Position numbers and translations under genes: made by a program
NCBI GenBank assembly: GCA_027627225.1
Contig: CM051026.1
Span: forward strand, 631,501-695,500
DNA: 64,000 nt
Source: Congeria kusceri
Lineage: Eukaryota; Mollusca; Bivalvia; Myida; Dreissenidae
Direction: 5' to 3'
Shown: one piece after another, positions 1 through 64,000 of the stretch
Layout of the letters: every line of letters begins with the position of its first letter
Numbering within the stretch: the first letter of the stretch is position 1
Notes under the pieces: generated by a model
What the model was told of the DNA's origin: nothing
Databases searched by the model: none
What the model saw: only the letters and a program-made list of their open reading frames with translations

Positions 1-295
1 AATTATCGTTGTTAAACTACCCAATAAAAAACTAAACAAGAAGTTCCAATTCTGAGCGGATCATGGTAAAAAGTTGTTCCAATTACAATTGTAAAAATAT
101 ATGTCAGATCATGTTGAATCGAAATAATTTTTGCATTATCGTTGTTTATCGGCCAATAAACAACTCTTTGTCGTCACATGCGTGGCTATGAAACAAATTG
201 GGCTTACGCCCTAGTGGTTTAATTCCTACGCATCAGAACTATAGATCGTTGTTCATTGGCCAATAAACAACGATAAATCGAAACTTATTTCTTAA
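1..295 (+). repeat. Nested-palindrome foldback repeat, copy 1 (5' cut by window)
   Basis: One of eight family members in the window. The family has two adjacent inverted-repeat modules. Module 1 is bounded by ATTCTAACATGAT and ATCATGTTAGAAT; here its left end is outside the window. Module 2 is bounded by GAAATAATTTTCG and CGAAAATTATTTC and contains the short palindrome GTTGTTTATCGGCC + AATAAACAAC at both ends (here 141-164 and about 245-273). A TTCTGATGCGT...ACGCATCAGAA stem lies between them. No coding capacity. It looks like a non-autonomous foldback DNA element. Confidence 0.8.
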
Positions 296-896
296 ATATT
301 ACAGAAACATGTATTTCTTAATGACTTCCCACATAATATTTTCGACAGTTAAAAACGCTGCGTGATATGGTAATGAGTCTATGTTGCAATATTCTTGTAT
401 AAAAATATACATTGTCGGAATGTCTAGTTCATATCGATATATAATAATAAATTCTATTTTACAAAATCCATTTACAAATAATATAAAGTTTTGACCCAAA
501 TTGACCAGTGTCTTAATTAATGCTTTTAATTTCAGTTTGAAAGTTGATGCATTTTCACGTTCTTCATATAGTTTCTGAGTTTGGCAATGTGATTCTGGCT
601 CAGCACATGCAGTTTAATGTTGTCCTTTAGTTATTAATTTTATCCCAACACTAACATGTATAACATGCAACTTATGTATTTGAAGTTCAATTGTTAAACT
701 ATAGATGGTGAAGCATAAATAATTATTGCATCATTTGTTTGCTAAATTGTCTGTTCAACGAAATATACCATTTTGCACATTGTTTTATCTAAAAAAAGTA
801 TATACCTTTTTGCATATACATATATGAACATTTGTATTTTGACTGAAATCGAAATGTACGGCATTTTCAAGAAATCCGACACAATATAATTATATA

Positions 897-2617
897 CTCA
901 ACAAAAAAGAAAGTATCCACTCATATATTTTATTGTTTTTCGATACCTGTATGTCATATTTAAACATAAAATAAAGTCGATGTACCGTTAATCATCTTTC
1001 AATAAAATGCTATATTTTTTTAAAAATTATTTCCATATTTATGGTCAAACATAGTACACAAACGTAACCAGTTTAAAAATCAAAATCACAAAGAACATAG
1101 TCAAAGCAAAAAAAGAAAGTATTCACTTTTAAACATCTGTATCTTAAAAAACATGAATTTTATTAGATTTCTTATTTATGACTATCGATTTAAAGAGCAT
1201 ATTCTTCCACATTCAATATAATGTGCATTTTTACTGTTAAACCATACATTTAGTACCAAATAGCCCACCAAAACTCGATTACCAATTGTGTAGTGAATTT
1301 TGTGTATGTTGTGATTGAAATTGATACTGTGTGGATAGTCGGTTCATAAAATCATCCAAATCATGTGAAATTACCATATCATGTTTAAATATGGACTAGT
1401 GAAACCAGGCTCTTGGTATCCTGCGAGCAAGACTGATTTTAACTGACATAAGTCGATGGTTTAATGGCACAAGGGCGACAATTAACTGTCTACGCACACG
1501 TTCCTGTTTTGTGATTTTTAGACTGTTGGCGCAAGCCAACAGGATTTAGTAGGTGTATTCTGAAATCGGTCTTGAGGGAACTACTTCTTTACTTTGCAGG
1601 CTACGAGTCAGTGAATCGATAAAGTACTGAGCTTAGCTCGTTGAGCAGTGAGGCTTCCTGTTATCGATGCTACTTTCTATGAATTTATGACAAGAAATAG
1701 ATCTGACTTTAAACACTAATACACAATAATAGTTATCCATTCAGTCCACATCTACAAGTGAATTCATGTTATGTCTATTCACATAGGTATGATGGCGTAT
1801 CTGTTTGTGCCGTTAACTGGCGAACTGTGTATTGCAGTTTAACAGTGTATTGAGTCAGTACATATAGCGGAGCGATCGTAACGACTCGATTGACGATTGC
1901 TATTTTTTTGACGTATGCATAAGAATTATTGAAAAGCATTGTTCTTCTAAAGATAGTTTTGAATGTATTTTACAAACTCAACTTATTTTTATTTAAATTG
2001 GTGATAAATAGCACTGAATATTGATTCGCACTTATAAGGTTCGTCGAATTGTTTTACCGTTGTAGATTGACGTGTATGCATATAACTCTGTTTGCTTTTT
2101 AAAATAGTTTGCACAAAAATATTTGCCTCCCACGAATTACAAAAAATAATGATGAGAATATCGTAGAATTAGACGAGCGCTATATTAGTTATAATTTTCA
2201 AAAAAAGTGGCCTGGATCTCCATTTTCAATTAGGTTAAATGCCAGCTTATACCAATTTATTTTATGCGGAGTGTATAGTTATGAGTTTTGAGATTTTTTT
2301 GTAGAAATGATATACCAGACAGGTGACTTACTTCAATAAATGTTCCGTATAATAAAAATACTCTCATAATTCATTTGCTCTTAGTTTCTTTTGTCGCCAA
2401 CAGTCTTTCTACGCTGTCAGCGTTTTGATTATTTTTGCACCTGTTAAGTTTTTGCTTTGTGTTTAACCATAAATATGGAATTGATTCAGAAACAAATAAT
2501 AACATTTTATTGAAATATGATTAAAGTTTCATTGACTTTATTGTTTGTTTAAATATTACATACAGGTATCGAAAAACATGAAAATATATTAGTGGATACT
2601 TTCTTTTTGTTGTTGAG
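897..2617. mobile_element. TA-flanked TIR transposon, Tc1/mariner-like, non-autonomous, copy 1
   Basis: Inverted ends start CTCAACAAAAAAGAAAGTAT and are flanked by TA on both sides (895-896 and 2618-2619), as expected for Tc1/mariner insertion. The inverted similarity runs inward about 180 bp, with small gaps, to the CCATATTTATGG motif at about 1030 and 2470. A second AAAAAAGAAAGTATTCACTTTT motif near 1110 repeats the terminal motif, recalling the direct-repeat transposase sites of IR/DR-type Tc1 elements. The 1.7-kb interior has no transposase-like frame. Superfamily assignment is inferred from ends and flanks only. Confidence 0.7.
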
Positions 2618-2875
2618 TATATATGCTTGTACTTGTATGTAACTAATTTATACGATAAAATATGGTCCTATATTCCTAAAATCTCTATACATCTGGCATT
2701 GCATTTTTTCTCCTAAGACTCAGGAATATACAGTTTTACCATACAGAAAAATACAAAACTAAAGAACACTACGGAACCGGAATTATGTCCCTTTAACTTT
2801 GCCACACACTGCCGTCCTAAGAAATAGTGCAACAGTAGCAGAAATCCAATTATTATTTTTCAGTTTATTCAATTT

Positions 2876-4250
2876 GGTGGTCTCTTAATGCTTTGTGACT
2901 TGCAAAGGCAGCTGGTCGTTGGTTGTACATGTATGTATGTGATGTACCTAAGTAATCATCCTATAGCATACACACATACACATTTTGTATGTTCATGAAG
3001 AATAAAGGAAAAATACATGAGTTTTAGAAAGATTTATTGTATTAACTTCTTAATTTTATGTTATATTACAATGTACATGTTTTATTTTACACAAGTGCAT
3101 TAAATAACATAATGGCATACATTCATCTGCATGTACCTGTACATGCATTTACATGATAGATTTGAATACATGTATATACATAACATATAAACATACATGT
3201 ATTTACATACATTGATTTTAATATAATATAATATGATATTTACACACATACACAAGCATACACGCACTTATATTCAATCACTAACAGGGTCTCAATCTTT
3301 GTCTGCTTCACCTTCTCTCCATTTATTGCAATCTCCCCTAACGCATAACTAGTGTCCCATCAATGAGTGTAAAAGCTTATGGTGTCCCTTTTTCACCGCC
3401 CATTGTTTCATTTTTCTGTTCATGTCGCAGACCTCGCTTATGGTGAGTGATGGTTCTGGTGGATTCGTCTTCGGCGTTTCTACTGCTGGGTTGGATTCTT
3501 TGTTTGATTCACTTCCACTTGCTGCCTCCTCATAGTACATGTAATATAAGAGGATCAAATTGAAATGCATTTCTACAATAAATATAACGTATACACTTTC
3601 GTTTTATTATGTTTTATTTTTCAGTAAACAACTACAATTGACTTATCATTTTGGCTTTAAAATTATTACATTCTTACATATAAAATTATCATCTTGAAAA
3701 TGCGGACAGAGAAAATTAATATAAATTGACTTTTAACACATGAATTTAAGTTATAATTACTTTTGAACACAACCGTTCAGATCGTTTTCATGTGCAACTA
3801 ATCATACAGTCTGTTTGATATTTTGCAACTAGTCGTACAGTCGAGTCACGTTGGGTGTGGTTGGACAAAATGTTTGATTTCTCCGCGCAAAACCTATTTG
3901 ATTTGTAAGTAATTTATTTATCACTTTTTACTCAAAAATTCGCCAAAACCATCGTCACAATTAAATATATGGCTACAAACTTATTATTTTTATTTCAAAA
4001 ATCGAAACACTAAGTGATCATGTCTGCTAAAACAAGTACTCTTAAAATACTAGGCATAATCGCCAGAATATATTTACGTAATGTCATTATATGTTTTCGG
4101 AGAACTTAATTGTATTTATATTCTGCTTCGAAGAAAATAAAAAATTAAAAAAGTGTTTCACTTACTGCGTTTTCTGATGTTTGCAAGATACTGATCATCG
4201 GCGTACAGATCACCAACTTCCGGGTTAGCTTACTGTACGATTATACACTG
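2876..4250. other. Unique-looking AT-rich interval between the duplicated segments
   Basis: AT-rich with ACATGTA-type simple sequence at 2990-3230. On the minus strand 3352-3570 has an open frame ending in EVCDMNRKMKQWAVKKGHHK-like sequence with GC content above its surroundings, and AATAAA lies just downstream near 3325. It could be a terminal exon, but I recognise no family and cannot fix an acceptor site. Nothing else supportable was seen. Confidence 0.3.
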
Positions 4251-4251
4251 T

Positions 4252-4531
4252 GGTGATGCGGGGTTATAGTGACGGGTGGTTGTGTTACGCGCGTCGTTGT
4301 GACACGGGGTTGTGTTACTTTCGTTGTAGTGACGCGTGATTGTTTTACGTGCGTTATAGTGACGCCTCGTTGTGTTACGTGCGTTGTAGTGACACGTGTT
4401 TGTGTTGCGTGGATATAACACGTAGTTGTGTGTCGTGGATGTGACACGTGGGTGTGACGCGTCTTTGTGACACGTGGTTGTGTTGCATGGATGCGACACG
4501 TTGTTGTGCTGTGTGGGTATGACGCATTGTT
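4252..4531 (+). repeat. 13-mer minisatellite family, locus 1 (degenerate)
   Basis: Degenerate tandem array. The right half reads as 13-base blocks such as GATGTGACACGTG and GTTGTGTTGCATG; the left half has a period near 30 made of two related blocks (GTTGTGTTACGTGC and a longer partner ending GTGACGC). The G/T-rich strand is on plus. It belongs with the arrays at 17.8, 25, 30 and 34 kb. Minus-strand open frames across it, rich in Thr, His and Asn, are by-products of a period not divisible by three. Confidence 0.75.
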
Positions 4532-4636
4532 TACTGACATATTAATATAGAGGATTTGCCAAGCACATGTTCCATAGTGTTTTAAACACAAATGTTTACG
4601 TAGAGTTATCTTCAATTTAAGTCAAGAATAACATAA

Positions 4637-4975
4637 AACTCTTATTCTAATTTAATACTCGCTAATTTTTCTAAAGAACAAAATCATCGTTGTTTAACTA
4701 CCAAATAAACAATGCATAAAGAAGTTCCGATTCTGAGCGGAGCATAGTAAAAAGTAGTTCCAATTACGGTTGCAATAATATATGTCAAATCATAATAGAA
4801 GCGAAATAATGTTCGCATTATCATTGTTTATCAGCCAATAAATAACTCTTTGTCGTTCCGATGTGTGGCTATTAAACAACTTGGGCTAATACCCTCGTGG
4901 TTTAATTCCTACGCATCAGAACTCCAAATCGTTGTTTACTGGCCGATACACAACGATAAATCAAAAATTATTTGT
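4637..4975 (+). repeat. Nested-palindrome foldback repeat, copy 2
   Basis: Full-length but diverged member. The upstream AGAACAAAATCATCGTTG block, the middle GTCAAATCATAATAGAAGCG junction and module 2 (about 4803-4973) with its two GTTGTTTA palindromes are all visible. Module ends are less perfect than in copies 1 and 3, so it is probably an older insertion. Confidence 0.75.
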
Positions 4976-5561
4976 TACATAAATATGGAATCCTTATTGC
5001 ATTTATGCAAATCACAAGGCAGCGCCTTTAAAGTTGGTAACAGGGAATAACATATTATTGTTACCGAAATTTACGTATGAGAATGCACGAGGTTTTACAG
5101 GAAATCAGTCGTTAAAGTAACGGTACATTAGTTTCATGTGCGCCTTGTGTTGTATGAACACACAAGTTTAGGTAGGAATTATAGTATTTTGGACAGTTTA
5201 TCTGCTGTTAATTTTCACGCTTTAGTGGAATTTAATTTTATAAACTTGTGCGCAACGTGTTCAAACTGCGAATTACTTTTTGGACTTATTATGTGAATAT
5301 TTCTTTATTATTTCCATCATTATTTGTGAACATTTTGTGGCTGGTGGCACGAAACTGCAAACAAGAACGTGGACTGTGCAACGCGGCAGCGCTGTTGTCG
5401 GGAAAAGGAAGTCAGCAAAGATAAGTTGTGTTTTAAGTTTTATATGAAAAATAGTTCAATTCAACATGGACATGTTTGTCAGCTTGGTATTTTCCATTTG
5501 CGCGGATTACACAGTATCTATATATTTTAGTGAATAGAAAACATTATTAACTGTATAAAAT
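4976..5561. other. Non-repetitive AT-rich interval
   Basis: I see no repeat, RNA or convincing coding signal here. It separates foldback copy 2 from duplicated segment B. Confidence 0.4.
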
Positions 5562-5898
5562 TCTAACATGATAGACGCTATTTTTTCTATAGACACAGAA
5601 CAAAATTATCGTTGTTAAACTACCCAATAAAAAACTAAACAAGAAGTTCCAATTCTGAGCGGATCATGGTAAAAAGTTGTTCCAATTACAATTGTAAAAA
5701 TATATGTCAGATCATGTTGAATCGAAATAATTTTTGCATTATCGTTGTTTATCGGCCAATAAACAACTCTTTGTCGTCACATGCGTGGCTATGAAACAAA
5801 TTGGGCTTACGCCCTAGTGGTTTAATTCCTACGCATCAGAATTATAGATCGTTGTTCATTGGCCAATAAACAACGATAAATCGAAACTTATTTCTTAA
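5562..5898 (+). repeat. Nested-palindrome foldback repeat, copy 3
   Basis: Near-identical to copy 1 and showing the left end that copy 1 lacks: ATTCTAACATGATAGACGC, then AGACACAGAACAAAATTATC. Both modules are present. The part from 5604 onward belongs to duplicated segment B. Confidence 0.8.
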
Positions 5899-8483
5899 AT
5901 ATTACAGAAACATGTATTTCTTAATGACTTCCCACATAATATTTTCGACAGTTAAAAACGCTGCGTGATATGGTAATGAGTCTATGTTGCAATATTCTTG
6001 TATAAAAATATACATTGTCGGAATGTCTAGTTCATATCGATATATAATAATAAATTCTATTTTACAAAATCCATTTACAAATAATATAAAGTTTTGACCC
6101 AAATTGACCAGTGTCTTAATTAATGCTTTTAATTTCAGTTTGAAAGTTGATGCATTTTCACGTTCTTCATATAGTTTCTGAGTTTGGCAATGTGATTCTG
6201 GCTCAGCACATGCAGTTTAATGTTGTCCTTTTGTTATTAATTTTATCCCAACACTAACATGTATAACATGCAACTTATGTATTTGAAGTTCAATTGTTAA
6301 ACTATAGATGGTGAAGCATAAATAATTATTGCATCATTTGTTTGCTAAATTGTCTGTTCAACGAAATATACCATTTTGCACATTGTTTGATCTAAAAACG
6401 TATATACCTTTTAGCATATACATATATGAACATTTGTATTTTGACTGAAATCGAAATGTACGGCATTTTCAAGAAAATCCGACACAATATAATTATATAC
6501 TCAACAAAAAAGAAAGTATCCACTCATATATTTTATTGTTTTTCGATACCTGTATGTCATATTTAAACATAAAATAAAGTCGATGTACCGTTAATCATCG
6601 TTCAATAAAATGCTTTTTTTTTTTTTTTTTAAATTATTTCCATATTTATGGTCAAACATAGTACACAAACGTAACCAGTTTAAAAATCAAAATCACAAAG
6701 AACATAGTCAAAACAAAAAAAGAAAGTATTCACTTTTAAACATCTGTATCTTAAAAAACATGAATTTTATTAGATTTCTTATTTATGACTATCGATTTAA
6801 AGAGCATATTCTTCCACATTCAATATAATGTGCATTTTTTACTGTTAAACCATACATTTAGTACCAAATAGCCCACCAAAACTCGATTACCAATTGTGTA
6901 GTGAATTTTGTGCAAGTTGTGATTGAAATTGATACTGTGTGGATAGTTGGTTCATAAAATCATCCAAATCATGTGAAATTACCATATCATGTTTAAATAT
7001 GGACTAGTGAAACCAGGCTCTTGGTATCCTGCGAGCAAGACTGATTTTAACTGACATAAGTCGATGGTTTAATGGCACAAGGGCGACAATTAACTGTCTA
7101 CGCACACGTTCCTGTTTTGTGATTTTTAGACTGTTGGCGCAAGCCAACAGGATTTAGTAGGTGTATTCTGAAATCGGTCTTGAGGGAACTACTTCTTTAC
7201 TTTGCAGGCTACGAGTCAGTGAATCGATAAAGTACTGAGCTTAGCTCGTTGAGCAGTGAGGCTTCCTGTTATCGATGCTACTTTCTATGAATTTATGACG
7301 AGAAATAGATCTGACTTTAAACACTAATACACAATAATAGTTATCCATTCAGTCCACATCTACAAGTGAATTCATGTTATGTCTATTCACATAGGTATGA
7401 TGGCGTATCTGTTTGTCCGTTAACTGGCGAACTGTGTATTGCAGTTTAACAGTGTATTGAGTCAGTACATATAGCGGAGCGATCGTAACGACTCGATTGA
7501 CGATTGCTATTTTTTTGACGTATGCATAAGAATTATTGAAAAGCATTGTTCTTCTAAAGATAGTTTTGAATGTATTTTACAAACTCAACTTATTTTTATT
7601 TAAATTGGTGATAAATAGCACTGAATATTGATTCGCACTTATAAGGTTCGTCGAATTGTTTTACCCGTTGTAGATTGACGTGTATGCATATAACTCTGTT
7701 TGCTTTTTAAAATAGTTTGCACAAAAATATTTGCCTCCCACGAATTACAAAAAATAATGATGAGAATATCGTAGAATTAGACGAGCGCTATATTAGTTAT
7801 AATTTTCAAAAAAAGTGGCCTGGATCTCCATTTTCAATTAGGTTAAATGCCAGCTTATACCAATTTATTTTATGCGGAGTGTATAGTTATGAGTTTTGAG
7901 ATTTTTTTGTAGAAATGATATACCAGACAGGTGACTTACTTCAATAAATGTTCCGTATAATAAAAATACTCTCATAATTCATTTGCTCTTAGTTTCTTTT
8001 GTCGCCAACAGTCTTTCTACGCTGTCAGCGTTTTGATTATTTTTGCACCTGTTAAGTTTTTGCTTTGTGTTTAACCATAAATATGGAATTGATTCAGAAA
8101 CAAATAATAACATTTTATTGAAATATGATTAAAGTTTCATTGACTTTATTGTTTGTTTAAATATTACATACAGGTATCGAAAAACATGAAAATATATTAG
8201 TGGATACTTTCTTTTTGTTGTTGAGTATATATGCTTGTACTTGTATGTAACTAATTTATACGATAAAATATGGTCCTATATTCCTAAAATCTCTATACAT
8301 CTGGCATTGCATTTTTTCTCCTAAGACTCAGGAATATACAGTTTTACCATACAGAGAAATACAAAACTAAAGAACACTACGGAACCGGAATTATGTCCCT
8401 TTAACTTTGCCACACACTGCCGTCCTAAGAAATAGTGCAACAGTAGCAGAAATACAATTATTATTTTTCAGTTTATTCAATTT
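5604..8483. repeat. 2.9-kb duplicated segment, copy B
   Basis: Near-identical to 1-2875, differing by scattered single-base changes and short indels, so the duplication is young. Left of 5604 the foldback repeat continues. Right of 8483 the sequence switches directly into a decayed Tc1 transposase region absent after copy A. Orientation is the same in both copies. Confidence 0.9.
6500..8225. mobile_element. TA-flanked TIR transposon, Tc1/mariner-like, non-autonomous, copy 2
   Basis: Same element as 897-2617, with ends CTCAAC...GTTGAG flanked by TA at 6498-6499 and 8226-8227. It is a few bases longer because of a poly-T expansion near 6614-6630. Because its flanks are also shared with copy 1, it was copied with the segment rather than inserted independently. 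Confidence 0.7.
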
Positions 8484-8499
8484 TGAATTGCTTGCGAAC

Positions 8500-9030
8500 T
8501 AAGTTCGTTGAATCCTGGATACACCGCTGTGTGACGGTGTTCCGTGCTTAGAGACGATCTACTTAGGTTCTTGTTCTGGTGTCACATGCATCCCACGTTC
8601 CTTCCCAACTCATTACAGCATCGTATTAATGTTTAGATTTCCTGCCCAGACCATCATTGTTCCATCCCACCCTGGCCGCTCTTCCAGACGACATTTGTGA
8701 AACTCCAGCCATGCATGCGCTCTGTCGTCATTTCCTGTTACGGTGAAGCGGGACCACCCGGTGACGACAGTGTTAGCCCAGGCCGCCCTTGGACGTCGAG
8801 CATGTCGTCTGGTCTAACCCAACCGCAGTTGATGGTGTCTCGACGTAAATTTGTAGTCAGACGTCTACGCCGCAGGTCATATTCACGTCATCGTCTACGT
8901 ACCGTCGCGTCGCTGTGGCTCGCTGTTTTCTATGCATTCTGGGATGGGTTAGAATTATGTGTCTTGTTCAGTGATATCCTACTAGATCGTCCACGACAGC
9001 CTTTAACACTTCTGGTAGTGAGAAATTAAT
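8500..9030 (-). pseudogene. Decayed Tc1-like transposase remnant
   Basis: Minus-strand translation across several frames recovers Tc1 transposase landmarks in order. TVRRR lies near 8905-8930, then RRHARRPRAAWANT, GWSRFTVTGNDDRAHAW and finally TMMVWAGN near 8640-8660. In Tc1 transposases a stretch holding the second catalytic Asp (the FSDES region) lies between the W and the SRF; here W-S-R-F is contiguous, so that stretch appears deleted. Stops and frame changes interrupt the rest. The 110-aa plus-strand frame at 8697-9029 is its shadow. Confidence 0.65.
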
Positions 9031-10050
9031 CTCGAAATATTGTTATCGTCCTCGGAAGTGGATCTAATCCCGTGCTTTCTGTATTATAGACACGGGTTGA
9101 ATGCTTTGTTCGCCATGCATCACTGATTTTTATTCAACAATCATTATATGTTGTATTGATGAAAATAGTAAATAGCTCGACCTAGGATACCACTAACATT
9201 CGGTTAGAGCTAGATTTAAAGCATTTCTTTCATTAAAAAGTGTGTATTTTCATTTTGATGATTTGACACTTGTGGTATATACTGATTGCTTAATTCATAA
9301 TTTATTAGTGGTATTAACAAGGATGTAATCTGAAACTCTAAAATTTAAATTACGCCAGTTCCACATCAAAGACACGCTGGGTCATCCATTAACACATTCA
9401 TTTTGTCTTGGTTCTTTCCCGGTGAACTTCTTCGCAATTTCGCAGCGGGCAACATTATTATTTATATTTATACAGACTTAAACCGTACAACATTAAAATC
9501 TTCAGTTTATTCAGAGCTGTAAAGCTGCATCACATATTATTAATTATTGCAATGCTAGTATATTTCGACATTGCGATTTGTTGACCACCTTGAAATGTCC
9601 AGTTTTGTCATTCGTCAAAGTTTAAAATTGCGTAAATGACGCATAAGAACGGCGTTTTAATGGGACCAGTGCATCGATTGACAAATGGACAATTTTCTGT
9701 CACAGATTTGCTACAAAATACGAAACACAAAACGTTGAATTAATGAATTGCAGAAGGTGTTGAACTGGTTGACGGACAATGTGGGACCATAAACGTGTCC
9801 TTAAAGGGGCACATCGTGATAAATATATGTGTTTATCATTATATTGCGATGTACAAATATTTGTTTTACAAAGTGCATATTGTCGCATTGGTGTTGTGCA
9901 GTTACGTGCTTCATTTTGTAACCAGAAATCTTTCCCTGTCAATTGTTTTTATGAAAGAACTGAATGAAATTTATTTGGACATTGACTGATTTGAAAGTTT
10001 GAAATTTTGCTGTGATGTTCTCAAAGGACATCGTTAGTTAACTTGTGTGC
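9031..10050. other. AT-rich interval without recognised features
   Basis: Short overlapping frames on both strands around 9700-9990 have no recognisable motif. I see no tandem repeat or RNA gene. Confidence 0.4.
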
Positions 10051-10054
10051 GTGT

Positions 10055-10745
10055 TCGCCTGTGAACAGATCCGTGTTCGCTTATGGATGTGTGCGTGTTC
10101 GCCCGTAAACCTGTGCCTGTTCGCCTATGAACATGTGCGTGTTCGCGTGTGAACGTGTGCGTGTTCGCCTATTAACGTGTGCGTGTTCGCCTTAAACGTG
10201 TGCGTGTTCGCGTGTGAACGTGTTCGTGTGAACGTATGCATGTGAACGTGTGCGTTTTTACGCGTAAACGTGTTCGCATGTGGTTCTGTGCCTGTTCGCC
10301 TGTCAACGTGTGCGTGTTCGCCTTACAACGTGTGCGTGCGAACGTGTGCGTGTTCGCCTATAAACGTGTTCACGTTCGCCTGTAAAAGTGTGCGTGTTCG
10401 GGTGTTAACGTGTGCGTGTTATCGTATGAACGTGTGCTTGTTCGCCTATAAACGTGTGTATGTTCGCCTATGAAGGTGGGCGTGTTCGCCTATGAACGTT
10501 CGCGTGTTCGCATATGAACGTGCGCGTGTTCGCCTATTAACGTGCGCGTGTTGGCCTATGAAGGTGTGCGTGTTTGCCTCTGAAGGTGTACATGTTCGCC
10601 TATGAAGGTGTGCGCGTTCGCGTGTGCGTGCCGGCCTATGAACGTGTGCGTGTTCGCCTGTAAACGTGTGCGTGTTCGCCTGTGAAAGTGTGCGTGTCTG
10701 CCTATAAACATGTGCGTGTTCTCGTGTGCACCTGTGCATGTTCGA
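10055..10745 (+). repeat. 22-bp CpG-rich minisatellite
   Basis: About 30 copies of a 22-base unit containing GTGTGCGTGTTCGCC followed by a variable TATGAAC-type tail. Unit starts at 10091, 10113 and 10135 confirm the period. Units vary mainly in the tail. The array is CpG-dense in an AT-rich background, with the G/T-rich strand on plus. Minus-strand frames rich in Thr, His and Arg across it are repeat translations. Confidence 0.9.
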
Positions 10746-10965
10746 CTGTGAACCTGTTCTATTTTATGCAACGATTTTCAACTAATTCCTTGTGAAGTGA
10801 ACTTGGAAGGCATATTTGTAACGTATACATCGTAATATTTGGTTTTTCACCACGGGAGATATAATAATGAAGCGGACAGAATAACATCAGAATTTGTTTC
10901 TCTGACTTTAGAAATATGTTTTAACATGTTTTGCTGCACATTGCAACCACATTATATATATATAA

Positions 10966-11312
10966 GAAATAATTTTCGATTTATCGTTGTTTGTCGGCCA
11001 ATAAACAACGATTTGGAGTTCTGATGCGTAGGAATTAAATGCGTTAGCCCGAGCTGTTTAATAGCCACGCATCAGAACGACAAAGAATTGTTCATTGGTC
11101 GATAAACAACGATAATGCGAAAATTCTTTCGATTTTAACATGATTTAACATATATTATTGCAATTGTAATTGGAACTACTTTTTACTATGCTCCGCTCAG
11201 AATTGGGACTTCTTTTTGCGTTGTTTATTGGTAGTTTAACAACGATAATTTTGTTCTTTGTCTGTAGAAAAATTAGCGAGAATCTTGTTAGAATTGTACA
11301 TTAAGTACTAGT
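10966..11312 (-). repeat. Nested-palindrome foldback repeat, copy 4 (inverted)
   Basis: Reverse-orientation member: module 2 begins with GAAATAATTTTCG at 10966 and the outer AGACAAAGAACAAAATTATC block (reverse complement) ends near 11270. With copy 3 it forms an inverted pair about 5 kb apart with outer ends facing outward. Confidence 0.8.
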
Positions 11313-11695
11313 TGAATTTTATTTCCGTAGTATAATTAATTTTAAAGATTAACACAAATATTAACCATGTATACAATTATTTATTCGCCGCAAAAGTTCG
11401 TAGCAAAACCTTGTCTAGTTCTATGGAATTGTATGGAGTTATTGTGCTGGTTAGCTGTGTGAGGTGGTTTGGTGTAACTTAAATAAACATTTCATGTTAA
11501 TCGTTTAGTGCAAGAAATTCCTGTCTTGGCGTATTATAGGCAGTTAAGTATTTTCGTGACCACTTTGTACATTTCTTTTTAACGCGGTAAAGTGATTGTG
11601 AACCCAGTTGCATAGGTGAGCGATAATAGATATACACAAAATAAAACAAACAACGACACATATTTATTATAACAAACGATGGCTTATGTTTAGTT

Positions 11696-12693
11696 CTGGC
11701 ACAGTGCCTAAATCCGCCACATTTGGGGGGTAATTTTACGATATTTTCAAAAGTTGTTTACCGATTAACATAATAAAAAATTCACATAAATCAAATTAGG
11801 TTTAATGTGCATTTACTGGCGTGTTATGGTTACATTTCAAATACTTGGCAAATGAAAAATATCTATTCAAATTGAAGGCCTAAACAGTGTAAAAAAAAAA
11901 AGAGCGTCGGAGTGCCTAAATCCGCCACCACTCTTTAAAATTTTCAAATTGCTCGAAATAATATTATTTTATGAATTCTGTTTTCAAAACAACTTCTTTT
12001 GACTTCTATTGACAAAACTTCCACTTTTAATTCTTTAAGATTCATTTTCTAGTGTTTAAAATAAACACGGTGATCCGAAGTTGCTTGGCGAAAATCGTAG
12101 ATCAGGAACCGTGACATTCTTATTCCACATTTGACTATTGTTCTTATTTAATTTTTTATATTAAGCGGCTCGTTGTGTGTTGTTAATACAATGTTTCAAT
12201 TTTCAAATACTCAGTTGTATTTCTAAAAATAGCTCTGAAACTGATCGAGGCCCTGCGTGCACGTGGAACAAATAATTAGGGTTTTGAGTACCGAGACATT
12301 TGCGCATCTAAATATGCAGTTTTTTCCGCATTTTATTGTATGTAATGCTAATGAATAATGGTTATTTTTATGCTGCACATGCTCCCATAGACATAATATT
12401 AAAACACGATAATTTAATTTTATCATGGACACCATGCGGGGCTTCAAAATTGCGCACGCGCAGTATGAAATAGATTCCCCGTATGCCGCTTGTTTGCATT
12501 TAGGGGTTATGTACAAAATAATTGGATAAAATATTCATTTATGTACAAATCAAGATGAAAACTCGTCAGCGTTGTTAAGGGAAAGCATATGATTGATTGA
12601 GATAAAAAAGAAAAGAAATTGCCGGTAAAAAAAAACGCTTATTCGGATGGGGTGGCGGATTTAAGCAAGTGGCGGATTTAGGCACTTTGCCAG
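11696..12693. mobile_element. 998-bp MITE-like element with AGTGCCTAAATCCGCCAC ends
   Basis: The left end CTGGCACAGTGCCTAAATCC and the reverse complement of the right end CTGGCAAAGTGCCTAAATCC match over about 25 bp with one mismatch. The core motif TAAATCCGCCAC is repeated: a further copy at 11911-11928 and a second copy just inside the right end near 12650. The interior is AT-rich; a 97-aa minus-strand frame (12223-12516) is unrecognised. I cannot see an unambiguous target duplication, so the superfamily is open. Confidence 0.65.
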
Positions 12694-12987
12694 TATATTT
12701 ACACTAGCAATTACGTATAGTTTTCAATGATACGAACGACTTTTTCCTCGCGGTTTATTTTAAAACATATCATTTTAAAACGTCTGATGTCGGAATGATT
12801 ACCACATCGTACTTGCAATGAATTGACCAAGAACTTAAGCTGTATGTTTTAACAACTCATGAACTAGATGGTTTGCGAACGATTGTGTTAAAATGTTTGT
12901 CTTCGACTACATCATGTAAAACATTTGCACTTATATGAAGTGACAAGTGTATTATTTACTGATAATTTATTATGGAATCGTATGTCT

Positions 12988-13200
12988 TATTAAATCTAAC
13001 ATGATACTCGTTGATTTTTCTATCGACAAAGAACAAAATTATCGTTGTTTAATTACCCAATAAACAACGCAAAAAGTAGCCCCGATTCTGAGCGCAGCAA
13101 AGTAAAAATGTAGTTCTCATTACAGTTGCAAAAATATTTGTCAGATCATGTTAGAATCGATGTAATTTTCGTTTTATCGTTGTTTATCACGTTTATAAAT
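12988..13200 (+). repeat. Nested-palindrome foldback repeat, copy 5 (3' truncated)
   Basis: Contains a complete module 1, from ATCTAACATGATACTCG to ATCATGTTAGAATCG, and only the first palindrome arm of module 2 before similarity ends near 13190. It shows that module 1 is a self-contained inverted repeat. Confidence 0.7.
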
Positions 13201-14600
13201 CGAACAATAGTTATTAAATGAACGAGTATGTTTAACTTCGACGTACGTAAATAGTGAATACAAAAAGGAGAATATCACATGACACAGCAATATATGAGCA
13301 GTTTTCCCTTAACTATGACTTAAGTTAAGATTTTCCTGAGGAGCTTTGTGGATATGACCCCAGGCCCGTATTCATCAAACTGCTCTGTAAACACACAAGT
13401 ACATGTTTTAAGATCGTAAACTTCCCTGTTTTTTTTTCTATACGAGTTCAAATAAACGATTTATATTCACATAAAACGCTATATCTGAACATTGCAATTA
13501 AGTATATCTTAAGTTAAGATATTTCTAAGGAGCTTTATTAATACCGCTCCAGCTTTTCGATGTTGAACAGAATATAATTTATGAACTACGCGTGTCACGG
13601 TTTCCTCGTGCATTGTCAGTTGTCTGTCTGTGCCGGAACCTGACGCTGTATGTACATGTACACCGTGCACGAGGATATCGTGAATGTCATGGTAGTTCTA
13701 TTAATAGATGTCGCGTCACAGACGCAGGCCTATATTCAAAAAGGGATAGCTAGGAAACTGTCTCTACACACACGGTTTTAAGTTGCTGCCGGTAAATATT
13801 CACCGAACCAAAAAACAAACTCATGAAAAAAGTACTTGCCAAAATATCACGGTTACGTTAGATATGTACACACATAAATACATGTGGTTATCGTAATATC
13901 GTTCTACCAGTTAATCCCAGTAGATTCATTAGACAACTTAGACAACAAACAGACGATTTCAGTCAAATCTATTTTAACGTTAAAATTATTGACATTCAAA
14001 CTTAGTGAAGTAGTATTTTTGGTTCAGTATAGTCCAAAAATCGTAAATGGACATCAAACTTATTCATCAAACGAACATGACCAGCAGTTTTCAGGGTTTT
14101 TACTCGCCGCTTCCAGTGATATTCGCTGTTGGCATCAAAACACCGTGCGGCTTGTGTCATATTGTTGTGCGATTTGTATTAAGAACCGTTTTACTTCTGT
14201 AATATGTTTCGTAACATGGTGACCAAATGCAATAGAGCTGTCTGTACGTCCAAACGCTGATCTAGAAAACCAGATTCCGCATAAGTAGTTATGGCTGCAT
14301 GGTGGCGTTTCGGTCGTATAGGTGTATAATGTGTTGATTACAAAAGCTGATACAAATGCACTTTCAACGTTGCTGATGTTCTAAACTGTTTGATGAATGT
14401 GACTTATCTTCCAGAACCGGTATGACTGAATAGCGCAAAAGGTTTTCAGTGTTCGGAAAGGGCCTCGTATTTATGATTATTTACGATTTTTATATATAAA
14501 TATAACCAATATTATATTAGACACGTAGTTAAAATAGTTACATACAAAAATGTTCATGCAATTTCATCAAGTAATAATGAAATTGATGATTTTACAGACC
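13201..14600. other. AT-rich interval with paired-hairpin motif
   Basis: Apart from the hairpin at 13594-13684 and a GGCCCGTATTCATCAAAC motif near 13363 (a fragment of a common dispersed repeat also seen at 21783 and 40342), I see nothing supportable. The open frame at 13884-14222 has no recognisable domain. Confidence 0.4.
13594..13684. repeat. Inverted repeat TCACGGTTTCCTCGTGCA (copy 1)
   Basis: Left arm GTCACGGTTTCCTCGTGCA pairs with right arm TGCACGAGGATATCGTGAA across about 50 bases. The same arms recur at 28947-29013 with a shorter spacer, so this is a dispersed hairpin family. Confidence 0.65.
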
Positions 14601-14629
14601 CGATGATAGACAGTTACGGACAGGGCCGA

Positions 14630-14790
14630 ACACGACGGAAAGAGCTAGTCGGTCATTTTCGTAAGAAACGAAAATGGCCCCTTTCCGCGGAAAGGGCTTT
14701 TAGTGTAGCGAAAGGATCGGGTGTGTTATACACTACGGAAAGGGCTATAGTCGGTTATTGTCGTAGGAAACGGAAAGGGCATATTAGAAT
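14630..14790. repeat. Cluster of short palindromes with CGGAAAGGGC motif
   Basis: Contains hairpins CATTTTCGT/ACGAAAATG and CCCTTTCC/GGAAAGGG and two diverged direct repeats of about 45 bp (14635 and 14739) that begin GGAAAGRGCTA. An overlapping 70-aa frame encodes two basic RKKRK-like segments only because of this repetition. Confidence 0.5.
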
Positions 14791-15344
14791 AGCTAAAACG
14801 GTTTCCAACGTATAGAAAATACCTTTATTATATTAATGGTCGTTTAATTAATTAATTAATACCCCTATACAAAATGAAACATTTTTATTCCAATAAATTA
14901 AACAACTCAAAATATACGGTAATATAATTGGCCATTATGAATCATCATTAGAATTCTAATGTCTGATTAACCTGAAGACAAATAACTGACATCACTTATA
15001 TTTTAAGCCGCTGTCTTTGGGATCTAATTCAATACATCGTTATTTTAGTAATAGTTCTTGTGAACGTTTATGGTGTTTATTTGTCCGAAATATGTTTCGT
15101 ATTTACGAAAGGCAGTGTTCAAAAGCGCTTGGTACGAACGGAATACTATAATGTACATGCTGGTTTACTCCAGAGTCATCACCAGTTATCGCGTACAGAA
15201 AATAGACGATAGCGAGTTGCCAAATGTTAATAATTCACAGAGCTCAATGCGTAGTTTTTCTATTTTGTTCGGTAACATGCCCATTAGAAACACTTCCTGC
15301 AAAGTTTTATTTTTATTAACATGGACTGCTCCTTTAAAGGGACT

Positions 15345-15745
15345 TTTTAGCTCGACTATTCGAAGAATTCTGTTTTGTAATTTGACAAAGTTATGCCCTT
15401 TTTTCACATAGATTTTTCTGGTTAAAGTTTATATTCAAACGTTTTGTAACTTCAAAACTACGTAAGTTATTAACTTGAAACTTGGCACTAACCGTTGTCA
15501 TCAAATGTAGTTGAAATACGGCAATATTACCCATAACTCTGTTTTATATTTTGACAGAGTTAGCCCACTTTTTACAAAGACTTTGTGGTTAAAGTTTTTG
15601 TTCCAAAAATGTAGAAACTATACAAGGCTTCACTTAAATGTTTTGTATTTTAACAAATGTATGCCCCTTCCACTCTCCAAACTATGTACCAACTGTAATA
15701 CTTCGAATAGTTGAGCGCGCTGTCCTCTGGCAGCTCTTGTTTGAA
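15345..15745 (+). repeat. AGCTCGACTATTCGAAG dispersed repeat, copy 1
   Basis: Starts TTTTTAGCTCGACTATTCGA and ends with the CAGCTCTTGTTT tail typical of the family. Inside are internally repeated blocks with TGACAAAGTTATGCCC and TTGTAACTTCAAAACTACGT. Other members lie at 27652, 38585, 47745, 48515 and (minus) 61960. Non-coding. Confidence 0.7.
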
Positions 15746-15836
15746 GTATGCCATTAAATGTCTTAACTTGACAGATTTAAGCATCGGAACTAAAACGCTC
15801 AAGTAAGTATTCAGAAAAAAAAAGACAATACAAAAA

Positions 15837-15893
15837 TTGGTCGCACCGGGATTTGAACCCGGGACCGCCTAAACCACTCGGCCATGCCGAGTT
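15837..15893 (-). pseudogene. tRNA-like fragment (Ser/Leu type arms, no anticodon arm)
   Basis: Read on minus: a D-arm-like GGCATGGCCGAGTGGTTTAG followed almost directly by a T-arm-like GGTCCCGGGTTCAAATCC. The anticodon arm is missing, so it cannot be a functional tRNA. It is a tRNA-derived retroposon remnant. Confidence 0.6.
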
Positions 15894-15899
15894 TATTCC

Positions 15900-17230
15900 A
15901 TCGTTTAGCGTTAGAAACGCTTTATAATTTTATCAATTTTAAGTGATGATTAGTCATAAGACTGTTTTTACAGTATATTTCTAGGCCTGTAGTGTTATTT
16001 TGCTCCCTTGTAACCACTGTTCTTTTATTTTTGGAATCGGTGACAAAAAGTTGAAACATAGTCAATTCGTCAATCTGTGAACAGGTCCCTTTAAAACCCG
16101 GGCGCGATCGTCAAAAACTAGTAAATAAATAAAAAAAATTGGCATTAAAGCAAATTCGTGGCGGGCCATAAATATGTTGCGGCGCTGTCTGAGAAACAAA
16201 TCATTCACTTTTTTTTACCCTTATACGTAAAAGATTTATAAACAATTATGTTTTGGTTTTGCATCAAAATTACGTATGTTGTTCTAGTAAAATGATTTAA
16301 ATGCAATATTTGTTTTTGTTTTATAAGCTGAAAGCCTGATAACTTGACAAATGTCTGCACAGTTCTAATTAACCCTTCATAAAATAGGAAGTTAATTCGA
16401 ACACCAATATAATTTGCTAAAACATTATTTATTTTTTACAAAATGTCCAGAGGTGCATTCAAAATATCTAACATATCTAATTCCGCTTTCATACATAGTT
16501 TTATTATATACTATTCAAACCCATTTTTAAAATGTGGTTATAAAATAATGGCATATCAAGTATATCTTTACACTTAAAAAAAAAACAAGCTTGCTTCTAA
16601 ATATACTCAACATACATGTAACTTGTAAGTACATCTCTCCAAAAACAATTTTTTCACAATTTGGGAATAAATAACCACGATTACATTATTTCTTTCAAGT
16701 AATCAAGTAGAGATATTAAAACATCCTAATTAATATTTTATATGAAGAAACTATGAAATTTAACTGCAATAAATCTTGTTGATATTTCTCCTTTGCAATT
16801 CATGACAACAGCTGTTTCCCTTTTGTTATATCGACCTTATGACCAAATAGATAGTGTATACTATATGCAATATTTACCAATATACACTCAGCTGAAGTTA
16901 AATAGTGTTCCTCGTATTCTATAACAGTTTTATGGTTTCGCAGCGAACAACGCAATAAAAGTTCATTGAATTGAGAAATATTTTTACGAAAATAAATTAA
17001 TTTGGTTCGCCAAATTTTTGCTCAGAAATCTTTACGATGATTATTAATTGAAGACGACATAGAAAAAAAGATTAATATACAACCGAGACACAAACTAATA
17101 TTTTAGAAGTTTCGAAAAAAATTATTAGAATAGGGTATTTGGTTTATTTTAATTAAAAGTTTGAAACCGTGTTGTGCTGGAGCCAGGGACGTGCCTATAC
17201 ATACGATTGCGCATTCACTTTGAAAACATA
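15900..17230. other. AT-rich interval, no features recognised
   Basis: Low-complexity AT-rich sequence with no open frame of interest, no tandem repeat and no RNA-like structure that I can support. Confidence 0.4.
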
Positions 17231-17231
17231 T

Positions 17232-17461
17232 CTAGTTGAAACCTTTTTAGCTTAGCTTTATTGTGTCGAACGACATATGCTTACCCAAGTTACTGAGACA
17301 CTCGAGCCCGTTTGCTGGTAAGAATCAGTACTTTAAAAAGCCTCTCTGAGGTGTCTTCAGAGAAAGATCCTCCGCACGCTCTCCGAGTAGGGATCGAACT
17401 CACGACCTCCCGATCGCAAGGCGGACTCCATATCCATAACACTGCAGCTATCTAAGCACCT
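17232..17461 (-). mobile_element. tRNA-headed SINE with 9-bp target duplication
   Basis: On minus, the head has a GTGTTATGGATATGGAGTCC box-A-like segment and GTCGTGAGTTCGATCCC box B, then a tRNA-unrelated body and a 3' end GACACAATAAAGCTAAGCT. Flanking AAAACATAT occurs at 17223-17231 and 17462-17470, a likely target-site duplication. Related heads appear at 61351 and in the 46-bp array at the right edge. Confidence 0.75.
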
Positions 17462-17562
17462 AAAACATATTTTTGAAAAAATTAACAACAACATCTCAAA
17501 TAAAAAACCGGTTGGTATAGACACTTTCATTACACCTTTGCAGTTTTAGAAATACCACGCAT

Positions 17563-18816
17563 GTCGCAGTTCAAGGCGGAAAAAGTCCCGCTCTATCGCC
17601 GTTCCCCTCTAGCACAAATGCGTATGCCAGATTCAACCTCAGATACACCTTTGACGGATTGCATGTTGAACTGTTATGAGATTAAAGCAAGACGATGATT
17701 TTGTAAATGTTCATTGATAAGTCTTAAGTGAATATGTTGTTGAAAAAACGTCGTTGTCTCTCATGGTTGTGTTGCGTTGTTGTCTCTCATTGTTGTGCTG
17801 CGTCGTTTATCTCATGGTTGTATTGCGTCGTTCTCTCTCATAGTTGTGTTGCGTCGCTGTGTCACATACTTGTGTTGCGTCGTTGTCTCTTATAGTTGTA
17901 TTGCGTTGTTGTCTCTCATAGTTGTGTTGCGTCGTTGTCTCTCATGGGTGTGTTGCATCATGGTGTCTCATGGTTGTTTTGCGTCGTTGTCTCTCATAGT
18001 TGTATTGCGTCGTTGTCTCTCATAGTTTTGTTGCGTCGTTGTGTCTCATTGTTGTGTTGCGTCGTTGTGTCTTATGGTTGTGTTGCGTCGTTGTGTCTCA
18101 TGGTTGTATTACGTCGTTGTCTCTCATGGGTGTGTTGCGTCGCTGTGTCTCATGGTTGTATTGCGTCGTTATGTTTCATAGGTGTATATGTCGCAGTTCA
18201 AGGCGGAAAAAGTCCCGCTCTATCGCCGTTCCCCTCTAGCACAAATGCGTATGCCAGATTCAACCTCAGATACACCCTTGACGGATTGCATGTTGAACTG
18301 TTATGAGATTAAAGCAAGACGATGATTTTGTAAATGTTCATTGATAAGTCTTAAGTGAATATGTTGTTGAAAAAACGTCGTTGTCTCTCATGGTTGTGTT
18401 GCGTTGTTGTCTCTCATTGTTGTGCTGCGTCGTTTATCTCATGGTTGTATTGCGTCGTTCTCTCTCATAGTTGTGTTGCGTCGCTGTGTCACATACTTGT
18501 GTTGCGTCGTTGTCTCTTATAGTTGTATTGCGTTGTTGTCTCTCATAGTTGTGTTGCGTCGTTGTCTCTCATGGGTGTGTTGCATCATGGTGTCTCATGG
18601 TTGTTTTGCGTCGTTGTCTCTCATAGTTGTATTGCGTCGTTGTCTCTCATAGTTTTGTTGCGTCGTTGTGTCTCATTGTTGTGTTGCGTCGTTGTGTCTT
18701 ATGGTTGTGTTGCGTCGTTGTGTCTCATGGTTGTATTACGTCGTTGTCTCTCATGGGTGTGTTGCGTCGCTGTGTCTCATGGTTGTATTGCGTCGTTATG
18801 TCTCATAGGTGTATTG
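17563..18816 (+). repeat. Tandem duplication of a 627-bp block
   Basis: Bases 17563-18189 and 18190-18816 are direct, nearly identical copies offset by exactly 627. Each has a unique leader (GTCGCAGTTCAAGGCGGAAA onward, about 190 bp) and the same run of 13-mer minisatellite variants. The variant order inside the array is preserved, so the copy is recent, or an assembly artefact. Confidence 0.9.
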
Positions 18817-19058
18817 CGTTGTTGTCTCTCATAATTGTATTGCGTCTTTGCCTCTCATAGTTGTGTTGCGTCGCTGTGTCTCATGATTGTGTTGCGTCGT
18901 TGTCTCTCATGGGTGTGTTGCTTCATTGTATCTGATGGTTGCATCGTTGTCTCTCATAGTTGTGTTGTGTTGTTGTCTCATGTGGTTGTGTTGCGTCGTT
19001 GTCTCTCATAGTTGTGTTGCGTCGTTGTCTCTCATGATTGTGTTGCGTCGTTGTCTCT
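17746..19058 (+). repeat. 13-mer minisatellite family, locus 2 (26-bp dimer)
   Basis: Array of dimers made of GTTGTCTCTCATG and GTTGTGTTGCGTC blocks, each 13 bases, interrupted at 18180-18370 by the second unique leader of the 627-bp duplication. The array ends in a short CCGTA-type simple repeat at 19055-19090. Plus-strand frames rich in Val, Cys, Leu and Arg are repeat translations. Confidence 0.9.
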
Positions 19059-19090
19059 CAGTGCAGTGCCGTACCGTACCATACCGTGCC

Positions 19091-20223
19091 GTGTCATTTA
19101 AAATAAGATTAAAATGTAACAAATTCACTTTGTGGGAAAATCTGAACACTTTTTTAAAATGTGATTTGATTGCATATCAAAAACTGGACTCGATCACACA
19201 TTTCACATAAGATGTGAAGAATGAAATTGCGATGTGTGAAGAATGAGATCTTAAATTTCACTCCTGTGGAAAATTAGGCCCTAATATTCACACATGTGAA
19301 AAACATGTGGAAAATATGGTCCAACAGTATGGGATTGAAGATTCGATTACATTTTGCAATCGCTTGAGATTTGTTTCAAATCAAAACTCTACAGTGTTCA
19401 AGAACACGGACTGTGAAGGTTGCTAGTGAAAGTGGTGTGTGCTATGTGGTTGATACAACAACCAATATAAAACATTTTGATACAGCTTTTGGATAAGATT
19501 GTTTAGATATCAAGCGAGCGTAACATTGGGTCCAAGCATATTTACGAAACATCTATTTTATATAAAAACAAACAAAAACAGCTCTTCTCAAGTTGTCAAA
19601 GTGCAATGCGGCAAATTCGTTTCAGTAAAGCCACTGTGACGTTAATTCTACTGATATAAAAATTCTTATACATGTATGTTCTTTTTGACGACAAATATCT
19701 ATTTGTAGCATTTATCTAATACCATAACAATTAAAGTCATAGATAAGTATATACATTGTAATTGTTATCGGTCTCACGTGAAAATAAGAGAAATTCCAGT
19801 TCCGTTGTATTCCATTTTCGTTATAAATATGTATCCATGTTCAAACCGATATATAGCAATCGTGATATGAATATGAAAGAATGAACAATTTAAAAAATAA
19901 CGGTTGATACATCAAAGCATTTATGTGTGTAGCGTTATCCACACGTACGAACTATTTAGATGACGCCAATAGAAATATCAAACATTCAAACATCATTCGA
20001 CCCTGTGGTCCAGCACGCTGGAGGTTTTATAGCACCTCCTGTCCTACGCTGCAGTTCACGCGATCCCTCCCTAGCTTCCGCTTATTTCGCAGTCTATTAT
20101 TCCTGCCTTGCTCTGGACACGCGCAACACTTGTCCGCACGAATGGTTGATGCAATCTGCTCCGTGCCATGTGTCCCAGGTTTAGATAATAAACATCAGGA
20201 GCCGGAAGTATTCAAACCGGAAG
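19091..20223. other. Interval without recognised features
   Basis: Contains several CACATGTG-like words near 19190-19310 and a 119-aa plus frame (19923-20282) whose 3' end runs into the 71-bp tandem repeat. No domain recognised. Confidence 0.4.
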
Positions 20224-20576
20224 CAAGTGATTGCTATGCACCGTTCTTACTTCTCCCGTGTCCTAACTCCTGTCCTCGGTAACTACTGCATATTCAAGTG
20301 ATTGCTATGCACCGTTCTTACTTCTCCCGTGTCCTAACTCCTGTCCTCGGTAACTACTGCATATTAAAGTGATTGCTATGCACCGTTCTTGCTTCTCCCG
20401 TGTCCTAACTCCTGTCCTCGGTAACTACTGCATATTCAAGTGATTGCTATGCACCGTTCTTACTTCTCCCGTGTCCGAACTCCTGTCCTCGGTAACTACT
20501 GCATATTCAAGTGATTGCTATGCACCGTTCTTACTTCTCCCGTGTCCTTACTCCTGTCCTCGGTAACTACTGCATA
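20224..20576 (+). repeat. 71-bp tandem repeat, five copies
   Basis: Units start at 20224, 20295, 20366, 20437 and 20508, each beginning CAAGTGATTGCTATGCACCG and ending GGTAACTACTGCATA. Copies differ at only a few positions. Confidence 0.9.
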
Positions 20577-21353
20577 ATACAGCACAGTTATGTGTTGACA
20601 GGTATCTTGTCCATATGCGGGATTAGAGACAGGAATCGGCGTGCGCCTACTCTGAATTTGTACTAACATTATATTTTAAAAACTCATAATAATATGCAAA
20701 CATATGCATTTCGTTCCAGTTGATGCGTTCTTCAATCAATTTATTGTCATAATCAAACCCATTCCCAGTATTTCTGTTCAATTGCTCCTTTCTGTCGATA
20801 TCGCACCTTTCCGGTATCTATCCCAACATGTAAGAGGCACCAAAAGCAGTTTGTTGGCAGCTTTTTTCAGTTATTGAATAGTTCCGCCCCCCTCTATCTC
20901 GAAGTCTATTTCTGCACCTGTTGTCTTTGACAGTTCCTGTAGCATCACGCTAGAGGCGAGGTACAACTGTGTGTCAGTAAAACGTATTATTTCATGCACC
21001 ATCAATGTCAGCGCTGCTATGCTTGGAACATGATTAAAATTCCAATGAGCAATCGACAGGCGATCAAGCCGATCAAGTCCGATCAAGTCCGTCATGTTCA
21101 TGGTATGTTTCCGTGGGTCATTTCTTCTTCGGTGTGTCTTTGTACTCCGGCAATGTGTTGCTGCTTTATTGCATTTCTGGGGGGAGTTATTTTCCTGTTA
21201 CGCGACTCTCACTTGAACTGCTTTCCCGGGTTTGGCCTCCTTTAAATATGGCAATTATAACGAGTAGTGTTGTCGTACTTGAACGGCTTCCCCAATTGCA
21301 AATCGTACTTGTTTGTTTTGTTTTTGCTATCTTTCTTCTTCCTGATTACGTTT
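20577..21353. other. Interval with unassigned minus-strand frame
   Basis: Minus-strand 20871-21101 encodes a 76-aa frame of ordinary amino-acid composition ending in an acidic, Gly-rich tail; I recognise no family. Three GATCAAGTCC-like repeats lie at 21062-21090. Evidence for a real exon is weak. Confidence 0.25.
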
Positions 21354-21355
21354 TG

Positions 21356-21640
21356 ATGTATCGTTGTTTATCGGCCAATAAACAGCGATTTGGCGTTCTG
21401 ATAGGAAGGAATTAATCCACAACGAACATTTCTTTGAAAGAGCTGTTTATTGGCCGATAAACCAATATAATGCGAAAATTATTTCGATTCTAACATGATC
21501 TGACAAATAATGTTTGCAATTAGAACTACATTTTACTATGCTGCGCTGAAAATCGGGACTACTTCTTCCGTTGTTTATTGGGTAGTTAAACAACGATAAT
21601 TTTGTTCTTTGTCAATAGAAATATGAGCTAAGTATCACGT
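21356..21640 (-). repeat. Nested-palindrome foldback repeat, copy 6 (inverted)
   Basis: Reverse orientation; the central TTCTGATGCGT stem of module 2 is partly deleted, while module 1 and the outer AGAACAAAATTATCG block (reverse complement) are intact. Confidence 0.75.
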
Positions 21641-22590
21641 ATGAATAGTTACTAGCTATTTTATTTAATGTGGTGTACCTAAGTGCACAGCGTATGACAA
21701 AATAATAAATATGAATCTATAATACCAACTATTACATAACCAAAATTTGAACTGAAGTGAACTTATTTTAAGATACACTTAAGATGTTTCTGGAATACGG
21801 CCCCAGGTCTGCTTAACTGACAATTTCTTCCATTCTTCATAAATAAATCGAAGTGAAAATGTCCCCATAACTTGAAGTAGTTTCCAAAACAAAAAAAGGT
21901 CCATGATAACAATGTATGACCGTTCAATGACTTATACATCTTCCAAAACAATATTACTTTAACATCATGCATTTTTCACAATCTCATTTTACAAATATAT
22001 CATGTTATCTTGTTATGGTGTCTGTGTCGTCTGTGTCCCATTCCAAGGTCTGATACGGCATTTCCTAATTTAAATATAAAAATCAATACTAACGGTATTA
22101 AACAAAATATGCTTTAAGTGATTTTCTAAAATTAAGTAAGCAATTATGTTGCAGTTATCTTTATTTCGGGACCATATTTGCAACCAGACAAATTCGGATT
22201 TTCCAGCGGACTTTGTCTTAAATACGACGTCATATTGCAACAAACATTTCTTTTCAACTGCTTTAAAACATTTGTATTATATCTGGAACAGTAGTTGGGT
22301 TTTATGTAATTTTTGTGACATCTCTTAAATAAAATATACATTGTTTCCGTAAACTGCAAACGCACAATGTAATAAAAATGTGCATGAAAAATAATAAAAG
22401 AAATAAAAATAATACATATTAATATGTTTCTTTAATTATTGTGTCATTGGTTAAAAAGGTCTATCCTAAATTATAACCTGACATGTGCATTTACTTCAAA
22501 TTTAGCGCGGGAGACAACTCGAAATTTCTTCTTGGGGAATTTCGCAGCATTAGCTCCCCTTAGGTTGACTCGATCTTATGAACAAGAGTT
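21641..22590. other. AT-rich interval
   Basis: Holds a GATGTTTCTGGAATACGGCC fragment near 21783, shared with 40342, and otherwise no supportable feature. Confidence 0.4.
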
Positions 22591-22591
22591 T

Positions 22592-23978
22592 GTTAGCTCA
22601 CCTGAGCAAAACGTGCTGGTCAGTCATCGTCCGGCGACCGGCGTCGTCAGTCGTTGTCGTCGTCAACAATTTACTTAAATTGTCTTCCCTGAAACCACTT
22701 GGTGGAAATTAACCAAACTTCGTATGAATGTTCCTTGGATGGTCCTCAACTAAAATATTCAAATTATTTTGATTCGTTAAAAAACATGACTGCCAGGGCT
22801 GAGCCTTTTTCCTTATATGGCTATATTGAAACTATCAAAATCTTCTTGTCAGTACCCACTGGTTGGATTTCGTAATAATTTCACACAAATGTTCCTTGGG
22901 TGACCCTCTACCAAAATACTTCAATTTATTTTGATATGTTAAAAACATGGCCTCCAGGGGGCGGGATCTTTTTCCTTATGTGACTATATTGAAAACTTTA
23001 AAAAATCTTCTTGTCAATAACCACTGGTTGGATTTCAAAATTATTTCACAGAAATTTTCCTTGGGTGACTCTACCAAAGTACTTGAAATTATTTTGATAC
23101 GTTAAATAAACATGGCCGCCAGGGGGCGGGGCCTTGTTCCTTATATGGCTTTATTAAAAAACGTTAAAAAATCTTATTGTCAGAACCTACTGGTTGGATT
23201 TTGAAATAATTTCACACAAATGAGCTTTGAGTGACCCTCTACCAAAATACGTTTTTCTTATATGTCTATATTGAAAACTATAAAAATCTTCTTGTCAGTA
23301 ACCACTTCAGCGATTTCGAAATAATTTCACACAAATGTTCCTTGGGTGACCCTCTACCAAAGTACTTCAAATTTTTTTGATATTTTAAAAAACATGGCCC
23401 CAGGGGCGAGGCCTTTTTCCTTATATGGATTTATTGAAAAAATTAAAGATCTTCTTGTCATCTTGTCAGCAACTACTAGTTGGATTTTGAAATAATTTGA
23501 CAGAAATGTTCCTTAGGTGACCTATCAAAATACTTAAGATTATTTTCATACGTTAAAAACACTGCTTTCTTTATATGACTTTATTTAAAAATTTGAAACG
23601 AAACCACTGGTTGGATTTCGAAATAATTTTACAGAATTGTTCCGTCGGTGACCATCTACCAAATTCCTTCAGTTTATTATGATTTCAGAAAAATAACATG
23701 ACTGCCAGAGGAGTAGTTTTCCTTACATGGCTTTAATGAAAACTTTGCAAATATTCTCTTACAACTAGCAGTGTTGTGAAATGATGTCATGGGTGACTAC
23801 CAACTTCCTTCAAATTCTTTGAATACTTGTCTGCCAGTGGTCCATCATTGGGGACAACTGTCATCTTTTACTTCACCTCCGAACAGGCTTTAAAAGTTAA
23901 AAAAAAAAACATTTGCAAACCATTATGATTCATTAAACTCTGGTGAGCGACACATGGCCACTTTGGCCCTCTTGTTTC
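22592..23978 (+). repeat. Dispersed repeat with ~120-170-bp internal tandem units
   Basis: Begins TGTTAGCTCACCTGAGC and ends GGTGAGCGACACATGGCC...CCCTCTTGTTT. It is filled with about six diverged units containing TTGGATTTCGAAATAATTTC, GTTCCTTGGGTGACCCTC and ACATGGCCGCCAGGGG. The end sequence is the reverse complement of the start of the 57706-58486 repeat, so both belong to one superfamily. Confidence 0.7.
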
Positions 23979-24127
23979 AACTTACAATTTTCATTTTAGG
24001 TCAGATTTCTCAATACATATATGCGGTATGGACTTTAAAATCAATGTACTGGATCACAGTGATTAACTTATTCTGTAGACAACAGTGGGTAACCGTGAAT
24101 ATAATTCGCATTGAAATTGCAGAAAAT

Positions 24128-24337
24128 GTAGTCAAGTCATGTTCGAATTGAACTAATTTTCATAATAATCGTTGTTTATCGGCGAATAAACAACGATTTG
24201 TCGTTCTGATGCTTACGCCCTCGTGGTTTTATTCCTACGCATCAGTAAGCCCAAGTTGTTCAATTAGAGCATCTGAACGACAAATCGTTGTTTATGAGCC
24301 GCTATTACAACTCTAAATCGAAAATTATGTATTACAT
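24128..24337 (+). repeat. Nested-palindrome foldback repeat, copy 7 (partial)
   Basis: Tail of module 1 (AGTCATGTTCGAATTG) plus module 2 with internal rearrangement: the TTACGCCCTCGTGGTTTTAT loop is kept and both outer GTTGTTTAT arms are visible. Strongly diverged. Confidence 0.65.
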
Positions 24338-24395
24338 ACTACTAATACTAATACTAATACTACTACTACTACTAATAATAATAATAATAATGATA
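24338..24395 (+). repeat. ACT/AAT trinucleotide microsatellite
   Basis: Runs of ACTACT and AATAAT directly after foldback copy 7. Confidence 0.9.
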
Positions 24396-25075
24396 ATATT
24401 ATTTTACCTTGTGTTCAATTTTGGTTAACGTAAGTTTTTTCATTTATTGACGGTAAGTTTTTTCATTTATTAACGGTTAATCATCATTGTTGCTCTTAAA
24501 AGAATACAATCTGATTTTAACTAGTTTATTTATAATGCATAGTGGTACAACTTCCGCAGCGCACTACTTACTAGACCTTTGATATTTTCACTGTTGTGGA
24601 ATCCGGTCCTGTCTTACCCATGTCAACTCATATACCACCTATTTCTAGCATTTGTATTGTATCATTTATGTATGCGGAATGATTTTCTGTAGATAGGGTT
24701 GCGTGGTAATAATATTCTATTGAATGATCGCCATTGGGATCGTTAAAACGTCGTTTGAATATTTTATTTTGTTTTAAATAATTACTGATTGTAGAAAGTT
24801 TTTTTTTTTCGTTCAACTTGAAAGTTGTATTTCAACAATACTCACATAGGTACCTAATGCAGTGATTTTAATGGAATGACCTCGTGTCAGGAGTCTGTTA
24901 ATGCAGGCCAGTGTCAGTGACAGTCGTCTAGTTGCCAATAATAAACAAGTGCATCAGAGAAAATGAGTTATCAGCTTTTGTCGCCCCCAGGCACGTTAAA
25001 AAAATACAAAATAAAAACATATAATACAACTCTTTTCAGGAATCAAAGTTGCTAAATAATGCTACTGAAGACTGC
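24396..25075. other. AT-rich interval
   Basis: A direct repeat of GTAAGTTTTTTCATTTATT near 24431 and 24452 is the only structure noted. No gene signal. Confidence 0.4.
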
Positions 25076-25082
25076 TTATTTC

Positions 25083-27420
25083 GCATTGTTGTTTCAAATT
25101 GTTGTGACGCGTAGTTGTTTCAGATTGTTGTAACGCCTAGTTGTTTCAGATTGTTGTGTCGCGTACTTGTTTCAGATTGTTGTGACGCGTACTTGTTTCA
25201 GATTGTTGTGACGCGTAATCGTTTCAGATTGTTGTGACGCGTAATCGTTTCAGATTGTTGTGACGCGTAATCGTTTCAGATTGTTGTGACGCGTAGTTGT
25301 TTCAGATTGTTGTGACGCGTAGTTGTTTCAGATTGTTGTGACGAGTAGTTGTTTCAGATTGTTGTAACGCGTAGTTGTTTCAGATTGTTGTGACGAGTAG
25401 TTGTTTCAGATTGTTGTGAGGCATAGTTGTTTCAGATTGTTGTAACGCGTAGTTGTTTCAGATTGTTGTAACGCGTAGTTGTTTCAGATTGTTGTGACGC
25501 GTAGTTGTTTCAGATTGTTGTAACGCGTAGTTGTTTCAGATTGTTGTGACGAGTAGTTGTTTCAGATTGTTGTAACGCGTAGTTGTTTCAGATTGTTGTG
25601 ACGTGTAGTTGCTTCAGATTGTTGTAACGCGTAGTTGTTTCAGATTGTTGTGACGAGTAGTTGTTTCAGATTGTTGTGACGAGTAGTTGTTTCAGATTGT
25701 TGTGACGAGTAGTTGTTTCAGATTGTTGTGACGAGTAGTTGTTTCAGATTGTTGTGACGAGTAGTTGTTTCAGATTGTTGTGAGGCATAGTTGTTTCAGA
25801 TTGTTGTGACGTGTAGTTGTTTCAGATTGTTGTAACGCGTAGTTGTTTCAGATTGTTGTGACGAGTAGTTGTTTCAGATTGTTGTAACGCGTAGTTGTTT
25901 CAGATTGTTGTGACGTGTAGTTGTTTCAGATTGTTGTAACGCGTAGTTGTTTCAGATTGTTGTGACGAGTAGTTGTTTCAGATTGTTGTAACGCGTAGTT
26001 GTTTCAGATTGTTGTGACGTGTAGTTGTTTCAGATTGTTGTGACGAGTAGTTGTTTCAGATTGTTGTAACGCGTAGTTGTTTCAGATTGTTGTGACGTGT
26101 AGTTGTTTCAGATTGTTGTAACGCGTAGTTGTTTCAGATTGTTGTGACGAGTAGTTGTTTCAGATTGTTATGACGTGTAGTTGTTTCAGATTGTTGTAAC
26201 GCGTAGTTGTTTCAGATTGTTGTGACGTGTAGTTGTTTCAGATTGTTGTAACGCGTAGTTGTTTCAGATTGTTGTGACGAGTAGTTGTTTCAGATTGTTG
26301 TAACGCGTAGTTGTTTCAGATTGTTGTGACGTGTAGTTGTTTCAGATTGTTGTGACGAGTAGTTGTTTCAGATTGTTGTGACGAGTAGTTGTTTCAGATT
26401 GTTGTGAGGCATAGTTGTTTCAGATTGTTGTGACGTGTAGTTGTTTCAGATTGTTGTAACGCGTAGTTGTTTCACAGTGTTGTGACGCGTATTTGTTTCA
26501 GATTGTTGTGAAGCGTAGTTGTTTCAGATTGTTGTGACGCGTAGTTGTTTCAGATTGTTGTGACGCTTAGTTGTTTCACAGGGTTGTGACGCGTAATTGT
26601 TTCAGATTGTTGTGACGCGTAGTTGTTTCAGATTGTTGTAACGCGTAGTTGTTTCAGATTGTTGTGACGCGTAGTTGTTTTAGATTGTTGTAACGCGTAG
26701 TTGTTTCAGATTGTTGTAACGCGTAGTTGTTTCACAGTGTTGTGACGCGTATTTGTTTCAGATTGTTGTGAAGCGTAGTTGTTTCAGATTGTTGTGACGC
26801 GTAGTTGTTTCAGATTGTTGTGACGCTTAGTTGTTTCACAGGGTTGTGACGCGTAATTGTTTCAGATTGTTGTGACGCGTAGTTGTTTCAGATTGTTGTG
26901 ACGCGTAGCTGTTTCACAGTGTTGTAACGCATAGTTGTTACAGATTATTGTGATGCGTAGTTGTTTCATATTGTTGTGACACGTAGTTGTTTCAGATTAT
27001 TGTGACGCGTAGTTGTTTCATATTGTTGTACGCGTAGTTGTTTCACAGTGTTGTAACGCATAGTTGTTTCAGATTGTTGTGTCGCGTAGTTGTTACAGAT
27101 TGTTGTGTCGCGCAATTGTTTCATGTTGTTGTAACGCATAGTTGTTTCACAGGGTTGTGACACGTAGTTGTTTCAGATTGTTGTGACCCGTAGTTGGTTT
27201 ACAGGGTTGTGATGTGTAGTTGTTTCACAGTGTTGTAACGCATAGTTGTTTCGTATTGTTGTGACATACAGTTGTTTTGCATGGTTGTGGAGTGTGATTG
27301 TTTAGCATTGTTTTGACGCGTGATTGTTTCTCATTGTTGATACGTGTGATTGTTTCGCATTGTTTTGGCGTGTGATTGTTTCATATAGTTTTGACGCGTT
27401 GTTGTGACTCGGGGTTGTTC
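25083..27420 (+). repeat. 13-mer minisatellite family, locus 3 (2.3-kb, 26-bp dimer)
   Basis: About 90 copies of a dimer of GTTGTTTCAGATT and GTTGTGACGCGTA. Variants (TAACGCGTA, GTGACGAGTA, GTGACGTGTA, GTGAGGCATA) recur in ordered runs. A block of ten dimers (260 bp) containing the CACAGTGTTGTGACGCG variant occurs at 26473 and again at 26733. The array decays toward the right end (27180-27420). It is the longest minisatellite in the window. Confidence 0.95.
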
Positions 27421-27651
27421 AAATGCATTACATATTCTATACAAACTACAGGTAAATTATGTTCAAATAATTATAATGAAGCTAATGAAACCCTATGACA
27501 TTGGTGACAATAAATACTCTCTTTAAATCATTAAATACATAAGAAGGAACAAATAACTTTCTATCAAATTGTATTCTTAGTAAATAGTGCGTTTTTTCGT
27601 TTGTAAATTTTTATGATTCAGTACCATACTTCATGTATATTGAAAAAGGTA

Positions 27652-28335
27652 AATGTTTTTAGCTCGACTATTCGAAGAATATGTGAGCTTTCCTGTCGGC
27701 GTCGGCGTTCTCGTCTACATTTGGCTAAAGTTTTCATTCAAAAGTCTTGTAACTTCAAAACAAAGTTATCCACTTGAAACTTGGAATATACCTTTGTCAT
27801 CAAGTCCAGTATCAGGGACAACATTCCCCATAACTCTTTTTTGTATTTTAACAGAGTTATGCCCCTTTTCACATAGATTTTCTGGTTAAATTTTATATTC
27901 AACAGTTTTGTAACTTCATATCCACATACGTTATTCACTTGAAACTTCAAATATACCTTTGTCATCAACTCTATTGAAATCGGCAACATTCCCTATAACT
28001 CTGTTTCGTATTTTGACAGAGTTATGCCCCTCTTTCAGATAGATTTTCTGGTTAAATTTTTTATTAAAATGTTTTGTAGCTTCAGAACTACATACATTAT
28101 TTGCTAAAACATAGGAACATACCTGTGTCATCAACTCCAATATCAGGGACTATATTACCCATAACTCTATTTTGTACAGAAGGATTTTCACTTGAAACTT
28201 GGAATAATTTGATGTAATAATTGGCATAACTCAGTTTTTTATTTCAACAAAGTTATCCCCCTTCCATTTGCCAAAATATGTACCAACTGAAATACTTCTA
28301 ATAGTCTAGCGAGCTTTCCTCTGACAGCTCTTGTT
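27652..28335 (+). repeat. AGCTCGACTATTCGAAG dispersed repeat, copy 2
   Basis: Begins TTTTTAGCTCGACTATTCGA and ends AGCTCTTGTT. Three internal units carry CCATAACTCTGTTTCGTATT and TTATGCCCCTTTTTCACATA variants. Minus-strand frames (27738-28140) are repeat translations. Confidence 0.75.
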
Positions 28336-29635
28336 ACTTTACCCCGCTGCATCTTTATATGCACTTTGTTTTAAGCAAGATGGTGATATTGTTGACTCTC
28401 AGTTATGACATGTATTTCAAATGGTAAGGGGGGTGCTGTATGTCTATCCAATTAAACACGCGGAGAATATTGTGAACGTTTTTATCTTGGATTAAAACTC
28501 GGCAGCAGCAACATTTAATTTAGTGACTAGATGCGGGGCAACTAACCGGAGCTGAATTCTGAACTCTTACATGAATAACAAATCATAGACTTTCCTGAAG
28601 AGCATTGCGAATAATGGCATAGGATTCACATTTATAATGATTCTTAAGCCATTCTTAACTAAACTTGAAAATAAGTCAAAATCAGACATATATTTATGTT
28701 TGATTCACAATGCTTGAGAATATAGGCATTGCAAATACTAAATGTTGATACACTTGGAATTATATTGCAACTTTAATATATGGCAAAATCAGATGCAGAA
28801 AAACCAATGATCAGATAACAAAATTGTAAGATATTGCTTAATTTTCAACTATGATTGTTCATATATATGGCCCTGCAAGTTTCTTTCTCGTAATGTAACA
28901 AGATACTTCAAGAAGCTAAATTAAGCTTTCGTGCTTCATATACGCGTTTCACGATTTCCTCGTGCATAGTCGTAATCGGTCGAAGCAGAAAACTGCACGA
29001 GGATATTGTGAAAGTACTGTCCCTGTCCATAGATTTGTTCCATTTGTACAACAGCAACAAGACGACTAATACATATACCAATACTACTACAACTACTGAT
29101 ATAATTAGCGTTATCATTTATTTATTTACTGTTTGCCCGTTGTGTCCGTTTAGAGTGAATATTATACACGTTTTCATTGGCTGCTGTTGTTTATTACAGA
29201 CTATTCTAACATTGTCGCTGGTGTTTTCTTATTACAATTGTTGGGCGCATTGGTTTTTTCTTCAATTTTGCGAATGCAGGAAATTGCCATCGTCTACTCA
29301 ATAGTCCTGTTGATGACAAATGATTCCAAGAAGATATTTTCTTATAAATGATGACTCAAAGTTGGTGAAATTAACAATATTGCACTTTCAGTGTGTTTCT
29401 GTCATGTCCATATTTTAAGACATCTTTTATAAGTTTATGTTTCCAAAATTTTAGACAGTAATGCATGGTTTTAGTTTGGGTTACGTTTTTAGTGGTTGTT
29501 GTTAGTGGGGCGCTAACCAATAATACATATTGCACGTAGTTTGAGGTGATAATCTTTGTTACAAGTATCTATTGTACCATCACGTGAATTGAATCGTATA
29601 TTTCTTATGAGAGACCTGCGTAGGCTTTCTTAATG
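28336..29635. other. AT-rich interval with second hairpin
   Basis: Apart from the hairpin at 28947-29013, no recognised feature. The frame at 29008-29304 has no identifiable domain. Confidence 0.4.
28947..29013. repeat. Inverted repeat TTTCACGATTTCCTCGTGCA (copy 2)
   Basis: Left arm TTTCACGATTTCCTCGTGCA (28947-28966) pairs with TGCACGAGGATATTGTGAAA (28994-29013) across 27 bases. Same family as 13594-13684; both are preceded by ACGCGT. Confidence 0.7.
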
Positions 29636-29639
29636 TCGT

Positions 29640-29870
29640 GGAATTTCTCGTTTTCCAAGATGTAAATAGTACATGAACTCAGCGCTCGTTGCTCTAAGAT
29701 TCACGTGAAGACAGGTCATCAATTCTCCGGCACTGCCCAAACTACGTGAGGTCGATATATCACGGGTTCGCGTTCCTTGTTTCCGCGACTCCTTGGAGTT
29801 CTCTGGTACTGAAACGACGTTGGCAGTGTTCCACGACTTTCCATGACACGAACACCACCAAGAATACCGC
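29640..29870 (-). other. Possible transposon-derived fragment with Arg/Ser-rich frame
   Basis: The minus frame contains NSKESRKQGTRTRD and SAGELMTCLHVNLRATSAEF. Such frames recur in repeated DNA of invertebrates in my memory, but I cannot name the element. GC content is higher than in the surroundings. Confidence 0.25.
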
Positions 29871-30232
29871 AAAATTAAATATAATATAATTTTATTTATG
29901 CTTGAAATACAGTATGCAGTTTTATAAGCTACACCGATTACTCGTTGCGTAAAGAACCAACATGCATACAGTATTCCCAGTAGCGATATCATGAAAAGAT
30001 TGGGGAGTTTATATGATCACAGATGCATAGATGGCATAGCAGTTGAACGACACTTCTCTTATCAAAAGAAACACAACTTACGGACAAACTTACATCGAAT
30101 TTACGTGTGAGTTACCGTAGGAAATATCATGGATTGCCGGTTGTGAACATGTTTGCATGAATGTTCTAAGTCGCTTTCTGAATTAAATGTATGATTGTGT
30201 CGCATTTTTGAGTCAAGTCATTCCTTTTTACT

Positions 30233-30925
30233 TCGTTGTATTACGTTATAGCACGTACTACATAGTTGTGTCGCGTGATTGTGTAACGTAGTTGTGTCGC
30301 GTGATTGTGTTACGTCGTCGTGTCACGTGAAGGTGTTACGTAGTTGTGACGCGTGATTGTGTAACGTAGTTGTGTCGCGTGATTGTGTTACGTCGTCGTG
30401 TCACGTGAAGGTGTTACGTAGTTGTGACGCGTGATTGTGTAACGTAGTTGTTTCGCGTGATTGTGTTACGTCGTCGTGTCACGTGAAGGTGTTACGTAGT
30501 TGTGACGCGTGATTGTGTAACGTAGTTGTGTCGCGTGATTGTGTTACGTCGTCGTGTCACGTGAAGGTGTTACGTAGTTGTGACGCGTGATTGTGTAACG
30601 TAGTTGTTTCGCGTGATTGTGTTACGTCGTCGTGTCACGTGAAGGTGTTACGTAGTTGTGACGCGTGATTGTGTAACGTAGTTGTTTCGCGTGATTGTGT
30701 TACGTCGTCGTGTCACGTGAAGGTGTTACGTAGTTGTGACGCGTGATTGTGTAACGTAGTTGTTTCGCGTGATTGTGTAACGTAGTTGTGACGCGTGATT
30801 GTGTAACGTAGTTGTGTCGCGTGATTGTGTTACGTCGTCGTGTCACGTGAAGGTGTTACGTAGTTGTATCACGTGATGATGTAACGTAGTTGTGTAACGT
30901 GATTGTGTTGTGTAGTTGTATCATA
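30233..30925 (+). repeat. 13-mer minisatellite family, locus 4 (78-bp higher-order unit)
   Basis: Every block is 13 bases: GTTGTGTCGCGTG, ATTGTGTTACGTC, GTCGTGTCACGTG, AAGGTGTTACGTA, GTTGTGACGCGTG and ATTGTGTAACGTA. Six different blocks form a 78-bp higher-order unit; the CGTCGTGTCACG marker lies at 30316, 30394 and 30472. About eight units are present, with an irregular section near 30770. Confidence 0.95.
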
Positions 30926-31014
30926 CAATTACCATCGAAAACAATATGTATATTCAAAGATATATAACTACATATACGAATACAAATACAAATTGACAAA
31001 TTGGCTAGCATAAT

Positions 31015-31330
31015 TGGAAATCGTTTTTGTCGAGCCCGCTTGCTCAATGGCGGTTCGGTGTATGTGCGTGCGTGCATGCGTCCGCTCTGATCAAGCCTGT
31101 TAAATCATCATTCATCGGGGAATTTTAAAATAACTTGCCACAAATGATCAAGGTCACACTCACAGGTCAAAAGTAAAATATGGGCATAATACAGTATGTC
31201 CGGATTGTTAATTTATCGTTTATCTGGGAATTTTAAAATGTTCACCGTGTTTCGCATGCAAACCTGTGTCCCTAGCTTTAAAGGTCAAACTTTAAATGGG
31301 CTTGACATGTTGCCAACACGCATCTAGTTG
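31015..31330 (+). repeat. Dispersed repeat fragment with AAGGTCACA/AGGTCAAA words
   Basis: CpG-rich head (GTGCGTGCGTGCATGCGTCC) followed by TTTAAAATAACTTGCCACAA and AAGGTCACACTCACAGGTC. Related to the larger copy at 49150-49740. Non-coding. Confidence 0.55.
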
Positions 31331-33825
31331 TTGTTGTTTCTAATTATACTAGTAGTTTATGTCCTTGTGTTTTATGTTTTGATATGAAGTCACAACAAGG
31401 CTAGGTTTGCATTACAGAAGCCGTGAATAAATATTATTATCAAAAAAACAGTGCATTGCATTTTATTAACAACAGCCTCAAATGGATGATACTTATTTAC
31501 ACAACTACATATTTCTTCGGACAAGAAAAGCAACGTTTGAAAAATGCACTTAAATATTTCATTTATTGAGTGAACCATATTGGATGAGTGATGTCGGTAT
31601 GATTCTAAATCTACTGACATAACGAAACATTTCCTCCTTGAACCAAGAAAGTTTTGCTGGCGTTATTTATTTGTTTGATTGTAAGCAGCCTTGTTTGTTT
31701 GTTTGTTTCCGTTATGAATGGATTTTGCAGAAAGTTGTCTGAAAAAGTTGGAAATTGGCCAATTAAAAATGTTTGGATGTTGTTTGTGATCCGGGTCATG
31801 TCTAGATCCAGAATTTGTTTTTGGAATCCTTTTTTTGTTGGAAGATGTATACCTGATGCTGTTTAACTCATAAGTTGCATAATACATGTATGTTTGAGCT
31901 GCCTTTGCAAGTCTTCGCTCTCCGAGTGCCACTCAGTTACGCATATGTTTTCGGGATTAAAATACAAAATGAAAGTAGTTCCTTTCAGCAGTTTCAATAC
32001 ATTGACTATTTTGAATGATGCCAATAAATATTACAAAATTGCATGTAGATGTTTTTTTCGTGGTCCTTTTCGAAATCTATACAACTTACGTTATTATGGT
32101 CTTCCAAAAACCTATTAGTCGATTTAATTTAATACAAGATACAAGAAAATGTTTACTTATAATAAGCTATAATTATACTGGTTGATAGAGGTAAAACAAC
32201 TGTTGATTTTTGGTTGTGGTAGATGTGTCCGGATACTAGTATATTGGAATTAATACGACTTAATTATATAGACACAGTCCGCGTCCGGGTTTTGATAATA
32301 TCTTAGCTTCGCCCGTCCAAAAGCGTGTTTTGAATATAATATCAATGATTAAGACTATGACATAAAAAGGATAAAACAAACCTAAAACATTATACGCCGA
32401 AGGTCTTGTATCTTTTGATCATCCGACGTCCCAAAGTTTCGCTTGTGTGCCAGTATATACTTCATTCATGCCTCGTTCCGGAACATGCAACTGTCGTCTG
32501 TCCGAATGGTCGACGTCTGCTTTGTCACGTATACACAGTTTTAAATGGACATTTCGTGTGGGTCAGGTTGAGCTAACACGTAAACCGGAAGTTTACAGAC
32601 CGAAAGTAAGTGTGTCCTACGGACCGTCCTGACCTAGGTCCAAATGCGTTGTCCTCCATATTGACTGGTACACGTGCACCATGTTTTTCGACGAAGGAGG
32701 AGAATACGATTCGCTACTACTACTACTGTTGTTGATTAACGCACATTACGAACAGAGTATTATTTCTCATTCCTGTTCCCGAACAAACTGATGAACATGT
32801 TTATTACACCGTTACGGTAAATCTTCAAAAGCGCGACCTGGGCCCATATTTAGAAAGATTTTTATGTTGTTCAGAGGGGGGGGGGGGCGGCGGGCATATT
32901 AGGGAGATTTGACTGATAGCGATTTCCGGCAGCAAGGAATTTGACACACCGAATGATATTCCGGATGCCGGGAAATATACTTTCGTCGGATTTTAGGTCC
33001 CGGTAATATTGGGGCCGCCCCGGGCCATTTGATAATGCAAGCAATTCCCATGGTGGGGATTGGACAAAAATGCTTGGCTCTAGGTGGAGAATTAGACCCC
33101 AAAAGTAAAATAAGTCCCTTTTTTTAATTCCCCTTTGGAAAATATTGATAGGTGCATAACTAAGTTGAAAATAAAACACCTCCACCAACACCACCACCAC
33201 CAACAACAATTATTTATTAGCTCTTAAGCTTACAATTGCTTTTTAGCCAAACGCAAACGTTAACACAAGTGTTATAAATGGATGAGAAAAATATAGAATT
33301 AGGTTATGATAGAAGTAAACAATGAATATAAGTAATAAATGTCACAACGCTTTGAAACAATGTACGCGACAGATACTAAGTATTTGAGGAATTTAATTGC
33401 AACGCGTGTGTCAACATCTTCAAACTAAGCATGTCTTTTTAAAAAAAATCCAATTATAGAATTTTGGAATTTTAAGTTCTCATAATTTTCGAGCATTTAT
33501 GAATAGCAGCATGTAACTCTAAACTTACCTTAGGGCGTAACAAAAATATGACATGTTTCTCATCCCACTTCCAACCGAAAAGAAATGGCCACGACAGTAT
33601 ATATACCACTACGGAAATTATCACCAATTAATAGTTTTAATACAGTGCTGAAAACAACAAGAGGATTATTTGTGACCTCGCAACTAGCCTTTCACAATAT
33701 GATAATGTTATTTATCTGTATTACACACATTTTTGCTCGTAATTTGTAACAAAATGTCGATCGTTTTTCATAATAATTGCTTTATTTCTGATATTTTTTA
33801 GATTATTACTGTAACGTAATTACTT
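31331..33825. other. Interval without recognised genes
   Basis: Includes a G-rich run GGGGGGGGGGGGCGGCGGG near 32876 and GC-richer patches at 32440-32640 and 32890-33100. Frames in those patches (32447-32632 plus, 32871-33209 minus) show no domain I know. Otherwise AT-rich. Confidence 0.35.
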
Positions 33826-34265
33826 TATTAGTGCGGGTCACAATCATTCTATGCCATCTTTATTCGTGATGATCCCATGTTAGACGATAAGTATTCCCGA
33901 TGATCACGCAATGTACGATATTTTTCACTACAGTATGATCACTTAGTTTACGATCTTTATTTGTGGTGAATACCTGATACTGAGCGATCTTTCGTCGTAA
34001 CGGTTTAGTGTACGAAACATTGTTTGTGACGACCACATTCTGTATGACCGCTTTTTTACGATAATTACTTAGTGAACGGTATTTATACATGATGAGCATA
34101 ATATGTAAGATCTTTATTCCTCGTAATCACTTACAGCACAGTCTTTATCTGTACGGCCTTCATTCTCTATGATCACTTATTCTTTTTATTTCTAATCACT
34201 TATTATAAGATCATAAACCCATTCACCTACTGTACAATCTTTATTCAGTATGATCACGTGATATG
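33826..34265 (+). repeat. Degenerate ~50-bp tandem repeat
   Basis: Loose repetition of TGATCACTTAGTTTACGATC and TCTTTATTCGTGATGATC-like words every 45-60 bases. Old and strongly diverged; exact unit boundaries cannot be set by eye. Confidence 0.5.
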
Positions 34266-34384
34266 AAAATTGTAAGACATTTGAAAAAAAGTCCTGATAT
34301 TGCAATCGTCTGTGCTGCCATGGTTTGTGAAAAGCTAACTAAACTAAATCGTTGACAATTTAGACCGATACAACTCAAAATATA

Positions 34385-35015
34385 TAATAAATGTGGTTGT
34401 GTTGGTGGTGCTTTTGGTGTGGTACGTCGTTGTGTAAACTTGAATTGCCTGATTGTGTTACGTTGTTGTGTCGCCTGGTTGTGTCACGTTGTTGTGTCGC
34501 CTAGTCACGTTGTTGTGTCGCCTGGTTGTGTTACGTTGTTGTGTCGCCTGGTTGTGTCGCCTAGTTACGTTGTTGTTTCGCCTCGTTGTGTTACGTTGTT
34601 GTGTCGCCTAGTTGTGTAACGTTGTTGTGTCCTCTGCTTGTGTAACGTTGTTGTGTCGCCTGCTTGTGTTACGTTGTTGTGTCGCCTGGCTGTGTTACGT
34701 TGTTGTTGTGCCTGTTTGTGTTACGACGTTGTTACGCCTGGTTGTGTTACGTCTTTGCGACGCCTGGTTGTGTTATGTTGTTTCACTTGATTGTATTCCG
34801 TTAGTGTGTCACTTGGTTATGTACCGTTGTTGTGTTGCCTGGTCGTGTTACGTTGTTGTTTCGCCTGGATGTGTTAGCTCGTTGTGTCACCTGTTAGTGT
34901 TCTGTCGTTGTGTCGCTTTAATGTGCTACCTCGTTATGCCGCCGGTTGTGTAACCTCGTTGTGTAGCCTAGTTGTATAAGCGGCACTTGATTGTTTAACA
35001 CGTTTACGATGCCTG
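34385..35015 (+). repeat. 13-mer minisatellite family, locus 5 (26-bp dimer)
   Basis: Dimers of GTTGTGTCGCCTG and GTTGTGTTACGTT, well ordered from 34440 to 34780 and increasingly degenerate to the right. A few units lost part of a block (for example near 34503 and 34563). Confidence 0.9.
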
Positions 35016-36598
35016 ATTGTGCTATCGTATTACATACAAATGACTGTGTGTGTTTTTGTGTCAGTAACTCCTAATAGTGGTGTGAATGGGTCGCAATATA
35101 ATGTTATATATTTAGATTTATTGATCATGATTTAACAAAAACATATTGGTTTTAACCATTTGGAAATGACCCCAATGCAAATAAGCAAACATCTTGTTTA
35201 ATACAAATAATTACAAACAATGTGCATCTTACACGCAAACATATTTCTCTTATGTTTGTATTATTACTAATACATATTTTAAAATTATTATTTTAATTGC
35301 GACGTGTTTTGATAATAATATTATCATTTTATATGAAAAATAGAGGCGGTTTTTCAAACAATATTGCATACTGCCTGCAATTCTTCTCAATTTCCAAAAT
35401 TGAATGTAAATGTCAAAAGCATAATGATTGATATGTAATTACAGAAAAAAGCATTTTAAGTGTCTACAACGTTTCGGAAATAACAATAATTTCGATTCAT
35501 TTTCGTCGGAACAGTCAATTGCAAAAGCATAGCAATTCATAATATTATAAAAGTGTAATTCATAACTGGAATATAAAAAAAAAATATGAAATTGGTGTAG
35601 TTTGCGTTAAAGGGACTTTGTTATTGAAAAATTGGTTTCCTGTTGCGCTAGAAATGATGTCAGATATACTTCGCACTGTAATTGTAATTTGTCTGGTCAT
35701 GTTAGAATCAATTCAATTTTAGCTTTATTGTTGTTTATCGGCTAATAAACACCGATTTGTCGTTCTGATGCGGTGTAACGCCCTCGTGGTTTAATTCATA
35801 CGCATCAGAACTCCAAATCGTTGTATATTTGCTGATAAACAACTCTAAATCGAAAATTATTTCTTTAATAATATACGCAAAAATCAGTTCTAAGCGGACA
35901 TGGAATGTTGTATTTAGTGGATAATTTCGTATAAAAGTTGCAGTAGTGTAATGGATCGGAAAATCGTCAGTTCGAACTATTTATTTTGCAAATTCGTGTG
36001 TTTTGTGAAAGTGGTGCAAAGCATGATGCACAAATGAACGTATATATAAAGATCACAAATCAAACAACGGCTTACAGTCAAAGGTGCATTTCTGTTAATT
36101 AATGTAAAGTTACAGTGTTTACATGTATTTAATTTTATTTGTTAAAATTGACCTAGAGACTTTAATTATCTGAGTGTTTATGATAACCAACGTTGACAGT
36201 ATTCATGTTCTTTATTTGCTATTATTATACTGATTGGAAAGACAACGCTCCCATAATAAGTGTCCATGTGTTATAAACAGTAATTCCCTTCAATATTACT
36301 CCATTCCTACGCGTTTTGTGTATGCCGTTATATAGCCTGGGCTGTTATTTATAAAGACTTTTAGAGTAAAATGGAGAAAATTCTTAAGTTTTTGAAATGT
36401 CATGATTGTATTTTCGGACAAAGAATTGCTTTTTTGGAAGAGTTTGGCAGAGGAGTTGCAATATAATTCCAAGCGTATTGCTATTTAGTATTTTCCGAAC
36501 ACGTGTTCCAACGCATAATGTTCCAATGCAAATTATAAGTTTGAGTTATGTTTAAGTTAAGTTTAGGATAATATTAAAATCTTTATAAATATGGGCCC
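35016..36598. other. AT-rich interval with one foldback copy
   Basis: Only the foldback at 35697-35873 and an ATATGGGCCC-ended dispersed fragment at 36541-36597 were recognised. Confidence 0.4.
35697..35873 (+). repeat. Nested-palindrome foldback repeat, copy 8 (module 2 only)
   Basis: Starts at the junction GGTCATGTTAGAATC and contains a complete module 2 ending TCTAAATCGAAAATTATTTC. Outer palindromes are mutated (GTTGTATATTTGCTG). Confidence 0.7.
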
Positions 36599-38909
36599 TC
36601 CCCTGTGAAATGTTTAGGCATACTTCATGAATTCTTCTTAAAATCTTTGTGAATACTTCATGCAGTGGCTTCAAGAAGAGTTCATGGAAAAGAAGTGAAC
36701 TATAAATGAGACAAAGGCATGAAACATTCATAAAACTTAGCTTCATGAATAGTTGATGCATTTTCACATGCAGAAAAATGCATGAAATAAAGAATGGGTT
36801 TGTTCATAAAAACTTCATAAACTATGCACTTCATGAAGACTTCATGCACGACTTCATGAAAAATTATTTCATGAAGATTTCATGAATAATTTTGTTCTTT
36901 ATTCTAATGTCTCATTTATAGTTCACGGATATTCATGAAAACTTCATGATCAAAATTTTTGTAATTTCAAGAATAAATTGGTTGTGCTTTTCTTCAACAT
37001 TCATGAAGAATTCCAAAAATTATGAAGACTTCTAAAAATAATAGAGCTATAAAAAAAAGTGGACATAGTATCATAATTTTGTCTGCTTTCAGTGCGGACA
37101 TTTCTATTTCCATATATGCGGAACTTCTGCGGAAAATTAATGCATTTGTTTTTCAGCAGGTGGAAATAATCAACAGAAAATTGACACTCGAGGAATAATT
37201 GGGTGATCCTCCCTTGGATTTTTCTATTTTTAGCTCCTTGTGGCCATCTTGTTCAGTGGTGCAGAATGGTATTGATCAAATTTGGTAAAGGGTAAATTTA
37301 TGTAAAATTGGCCTTTTAAGCTGTTCCCGCTCTCTACCCTCATGAAAAAGTACTGTCTGAATTGAGTCGGACTTGTTTTGAATAGACTGATCTGGATTTT
37401 TCCACAAATAGTTAAAACTACACCCCAGCTATTGTTAAAGAATTAATTTCCATTCATCGAAAATCACAAACATTGCCACGTGCTCATTTGAATATCACAA
37501 ATATTATGCACGTGCTCTTTTGTATCAAATATTTTAATCGCCAAACACGATTAAAATATTTAATTTATTCCAGGTGCGATGATTGGATAATATTGCAGAT
37601 TAATTTGAATTTGACATTTGTGGATGCGTCTATTATTTCTGACATTGCTGAAAAGACTTAAAATGGAACAATTCTTACAAAATTCATAAGAGTCCAGACA
37701 GTATTCAAAGGGCTATTCAAACAAGTTATTCAGACTGCATTCAGACTATAACCACAGATACAGTAATTATTATGACCTTTACACTAAGTACTCAGGTGGC
37801 ACTTGATATTTATTAAGGTTCAATGGTTTACTCCCCTAAAATGGTTTGTCAGACATTAAATAATATGTGAATATTATAAACATCCAACTGGAAATGATTA
37901 TAATGCAACTTTTTTCATGATACAGTACAATGGTGCTAATATAAATCAACAAAACAACATAATTTTGTGCAGTCAAGTATAACAGATACATTATTTTCCA
38001 TTTTCCAGGTTTTTATGTCTAAAAATCTCCTTAAAGTACAATGTGGTTAGGAACAGTAAACAATATAATGATTATGCAACTTTTTCACAATTTTATGGTA
38101 CAATTGTGCTTCCATAGTTAACATTAAAATACAGACAAATGATAAAATACTGATTTTCCATTTTGCAAACTCATTTTATAATAGAACATTGATGGAAGGA
38201 TTATATTGTACGGAAAACAATAATAATAAGTCAAACAATTGTTGTTTAAAGGAACTTAACTGTGAGTAGTAAGAAGACATGCAGCTTAAGCCTCTGGGCA
38301 TGTGGTCGCGAAAATATATTACAATTGCTTAAAAATGTCAAACCCTATCAAATGTACAAAATCAGTTATAGTTTATTGACTTGTTTGTAACTTAAATGAA
38401 ATAATACTTACAGACACAGGTTCCAAGTGTTCAGTATTCATAGATATTTCTGTTTTAAAATCACAATAATGTTTAAATCATTTCAGACTTGAGCAATGAG
38501 TCAACTGATGACATCATAAATGACATCATATCCTGCATAGCATTGCATGGTATGGTGTACTGTAAATGTCATGAAATTGCATTATTTATGCCCTTTTGTA
38601 AGTTCAAATTTACATAAGTTATAATCTTGAAACTTGGAATATACCTTTATCATCAACTCTAATATCAAGTGCCACATTCCCCATAACTCAGTTTTCTATT
38701 TTGACATATTTTGACATAGTTGTGCCCCTTTTTCACATAGATTTTCAGGTTAAAGTTTATATTCAAAACTTCAGTAACTTCAAAACTACAAAAGTTATTC
38801 ACTTGAAATTTAGAATATACCTTAAATGTCATCAACTCCATCAAGTGCCACATTCCCAATAACTCAGTTACAGTTGTATATTTTGACGTAGTTATGTCCC
38901 TTTTTCACA

Positions 38910-39503
38910 TGTGACAGGGTGCATTTCCCGTCATTATTATATGTTAGTAGTTTTTAACCTATTTAATAGGGTATAATATTTTGACGTAATGTAGGGAATC
39001 GTTTCACGAGCTCACGCGCCAGAACCAAAAACATATTCAAGGAAGCAACATCGTTTCAACTTTTTAACTTAAAATAATTAATAAATACAACTTTAGCCTA
39101 ACAACACCTGCAGCCACGGAGTCTGGGCGAGGCGTGGAATGCCGGATTCCATAAATTAGTCGTGATTACGCTCGCACCAGTCAACTGCAGACTGAACTCG
39201 ATATAATATAATTATTTGTAATTCACTGAATCGTACCACTATTAATAATAATTGAATACAAACGAACCCACGACTTGGTGCTTCTTTTCTATTTAGTTAT
39301 ACACAAACAGTAGAAAAGTACCAAAAGTTACAATGGCGCCCCATGTTGGGCGCCAATGTAACCCAGCTGAAAAAATCCCAAGTCACAATGGGAATCGAAC
39401 CCGGGACCTCCCGGTTCCTAGGCAAACGCTCTACCGCGTCGCTATAAAAGCTAGCTCATATAGCAAGGCAGTATAAGTGTCCCTTATACATCACCCTACT
39501 ACA
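38910..39503. mobile_element. LTR-like insertion (solo LTR or short LTR element), 4-bp target duplication
   Basis: A 594-bp segment starts TGTGACAGGGTG and ends CACCCTACTACA, giving TG...CA termini with short inverted ends. It interrupts a recognisable repeat whose two halves rejoin at TTTTTCACA/CACATAGATTTT, giving a CACA duplication (38906-38909 and 39504-39507). An AATAAA lies near 39085. It contains a GGCGCC CCATGTTG GGCGCC palindrome (39336-39358) and a tRNA-like segment. No coding sequence. Orientation is undecided. Confidence 0.6.
39383..39455 (-). pseudogene. tRNA-like segment inside the LTR-like insertion
   Basis: On minus: AGCGACGCGGTAGAGCG (D-arm/box A-like) and GGTCCCGGGTTCGATTCCC (T-arm/box B). 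The anticodon stem does not pair well, so a working tRNA is unlikely. It could be a captured SINE head or an internal pol III promoter. Confidence 0.55.
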
Positions 39504-40734
39504 CACATAGATTTTCAGGTTAAAGTTTATAATTAAAACTTTTGTAACTACAAAATTACATAAGTTATTCACTTGAAAATTAGAATATACCTTTGTCCTC
39601 AACTCCAGCTTCAAGTTCTACATTCCCCATAACTCTGTTTTGTATTTTGACAGATACATGCCCCTTTTTTCACATAGATGTTCAGGTTATGTACTCGGAC
39701 TGTATTCAGTATTTATTCAGCCAGAGATTAGACAGAATTCAGACTTGTGGTTTCATGGGTGTATGTTCAACAATTTTCACCAAATTGATATTAAAGATTG
39801 TTTTTTACCTAGAGGGGGCATATATGTTTTAAAAACAGCTCTTGTTTTAATAAATAGATTAACAAGCTTGTGAATTTTTCAAAGTATAACTTTTCCGCAT
39901 CATGAAAAGTCAGAATTTCCGCAACTGTAAACTTTCTAAGTGTCAATATTCCGCATATAAGAATTTCTCCGCAAAACCAAAATCATTTTTGCGGAAAATA
40001 TGTGGGGAAACTGATGATTTCCGCAACATTTCCGCATCTATTCAGCATTTTCTCCGCTTCTTGAAATGCAATGCGGAAATCGGAGCTAAGGGTGGTATTC
40101 ATAAAAAAATCTTGATCTATTCTTTTTAAAGCTTCATGAATGTTTCTAGAATTTCAGTAATGCATGACACCTTCATGAAGTGTACCTTAAATGACTTCAT
40201 GCATAAAACTTCATGAAGTTTGTTATTAGAGGTTTTCAAGAATACTTCATGAATAATGCAAAATGGCATGACAAATTCTTGATCTCATGAAGTCCATTTT
40301 GACAGGGGATATGATGATTTTAAGGTTAAGGTTTTAGTTAGGATGTTTCTGGAATACGGCCCCAGATAATCAAATAACAGATGCAAGATCTCGGTTATCC
40401 TCATTGTTTCGTATGTAAACACATCTGGATGAATTCTGATTGGCCAGTTTTGTCTGCTTAAGCTGTAACATGTAAAGCACGTGCAAGCGTACCGTGACAC
40501 TATTGTAATCAGGGCGTAGGTAGACAGAGTGTGACTGTACTCGCAGTAAAATTTGTAATTATTCCAAACTGTATAAGCATTTATTAAATAATGTCAATTT
40601 TATCATATTCAAAACATTCAAGATAATTGATACAATGTTGTCATCATGATGGTTCGGATTTTTTTCGCGCTGTTTGGTTTTCTTATCTCTCCGTTAAGCG
40701 TAACGAGTGAATAGAAGTATGCCTTGTTACGCCC

Positions 40735-41310
40735 CTGGGTCCCGTTTCAATAAGCCCTCTTAAGTAAGTTACGACTCGTAAACCAGTTGCGACTCTCGCA
40801 ACTTATCATTTTGCGTTTCAATAAATCATCGTAATTTACGATATCGTAGAATCCTCTCGTAAGTATGCGAGACGTAACAAGCACTCGTAATGACGTTCTA
40901 AACAAAATGGATGTAAGTTGTATTTGTGTTTTTCCACAATGCTATGATCCTTTCACATGACCAACACATCAGGTTATTATAAATAACCTAGGGATTTGGG
41001 GTTATTGTTATGTTTGATTGTTAATGGCTGAATAATAGTAAAACGGGGAAATTTTATTACTCGAAACTAGATTTGTTGTTTCATCATGCTTTAATGATAG
41101 TGATGATTGTTGTCATATTGCATTCGTATATATATATATATTTTAATTTTCATACTCTCTTGCAGGTACTCATTAGCTTAAGGTTCTTGGCCAAAGGAAA
41201 TTTCTATTCTGAGCTAGCAGACATACACGGCATCAGCCGTTCATCTGTATCGCGCATATTACATGCGTTTGTCAGAGTCGTCAATAGACGAATGATCAAC
41301 ATATGGTAAT
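40735..41310 (+). pseudogene. PIF/Harbinger (HARBI1-like) transposase 5' fragment
   Basis: An exon at 41166-41305 between TGCAG and GTAATT encodes LRFLAKGNFYSELADIHGIS then RSSVSRILHAFVRVVN, the helix-turn-helix region typical of the N-terminal part of HARBI1/DDE_Tnp_4 proteins. A tiny upstream exon ATGGAT (40907-40912) followed by GTAAGT joins it in phase. Further upstream, GGGTCCCGTTTCAATAAG near 40738 looks like an element end. The catalytic DDE part is not found downstream, where a foldback element lies instead. It is a truncated copy. Confidence 0.65.
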
Positions 41311-41426
41311 TGTATTTCTTTTTATTAATTTGTCTGTAAAACTGAAATAATTCAACCACACTGATCTAGTGGTGGCATTGAACACACTCGTTTAATATAT
41401 ATATATATGAGACGTGTTACGGGAAA

Positions 41427-41630
41427 ACCGGGCTTAATGCATGTGCTTAAAGTGTCGTACCATATCAGACTGTGCAGTCCGCATCCGCTGATCTGGGACA
41501 GAACTTTTCTCTTTTATTGTATGTTCTGTTTCAAGGAAGTCTTATCATAATATAAATCCACTGTAGGCGGAAAGTGACAACCAAGATTAGCATGTGCGGA
41601 CTGCACAGACTCATTCGGGACGCCACTTTA
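41427..41630. repeat. Foldback MITE-like element (GCATGTGC...AAGTGTCG family)
   Basis: The left arm GGGCTTAATGCATGTGCTTA, with AAGTGTCGTACC and CTGTGCAGTCCGCATCCG, pairs with the right arm TGTGCGGACTGCACAGAC ... GGGACGCCACTTTA. I recall this family as abundant in some bivalves. Confidence 0.65.
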
Positions 41631-41639
41631 TATATATAT

Positions 41640-43311
41640 TGGGTTATATAAAAGCTCGCTCTTCTTTCATTTTGATCGTTGTCCATTGGATTACTAAATT
41701 AACTGTATCAGCTAGACACTTTATTATAATAGGCCATTTCAAAATGCGAATCTAATCATGTTTCATCAAACTTGTATATTAGCAGATAGAATAAGGTGTA
41801 AAAAATAAAAATGTTTCAATTTTTGTGACCAAACCTTTAAAATTCAATGACCTTAGAACATGTTATTTAGTTTGTCACACAAATAATAGTAATAATATTT
41901 TCCCCACAATCTACCCTATTGTTCGGGGTGTCACGTAACCTGAAACAAGCATTTTTTTTTTGCCTCACCAAACAAACATGATATGGAAAAATGAATCCAA
42001 AGATTTGTTTTCTCCAGTACTCAGACCATAAAGCATAGGGATATACTATGTACGCTCTCCGAATGTGATTAAAGTTTACAGAAGAAAAGTGAAAATTGTA
42101 TACGTTTGTTAGTACAATTTCTGTTTTAATTGATTTCATTGTTAGACCATACCAATTTGATTCTTTGTTTAGCGTCCTCGGGCTTGTAGGTTTTCGAATG
42201 CCTGAATGAAAACAAAAACAATTGTGGCAAATTGGAAAAAAAGAACAAACAAGACTTCAGCGTTTTACCAATAATTGTGAAAACACACGGAACTAGTCAA
42301 TTTACACAGTTAAAATGCTGTGTTAAAGTAGGTCCTCAATATCAAGATGATATATTACAGTTTTGAAAGTTAACATTTGCTTAAGCTCGTACCAATGTCG
42401 TGAATAAATGGTTTCCTGCCTGGTCGGTAGGTTTCGAAAAATGTAGATGCTAGACATAGAATAAAATGTGTATGGCCTAATTATTTGTTTCGTTAATGTG
42501 TGGCTGACTTTACAAAAGTGGTTTATGCTGTTAATTTGTGTTCGCACAATTTGTTTTAGATTGCTTCCAGTATTAGTTATTTTTTCCACTGGTATATTTA
42601 ATGAAATATGTTTTGATTTAAAATATCCATTTTTGCCTGGTAAGCTTATACAATAAAATAATTATTGTTTTATGTATATTATATAATAATTAAAAAGATA
42701 AACTAAGAAACGTTGTGTTTATTGTTGTTTTATATTTTATTATAATATTTATCATGTCAACCATAATAGAATTAAAACAAAACATGTTGAAGACGACGGC
42801 GTATGTTTAATATGTTTTATGAATCTCTGAACCGAATGTTTTTTAGACCGATTTGTCTTGGGACTGAACTGTCTTAGGATCACGTGATATTTTAACTTCT
42901 GGTACAACGGCGGAAATGGCAAAACACAAATTACAGTTACATTTTATGAAAGGATTTAGCAATTAATTAGGACGTGACAAAGGTAGAATTTGATTGTTTT
43001 CATTTTCATATACTATAATGAAACAAATAACACCAATAAACAGAACTGACATGAAGTTTTAATAATGGAAACTCGAAACAAAGAAATCGTCAATATACAA
43101 TACATGTATACAATGCAGATAACAATAAAAGAACACGCAGTAACTGGAACAAAAATTACAAGTGCAAGAACTGGCACTAGACCTGGAACATAGAAAACCA
43201 TACTTCCTGTGAACCTGCACTGAATTATTTGTGGTAGCATAACTTGTTAGGCTCTTGGCAAATCTTAATTTTAGTTACTTTTTATGTGGGCAATAATTGA
43301 CAGTATAATTT
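41640..43311. other. AT-rich interval left of the PHD-OTU transposon
   Basis: Frames at 41867-42139, 42323-42656 and 43013-43240 show no domain. No repeats recognised beyond AT runs. Confidence 0.4.
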
Positions 43312-43319
43312 TATAAAAG

Positions 43320-43537
43320 GGTTACTAGATTTACCGAAAGCGCGCGCTTTCGGTAAAAGTACCGAAAGCGCAGTGGAATAACCGAAAGCGCACTGGATAA
43401 AAGCGTTACCTATACAATATTAGTAGCATGAGCTATATACTGTTAATAAATATGTTTAAAGCCACGTATTTAAATGTTTTATTATATTTTTTAGATAAAG
43501 TTGCTATGTTGTTGAAGTTTATTAAAATGCATACTCG
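43320..43537 (+). repeat. Left terminal inverted repeat of the PHD-OTU transposon
   Basis: Begins GGTTACTAGATTTACCG. Bases 43331-43356 form a perfect 26-bp palindrome (half-site TTACCGAAAGCGC). Two further ACCGAAAGCGC copies follow at about 43361 and 43381, giving four sites per end, plausible transposase-binding sites. The remainder is AT-rich. Confidence 0.85.
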
Positions 43538-43970
43538 TTATTTTGATTTATAAATCTTGTTCCATCCTGTCACTGTATTCATTGTTTCATGCAGTTGAAA
43601 GCGTGTATTAAAGCAAAACGACTGGAATATTTTTAGTTTTCTTTATTATCATTTCGACCTCAAGATTGCAACATGTAACATGTAACAATACAGTACCAAT
43701 GACAAGGACACAAAAAAGCATGTTGTATGGTTAAAAACTATTCCGTATGTAGCAAAATAATCTTGACATACAAGAATTCGAAATTTCTCCACATAACAGT
43801 ACTGCAGTAATTGTTAACACAAAAATTACATAAATGTTTATGAAACTAACATAAACTTTGTTAAGTCTTTCTGTCAATGTCAACTCCCACCCTTATCGTT
43901 ACTGTCTTCTCATCTCATAACATTTACGCGTCTCTGTCATTCGTTCTTATGTTAAGTCTGTCCGTCAATG

Positions 43971-45240
43971 TCAACTGGAACCACCAAATCTGTCACACTT
44001 TCGGTGGCTATCCTTTTCCGTTTCCAAGTCATTAGCACTGAATGATATGTCCATCGGATCGCAATCAGCAAGTCTTGATATATCAAAACAATGCGCTAGA
44101 GACACAAGCGGGATGAAATGGTTACACTTGAAGTCAGTAGGACATTCGGGCGCGCGCATTGATGTCCACATCACGGTCGCTTTTGGATGTAAGCTTTGAT
44201 CCACGTTCCTTCCTCGTACGGTACGAGTGAATGCCGCTGACATCTCCCTGATCTGTTGGGGCGGGAAATACGACTGAATAGGCTGCTTCAAAGCGGCACT
44301 GATTGCATACAAGTGAGCCATTTCCGAGTAGGCGTATATAGTCACTGCTTTTTTTTACCAAATCTGCATACGGACTGGTAGAAATTGCAATTTCATTTAG
44401 GAAGTCATTTCTAGGAAGCCCCGTGTCGTAAGAAGACCTGTTTAATATCATTTCTATCGCCGTCTTCAGTCTAAGAAGTACGTGATAGTCCTCCACTCCG
44501 GTTAATGCTTTTGACACAGTTCGGTACAGACAGTTTCCATCACCAATTGTTGTCAAAGGGCAGAAGTTTGCATTCAATTCAGGCTGGCACATGCGTAATA
44601 TCTTAACTGCCTCTGTGTCGACGTCCGATGTGCTGAACATCAGATTTTCATTCACTGGAAGTTCCACTTTGTACGTTAACAACAGTTTGGACTCGGATTT
44701 CGCTTGATGTAAGCTTTTGTGGCCGCCCAAAGCATGTTCTACGCACAGCCTGAAAAAAAAGAAAATACTGCAATACTTACTGGGCAAAAAGAAAGAAAGA
44801 GCACAAAAAAGGACTGACTGACTGACTGACTGGTTCAAGTAATATCAATAAACTGTCTGATCTGTTCTTACGTCATTGACGTTGTTATACATTTGCATAA
44901 CTTATTTGTACAAGTGAGTAGAAAGTTTTTTTTTATCAATAGATCATGAACTTACGGGTCTCCTAAAGAAAACTAAATGAAATCGGCTCTAGCCAGAATG
45001 GATCAACATCGGAAACTGAAACAAGTGTACATACCTCTTGAGCGCAGCTTCGCCGTCGTACGTTCCATTATGAAATCCACACTTCTGACACACAAACTTA
45101 AGGTACGATGGAGACCATGATTTTAGGTCTTTAGCCGACATGTAACAGCACTGACGATGCGACCAGTTTTTACAGTAATGGCACTGGATAGATCCATCTG
45201 CACACTCTTGTGAACACACAGAACAAGGATATTCCACCAT
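43971..45240 (-). CDS. PHD finger + OTU-like cysteine protease protein, two exons, one frame break
   Basis: Exon 1 (45240-45035) starts ATG in the context CACC-less but clean, ends AAGAG|GTATGT; the intron ends TTTTTTTTCAG; exon 2 starts at 44749 in matching phase. The predicted protein is about 327 aa. Residues 6-54 hold all eight PHD ligands in C-x2-C, C-x2-C, H-x2-C, C-x2-C order. IGDGNCLYRTV at about 137-147 is the OTU nucleophile motif (Cys142), and CNHFIPL near 277-283 supplies the catalytic His. The region between resembles vertnin-like proteins. An eight-A run at about 44349-44356 shifts frame between the Cys and His halves; seven would keep it open, so this is a sequencing slip, an allele or a disabling mutation. 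Role inferred: ubiquitin-like deconjugation linked to chromatin reading. Passenger gene in a transposon. Confidence 0.7.
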
Positions 45241-45742
45241 GTTTAGAAACACACTTATCCGTTGTAATAAAAACAAAAACCTTTTGAAACTTATATACAT
45301 ATGTCTGCCTTTGAGTTGCCTTTGAGTTGTAATGCCGCTTCAAACTGTAAAAATATTGTCGGCATTTTCTGTTTTATTTCAGATTTCACTGTTGCAAACA
45401 TGGTCTGTTATTACTGGAAACAATATTATAATTGTGTAATTATGGTATGATTGTAATTGTTTGGTTTTCTTTTATTAAGTTCTTCGTAATCTGTTCTTTA
45501 AATAGAGGTCTCCATCATTAAAGACGGCGCTAATTAATTGTGGTGGGTGGAGAATAATTTCTTTAGAGCGTTACAAACTTTATGTGTCAATTTTAATTGT
45601 ATTTGTGAAAGTGTGTTATCCCTTAGGTTTTTGAAGGTGTGAATTTTTCTCATACAATGCATATGGATGGTTGATTTTTTTTATATCATTGTGCAAAAGA
45701 GTGAAAACAAATAAAACAACAAATTAAAACGTTCAACTATAT

Positions 45743-45961
45743 CGAGTTTGCATTTTAATAAACTTCAACAACATAGCAACTTTATCTAAAAAATATCATA
45801 AAACATTAAATACGTGGCTTTAAACATATTTATTAACAGTATATAGCTCATGCTACTAATATTGTATAGGTAACGCTTTTATCCAGTGCGCTTTCGGTTA
45901 TTCCACTGCGCTTTCGGTATTTTTACCGAAAGCGTGCGCTTTCGGTTAATCTAGTAACCGG
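45743..45961 (-). repeat. Right terminal inverted repeat of the PHD-OTU transposon
   Basis: Reverse complement of the left end with few differences; its outer palindrome has one altered core base (AAAGCGTGCGCTTT). It lies about 500 bp upstream of exon 1 and may contain the promoter of the passenger gene. Confidence 0.85.
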
Positions 45962-45969
45962 TATAAAAG

Positions 45970-47744
45970 AGTTGCGGGACTTACCGTTTAAGAAAAATAT
46001 TTTGCAACTTCAACATGCTGAAATAACATAGTTAGAAATGAAATGTTGGTTTCTTACTTGTAAAGATAATTTAGCCTTTACACCTGAAAGGTCGTGGATG
46101 TTATGCATTCGAGTCCGTGCGTGCGCATAATATGCGACTGACGGAATGTAATCAACACATTTAAATTTAAATGGCTTCTTTACTTACTATTTTATGTACC
46201 AAAACAGTGAACACGTAATGAGAAATATGTTACTTCATTCAAAACTAAATGTGACCTAAGACATACTTGTCATATGTCCCGGATCGTCTGGGATTGTCCC
46301 GGAAATGCAGTGCACATCCTGCAGTCCCAGACTTAGTTAGTATGTCCCGGAAATCATAACAACTGTGCATACCTATATTAGATTAACTTTTGACAGACCA
46401 CTAATCCCCTAATTTGTCCCCAAGGCAATCACCCAATTAGGCAAAGTGTCATAAACAAGCAATTAACAGAAGTTGTCACACTTTCACTCTAATCAACTGC
46501 CATCAGTAGGTCCGACTTTAAGGCGGATCTTCATTTCCACAGAAAAATCGATATTAGCCAATTAAAACGCGGAGTTATTTCAGCTTGCCAATGCTGTGAA
46601 CCAGCGACCTATCTGTGTAATACATATTTATACACGTATTAGTAAGTGTATACATGCATCAGGAATACATTAATTCCAAAGTATTATAGATCCCGTCCAA
46701 ATATGTACAAGTTTATCGAACTAATAAACAGTTCAAACAAAATATTGTTAAGAAAACTAGCTATTTTTTGTATAAAATGCTTTAAAATACGAGAAAATGT
46801 CATATATATGTAGTATAAAATATTTATATTTTTTCACAAAGAAAACATGTACAAATAATGTAATATTGTTGAAATTGTTAAAATACGTGTGACATTATGT
46901 AGTCACTATGTATTAACCTCATCCATGTGACATTCTCACGAAAACATGTTTATTTCGTGTCTATTTAAATTGATTTATCTTCGAAATGATGTATGTTTTG
47001 TATTTACTTCAAACGCATGTTGTTATTGTATATGTGTGTTAATGACGATGAGCTTTATATGCTTAAGTCGAAAATAAACTATTCTGATTCTATTCTGATA
47101 ACGAAAGAGTACTTGTAATCCCGACCGGAAATAAAACCAGTTTACTCAATGATTTCCGTTGTCCACAATATCCGCAGTTAGTTTACTACCATAATAAGGC
47201 ATTGTTTTAAACTACTTTCCTCGAAATTTCAGATGAAATAGTCCTAAAACAAATGTTTTGTTATGCATGTAAAACTTATGTACACGTCCGGGAAAGGCAG
47301 TAAAAATGCCAGAAATTCGCAGGCAGAGTCCCGGAAATAATCCTAAAAATTATGGCATGTATGCCTAACAACGCCTTTAACTCGCTCAAATTCCTTCAAG
47401 TTTGTGGGTAATTTTAGGTGACGTCATATGGCACGACCACATCATTGATTTTGTGTTTACATATCAGTGATGAACTTGTTATTTATCATTTAAACTTAAA
47501 ATGTATGCATGTATTTGCTGTTATAAGTCGGTAAATTCTTCGAGCCAGAATTTGCAAAGAATTAGGACACATGATGTTGCGTGTTTGTATCGAAAATGAT
47601 GTCTGTGCATCATCCACCGGAATAGATGCTAAATAATGTCATGTGCTGACTTGATAAACGTCACATAGTGTAGAAAAGCTTTCATTGAAGTGCTTGAATG
47701 TGTAGGCGTGCGTTCTAATACCACATTTAACTGTGCACCCCAAT
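45970..47744. other. AT-rich interval
   Basis: TGTCCCGGA words recur at 46275-46350 and GTCCCGGAAATAAT appears near 47325; a weak inverted relation may mark another old element, but I cannot delimit it. No coding signal. Confidence 0.35.
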
Positions 47745-48168
47745 TTTTTAGCTTGGCTATTCATAAAAAAAGTCGCCCGTTCGTCAGCGTCTGCTTCGGC
47801 TTAATGCTCTGGATAAGGTTTGCGTGCATCAAGTACATATCTCTGTAACTGCTACAGATATTCATTTGAAACTTCACACATGTCTTTGGGGTCATTATGT
47901 GAGGCCACTGACGAAAGCTCATAACTCTGACTTGCAATTTAGCAGAAATATGCCCCTTTTTGCACATGGAAATTCAGGTTAAAGTTTGCGTTTTAAATTT
48001 TGCTTGCATCAACTTCATATCACTATTATCTACTACAGATATTCAATTAAAACTTCACACATGTCTTTGGGGTCATGTAAGGTATGTACCGTCACTGACC
48101 AAGGCCCATAACTCTGACAAAGCGGTATGAGTAGTCAAGCGCGATACCCTGAGACAGCTTTTGTTTTG
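47745..48168 (+). repeat. Dispersed repeat related to AGCTCGACT family, copy 4
   Basis: Begins TTTTTTAGCTTGGCTATTC and ends CAGCTTTTGTTTT, with two internal units containing ACTTCACACATGTCTTTGGG. A minus-oriented relative lies at 61960-62245. Confidence 0.7.
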
Positions 48169-48514
48169 TTTTGAATTATTTTTGTCGGAGCAATTCCATA
48201 AATTAAGTATTGCTACTCGAAAAAACATATTTGAGAAAATAATGAAATTATCATGTTTCAATATTTGTCTATATGCGAAATGCCTTTGATAAGCCCATTG
48301 GCAATATGTAACTGAGAGCCCTCTTTCTGTCTTGCAGCCCGCAGATCACTGAATTTTGGCATCATTTGTTAATAACGCAGGAAATTATAAATAATATATT
48401 AATATTTTCAACAATCTCTTTCTTTTAATAAACCATTCCAGATGTATCAGTTGCTATAGTTATAGCATTGTAAAGAAAATACAGTAAATCTAATTGAAAG
48501 TTGATTATGTTAGT

Positions 48515-49790
48515 TTTTAGCTCGACTTTTCGAAGAGAAGGCAAGCTATTCTGCTTGCCCCAGCGTCGGCGTCTGCCTAGGTTAACATTTTTCAGTAAGC
48601 TAGTTTCTCAGGAAACATTTATTTACTTAAAATATGTATTCCCCATATTAAAATGAATCCATAGGCTAGGTTTAGTAACTCTAGTTTGAAATTTTTCCTC
48701 ATTATGGGCCTTTTACACTCAAAAAATTACATTGCATGCTATTTGGGTAGGTTACAGATTTTCGGTAAACTATTATCGCAGGAACTGCTTGAGAGTGATT
48801 TTATTCAAACTTTAAGCATTTATTCCCCTTATTTAAATGAACCCATAGGCCAAGTTTGGTAAATGTTGTTTGAAATGTGTAAAATTTATGGGCCTTTTCA
48901 CACTTAGAAACTGATAGTGTGGGCTATTTTGGTAGGTTAAAGTTTTCCAGTAAGCTAGTACCTCAGTAATGACTGAAGGGATTTTAATCAAACTTTACAC
49001 ATTAATTCCACATATTAAAATCAACTCACAGGCTAAGTTAGGTAACTCTAGTTTTAAGTTTGTAAAATTATGGGCCTTTTCATAGACCCGTAACGCGTTT
49101 AAAAAATGGGTCATATTATGGGAATGCCCAAGCATGTTGCAGGCGGACGGACGGACGGCGTGAGATCTTTGTCCGGACCATAACTTTGTCCAGCATGGAT
49201 TGATTTTCAAATAACTTGGCACAAGTGATAAGCATGATAACACAGAGTGTCGCACGTAAGAACCAGGTCCCTAGGTCCAAGGCCAAGGTCACAATTCAAG
49301 GTCAAAGGTTAAATAAAAGAAATAAATCCTTACACTTTGTCCAGAGCATATCTTTGTCCAGCATGGATGGATTTCCTAATAACTTGGCAGAAGTTGTAAG
49401 CATGGTGAGACAGAGTGTTGCGCGCATGAACCAGGTCCCTATGTCCAAGGTCACAATTCAAGGTCAAAGGTCAAATATAAGAAATCAATCCTTACCACTT
49501 TATCTGGAGCATATCTTTGTCCAGCATAAATGGATTTTCAAATAACTTGGCAGAAGTGGTAAGCATGGTGAGACAGAGTGTCGCACCCAAGAACCAGGTC
49601 CCTGTGTCCAAGGTCAAGGTCACAATTCAAGGTCAAAGGTCAAATATAAGAAATTAATCCTTACTGCTTTGTCCGGAGCATATCTTTGTCCAGCATGGAT
49701 GTGTTTTCAAATAACTTGTCAGAAGTGATAATCATGGTGAGGAGAAGCATACAAACAATTTTGCTTTTAGTCTTCCCTCACAAAAATAAT
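48515..49790 (+). repeat. Composite dispersed repeat with two tandem sections
   Basis: 48515-49100 begins TTTTTAGCTCGACTTTTCGA and holds about three units with TTATGGGCCTTTTCACACTT. 49150-49740 holds about four units, 163-169 bp each, marked by CAGCATGGAT at 49191, 49359, 49522 (variant) and 49691, each with GTCACAATTCAAGGTCAAAG. Non-coding. Confidence 0.7.
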
Positions 49791-51005
49791 CTGTGAACAA
49801 TAATAACTCTTATACCCTAAAACACTAATACAAACTATATCATTCCGTTAGTCCTAAATAATTAGATATTTAGTTGATTCTGATCTCATTTTTGTATGGG
49901 GCGACACCATGTCTAAACAGCTTAAGACTTACTATAAATAATTTCAAATTGTTTTACCTTTTTGTGTCTGCAAACTGCATAATTATGCTTAATGAATGAT
50001 GTACATGTTAGTTTTATTTAAAGTTGTTGGTTTGCAATTTGTAAAATGATCAATCTTCTAAATACATGTAACTCACTTACCCGAAGCCCGGGAGACTATT
50101 CTGGCTAGTTAAAATTTGACCTATCTTCCTGAAGGGCAAGTTTACAAAGGATGTAAAATTAGGAAACTGACCTGATCAGTTACTGTCTAGATTTACACAT
50201 TTATGGTCTGATCGGCACGTCTCTAAAAAAAACAACTATTGCAAAGACTGATTATACATGAATTTATAATAGTACATGAATATTGCATTGTAAAAGATAA
50301 ATTCACAGCTTATAAAACTTCCAACATGATTTCATGTCAAAACAATGCTGTTATTAAAAATGAATGTAAAATGAAGAAAAAAACAAACTCATATTGATAG
50401 GAGTACCATTTCTTGTGTCAATAATATAAGGTTATTTAACAGCGTTCTGTACAATGCATTGCTACAATTAGACGAGTACACAGCATGCAAACCATATTGG
50501 AAGAGTCGATAGGCAATACTATATATTGAGTGCATGTAATATATTAGATTTAATAAATACACTGTTCATATTCATCCTTTTAAAGAAATCTGGACTGCAA
50601 GCTTGAAGATATTCAATCACATCTATCTACAAGCGTTAACAGAGAAAACCCAAAAGAAGAAATAATACATTCTTCATTTTCATCCTTGTAATGAAATGGA
50701 CTACAAGCTTGAAGATCTTCAACTGCATGTACAGGGTATCTACAAATTTTAACAGAGGTAAACAAAGTGCTGAAACAACTAGAAAACACTTGGAAAGCAA
50801 AGAACTCCACCAAGATGGCCCATTCACCCATATGGTATGCAATATATGATTTATACAGCTTAATGTTGCAATTTGCTTAACAATAAGGAATCCTTTACGA
50901 AGTCCTGGATCCAGATTGTGATCCGGATTACCACCACAGTCAAATCATAGTTTGTTGACACATTTACAATCTTCGCAAGAAAGTTCATGCAAAACTGTAC
51001 GTAAC
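49791..51005. other. AT-rich interval with a 109-bp diverged direct repeat
   Basis: Two copies of a roughly 109-bp unit start at about 50573 and 50682 (TTCATCCTT...GGACTACAAGCTTGAAGAT...TATCTACAA). Minus frames across them show no domain. Confidence 0.45.
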
Positions 51006-51009
51006 TTTT

Positions 51010-52462
51010 TATGCTCCCAAAAGGGGACAGCGTATAGTTGCTGCCTTGTCTGTCTGTCTGAATTCTACATCATCGTTATTGGTTTGTCTCAATGTCATAT
51101 GCATTTCCCCACAATTTTTATCCGCCCGTCTGTTCATCTGACCTTCCATCTGCCCCATAGTTAGTTTCTGCCGAAGATCTCTGGAACTAATATCTCAGAT
51201 GCAATAAAACTTAATATGAGGAAATGCACATATTCTTAGGTTATTCCAGTCTAATTTTTTTTCATGGACTAATTGCCCTTTGACTATTAAGGGGACATTA
51301 AATTGGATATTTGTGTTTCTGCATGAGATCTCTGGTATTAATAACTCAAATTCAATTAAACATGAAATGCAACATCCTTACATAGAGGTCTCCACATATT
51401 GTCAGTTCTTTCAAGTCTGATGATTTTTCAGGGAATTATTGCCCCTTGATGATAAATAGGATTTGTTAATAGGACATTTTTAACGCACTAGTTGTCAGGA
51501 ACTAATGACTAATTTTCAATAAACTTCAGCATTTCTATTAAGAGGACATGCTCAAACTGTCAGGTAATTCCAGTCTGATTTGATTATAAACAAAATATTT
51601 TAATGGGATATTTTTGTTTTCCCACAAGTTCTCAGGAACTAATTACTCAAATTCATTTCAACTTTATATGCAGCATCCCTGCCAAGAGCACTTGCACATA
51701 TTGTCAGATCGTTCTGGTCTGTTGATATTTCGTCCGTCGTCCGTAATTCATCAATTATGGGCATGCGAAGGCAATACAGACTTCTCTTTCTATTCGAGCT
51801 TAACCAAACTTGCACTGTTTGTGTATTACGATAACATCTCGGATAGGTTCGATAATGGGCCAGATCGGACCAGGAATACCAGATTTAGTGCCCAAATAGT
51901 TTTCATCCGATCTTCGTCAAGCTTCATAAAAATCTTTATTCTAATAATACATTAGCCAGGTTTTATCACCAGCCAAATCACACTTGGAATTGTGGAGTTA
52001 TGACTCTTGAATTATCTAAAATTGTCCGTTTTAGCCATTTCCGTTCCGTACAACACTTTTTATCAGATCTTCACCAAACTTCAAAATCTTTGGTGGCCTT
52101 ATATCTTGTTCAGGTACAATATTCAACCAAATTGTCTCAGTTACTGTAGAGTTATGGCCTGTGAATTATCTTAAATTAGCCTTTGTACCTGTTTCTCTCT
52201 TAGTCAAATAGTCTTCATCCCATCTTTAACCAACTTGATAAAAATGTTTAAGGTATATAATATAATATTTTAAGTTCAACAATCTACCAAACTGCCCCAG
52301 GAACTGCAAAGATATGGCCCTTGATTTATCTTAAATTTGCCTTTTTAGCACCTTTTGCTCCCTATATCCAACAGTTTTCATCCAATCTTTACCATAATTG
52401 ATATTTAAAGGATCGCTTTTAACCTAGAGGGGGCATAATTGTTTTACAAATAGCTCTTGTTT
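51010..52462 (+). repeat. Long dispersed repeat starting TATGCTCCCAAAAGGGGACA
   Basis: Starts with the AAAAGGGGACAGCGTAT block, runs through diverged units with TCAGGAACTAATTACTCAAA and TTATGGCCCTTGAATTATCT, and ends CCTAGAGGGGGCATAATTG...AGCTCTTGTTTC. The tail matches that at 39790-39847. Confidence 0.6.
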
Positions 52463-52526
52463 CATTACATATTTCAAAAGTTTAAGCCAGGAGTGAACAA
52501 ACATCTTTTTTGTATATGGTTGTGTG

Positions 52527-52756
52527 CCCGACAAGCTCAGTTGGTAGAGTGCTGGACTGTTAATCCGGGGATCGTTAGTTCGAACCCCTAGCCTGGCCAC
52601 ATAACTTGTGTCGGGATTGGTCATATTCTTCTTTTTATGGCCATTCTCCCCCTACCTCAGATTCAAGTAGGGCAATCGTCAGTAACTGGTATAAGTTATA
52701 ATGTGCACTTTGTACTGGTAAACTGCATAGAAAAATCCATACAAACAAACTTACAA
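52527..52756 (+). mobile_element. tRNA-headed SINE with 15-bp target duplication
   Basis: GTATATGGTTGTGTG occurs immediately before (52512-52526) and after (52757-52771) the element, the signature of target-primed reverse transcription. The head reads as a tRNA: AAGCTCAGTTGGTAGAGTG (box A), a CTGTTAATCC anticodon region and AGTTCGAACCCC (box B). The acceptor and T stems pair poorly, so it is not a tRNA gene. The body contains CCCCCTACCTCAGATTCAAG and GTAACTGGTATAAGTTATA and the tail is A-rich. It may belong to a widespread molluscan V-SINE-type family (RUDI-like); that name is from memory. Confidence 0.8.
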
Positions 52757-52883
52757 GTATATGGTTGTGTGTGATGTATTCTTAGTGTGTACTAAAGGGT
52801 AAGTTGCGCTTGGATGCTGTTCACTGGCAAATTGGTCGCAGTGCATTACTAGTTGATAATAAGACCTTTCTTTTCCAGAGAGA

Positions 52884-53099
52884 TTCCCAAAACTCATGCT
52901 TTATCTGTCCATGTCGGCTTGGTCAGCCTTGTGCAAGTTCTGCTTGTCAATACATAATTTTGTTTTTCTTAAATTAAATTTCAGAACGTGTCCTGGTCTT
53001 AAGCAGCTGAGTAACTTTGATTTCCTGCCAAATAAACTGTCTCAAGTGGAACATCATTTTCCCCAGCTCAGAATCATTCCTGCCGAACAAGGCCTGTAG
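52884..53099 (+). CDS. Exon candidate of uncertain strand
   Basis: The plus strand has a CTTTCTTTTCCAG acceptor followed by an open frame to 53099 and a second acceptor TTTCAG at 52983. The minus strand is also open over 52974-53156 with ordinary amino-acid composition. GC content is above the surroundings. I recognise no family on either strand, so it may be an exon, a pseudogene or chance. Confidence 0.2.
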   Translation, partial: FPKLMLYLSMSAWSALCKFCLSIHNFVFLKLNFRTCPGLKQLSNFDFLPNKLSQVEHHFPQLRIIPAEQGL

Positions 53100-53289
53100 C
53101 TGCTGCTCAACCGGTTTAGTACGGCTTGTGTTTATTTGCCTTACCTTGCAGTACATTCAGTTTTACATCATGCGTGTACATCTGTAGAGAACACATGTAT
53201 CTGTTTGGTCTGTTTGATGTATCGTTTGGTGGTGTATGTAATGGTTTGGTGGTGTTTGTAATATGAATGTGCACAGGCCCTTTGTCAAC

Positions 53290-53372
53290 TTCTTGAATGT
53301 GTAGTGTGGACTGTTGAATGCACTCTTGTATTAATAAAGTGCATTCAACAGCCCACACTACGCATTCAAGAA
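53290..53372. repeat. 35-bp-arm near-perfect hairpin
   Basis: Arm 53290-53324 (TTCTTGAATGTGTAGTG onward) pairs with 53338-53372 across a 13-base AT-rich loop. Only two arm positions differ, and both can form G:U pairs in RNA. Confidence 0.9.
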
Positions 53373-53815
53373 TCGGGTAATATTTCAGTGGTAGAACTAT
53401 ATGCATTTATTATTGCAGTGCGGTTAAAGCATCATTTTAAAGCTATGTCTGCAGCAATTTGCAATTTCATGCACATACTGTTTCAATTGATGCAGCTAGT
53501 GACATAGTGACAGAGAATATCTGGTTTAAAAGGATTTAATTAGAGAATAACAAGTGATAACAATATTTTTTAAAAAGGCTGTGTATTCAAATATGTATCT
53601 CCATTTAAAACAAATAACATCAGATAATATTAAATAAAAATTATGAAGAAAAATCTAAAAATTCAATGGTAAAAAGGAATGAAGCCGACATGAGCAAACT
53701 GGTGAAAGTTCTTTGACATTTGAGCTATTCTGTTGTGGTTAAGTTGAGCATACACTGATTTGTTAAGAACTCTGGTGTTAAACTGATTTCAATTGATACT
53801 TTATTTTATTGTCAG

Positions 53816-54030
53816 CAACAGAACATGCTGATGCTGATGCACCCGAAAATCCGGATCTGACAGTTCCAACAGTGTGTACATTACCTACCAGGTGGGTGTT
53901 GTTCCTATTGTTGCTGTTTTCACTGCTAATGGGACTTCTTAATTTGCTAATGAGGAGCTATGCAATACAAAGAATAAGAAATCTGCTAATCTTAACACTT
54001 AACCCCGAAATGTTATTATTTTACAAGTGA
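53816..54030 (+). CDS. Candidate exon, acidic stalk then possible membrane segment
   Basis: Acceptor TTTATTTTATTGTCAG precedes an open frame beginning TEHADADAPENPDLTVPTVC. A good donor (CCAG|GTGGGT) at 53891/53892 would end a 76-nt internal exon. Reading through instead gives a Leu-rich segment (WVLFLLLLFSLLMGLLNLLM) and a short tail to the stop at 54028-54030, compatible with a terminal transmembrane exon. No family recognised; the two readings are exclusive. Confidence 0.3.
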
Positions 54031-54521
54031 CAGGGTTTTGACCCCTCACCACCCATAATCAGACTTAAATTAGATTTTACTCGAGCGTTTTTTTGTTCAC
54101 CTAAAAACGGCCAGTTTTAGAGATTAATATGAATAAAAGCATCAGCAAGTGGTCATTTAAGGACAACATACAAAATACGCCAAAAACCATAGTGATTCTA
54201 ATAGTTTATCTGGTGCTAAATCAACTTAAAAAGAATGTAAATTATCATACTGCCACTGTTTTGAACCATTTTGACTTATACTGGTCCTTTCACCACAACT
54301 ATTCTCAGTATTATAGCTCTGAAAAATTAACCTGAAATTGGACTTTTTGAATGAATATATTAGAAAACCATGACGATGACAATCTTTACATTATTAATAA
54401 CAGTATAAATATATGAAATAATACTGATAAGAATTCACGAGTGTCAGGCCAGGTCGTCTTAGCTATACACGTTATTCATACTACAACTTCCAAAATGACT
54501 GCTGTTACTGCTTATAATCCT

Positions 54522-55233
54522 TACTGTGGAATCACTTGAATTTACGGGGTACACATTTTTCGCAATTGTGATCGCGGACATATTCGCGTGGTCTTAAATT
54601 TGCGTAAACAATTTTGAAAATAAAGTGAATTGTGATTTGCAACAAAAATACATATTGATTTATCAGTGTAACGCTCTATTGGGCAGAATGCAATAAACAT
54701 TTGAATCAGTACTGGATTGGGCTATTAATTGATAACAGGGGTCCACGTCTCCACTTATGGATAATAGAGGCCGCATCATTCGATGAGCAAACCATAGATA
54801 ATTTAGATCAAACTGTGTAAAACTGACCCGTTTTGTTAATTGAATGCCGACTAAAACATAGGCTCCACATCCGGGGTGCTAATTCTTTACTTGATATGAT
54901 TGTAAAAACAAACTGTCAACTTTTGCACATTACCTGTTTTATACCATTGACTAAATGTTTGATTGAGATGAATACATTTTTTAAAACAGATCTTTCTAAT
55001 AAACGTTTATTTAAACCTTAAACAATATTATTGAAACATTCACATCACGACATTCATACCTGCATATGTTTATGAACTTCTACCTACGTAAATATGAATG
55101 AATGTGTTATCTCCGGGGGTGTTTTTTAAATGATAACATGGGATATATTTGCGATGGTTATAAATTTGGGCACTGGCGGGAGCGCGAATAGCACGAAAAT
55201 GAGACCTCTGGGCATAGTAGTGATTCCACAGTA
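54522..55233. mobile_element. MITE-like element with TACTGTGGAATCACT ends
   Basis: TACTGTGGAATCACT at the left is repeated as reverse complement AGTGATTCCACAGTA at the right. Inside each end lies a diverged GCGAATAT/ATTTGCG block (near 54570-54600 and 55140-55190). Ends of this type are common in bivalve repeats in my memory. About 0.7 kb, no transposase. A 62-aa frame inside (54833-55021) has no domain. Confidence 0.6.
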
Positions 55234-55570
55234 TTTTATAGACACACATGCTGTTACAGCTAATGATTCCAGGCTCTTTTAATGATGATTTTGATGGAGA
55301 TGTACAGTGAATTAACTAAACTCCACTTGTAACGATATGGCTCGTAATGATATATGCATATAAAGACACTGATTCCAAGGTCCGGAACTGATCCCTATAT
55401 ATTCATTTGATATTGGTCAGTGTCCCTATAACTGCCTTGTTAAAACGGGAGAAAGTTTGATATTTATAGAAAGACCATTTCTTGCTTATGGCAGTATTTA
55501 GTGACATCACCAGCATTCAAAATGATCATTGAAACGTTATATACAATGTTCTCATAAACATGCTGGGAGT

Positions 55571-55815
55571 AGCTCATCTGTGGTCTAGCGGTAAAACATT
55601 GGCTTCACAACCCAGGATTCTCAGGTTCGAGACCTTAATCTACTAACAGAGTCTTTGACACGAGACATTAAACTGAGGTGCAGTGTACTAGGTGCTTCTC
55701 ACCGGGCACTAAAAGACCCAGGGTCGCATCTGAAATGGGGTATCTCCTGTATCTCACATTATCCCCCATTATACAGCTAACGTGTCTGCTGTAATATGAT
55801 TGGTGTTGCGTCTCT
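55571..55815 (+). mobile_element. tRNA-headed SINE
   Basis: Head GTGGTCTAGCGGTAAAAC (box A) and CTCAGGTTCGAGACC (box B) followed by a body with TTTGACACGAGACATTAAAC and CACCGGGCACTAAAAGACCC. I could not find a convincing target duplication. Confidence 0.6.
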
Positions 55816-56571
55816 CGTCTGTATTCTGATATGTCCATGCGGTTGGTTGCCTTATTTTGTGTCTAAAGGTATTCTGATATAGGATATAAATTCTATGGTC
55901 CGCAAAATATTGTTCCAAGCGGAGTTTACTGTATAAAACAAGGGAAAGTGGAGGTTCTACCCCCCACCCCCTAGCCAGGGTTAGGTAAAACCTATACTTT
56001 TTAGTACAAAATGACAAGAAATATAAAAAAAAATTATCATTGTCCCTACCCTCACGTAATTTTTTGTGTAAATAAAAACAAACACCAGGAGTCTTCTTAA
56101 TTTTTTTTATTGATCTTAGTCATTTTTATTATATAAAAGTCGTGACAAATACTTTATACAATGTTTAGGCCAAGGAATAAAAACAAGTGGTTCAGGTTTC
56201 AAGACAGACCCTACTTGCATCACCTCATCCTGAAGAATTTTTTAAGCGAAACAAATTGCTTGGTATAAAATTACCACAGATTTTTTTTGCCTTGAGCTAA
56301 ACTATACATTGTATGCTAACCATTATACATGTATATTTCCAGAAATCATTCACTGAGATGTATCGTCACCTGAGTTGCAGCAGTTATTGATTAAACGAGC
56401 AAGCCACGGCGTGTGGCAGGATTTCAATGTGAGATGTGATTTAAAATTCTGTTTTCTATGGACTTGATTAAGAGTACTTGTTACAGCATAAAATTGTACT
56501 GTGAATATGGTCTAATAAACCCATTAGTTTGAATCCCAATGTTGTCCTTTCTTTGTTGTTTTTTTTAATAG
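55816..56571. other. AT-rich interval
   Basis: CCCCACCCCCTAGCC run near 55960 and otherwise no feature. It ends in the polypyrimidine tract of a possible exon. Confidence 0.35.
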
Positions 56572-56626
56572 AAAAGGCTCATGCTAAGAATTTAGAAACC
56601 CCAGCTGAAATGTTTTGGAAGGAAAA
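56572..56626 (+). CDS. Weak 55-nt internal exon candidate
   Basis: Strong tract CCTTTCTTTGTTGTTTTTTT before AATAG, and AAAA|GTATGT at the end. The only open frame gives KAHAKNLETPAEMFWKE. Its entry phase does not fit the 53816-53891 candidate directly, so at least one more exon would be needed. Confidence 0.25.
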
Positions 56627-57705
56627 GTATGTCACACACAAGACTTTAGGCAAAACCATAATGAGACTGTGGTTTTAAATTCACACTAGTGTGGAAGTCA
56701 GGCTTAATTAAGCTTTTCTAAATATTTTGAAATACATCTAAATTTTGTTATCTCGAACTCGCTTATGTCAGAGTGGAAAATATTTTTGGTTGTTTCTAGC
56801 CATGACCAAAGTTTGTCACACACTAGAAACATCTTTACAGTCATGTTTTCTGCAGTTTTAATAGTCACATGTTAGTTTTCAATGAATCATTGTTCAATTT
56901 ATGTATTCCGAATTGCTATTTTATGTTCTAATTTTACACATAATTTAAACTCGATACTTATAAAAATTATATACTTAGATATGTCAAACTTCAGATGCCA
57001 AAATTACATCGAATTCCTTGAAACTTCGAGATAACAACATTTAGTCGTATTATAGTACCACTGTCAAAAGAAGATAAAAATTTTATAATGCCATCACTCA
57101 CCAATTAATGTAGGCAGTAAAACAGTTATATTTAAAAGCATAACCTATAAATACAGGCAAAAGTCATGTTTTATGGTGAGGCCAAAAAAAAAAAGGGTGT
57201 TTCGTGCAACCTGACCCTAACTAGCATGAACCCCCCAACCCTAAAGTTTTAGCGACAACTGTTTTCCATGAATCCATATTCGTCCAATTGTATACAATTT
57301 CCAATTTTGTTTTTTGACTATATCAACCTGTATCCATATATTACATAGCATTTAATAGATTTACTTTCATTCATGCATTTCATCAAATGTGCAGCATTTT
57401 AAAATGATATATGCTACTTTGGAACAAAATAACATATTAAGAAGCATACACAATACAAAAGTAAGTTTTTATACATTTCACTATACAACAGATGCCAATG
57501 CACAAGCCTAGACTTTCTAGTTCCAATAACAGACTGGCACAAAACTAAATAATGATTCACAAACTGATTATTTCTGATGCATTTTAAAATGATATAGAAT
57601 CTTTTCTTCTGCCATAATAAAACGTGATTCGAAAGTTTACAGAAAGTAAGAAAACGGGTTTCATTTACAAAATTTTTGTGGTTTTGAAAAACAGAACAAA
57701 ATTTT
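56627..57705. other. AT-rich interval
   Basis: No repeat or coding signal. The minus frame at 57414-57779 overlaps the start of the next dispersed repeat. Confidence 0.4.
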
Positions 57706-58486
57706 AAACAAGAGGGCCATAAGGCCATAGGTCGCTCATCTGATACTTTGGCCTGGTGACCTAGTTTTTGACCCCACATGACCCAATTTCGAACTTGAAC
57801 GAGATATCATTGGGACAAATGTTTTCAGCAAGTTTCATGATGATTGGGCTACAAATGTGGCCTCTAGAGTGTTCTTCAATATGGCCTGGTGACCTAGTTT
57901 TTGATCCCATGTGATCTAGTTTCGAACAAGTCCAAGAAATCATTGACACAAATGTTCGGAGCAAGTTTCAAGAATATTATGCTATAAATGTGACTTCAAG
58001 TGTTAACAACCTTTGGCCATAGTGACCTAGTTTTTTACCCCACATGACCCTGTTTTGAAGTCGTCAGAGATATCATTGGGACAAATGTTCTCAGCAAGTT
58101 TCTTGATGATTGGGCTATAAATATGGCCTTTTAGAGTGTTCACAACCTTTTTCTTCAATTTGGCCTGATGACCTAGTTTTTGACCCCACATGACCCAGTT
58201 TCAAACTCGTTTCAGATATTGTTAAAACAAAAGATTGAGCAACAAATGTGTTCACAAGCTTCTTCTGCGCAATTGGCCCTAGTGACCTAGTTTTTGACCC
58301 TACATGAACCAGTTTCGAACTTGTTGGAGATATACTTGGAACAATGTTCTGGGCAAGTTTCACGAAGACTGGGCAATAAAATTAATGTGGTCTATCATGT
58401 GTTCACAATGTAAATGTTGACTCACAACTGACAAAAGGCGATCACAAAAGCTACACCATAAGCATGTTGTGCTCAGGTGAGCTTAA
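57706..58486 (-). repeat. Dispersed repeat AACAAGAGGGCCATAAGGCC, ~130-bp internal units
   Basis: Starts AAACAAGAGGGCCATAAGG and ends GCTCAGGTGAGCTTA. Five diverged units carry GGTGACCTAGTTTTTGACCC and ACATGACCCAGTTTCGAAC. The outer ends match the reverse complement of the 22592-23978 repeat ends. Confidence 0.75.
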
Positions 58487-58734
58487 AATGAATGGTCAAA
58501 ATTATGAAGAAATACACCTCAACAACTTGGAAGAAGGCATCAATACCAGCATATATATCAGAAAAATGTTTGCAGAGAGATTTGCTATTATTGAGCATTC
58601 TCTAACAATGCAGAAGTTACATTAATACATTAAAGATGTTATCAAATGGAATTACAGTCATAAGTACAGCTGGAAGTTAAAACACAACAACTACAAAGAT
58701 GAATGTTACACAATTACTGCACACAACATCTAAG

Positions 58735-59282
58735 CTTCTGGGTACTCCATAGACTAACGAGTGAGTTATAATACTTGTGGGTACTCCATAGACTAACGAG
58801 TGAGTTATAATACTTGTGGGTACTCCATAGACTAACGAGTGAGTTATAATACTTCTGGGTACTCCATAGACTAACGAGTGAGTTATAATACTTCTGGGTA
58901 CTCCATAGACTAACGAGTGAGTTATAATACTTCTGGGTACTCCATAGACTAACGAGTGAGTTATAATACTTCTGGGTACTCCATAGACTAACGAGTGAGT
59001 TATAATACTTCTGGGTACTCCATAGACTAACGAGTGAGTTATAATACTTCTGGGTACTCCATAGACTAACGAGTGAGTTATAATACTTCTGGGTACTCCA
59101 TAGACTAATGAGTGAGTTATAATACTTCTGGGTACTCCATAGACTAATGAGTGAGTTATAATACTTCTGGGTACTCCATAGACTAATGAGTGAGTTATAA
59201 TACTTCAGGGTACTCCATAGACTAACGAGTGAGTTATAATACTTCTGGGTACTCCATAGACTAACGAGTGAGTTATAATACT
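58735..59282 (+). repeat. 39-bp tandem repeat, 14 copies
   Basis: Unit CTTCTGGGTACTCCATAGAC plus TAACGAGTGAGTTATAATA; starts at 58740 and 58779 confirm the period. Units are almost identical. Minor variants (CTTGTGG in the first units, TAATGAG in a block at 59105-59190) occur in runs, showing local spread. Confidence 0.95.
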
Positions 59283-60859
59283 AAAGGACAAACATAAGCA
59301 ATTTCATAAAATAATTGAGCTAAAAAATCAGTTAATTTTGAGTAAGCTTAATAATTCCTAAAATGCAGATGTTATATATAGATTATTAAATATTGTATAG
59401 ACACTTGTAGTTTAATTAAACATATTTCTAATGCTTGGACTGACAAAACACATTGCCCCAAATATAGAGTAACGGCACTCTTTTATCACATTATTGAAAT
59501 ACAATATCATTTCTACACTTATTAGTTTTCATAATCTAAGAAAGGAATTTGAATATACATACAGACCTTAAACCATTGTCTGCATCTTTAGCAGCAGATA
59601 AAATGTACAGAGCATCATATAAATGCATAGACCTCAAATAAAATTCATCAAAAGACATTGTCATTATGCACAAAAATATCACTTAATGAAAAACCTTTGT
59701 GCAACACAAGCAAAAACATATGAACGACTAACAACATATAATAGCTACAAATTGTTAAGAAGTAACTAGGTAAACTGTTTGATGAAACATAAATATTAAG
59801 TTTTGTAAGTGACTGGATGAAGGACCTTAATGAAATCATGTTAACCTTATCATTACGACTGACTGCTTACATTTAGTGACTGAAAAGCCACAAATTGTTT
59901 AAGATTCATTTCTAAAGAAAGAGTTGTGTTTTTTTGTATGAAATTCTTTTGGATGCTGTCCAGAAAAATACACAAAGTTTAACTTGGATTTAAATATCAA
60001 ATACATGTGAGAATGAACCAAAGGGTAGTAATAATAACATGGAATAATATAAATCACATTGCGCTATTTAGTTTCATTTAAACATATGTATCTATATAAC
60101 ACTTTAAGTTATGTTCCACACAAATACATTACAGTACGTGGTTAAGTTTCACCCACAAACATCGCTGGCAATAACTATCAAAGCTTTGAGAGTTGTGCAT
60201 AAATCAGAGCAACAGATAAGGTGTGTATTTGTGTAAATACCCAATTCTGAAACAGCATTTACTCAGTTAATTTTAAATTTAAAATTTAATGAGTGACAAA
60301 ACTCAATTCATATACTCGTGACACGCTGAACAGATTGCGTAAAGATTGGTCAATGTTGAACTGATAGTATTACTAAAGAGTGAACAACTGAGAGTTCAAT
60401 TCAAGCTAATTATGACATGAGACCTATAATATTTTGTCTTTGATTGCATCATTAATGCCTGGCTGTAAAATGGCAAACATATTAAATTTGATGGAATTTG
60501 TGTTGCAGTGTTATTCCATGTAAGTATTTCCAATAATCAATTAATGTTTATGGCTCGATATTACACTGACGTTAATGGTCATATATCATTTACTCTATCA
60601 TTATTTCTATCAGTGAATATTTTGTCTGGAGTTTGTTTGTTCCTCTCTGTGTATAATTAGCTTTAAAAGACTCAGTTTACATAAAATTAACCAAATTCAG
60701 CGACTGTATACTTTTAACTATCATCACTGTATAGCACATGTATAAATATTTGTATCTTTTGAAACACACCCACACAATCAACTGCTGCATTTTCAACCAA
60801 ACAAATATGGGTATAAAGGTCCAGAAATGTTGTAAATTAACATCTAACAAGAATGTCAA
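59283..60859. other. AT-rich 3' flank of the minus-strand gene
   Basis: Lies downstream of the stop codon of the minus-strand gene and may include its 3' UTR. I cannot place a polyadenylation site with confidence. No repeats or frames of interest. Confidence 0.35.
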
Positions 60860-63153
60860 TCAACGGAGCTCTTTGGCCTTCTCAAAGACGTTGCAGTAAT
60901 CCTTGACCCACTGTGACCAGCTTGCCTCGACTGGAAGATGCTGCACGTTATAAGGCCTGTAAAATAGAAACACCGATTGAACACTAACCGCGCTTTGTCT
61001 TTGTGATCCAGAGTAACACTCAACATTTTGCATGGAAAGATTTGTATATAAGGTAAATAGGAGAAAACTTGTGATCAGGTCAGCTAACAAAGTAAATCAG
61101 TGGAAATCATGTGTGTCACTTTATATAACAGAATGAATTTGACTGTTTGGGACACTTTTCAATCAATAACTGTATGACGGGGTACAGTGTGGATATAATT
61201 TACAGTGGTGCGATTGCAAAAACATTTTAGAACAGGAAAATACCCTCCACAACCCTATAGGTTTCACCACAACTCATTTCAAAACAGACCCAGCAACGTT
61301 ATTACTATTAGAATAATTTGTAAATAAAGTATTGCATTCAAAAGGAGGAATGGTGTAGTGAATATGGATTCGGCCTTGTGACCAGGAGTCCTGGGTTTGA
61401 TCCCCACTCTGGGAGCATTCTTAAAATCTTTCCAAAGACACCAAGTACTGGTACATCCCAGAAACCAACTCGAGAGTGTCTTTATAAGCCAAGGCTTTCG
61501 ATGCAATCGAGCTTAAATAAATAGGTTTAAACAAACTAAAGGAGGAAGAATCACACACCTGGTTTTATGTCTACACTGCCCTCCATTATTTACATGATTG
61601 CACTGAGACAAACGACTCCTACCCTTGGTTTTATATCTACACTGCACTCCATTCTTTACATGACAGCACTGGGACAAACGACTCATACCCTTGGTTTTAT
61701 ATCTACACTGCACTCCATTATTTACATGATTGCACTGAGACAAATAACTCATACCCCTGGCTTTATGTCTACACTGCACTCCATTATTTACATGACAGCA
61801 CTGGGCAAACGACTTACACCCTTGGTGTTATGTCTACATTGCCCTCCATAACTGGACCAAGACAAACTGGTGACTGTTGATCCTTGTCCTTTGCACTTAA
61901 AATATTCTAGCAGTATCATCATCAGTATGATATATATGTATTTAGTTACAGCTTACAAGACAAGAGCTGTCTCAGGACAGTGCACTTGACTATTCGAACC
62001 GCTTTGTCAGAGTTATGGGTCCTTGTCAGTACAAAACAGGGGCATAATTCTGCTAAATTGCAGGTCAGAGTTATGGGCCTTGGTCAGTGACCTCACATAA
62101 TGACCCCAAAGACATATGTGAAGTTTCCATTGAATATCTGTAGTAGTTACAGAGATATATACTTGTTGCACGCAAACCTTAACCAGAGCATTGGACGACA
62201 CGGACGAAAGGGTAAGTAGAATAGCTCGAACTATTTGGTGAATAGTTGAGATAACAAAACATACATCTCGGTATTGTATCGTTGTTAATTTACTGCAATA
62301 TGTACCATTGTATCGCAAGGCTAGCATATCATTACACCTGTAGAGACAAATCATTGTTTTTATATGATTCACTTTGGCCAAATAATAATAACGGGCAAAA
62401 AACATTCAAACATTGCATACCTCTGGTGTGGATTGAGTGTGTTGAGGCAGGGAATGTCTGAGTTGGTCAGAGGACGATTGTCACCAGATGCTTTAAAATC
62501 AACCAGAGAAAAGGAAGAACATTACCTTTAATCAGACAGTAAAATAAACAGTATTATGGCAATTTTATTTTATTTCATTATTTTTTTAACATCTCCTCAT
62601 TTTGGAAACATACAGTTATACATGCAGTTGGTGTTTCATCATTTCCCTCTAAACTATTACATTCATAAATAAATAATACTATTATGTACGGTAACTACAG
62701 TTATAAGAAATGTAATACCATTGAAAAACTTTAGTTATTGAAAAATGTAGCAACAAATACGTTGCAAACCGGTTCATTTTGCATTTGCAAGTAAAGCAAT
62801 TATATAAAAAGCATGATTGATTTTAACTTCATCACATAAAACATGTATTTGCCTTCAATATTCCAAAGATGAAACAAACCTATCGTTTTAAACCTATCAT
62901 TAATATGCTGACATCCATTGTGAATTGTATATAACCAGCACACTATATATAACTATTAGTCTAGTTTTCTGACCACATTTGATTGGAGTATTAAGTAGAT
63001 CAGCATCTGGCTTTAAGCTATTCTTTCAACAATCCTACTTACCATCAATTTTAGAAATGTCACCTGCTCATTTGCTGTCGCTGTATGTTCAGTCAGAACG
63101 CCTCTACAATCATCTCGCAACAACATCTTGTAGGGAGGCCGCTGTATTTGTAA
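60860..63153 (-). CDS. 3' end of a multi-exon host gene, product unknown
   Basis: Three minus-strand exons with good splice sites. 63153-63043 (open LQIQRPPYKMLLRDDCRGVL onward, donor TTGATG|GTAAGT); 62490-62421 (acceptor TTTTAAAG, encodes SGDNRPLTNSDIPCLN..., donor CAGAG|GTATGC); 60956-60860 (acceptor TTTTACAG, encodes PYNVQHLPVEASWSQWVKDY..., stop TGA). The last two join exactly in phase as HQR|PYNV. The first to second junction is off by one base unless an extra exon lies between or the weaker donor GTAA|GTAGG is used. Upstream exons are beyond the right edge. I do not recognise the family. Introns contain a SINE and minisatellites. Confidence 0.65.
61351..61537 (+). mobile_element. tRNA-headed SINE with 10-bp target duplication, intronic
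   Basis: AAAGGAGGAA lies at 61341-61350 and 61538-61547. The head has TGGTGTAGTGAATATGGATT and GTCCTGGGTTTGATCCCC (box B); the 3' end GCAATCGAGCTTAAATAAAT resembles the 17232 SINE tail. Antisense to the host gene, inside its last intron. Confidence 0.75.
61559..61851 (+). repeat. 66-bp tandem repeat, about 4.4 copies
   Basis: Unit marked by CCTTGGTTTTATATCTACAC at 61623, 61689 and 61755, with TTTACATGACAGCACTGGGA or TGATTGCACTGAGACAAA in alternating units. Because 66 is divisible by three, open frames run through both strands (61513-61779, 61567-61851) without meaning a gene. Confidence 0.9.
61960..62245 (-). repeat. Dispersed repeat related to the 47745-48168 copy (inverted)
   Basis: Starts ACAAGAGCTGTCTCAGGACA and contains GTCAGAGTTATGGGCCTTGG and CCCCAAAGACATATGTGAAG, the reverse complement of the 47.8-48.1 kb repeat. 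Intronic. Confidence 0.7.
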
Positions 63154-63395
63154 CTGAAATATGAAAGTAATGCTGATTAATGGGGAATCTTGAATAAAAC
63201 TTTTACCGGACATGCAAGAGCAAAACTGTAAAGGAACTGTACTTGAATCTCTAACAGATCTCAGACTTTTTCAATGACATTTTTATAAACCTTTCAACAG
63301 TCTATGTACATGTTTGTAATGAATACAAATATCAAATACTTATTCTAACAGCAACAATTGACAGAAATCAGGAATTTTTTTGATGTGCAAAAAGA

Positions 63396-64000
63396 GTCTC
63401 AGTGGTGTAATGGATACAATTTCAGCCTTGGGAGATCATAAGTCTCAGTGGTGTAATGGATACGATGTCCACCTTGGGAGATCATGAGTCTCAGTGGTGT
63501 AATGGATATGATGTCCACCTTGGGAGATCATGAGTCTCAGTGGTGTACTGGATATGATGTCCACCTTGGGAGATCATGAGTCTCAGTGGTGTAATGGATA
63601 TGATGTCCACCTTGGGAGATCATGAGTCTCAGTGGTGTAATGGATATGATGTCTGCCTTGGGAGATCATGAGTCTCAGTGGTGTAATGGATATGATTTCT
63701 GCCTTGGGAGATCATGAGTCTCAGTGGTGTAATGGATATGATGTCCACCTTGGGAGATCATGAATCTCTGTGGTGTAATGGATATGATGTCCACCTTGGG
63801 AGAGCATGAGTCTCAATGGTGTAATGGATATGATGTCCACCTTGGGAGATCATGAGTCTCAGTGGTGTAATGGATATGATGTCTGCCTTGAGAGGTCATG
63901 AGTCTCAGTGGTGTAATGGATACGATGTCCACCTTGGGAGGTCATGAGTCTCAGTGGTGTAATGGATACGATGTCTGCCTTGGGAGTTCATGAGTCTCAG
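63396..64000 (+). repeat. 46-bp tandem array derived from a SINE/tRNA head (runs off right edge)
   Basis: Thirteen units of GTCTCAGTGGTGTAATGGAT plus ATGATGTCCACCTTGGGAGATCATGA-type sequence (starts 63396, 63442, 63488, 63534). TGGTGTAATGGAT is like the box-A region of the SINE head at 61351, and CCTTGGGAGATCATGAGT matches the position after it. Units alternate between CCACCTT and CTGCCTT variants. Confidence 0.85.

What the first reader, a model, noticed from the sequence alone, without database searches (positions are those of the whole stretch)
43320..45961. Young transposon whose only cargo is a PHD-finger/OTU-protease gene
Seen: about 218-bp near-identical inverted repeats, a candidate TATAAAAG target duplication, and a two-exon minus-strand gene whose splice phases agree. 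Known: a C4HC3 PHD set and an OTU DGNC...NHF pair are recognisable family signatures. Inferred: a non-autonomous element carrying a chromatin-reader/deubiquitinase-like passenger gene. Such a cargo could counter host silencing or be a module of a larger undescribed transposon.
Basis: partly seen in the sequence, partly recalled or inferred. Interest (0 to 1): 0.9.

Follow-up and report, generated by a model that had tools for sequence, protein, structure and literature searches.

The report
Mutator transposon reduced to its head
This is an internally deleted copy of a Mutator-type jumping gene: longer copies with the same ends elsewhere in this genome carry a PHD-like finger, an OTU-protease-like domain and a transposase in a row, so the supposed passenger gene is most likely the leftover front end of that transposase, and the piece was likely moved by a transposase made elsewhere.

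Summary
The element is real: 222/221-bp inverted repeats (7 differences) around a two-exon minus-strand gene with PHD-like and OTU domains. But it is not a transposon with passenger cargo. In the same genome 13 longer copies (4.4-5.0 kb) share these ends and carry PHD exon, OTU and a Mutator (MULE) transposase in order; the window copy lacks a 2.17-kb block that includes the transposase. A Lingula protein holds PHD-OTU-MULE in one chain, and two diverged loci in this genome keep that order. Of 21 distinct insertions parsed, 16 show a perfect 9-bp target duplication, as in Mutator elements; the window copy has a shifted 8-bp one. Eight distinct short derivatives have different breakpoints; three keep PHD+OTU without transposase, so nothing marks PHD-OTU as selected cargo. 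The window gene is broken: OTU Cys and His lie in different frames. Four other 2.63-2.64-kb copies share its flanks: one insertion, duplicated or haplotigs. No intact long copy was seen. OTU-bearing Mutator elements are in print (MuDR-6_HM); ten searches found no PHD-OTU-MULE. New variant of a known kind; the window copy is an ordinary deletion derivative.

The parts
43312..43319 (.). left copy of the 8-bp word TATAAAAG (candidate target duplication)
   Evidence: chance estimate; same flank letters in L020-L022 and, reversed, L019
43320..43541 (+). left terminal inverted repeat (3' side of the gene), with repeated ACCGAAAGCG motifs
   Evidence: 40 near-full matches in the genome, two of them this copy's own ends
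43320..44021 (-). 3' part of the family (end of transposase frame, 3' region, repeat), matches L010 4126-4827 at 99.0%
44020..44021 (.). deletion junction: 2.17 kb (linker and transposase) missing relative to L010, 2-base microhomology
   Evidence: the query breaks at the same point
44021..44749 (-). exon 2 remnant: OTU domain, corresponds to about residues 5-237 of the 936-aa relative P0010
44349..44356 (-). homopolymer run at which the OTU reading frame shifts; Cys lies before it, His after it
44750..45034 (-). intron, GT-AG, 285 bases
   Evidence: homolog aligned on both sides of the joint
45035..45240 (-). exon 1: PHD-like finger (C4HC3)
   Evidence: matched in 13 of 13 long copies, partly in L012 and L032
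45734..45739 (.). second, small deletion (about 167 bases of L010 missing) just inside the right repeat
45739..45959 (-). right terminal inverted repeat (5' side of the gene)
45962..45969 (.). right copy of TATAAAAG, two bases outside the repeat

Best explanation
The element is an internally deleted copy of a Mutator-like (MULE) DNA transposon whose longer copies in the same genome carry, in one direction, a PHD-like exon, an OTU domain and a MULE transposase, so the 'cargo gene' is most likely the front part of the transposase gene, and the window copy was likely mobilised in trans by a full-length copy. Shown: same ends, same PHD exon, same OTU exon and one missing 2.17-kb block; 9-bp target duplications in the family; one Lingula protein with all three domains. 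Inferred: that the long copies make one protein; cut-and-paste in trans; deletion by faulty repair (2-base microhomology here, a 32-base filler in sibling L036); a role of PHD as chromatin reader and OTU as deubiquitinase during transposition.
For: Own genome (1.549 Gb): 40 near-full matches of the 221-base end, two of them the window's own; 40 of 144 candidates were scored. 26 elements with both ends parsed (window plus 25 of 28 fetched loci; L024, L031, L034 showed one end only). 13 of 13 long copies have PHD, OTU and transposase homology in order. Window = L010 without 1953-4126 and a further 167 bases. 9/9 target duplication at a fixed offset in 16 of 21 distinct insertions. Relatives: of 73 hits to the transposase half (the query among them), 30 have the OTU Cys motif, 62 the first two Asp motifs of the transposase, 25 both; Pfam MULE in 46 and OTU in 29 of 54 members, which I chose from the 81 retrieved. 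Transposase D, D, E kept in every member with a letter there (49 of 49, 48 of 48, 48 of 48); OTU Cys in 31 of 32, motif Asp in 29 of 32, His in 38 of 42. P0053 (Lingula): PHD 12-60, OTU 138-227, MULE 630-731. L037 and L040: PHD, OTU, transposase on one strand. Fold of P0053: best PDB match ISCth4 transposase (E 2.7e-6, rmsd 14.2, TM 0.39 by target), then OTU deubiquitinases.
Against: No uninterrupted full-length copy was seen: 13 of 13 long copies have at least one frame shift or stop in exon 2, so an active source is inferred. The window copy's duplication is 8 bp and shifted; L013 and L016 are shifted too, L011 matches 7 of 9, L029 none. PHD in one chain with OTU and MULE is complete in one protein only (P0053); P0076 (E 1e-8) begins inside the PHD part, P0069 (E 0.004) and P0046 (E 0.19) only weakly so. 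PHD is below Pfam's cut-off in the window and in Lingula, and that part of the model has low confidence. L038 shows transposase only. No RNA evidence for splice or single transcript.
Confidence: 0.93

Rival explanations
1. Pack-MULE-like capture: the element picked up a host PHD-OTU gene as passenger.
For: The window copy alone has no transposase, and MULEs are known to capture host gene pieces (PMC6431247, passages).
Against: The same two exons stand in front of the transposase in 13 of 13 long copies, relatives of both do so at diverged loci L037 and L040 and in one Lingula protein.
Confidence: 0.03
2. A self-standing PHD-OTU element lineage: PHD-OTU is kept by selection without transposase and acts in trans, for example as a regulator of full-length copies.
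For: Three of eight distinct short derivatives keep PHD+OTU without transposase (window, L017, L036); in L017 and L036 the OTU Cys and His share one open frame.
Against: The three deletions have different breakpoints; 4 of 8 kept transposase sequence instead and 1 only PHD. The window copy's OTU frame is broken, and its four look-alikes share its flanks, so they did not spread by transposition.
Confidence: 0.04
3. A different OTU- or PHD-bearing transposon class (Ginger1, Helitron/Helentron, Rehavkus).
For: Ginger1 and some Helitrons carry OTU, one Ginger1 family Ulp1 with PHD (PMC2836005, passages); Rehavkus carries a PHD finger (PMC6446971, passages).
Against: Pfam finds MULE and Transposase_mut and no integrase or helicase; 9-bp duplications fit neither Ginger1 nor Helitrons (recalled), but do fit Rehavkus; no tandem array inside the window copy speaks against Rehavkus.
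Confidence: 0.03

Closest known systems
Mutator-like elements (MULEs), in particular MuDR-6_HM of Hydra, listed with an 'Ovarian Tumour Gene'
   Same: MULE transposase and an OTU domain; long inverted repeats and 9-bp duplications are common among MULEs (PMC6446971, Table 1 and passages)
   Different: Here a PHD-like exon precedes the OTU domain; that table lists no PHD, repeats or duplication length for MuDR-6_HM, and no extra motif for its mollusc groups. The MuDR-6_HM sequence was not compared.
Rehavkus
   Same: PHD finger, 9-bp duplication, repeats of 26-400 bp (PMC6446971, passages)
   Different: Rehavkus has a minisatellite before the 3' repeat and no OTU listed; no tandem array was found in the window copy
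Ginger1 transposons
   Same: OTU or Ulp1, once with PHD, attached to a transposase (PMC2836005, passages)
   Different: Ginger1 has a Gypsy-integrase-like transposase with C-terminal OTU; here the transposase is MULE and OTU is N-terminal
Vertnin (VRTN)
   Same: UniRef calls the Dreissena relative P0003 'Vertnin'; PMC10318531 (passages) classes vertnin as an inactive OTU homolog
   Different: Vertnin is described there as inactive; most members here keep Cys and His. No vertnin sequence was compared.

Membership tests
Mutator-like element (MULE) | DDE transposase of MULE type | tested here: met
   Met by 13 of 13 long copies and by relatives; absent from the window copy itself, where it is deleted
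Mutator-like element (MULE) | target duplication of 8-11 bp, usually 9 | tested here: met
   16 of 21 distinct insertions 9/9; L011 7/9; L013, L016 and window an 8-bp word at a shifted place; L029 none (ends of L026, L030, L036 set by hand)
Mutator-like element (MULE) | long terminal inverted repeats | tested here: met
   222/221 bp
OTU protease domain | OTU fold with DGNC Cys and NH(F) His | tested here: met
   Relatives: models match OTU deubiquitinases (mean pLDDT of P0003 only 64.7); invariant in 8 of 8 rows of A1, one row being the window read across its break; in A3 Cys 31 of 32, His 38 of 42. Window copy: both residues present but in two frames
PHD finger | C4HC3 ligands and Pfam match | tested here: inconclusive
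   Ligand spacing met; Pfam 20.1 bits against a cut-off of 24; 37% identical to the Lingula PHD part over 65 aa; PHD part of the model has low confidence
Pack-MULE with captured host gene | internal gene of host origin, unrelated to the transposase | tested here: not met
   The internal exons stand in front of the transposase in long copies and relatives
Rehavkus | minisatellite before the 3' repeat | tested here: not met
   No tandem array between 37522 and 46969 of the window; the long copies were not scanned
Ginger1 | Gypsy-type integrase transposase | tested here: not met
   Pfam finds MULE/Transposase_mut, no integrase
active deubiquitinase | cleaves ubiquitin | not testable with these tools
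   needs an enzyme assay

The most novel reading that the evidence does not exclude
An animal MULE lineage has built a chromatin reader and a deubiquitinase into the head of its transposase, to find or open ubiquitin-marked chromatin when it jumps; its deletion derivatives that still make PHD-OTU alone tune the full-length copies in trans.
Probability: 0.1. Interest if true: 0.75.

Novelty: new variant of a known kind. Interest (0 to 1): 0.42.

Why it matters
It turns a puzzling 'cargo' gene into a testable statement about a transposase: in this family PHD-like and OTU domains stand in front of a MULE transposase in all 13 long copies examined. Ubiquitin-related proteases recur on unrelated transposases (OTU and Ulp1 on Ginger1, Ulp1 on Mutator; PMC2836005, passages), and one relative found here carries Ulp1 on the same kind of transposase (P0054), which suggests that removing ubiquitin or SUMO is useful for transposition. 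It also suggests that annotated 'Vertnin'/OTU genes in bivalves such as P0003 are likely transposon genes.

Tried and rejected
Host-gene capture, Ginger, Helitron and Rehavkus were considered and rejected as above. Scans of viral contigs with the OTU frame, an end motif and the transposase alignment, and of prokaryote genome contigs, found no relative. Rfam at its gathering scores found only a tRNA elsewhere in the window. Vertnin as a domesticated relative could not be tested: no vertnin sequence was obtained.

Selection test, weak: among copies in this genome pairwise dN/dS was 0.41 for OTU, 0.68 linker, 0.58 transposase (copies sharing flanks, L015 and L019-L022, dropped). A second count gave 0.54 (bootstrap 0.30-1.02), 0.81 (0.38-2.25) and 0.73 (0.51-1.12) (L035 dropped too). 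OTU looks no less constrained than the transposase, but all three intervals reach 1 and overlap.

Papers: ten searches listed no paper that I could recognise as describing PHD, OTU and MULE in one transposase; the library lacks most subscription journals, and Repbase Reports were not seen. I saw passages only of PMC3024977, PMC6446971, PMC6431247, PMC2836005 and PMC10318531; of the other papers only search listings.

Full report
What is there. The window holds an element bounded by inverted repeats 43320-43541 and 45739-45959 (222 and 221 bases, 7 differing columns). The repeats carry several copies of ACCGAAAGCG in both orientations; this 10-mer was found nowhere else in the window. Inside, on the minus strand, lie a PHD-like exon (45240-45035), a 285-base GT-AG intron and an OTU exon (from 44749). 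Pfam scores are modest: PHD 20.1 bits (cut-off 24), OTU 23.3 (cut-off 23.3). The OTU frame breaks at the T run 44349-44356, so Cys and His are in two frames.

The gene looks like the head of a transposase. A first protein search gave seven OTU relatives, the nearest 78% identical over 77% of the query, in Dreissena polymorpha, called Vertnin by UniRef. Allowing longer candidates gave four proteins; three of them (936-982 residues) have a MULE transposase behind the OTU domain, the fourth (P0012, 512 residues) only OTU. A search with the transposase half gave 73 proteins, the query included: 30 have the OTU Cys motif, 62 the first two transposase Asp motifs, 25 both. In 54 members chosen from the 81 retrieved, Pfam finds MULE in 46, OTU in 29, Transposase_mut in 23, PHD in 1 and Ulp1 in 1. 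The PHD-bearing one, Lingula P0053, has PHD (below cut-off), OTU and MULE in one chain. The window's PHD exon is 37% identical to its PHD part over 65 residues, and exon 1 plus the start of exon 2 aligns on both sides of the splice joint (36%, E 6e-19, with an 8-residue gap); P0076 begins inside the PHD part (E 1e-8), P0069 (E 0.004) and P0046 (E 0.19) weakly so. A model of P0053 (mean pLDDT 82.7, PHD part low) matches ISCth4 transposase and OTU deubiquitinases in the PDB; a weaker model of P0003 (mean pLDDT 64.7) matches OTU deubiquitinases.

The same genome holds the longer element. The 221-base end has 40 near-full matches (97-100%, two of them the window's own; 40 of 144 candidates scored). 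From 28 fetched loci and the window, 26 elements had both ends; L024, L031 and L034 had one end. Thirteen are 4.4-5.0 kb, and 13 of 13 have PHD, OTU and transposase homology in order. Against L010 the window copy lacks 1953-4126 (2-base microhomology) and about 167 bases near the right repeat; the rest is 97-99% identical. The residues after the deletion come from the transposase tail read in another frame. The second exon of L010 has 990 codons with one stop; 13 of 13 long copies have at least one frame shift or stop there. In a protein search with 51 of 469 candidates scored, the only match open over the whole 897-residue query was the query's own locus, L025, which has one frame shift.

It behaves like a Mutator element. 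Removing copies that share flanks (L015 with L014; L019-L022 with the window) leaves 21 distinct insertions. Sixteen have a perfect 9-bp duplication one base outside the GGTTACTAG end (AGTTACTAG at one end of L010, GGCTGCTAG at one end of L030); L011 has 7 of 9, L013, L016 and the window an 8-bp word at a shifted place, L029 none. The window copy and the four other 2.63-2.64-kb copies lie in the same surroundings: stretches of about 9 kb including the element align at mostly 98-99.9% (L021 in pieces, one at 94.6%; extent limited by what was fetched). So they are one insertion, copied by duplication or present as haplotigs, not five jumps.

No sign of selected cargo. The eight distinct short derivatives have different breakpoints: window, L017 and L036 keep PHD+OTU; L014, L016, L018 and L030 keep transposase sequence; L035 only PHD. 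Some long copies have smaller internal deletions too. L036 has a 32-base filler copied from elsewhere in the element, as expected if gap repair was interrupted (inference). The homopolymer at which the window frame breaks differs in length among copies.

The architecture is older than this family. Of four further loci chosen, L037 and L040 are diverged and keep PHD, OTU and transposase in order on one strand (PHD 45% and 39%, OTU 37-40% and 48%, transposase 54% and 57-63% identical to P0001, P0010 or P0013); L039 belongs to the window's family; L038 showed transposase only. Named hosts of relatives include Lingula, Mytilus, Pinctada, Mya, Branchiostoma and Ciona.

Compared with what is known. 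A MULE with an OTU gene (MuDR-6_HM) and the PHD-bearing Rehavkus group are in PMC6446971 (passages); OTU, Ulp1 and PHD on Ginger1, and Ulp1 on Mutator, are in PMC2836005 (passages). Ten searches listed no description of PHD-OTU-MULE that I could recognise. So the family is a new variant of a known kind; the window copy is an ordinary, broken deletion derivative.

Noticed in passing
P0054: A relative of the same transposase carries Ulp1 (Peptidase_C48) where others carry OTU: ubiquitin- and SUMO-type proteases may be interchangeable on this transposase.
   Followed up: partly
P0039 (Mytilus coruscus): The same transposase predicted with an N-terminal NADAR domain; may be a gene-model fusion.
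   Followed up: no
P0003; paper PMC10318531 (passages): The transposon's OTU head is annotated 'Vertnin'; vertnin is classed as an inactive OTU homolog, so it could be a domesticated relative. Not tested.
   Followed up: no
L037 (C152:293500-303400), L040 (C4:64169500-64179400): Two diverged PHD-OTU-MULE loci in the same genome; their ends were not found.
   Followed up: partly
window about 41800-51300: About 9 kb around and including the element recurs, mostly at 98-99.9%, at C3:1.34 Mb, C3:12.66 Mb, C31 and C595: segmental duplication or haplotigs.
   Followed up: partly
window 47803-47961 and 62034-62192: Inverted repeat pair, 91% complementary, 14 kb apart, with further arms at 48094-48169 / 61955-62030.
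   Followed up: no
window 17749-19060, 25088-27405, 30259-30919, 34447-34975: Several tandem arrays with a 26-bp period, up to 89 copies.
   Followed up: no
window 52534-52592: tRNA match of 32.7 bits, gathering score 29.
   Followed up: no
P0006, P0016: Relatives deposited in MAGs of Thiodiazotropha and Sedimenticola, possibly host-animal DNA in symbiont bins.
   Followed up: no
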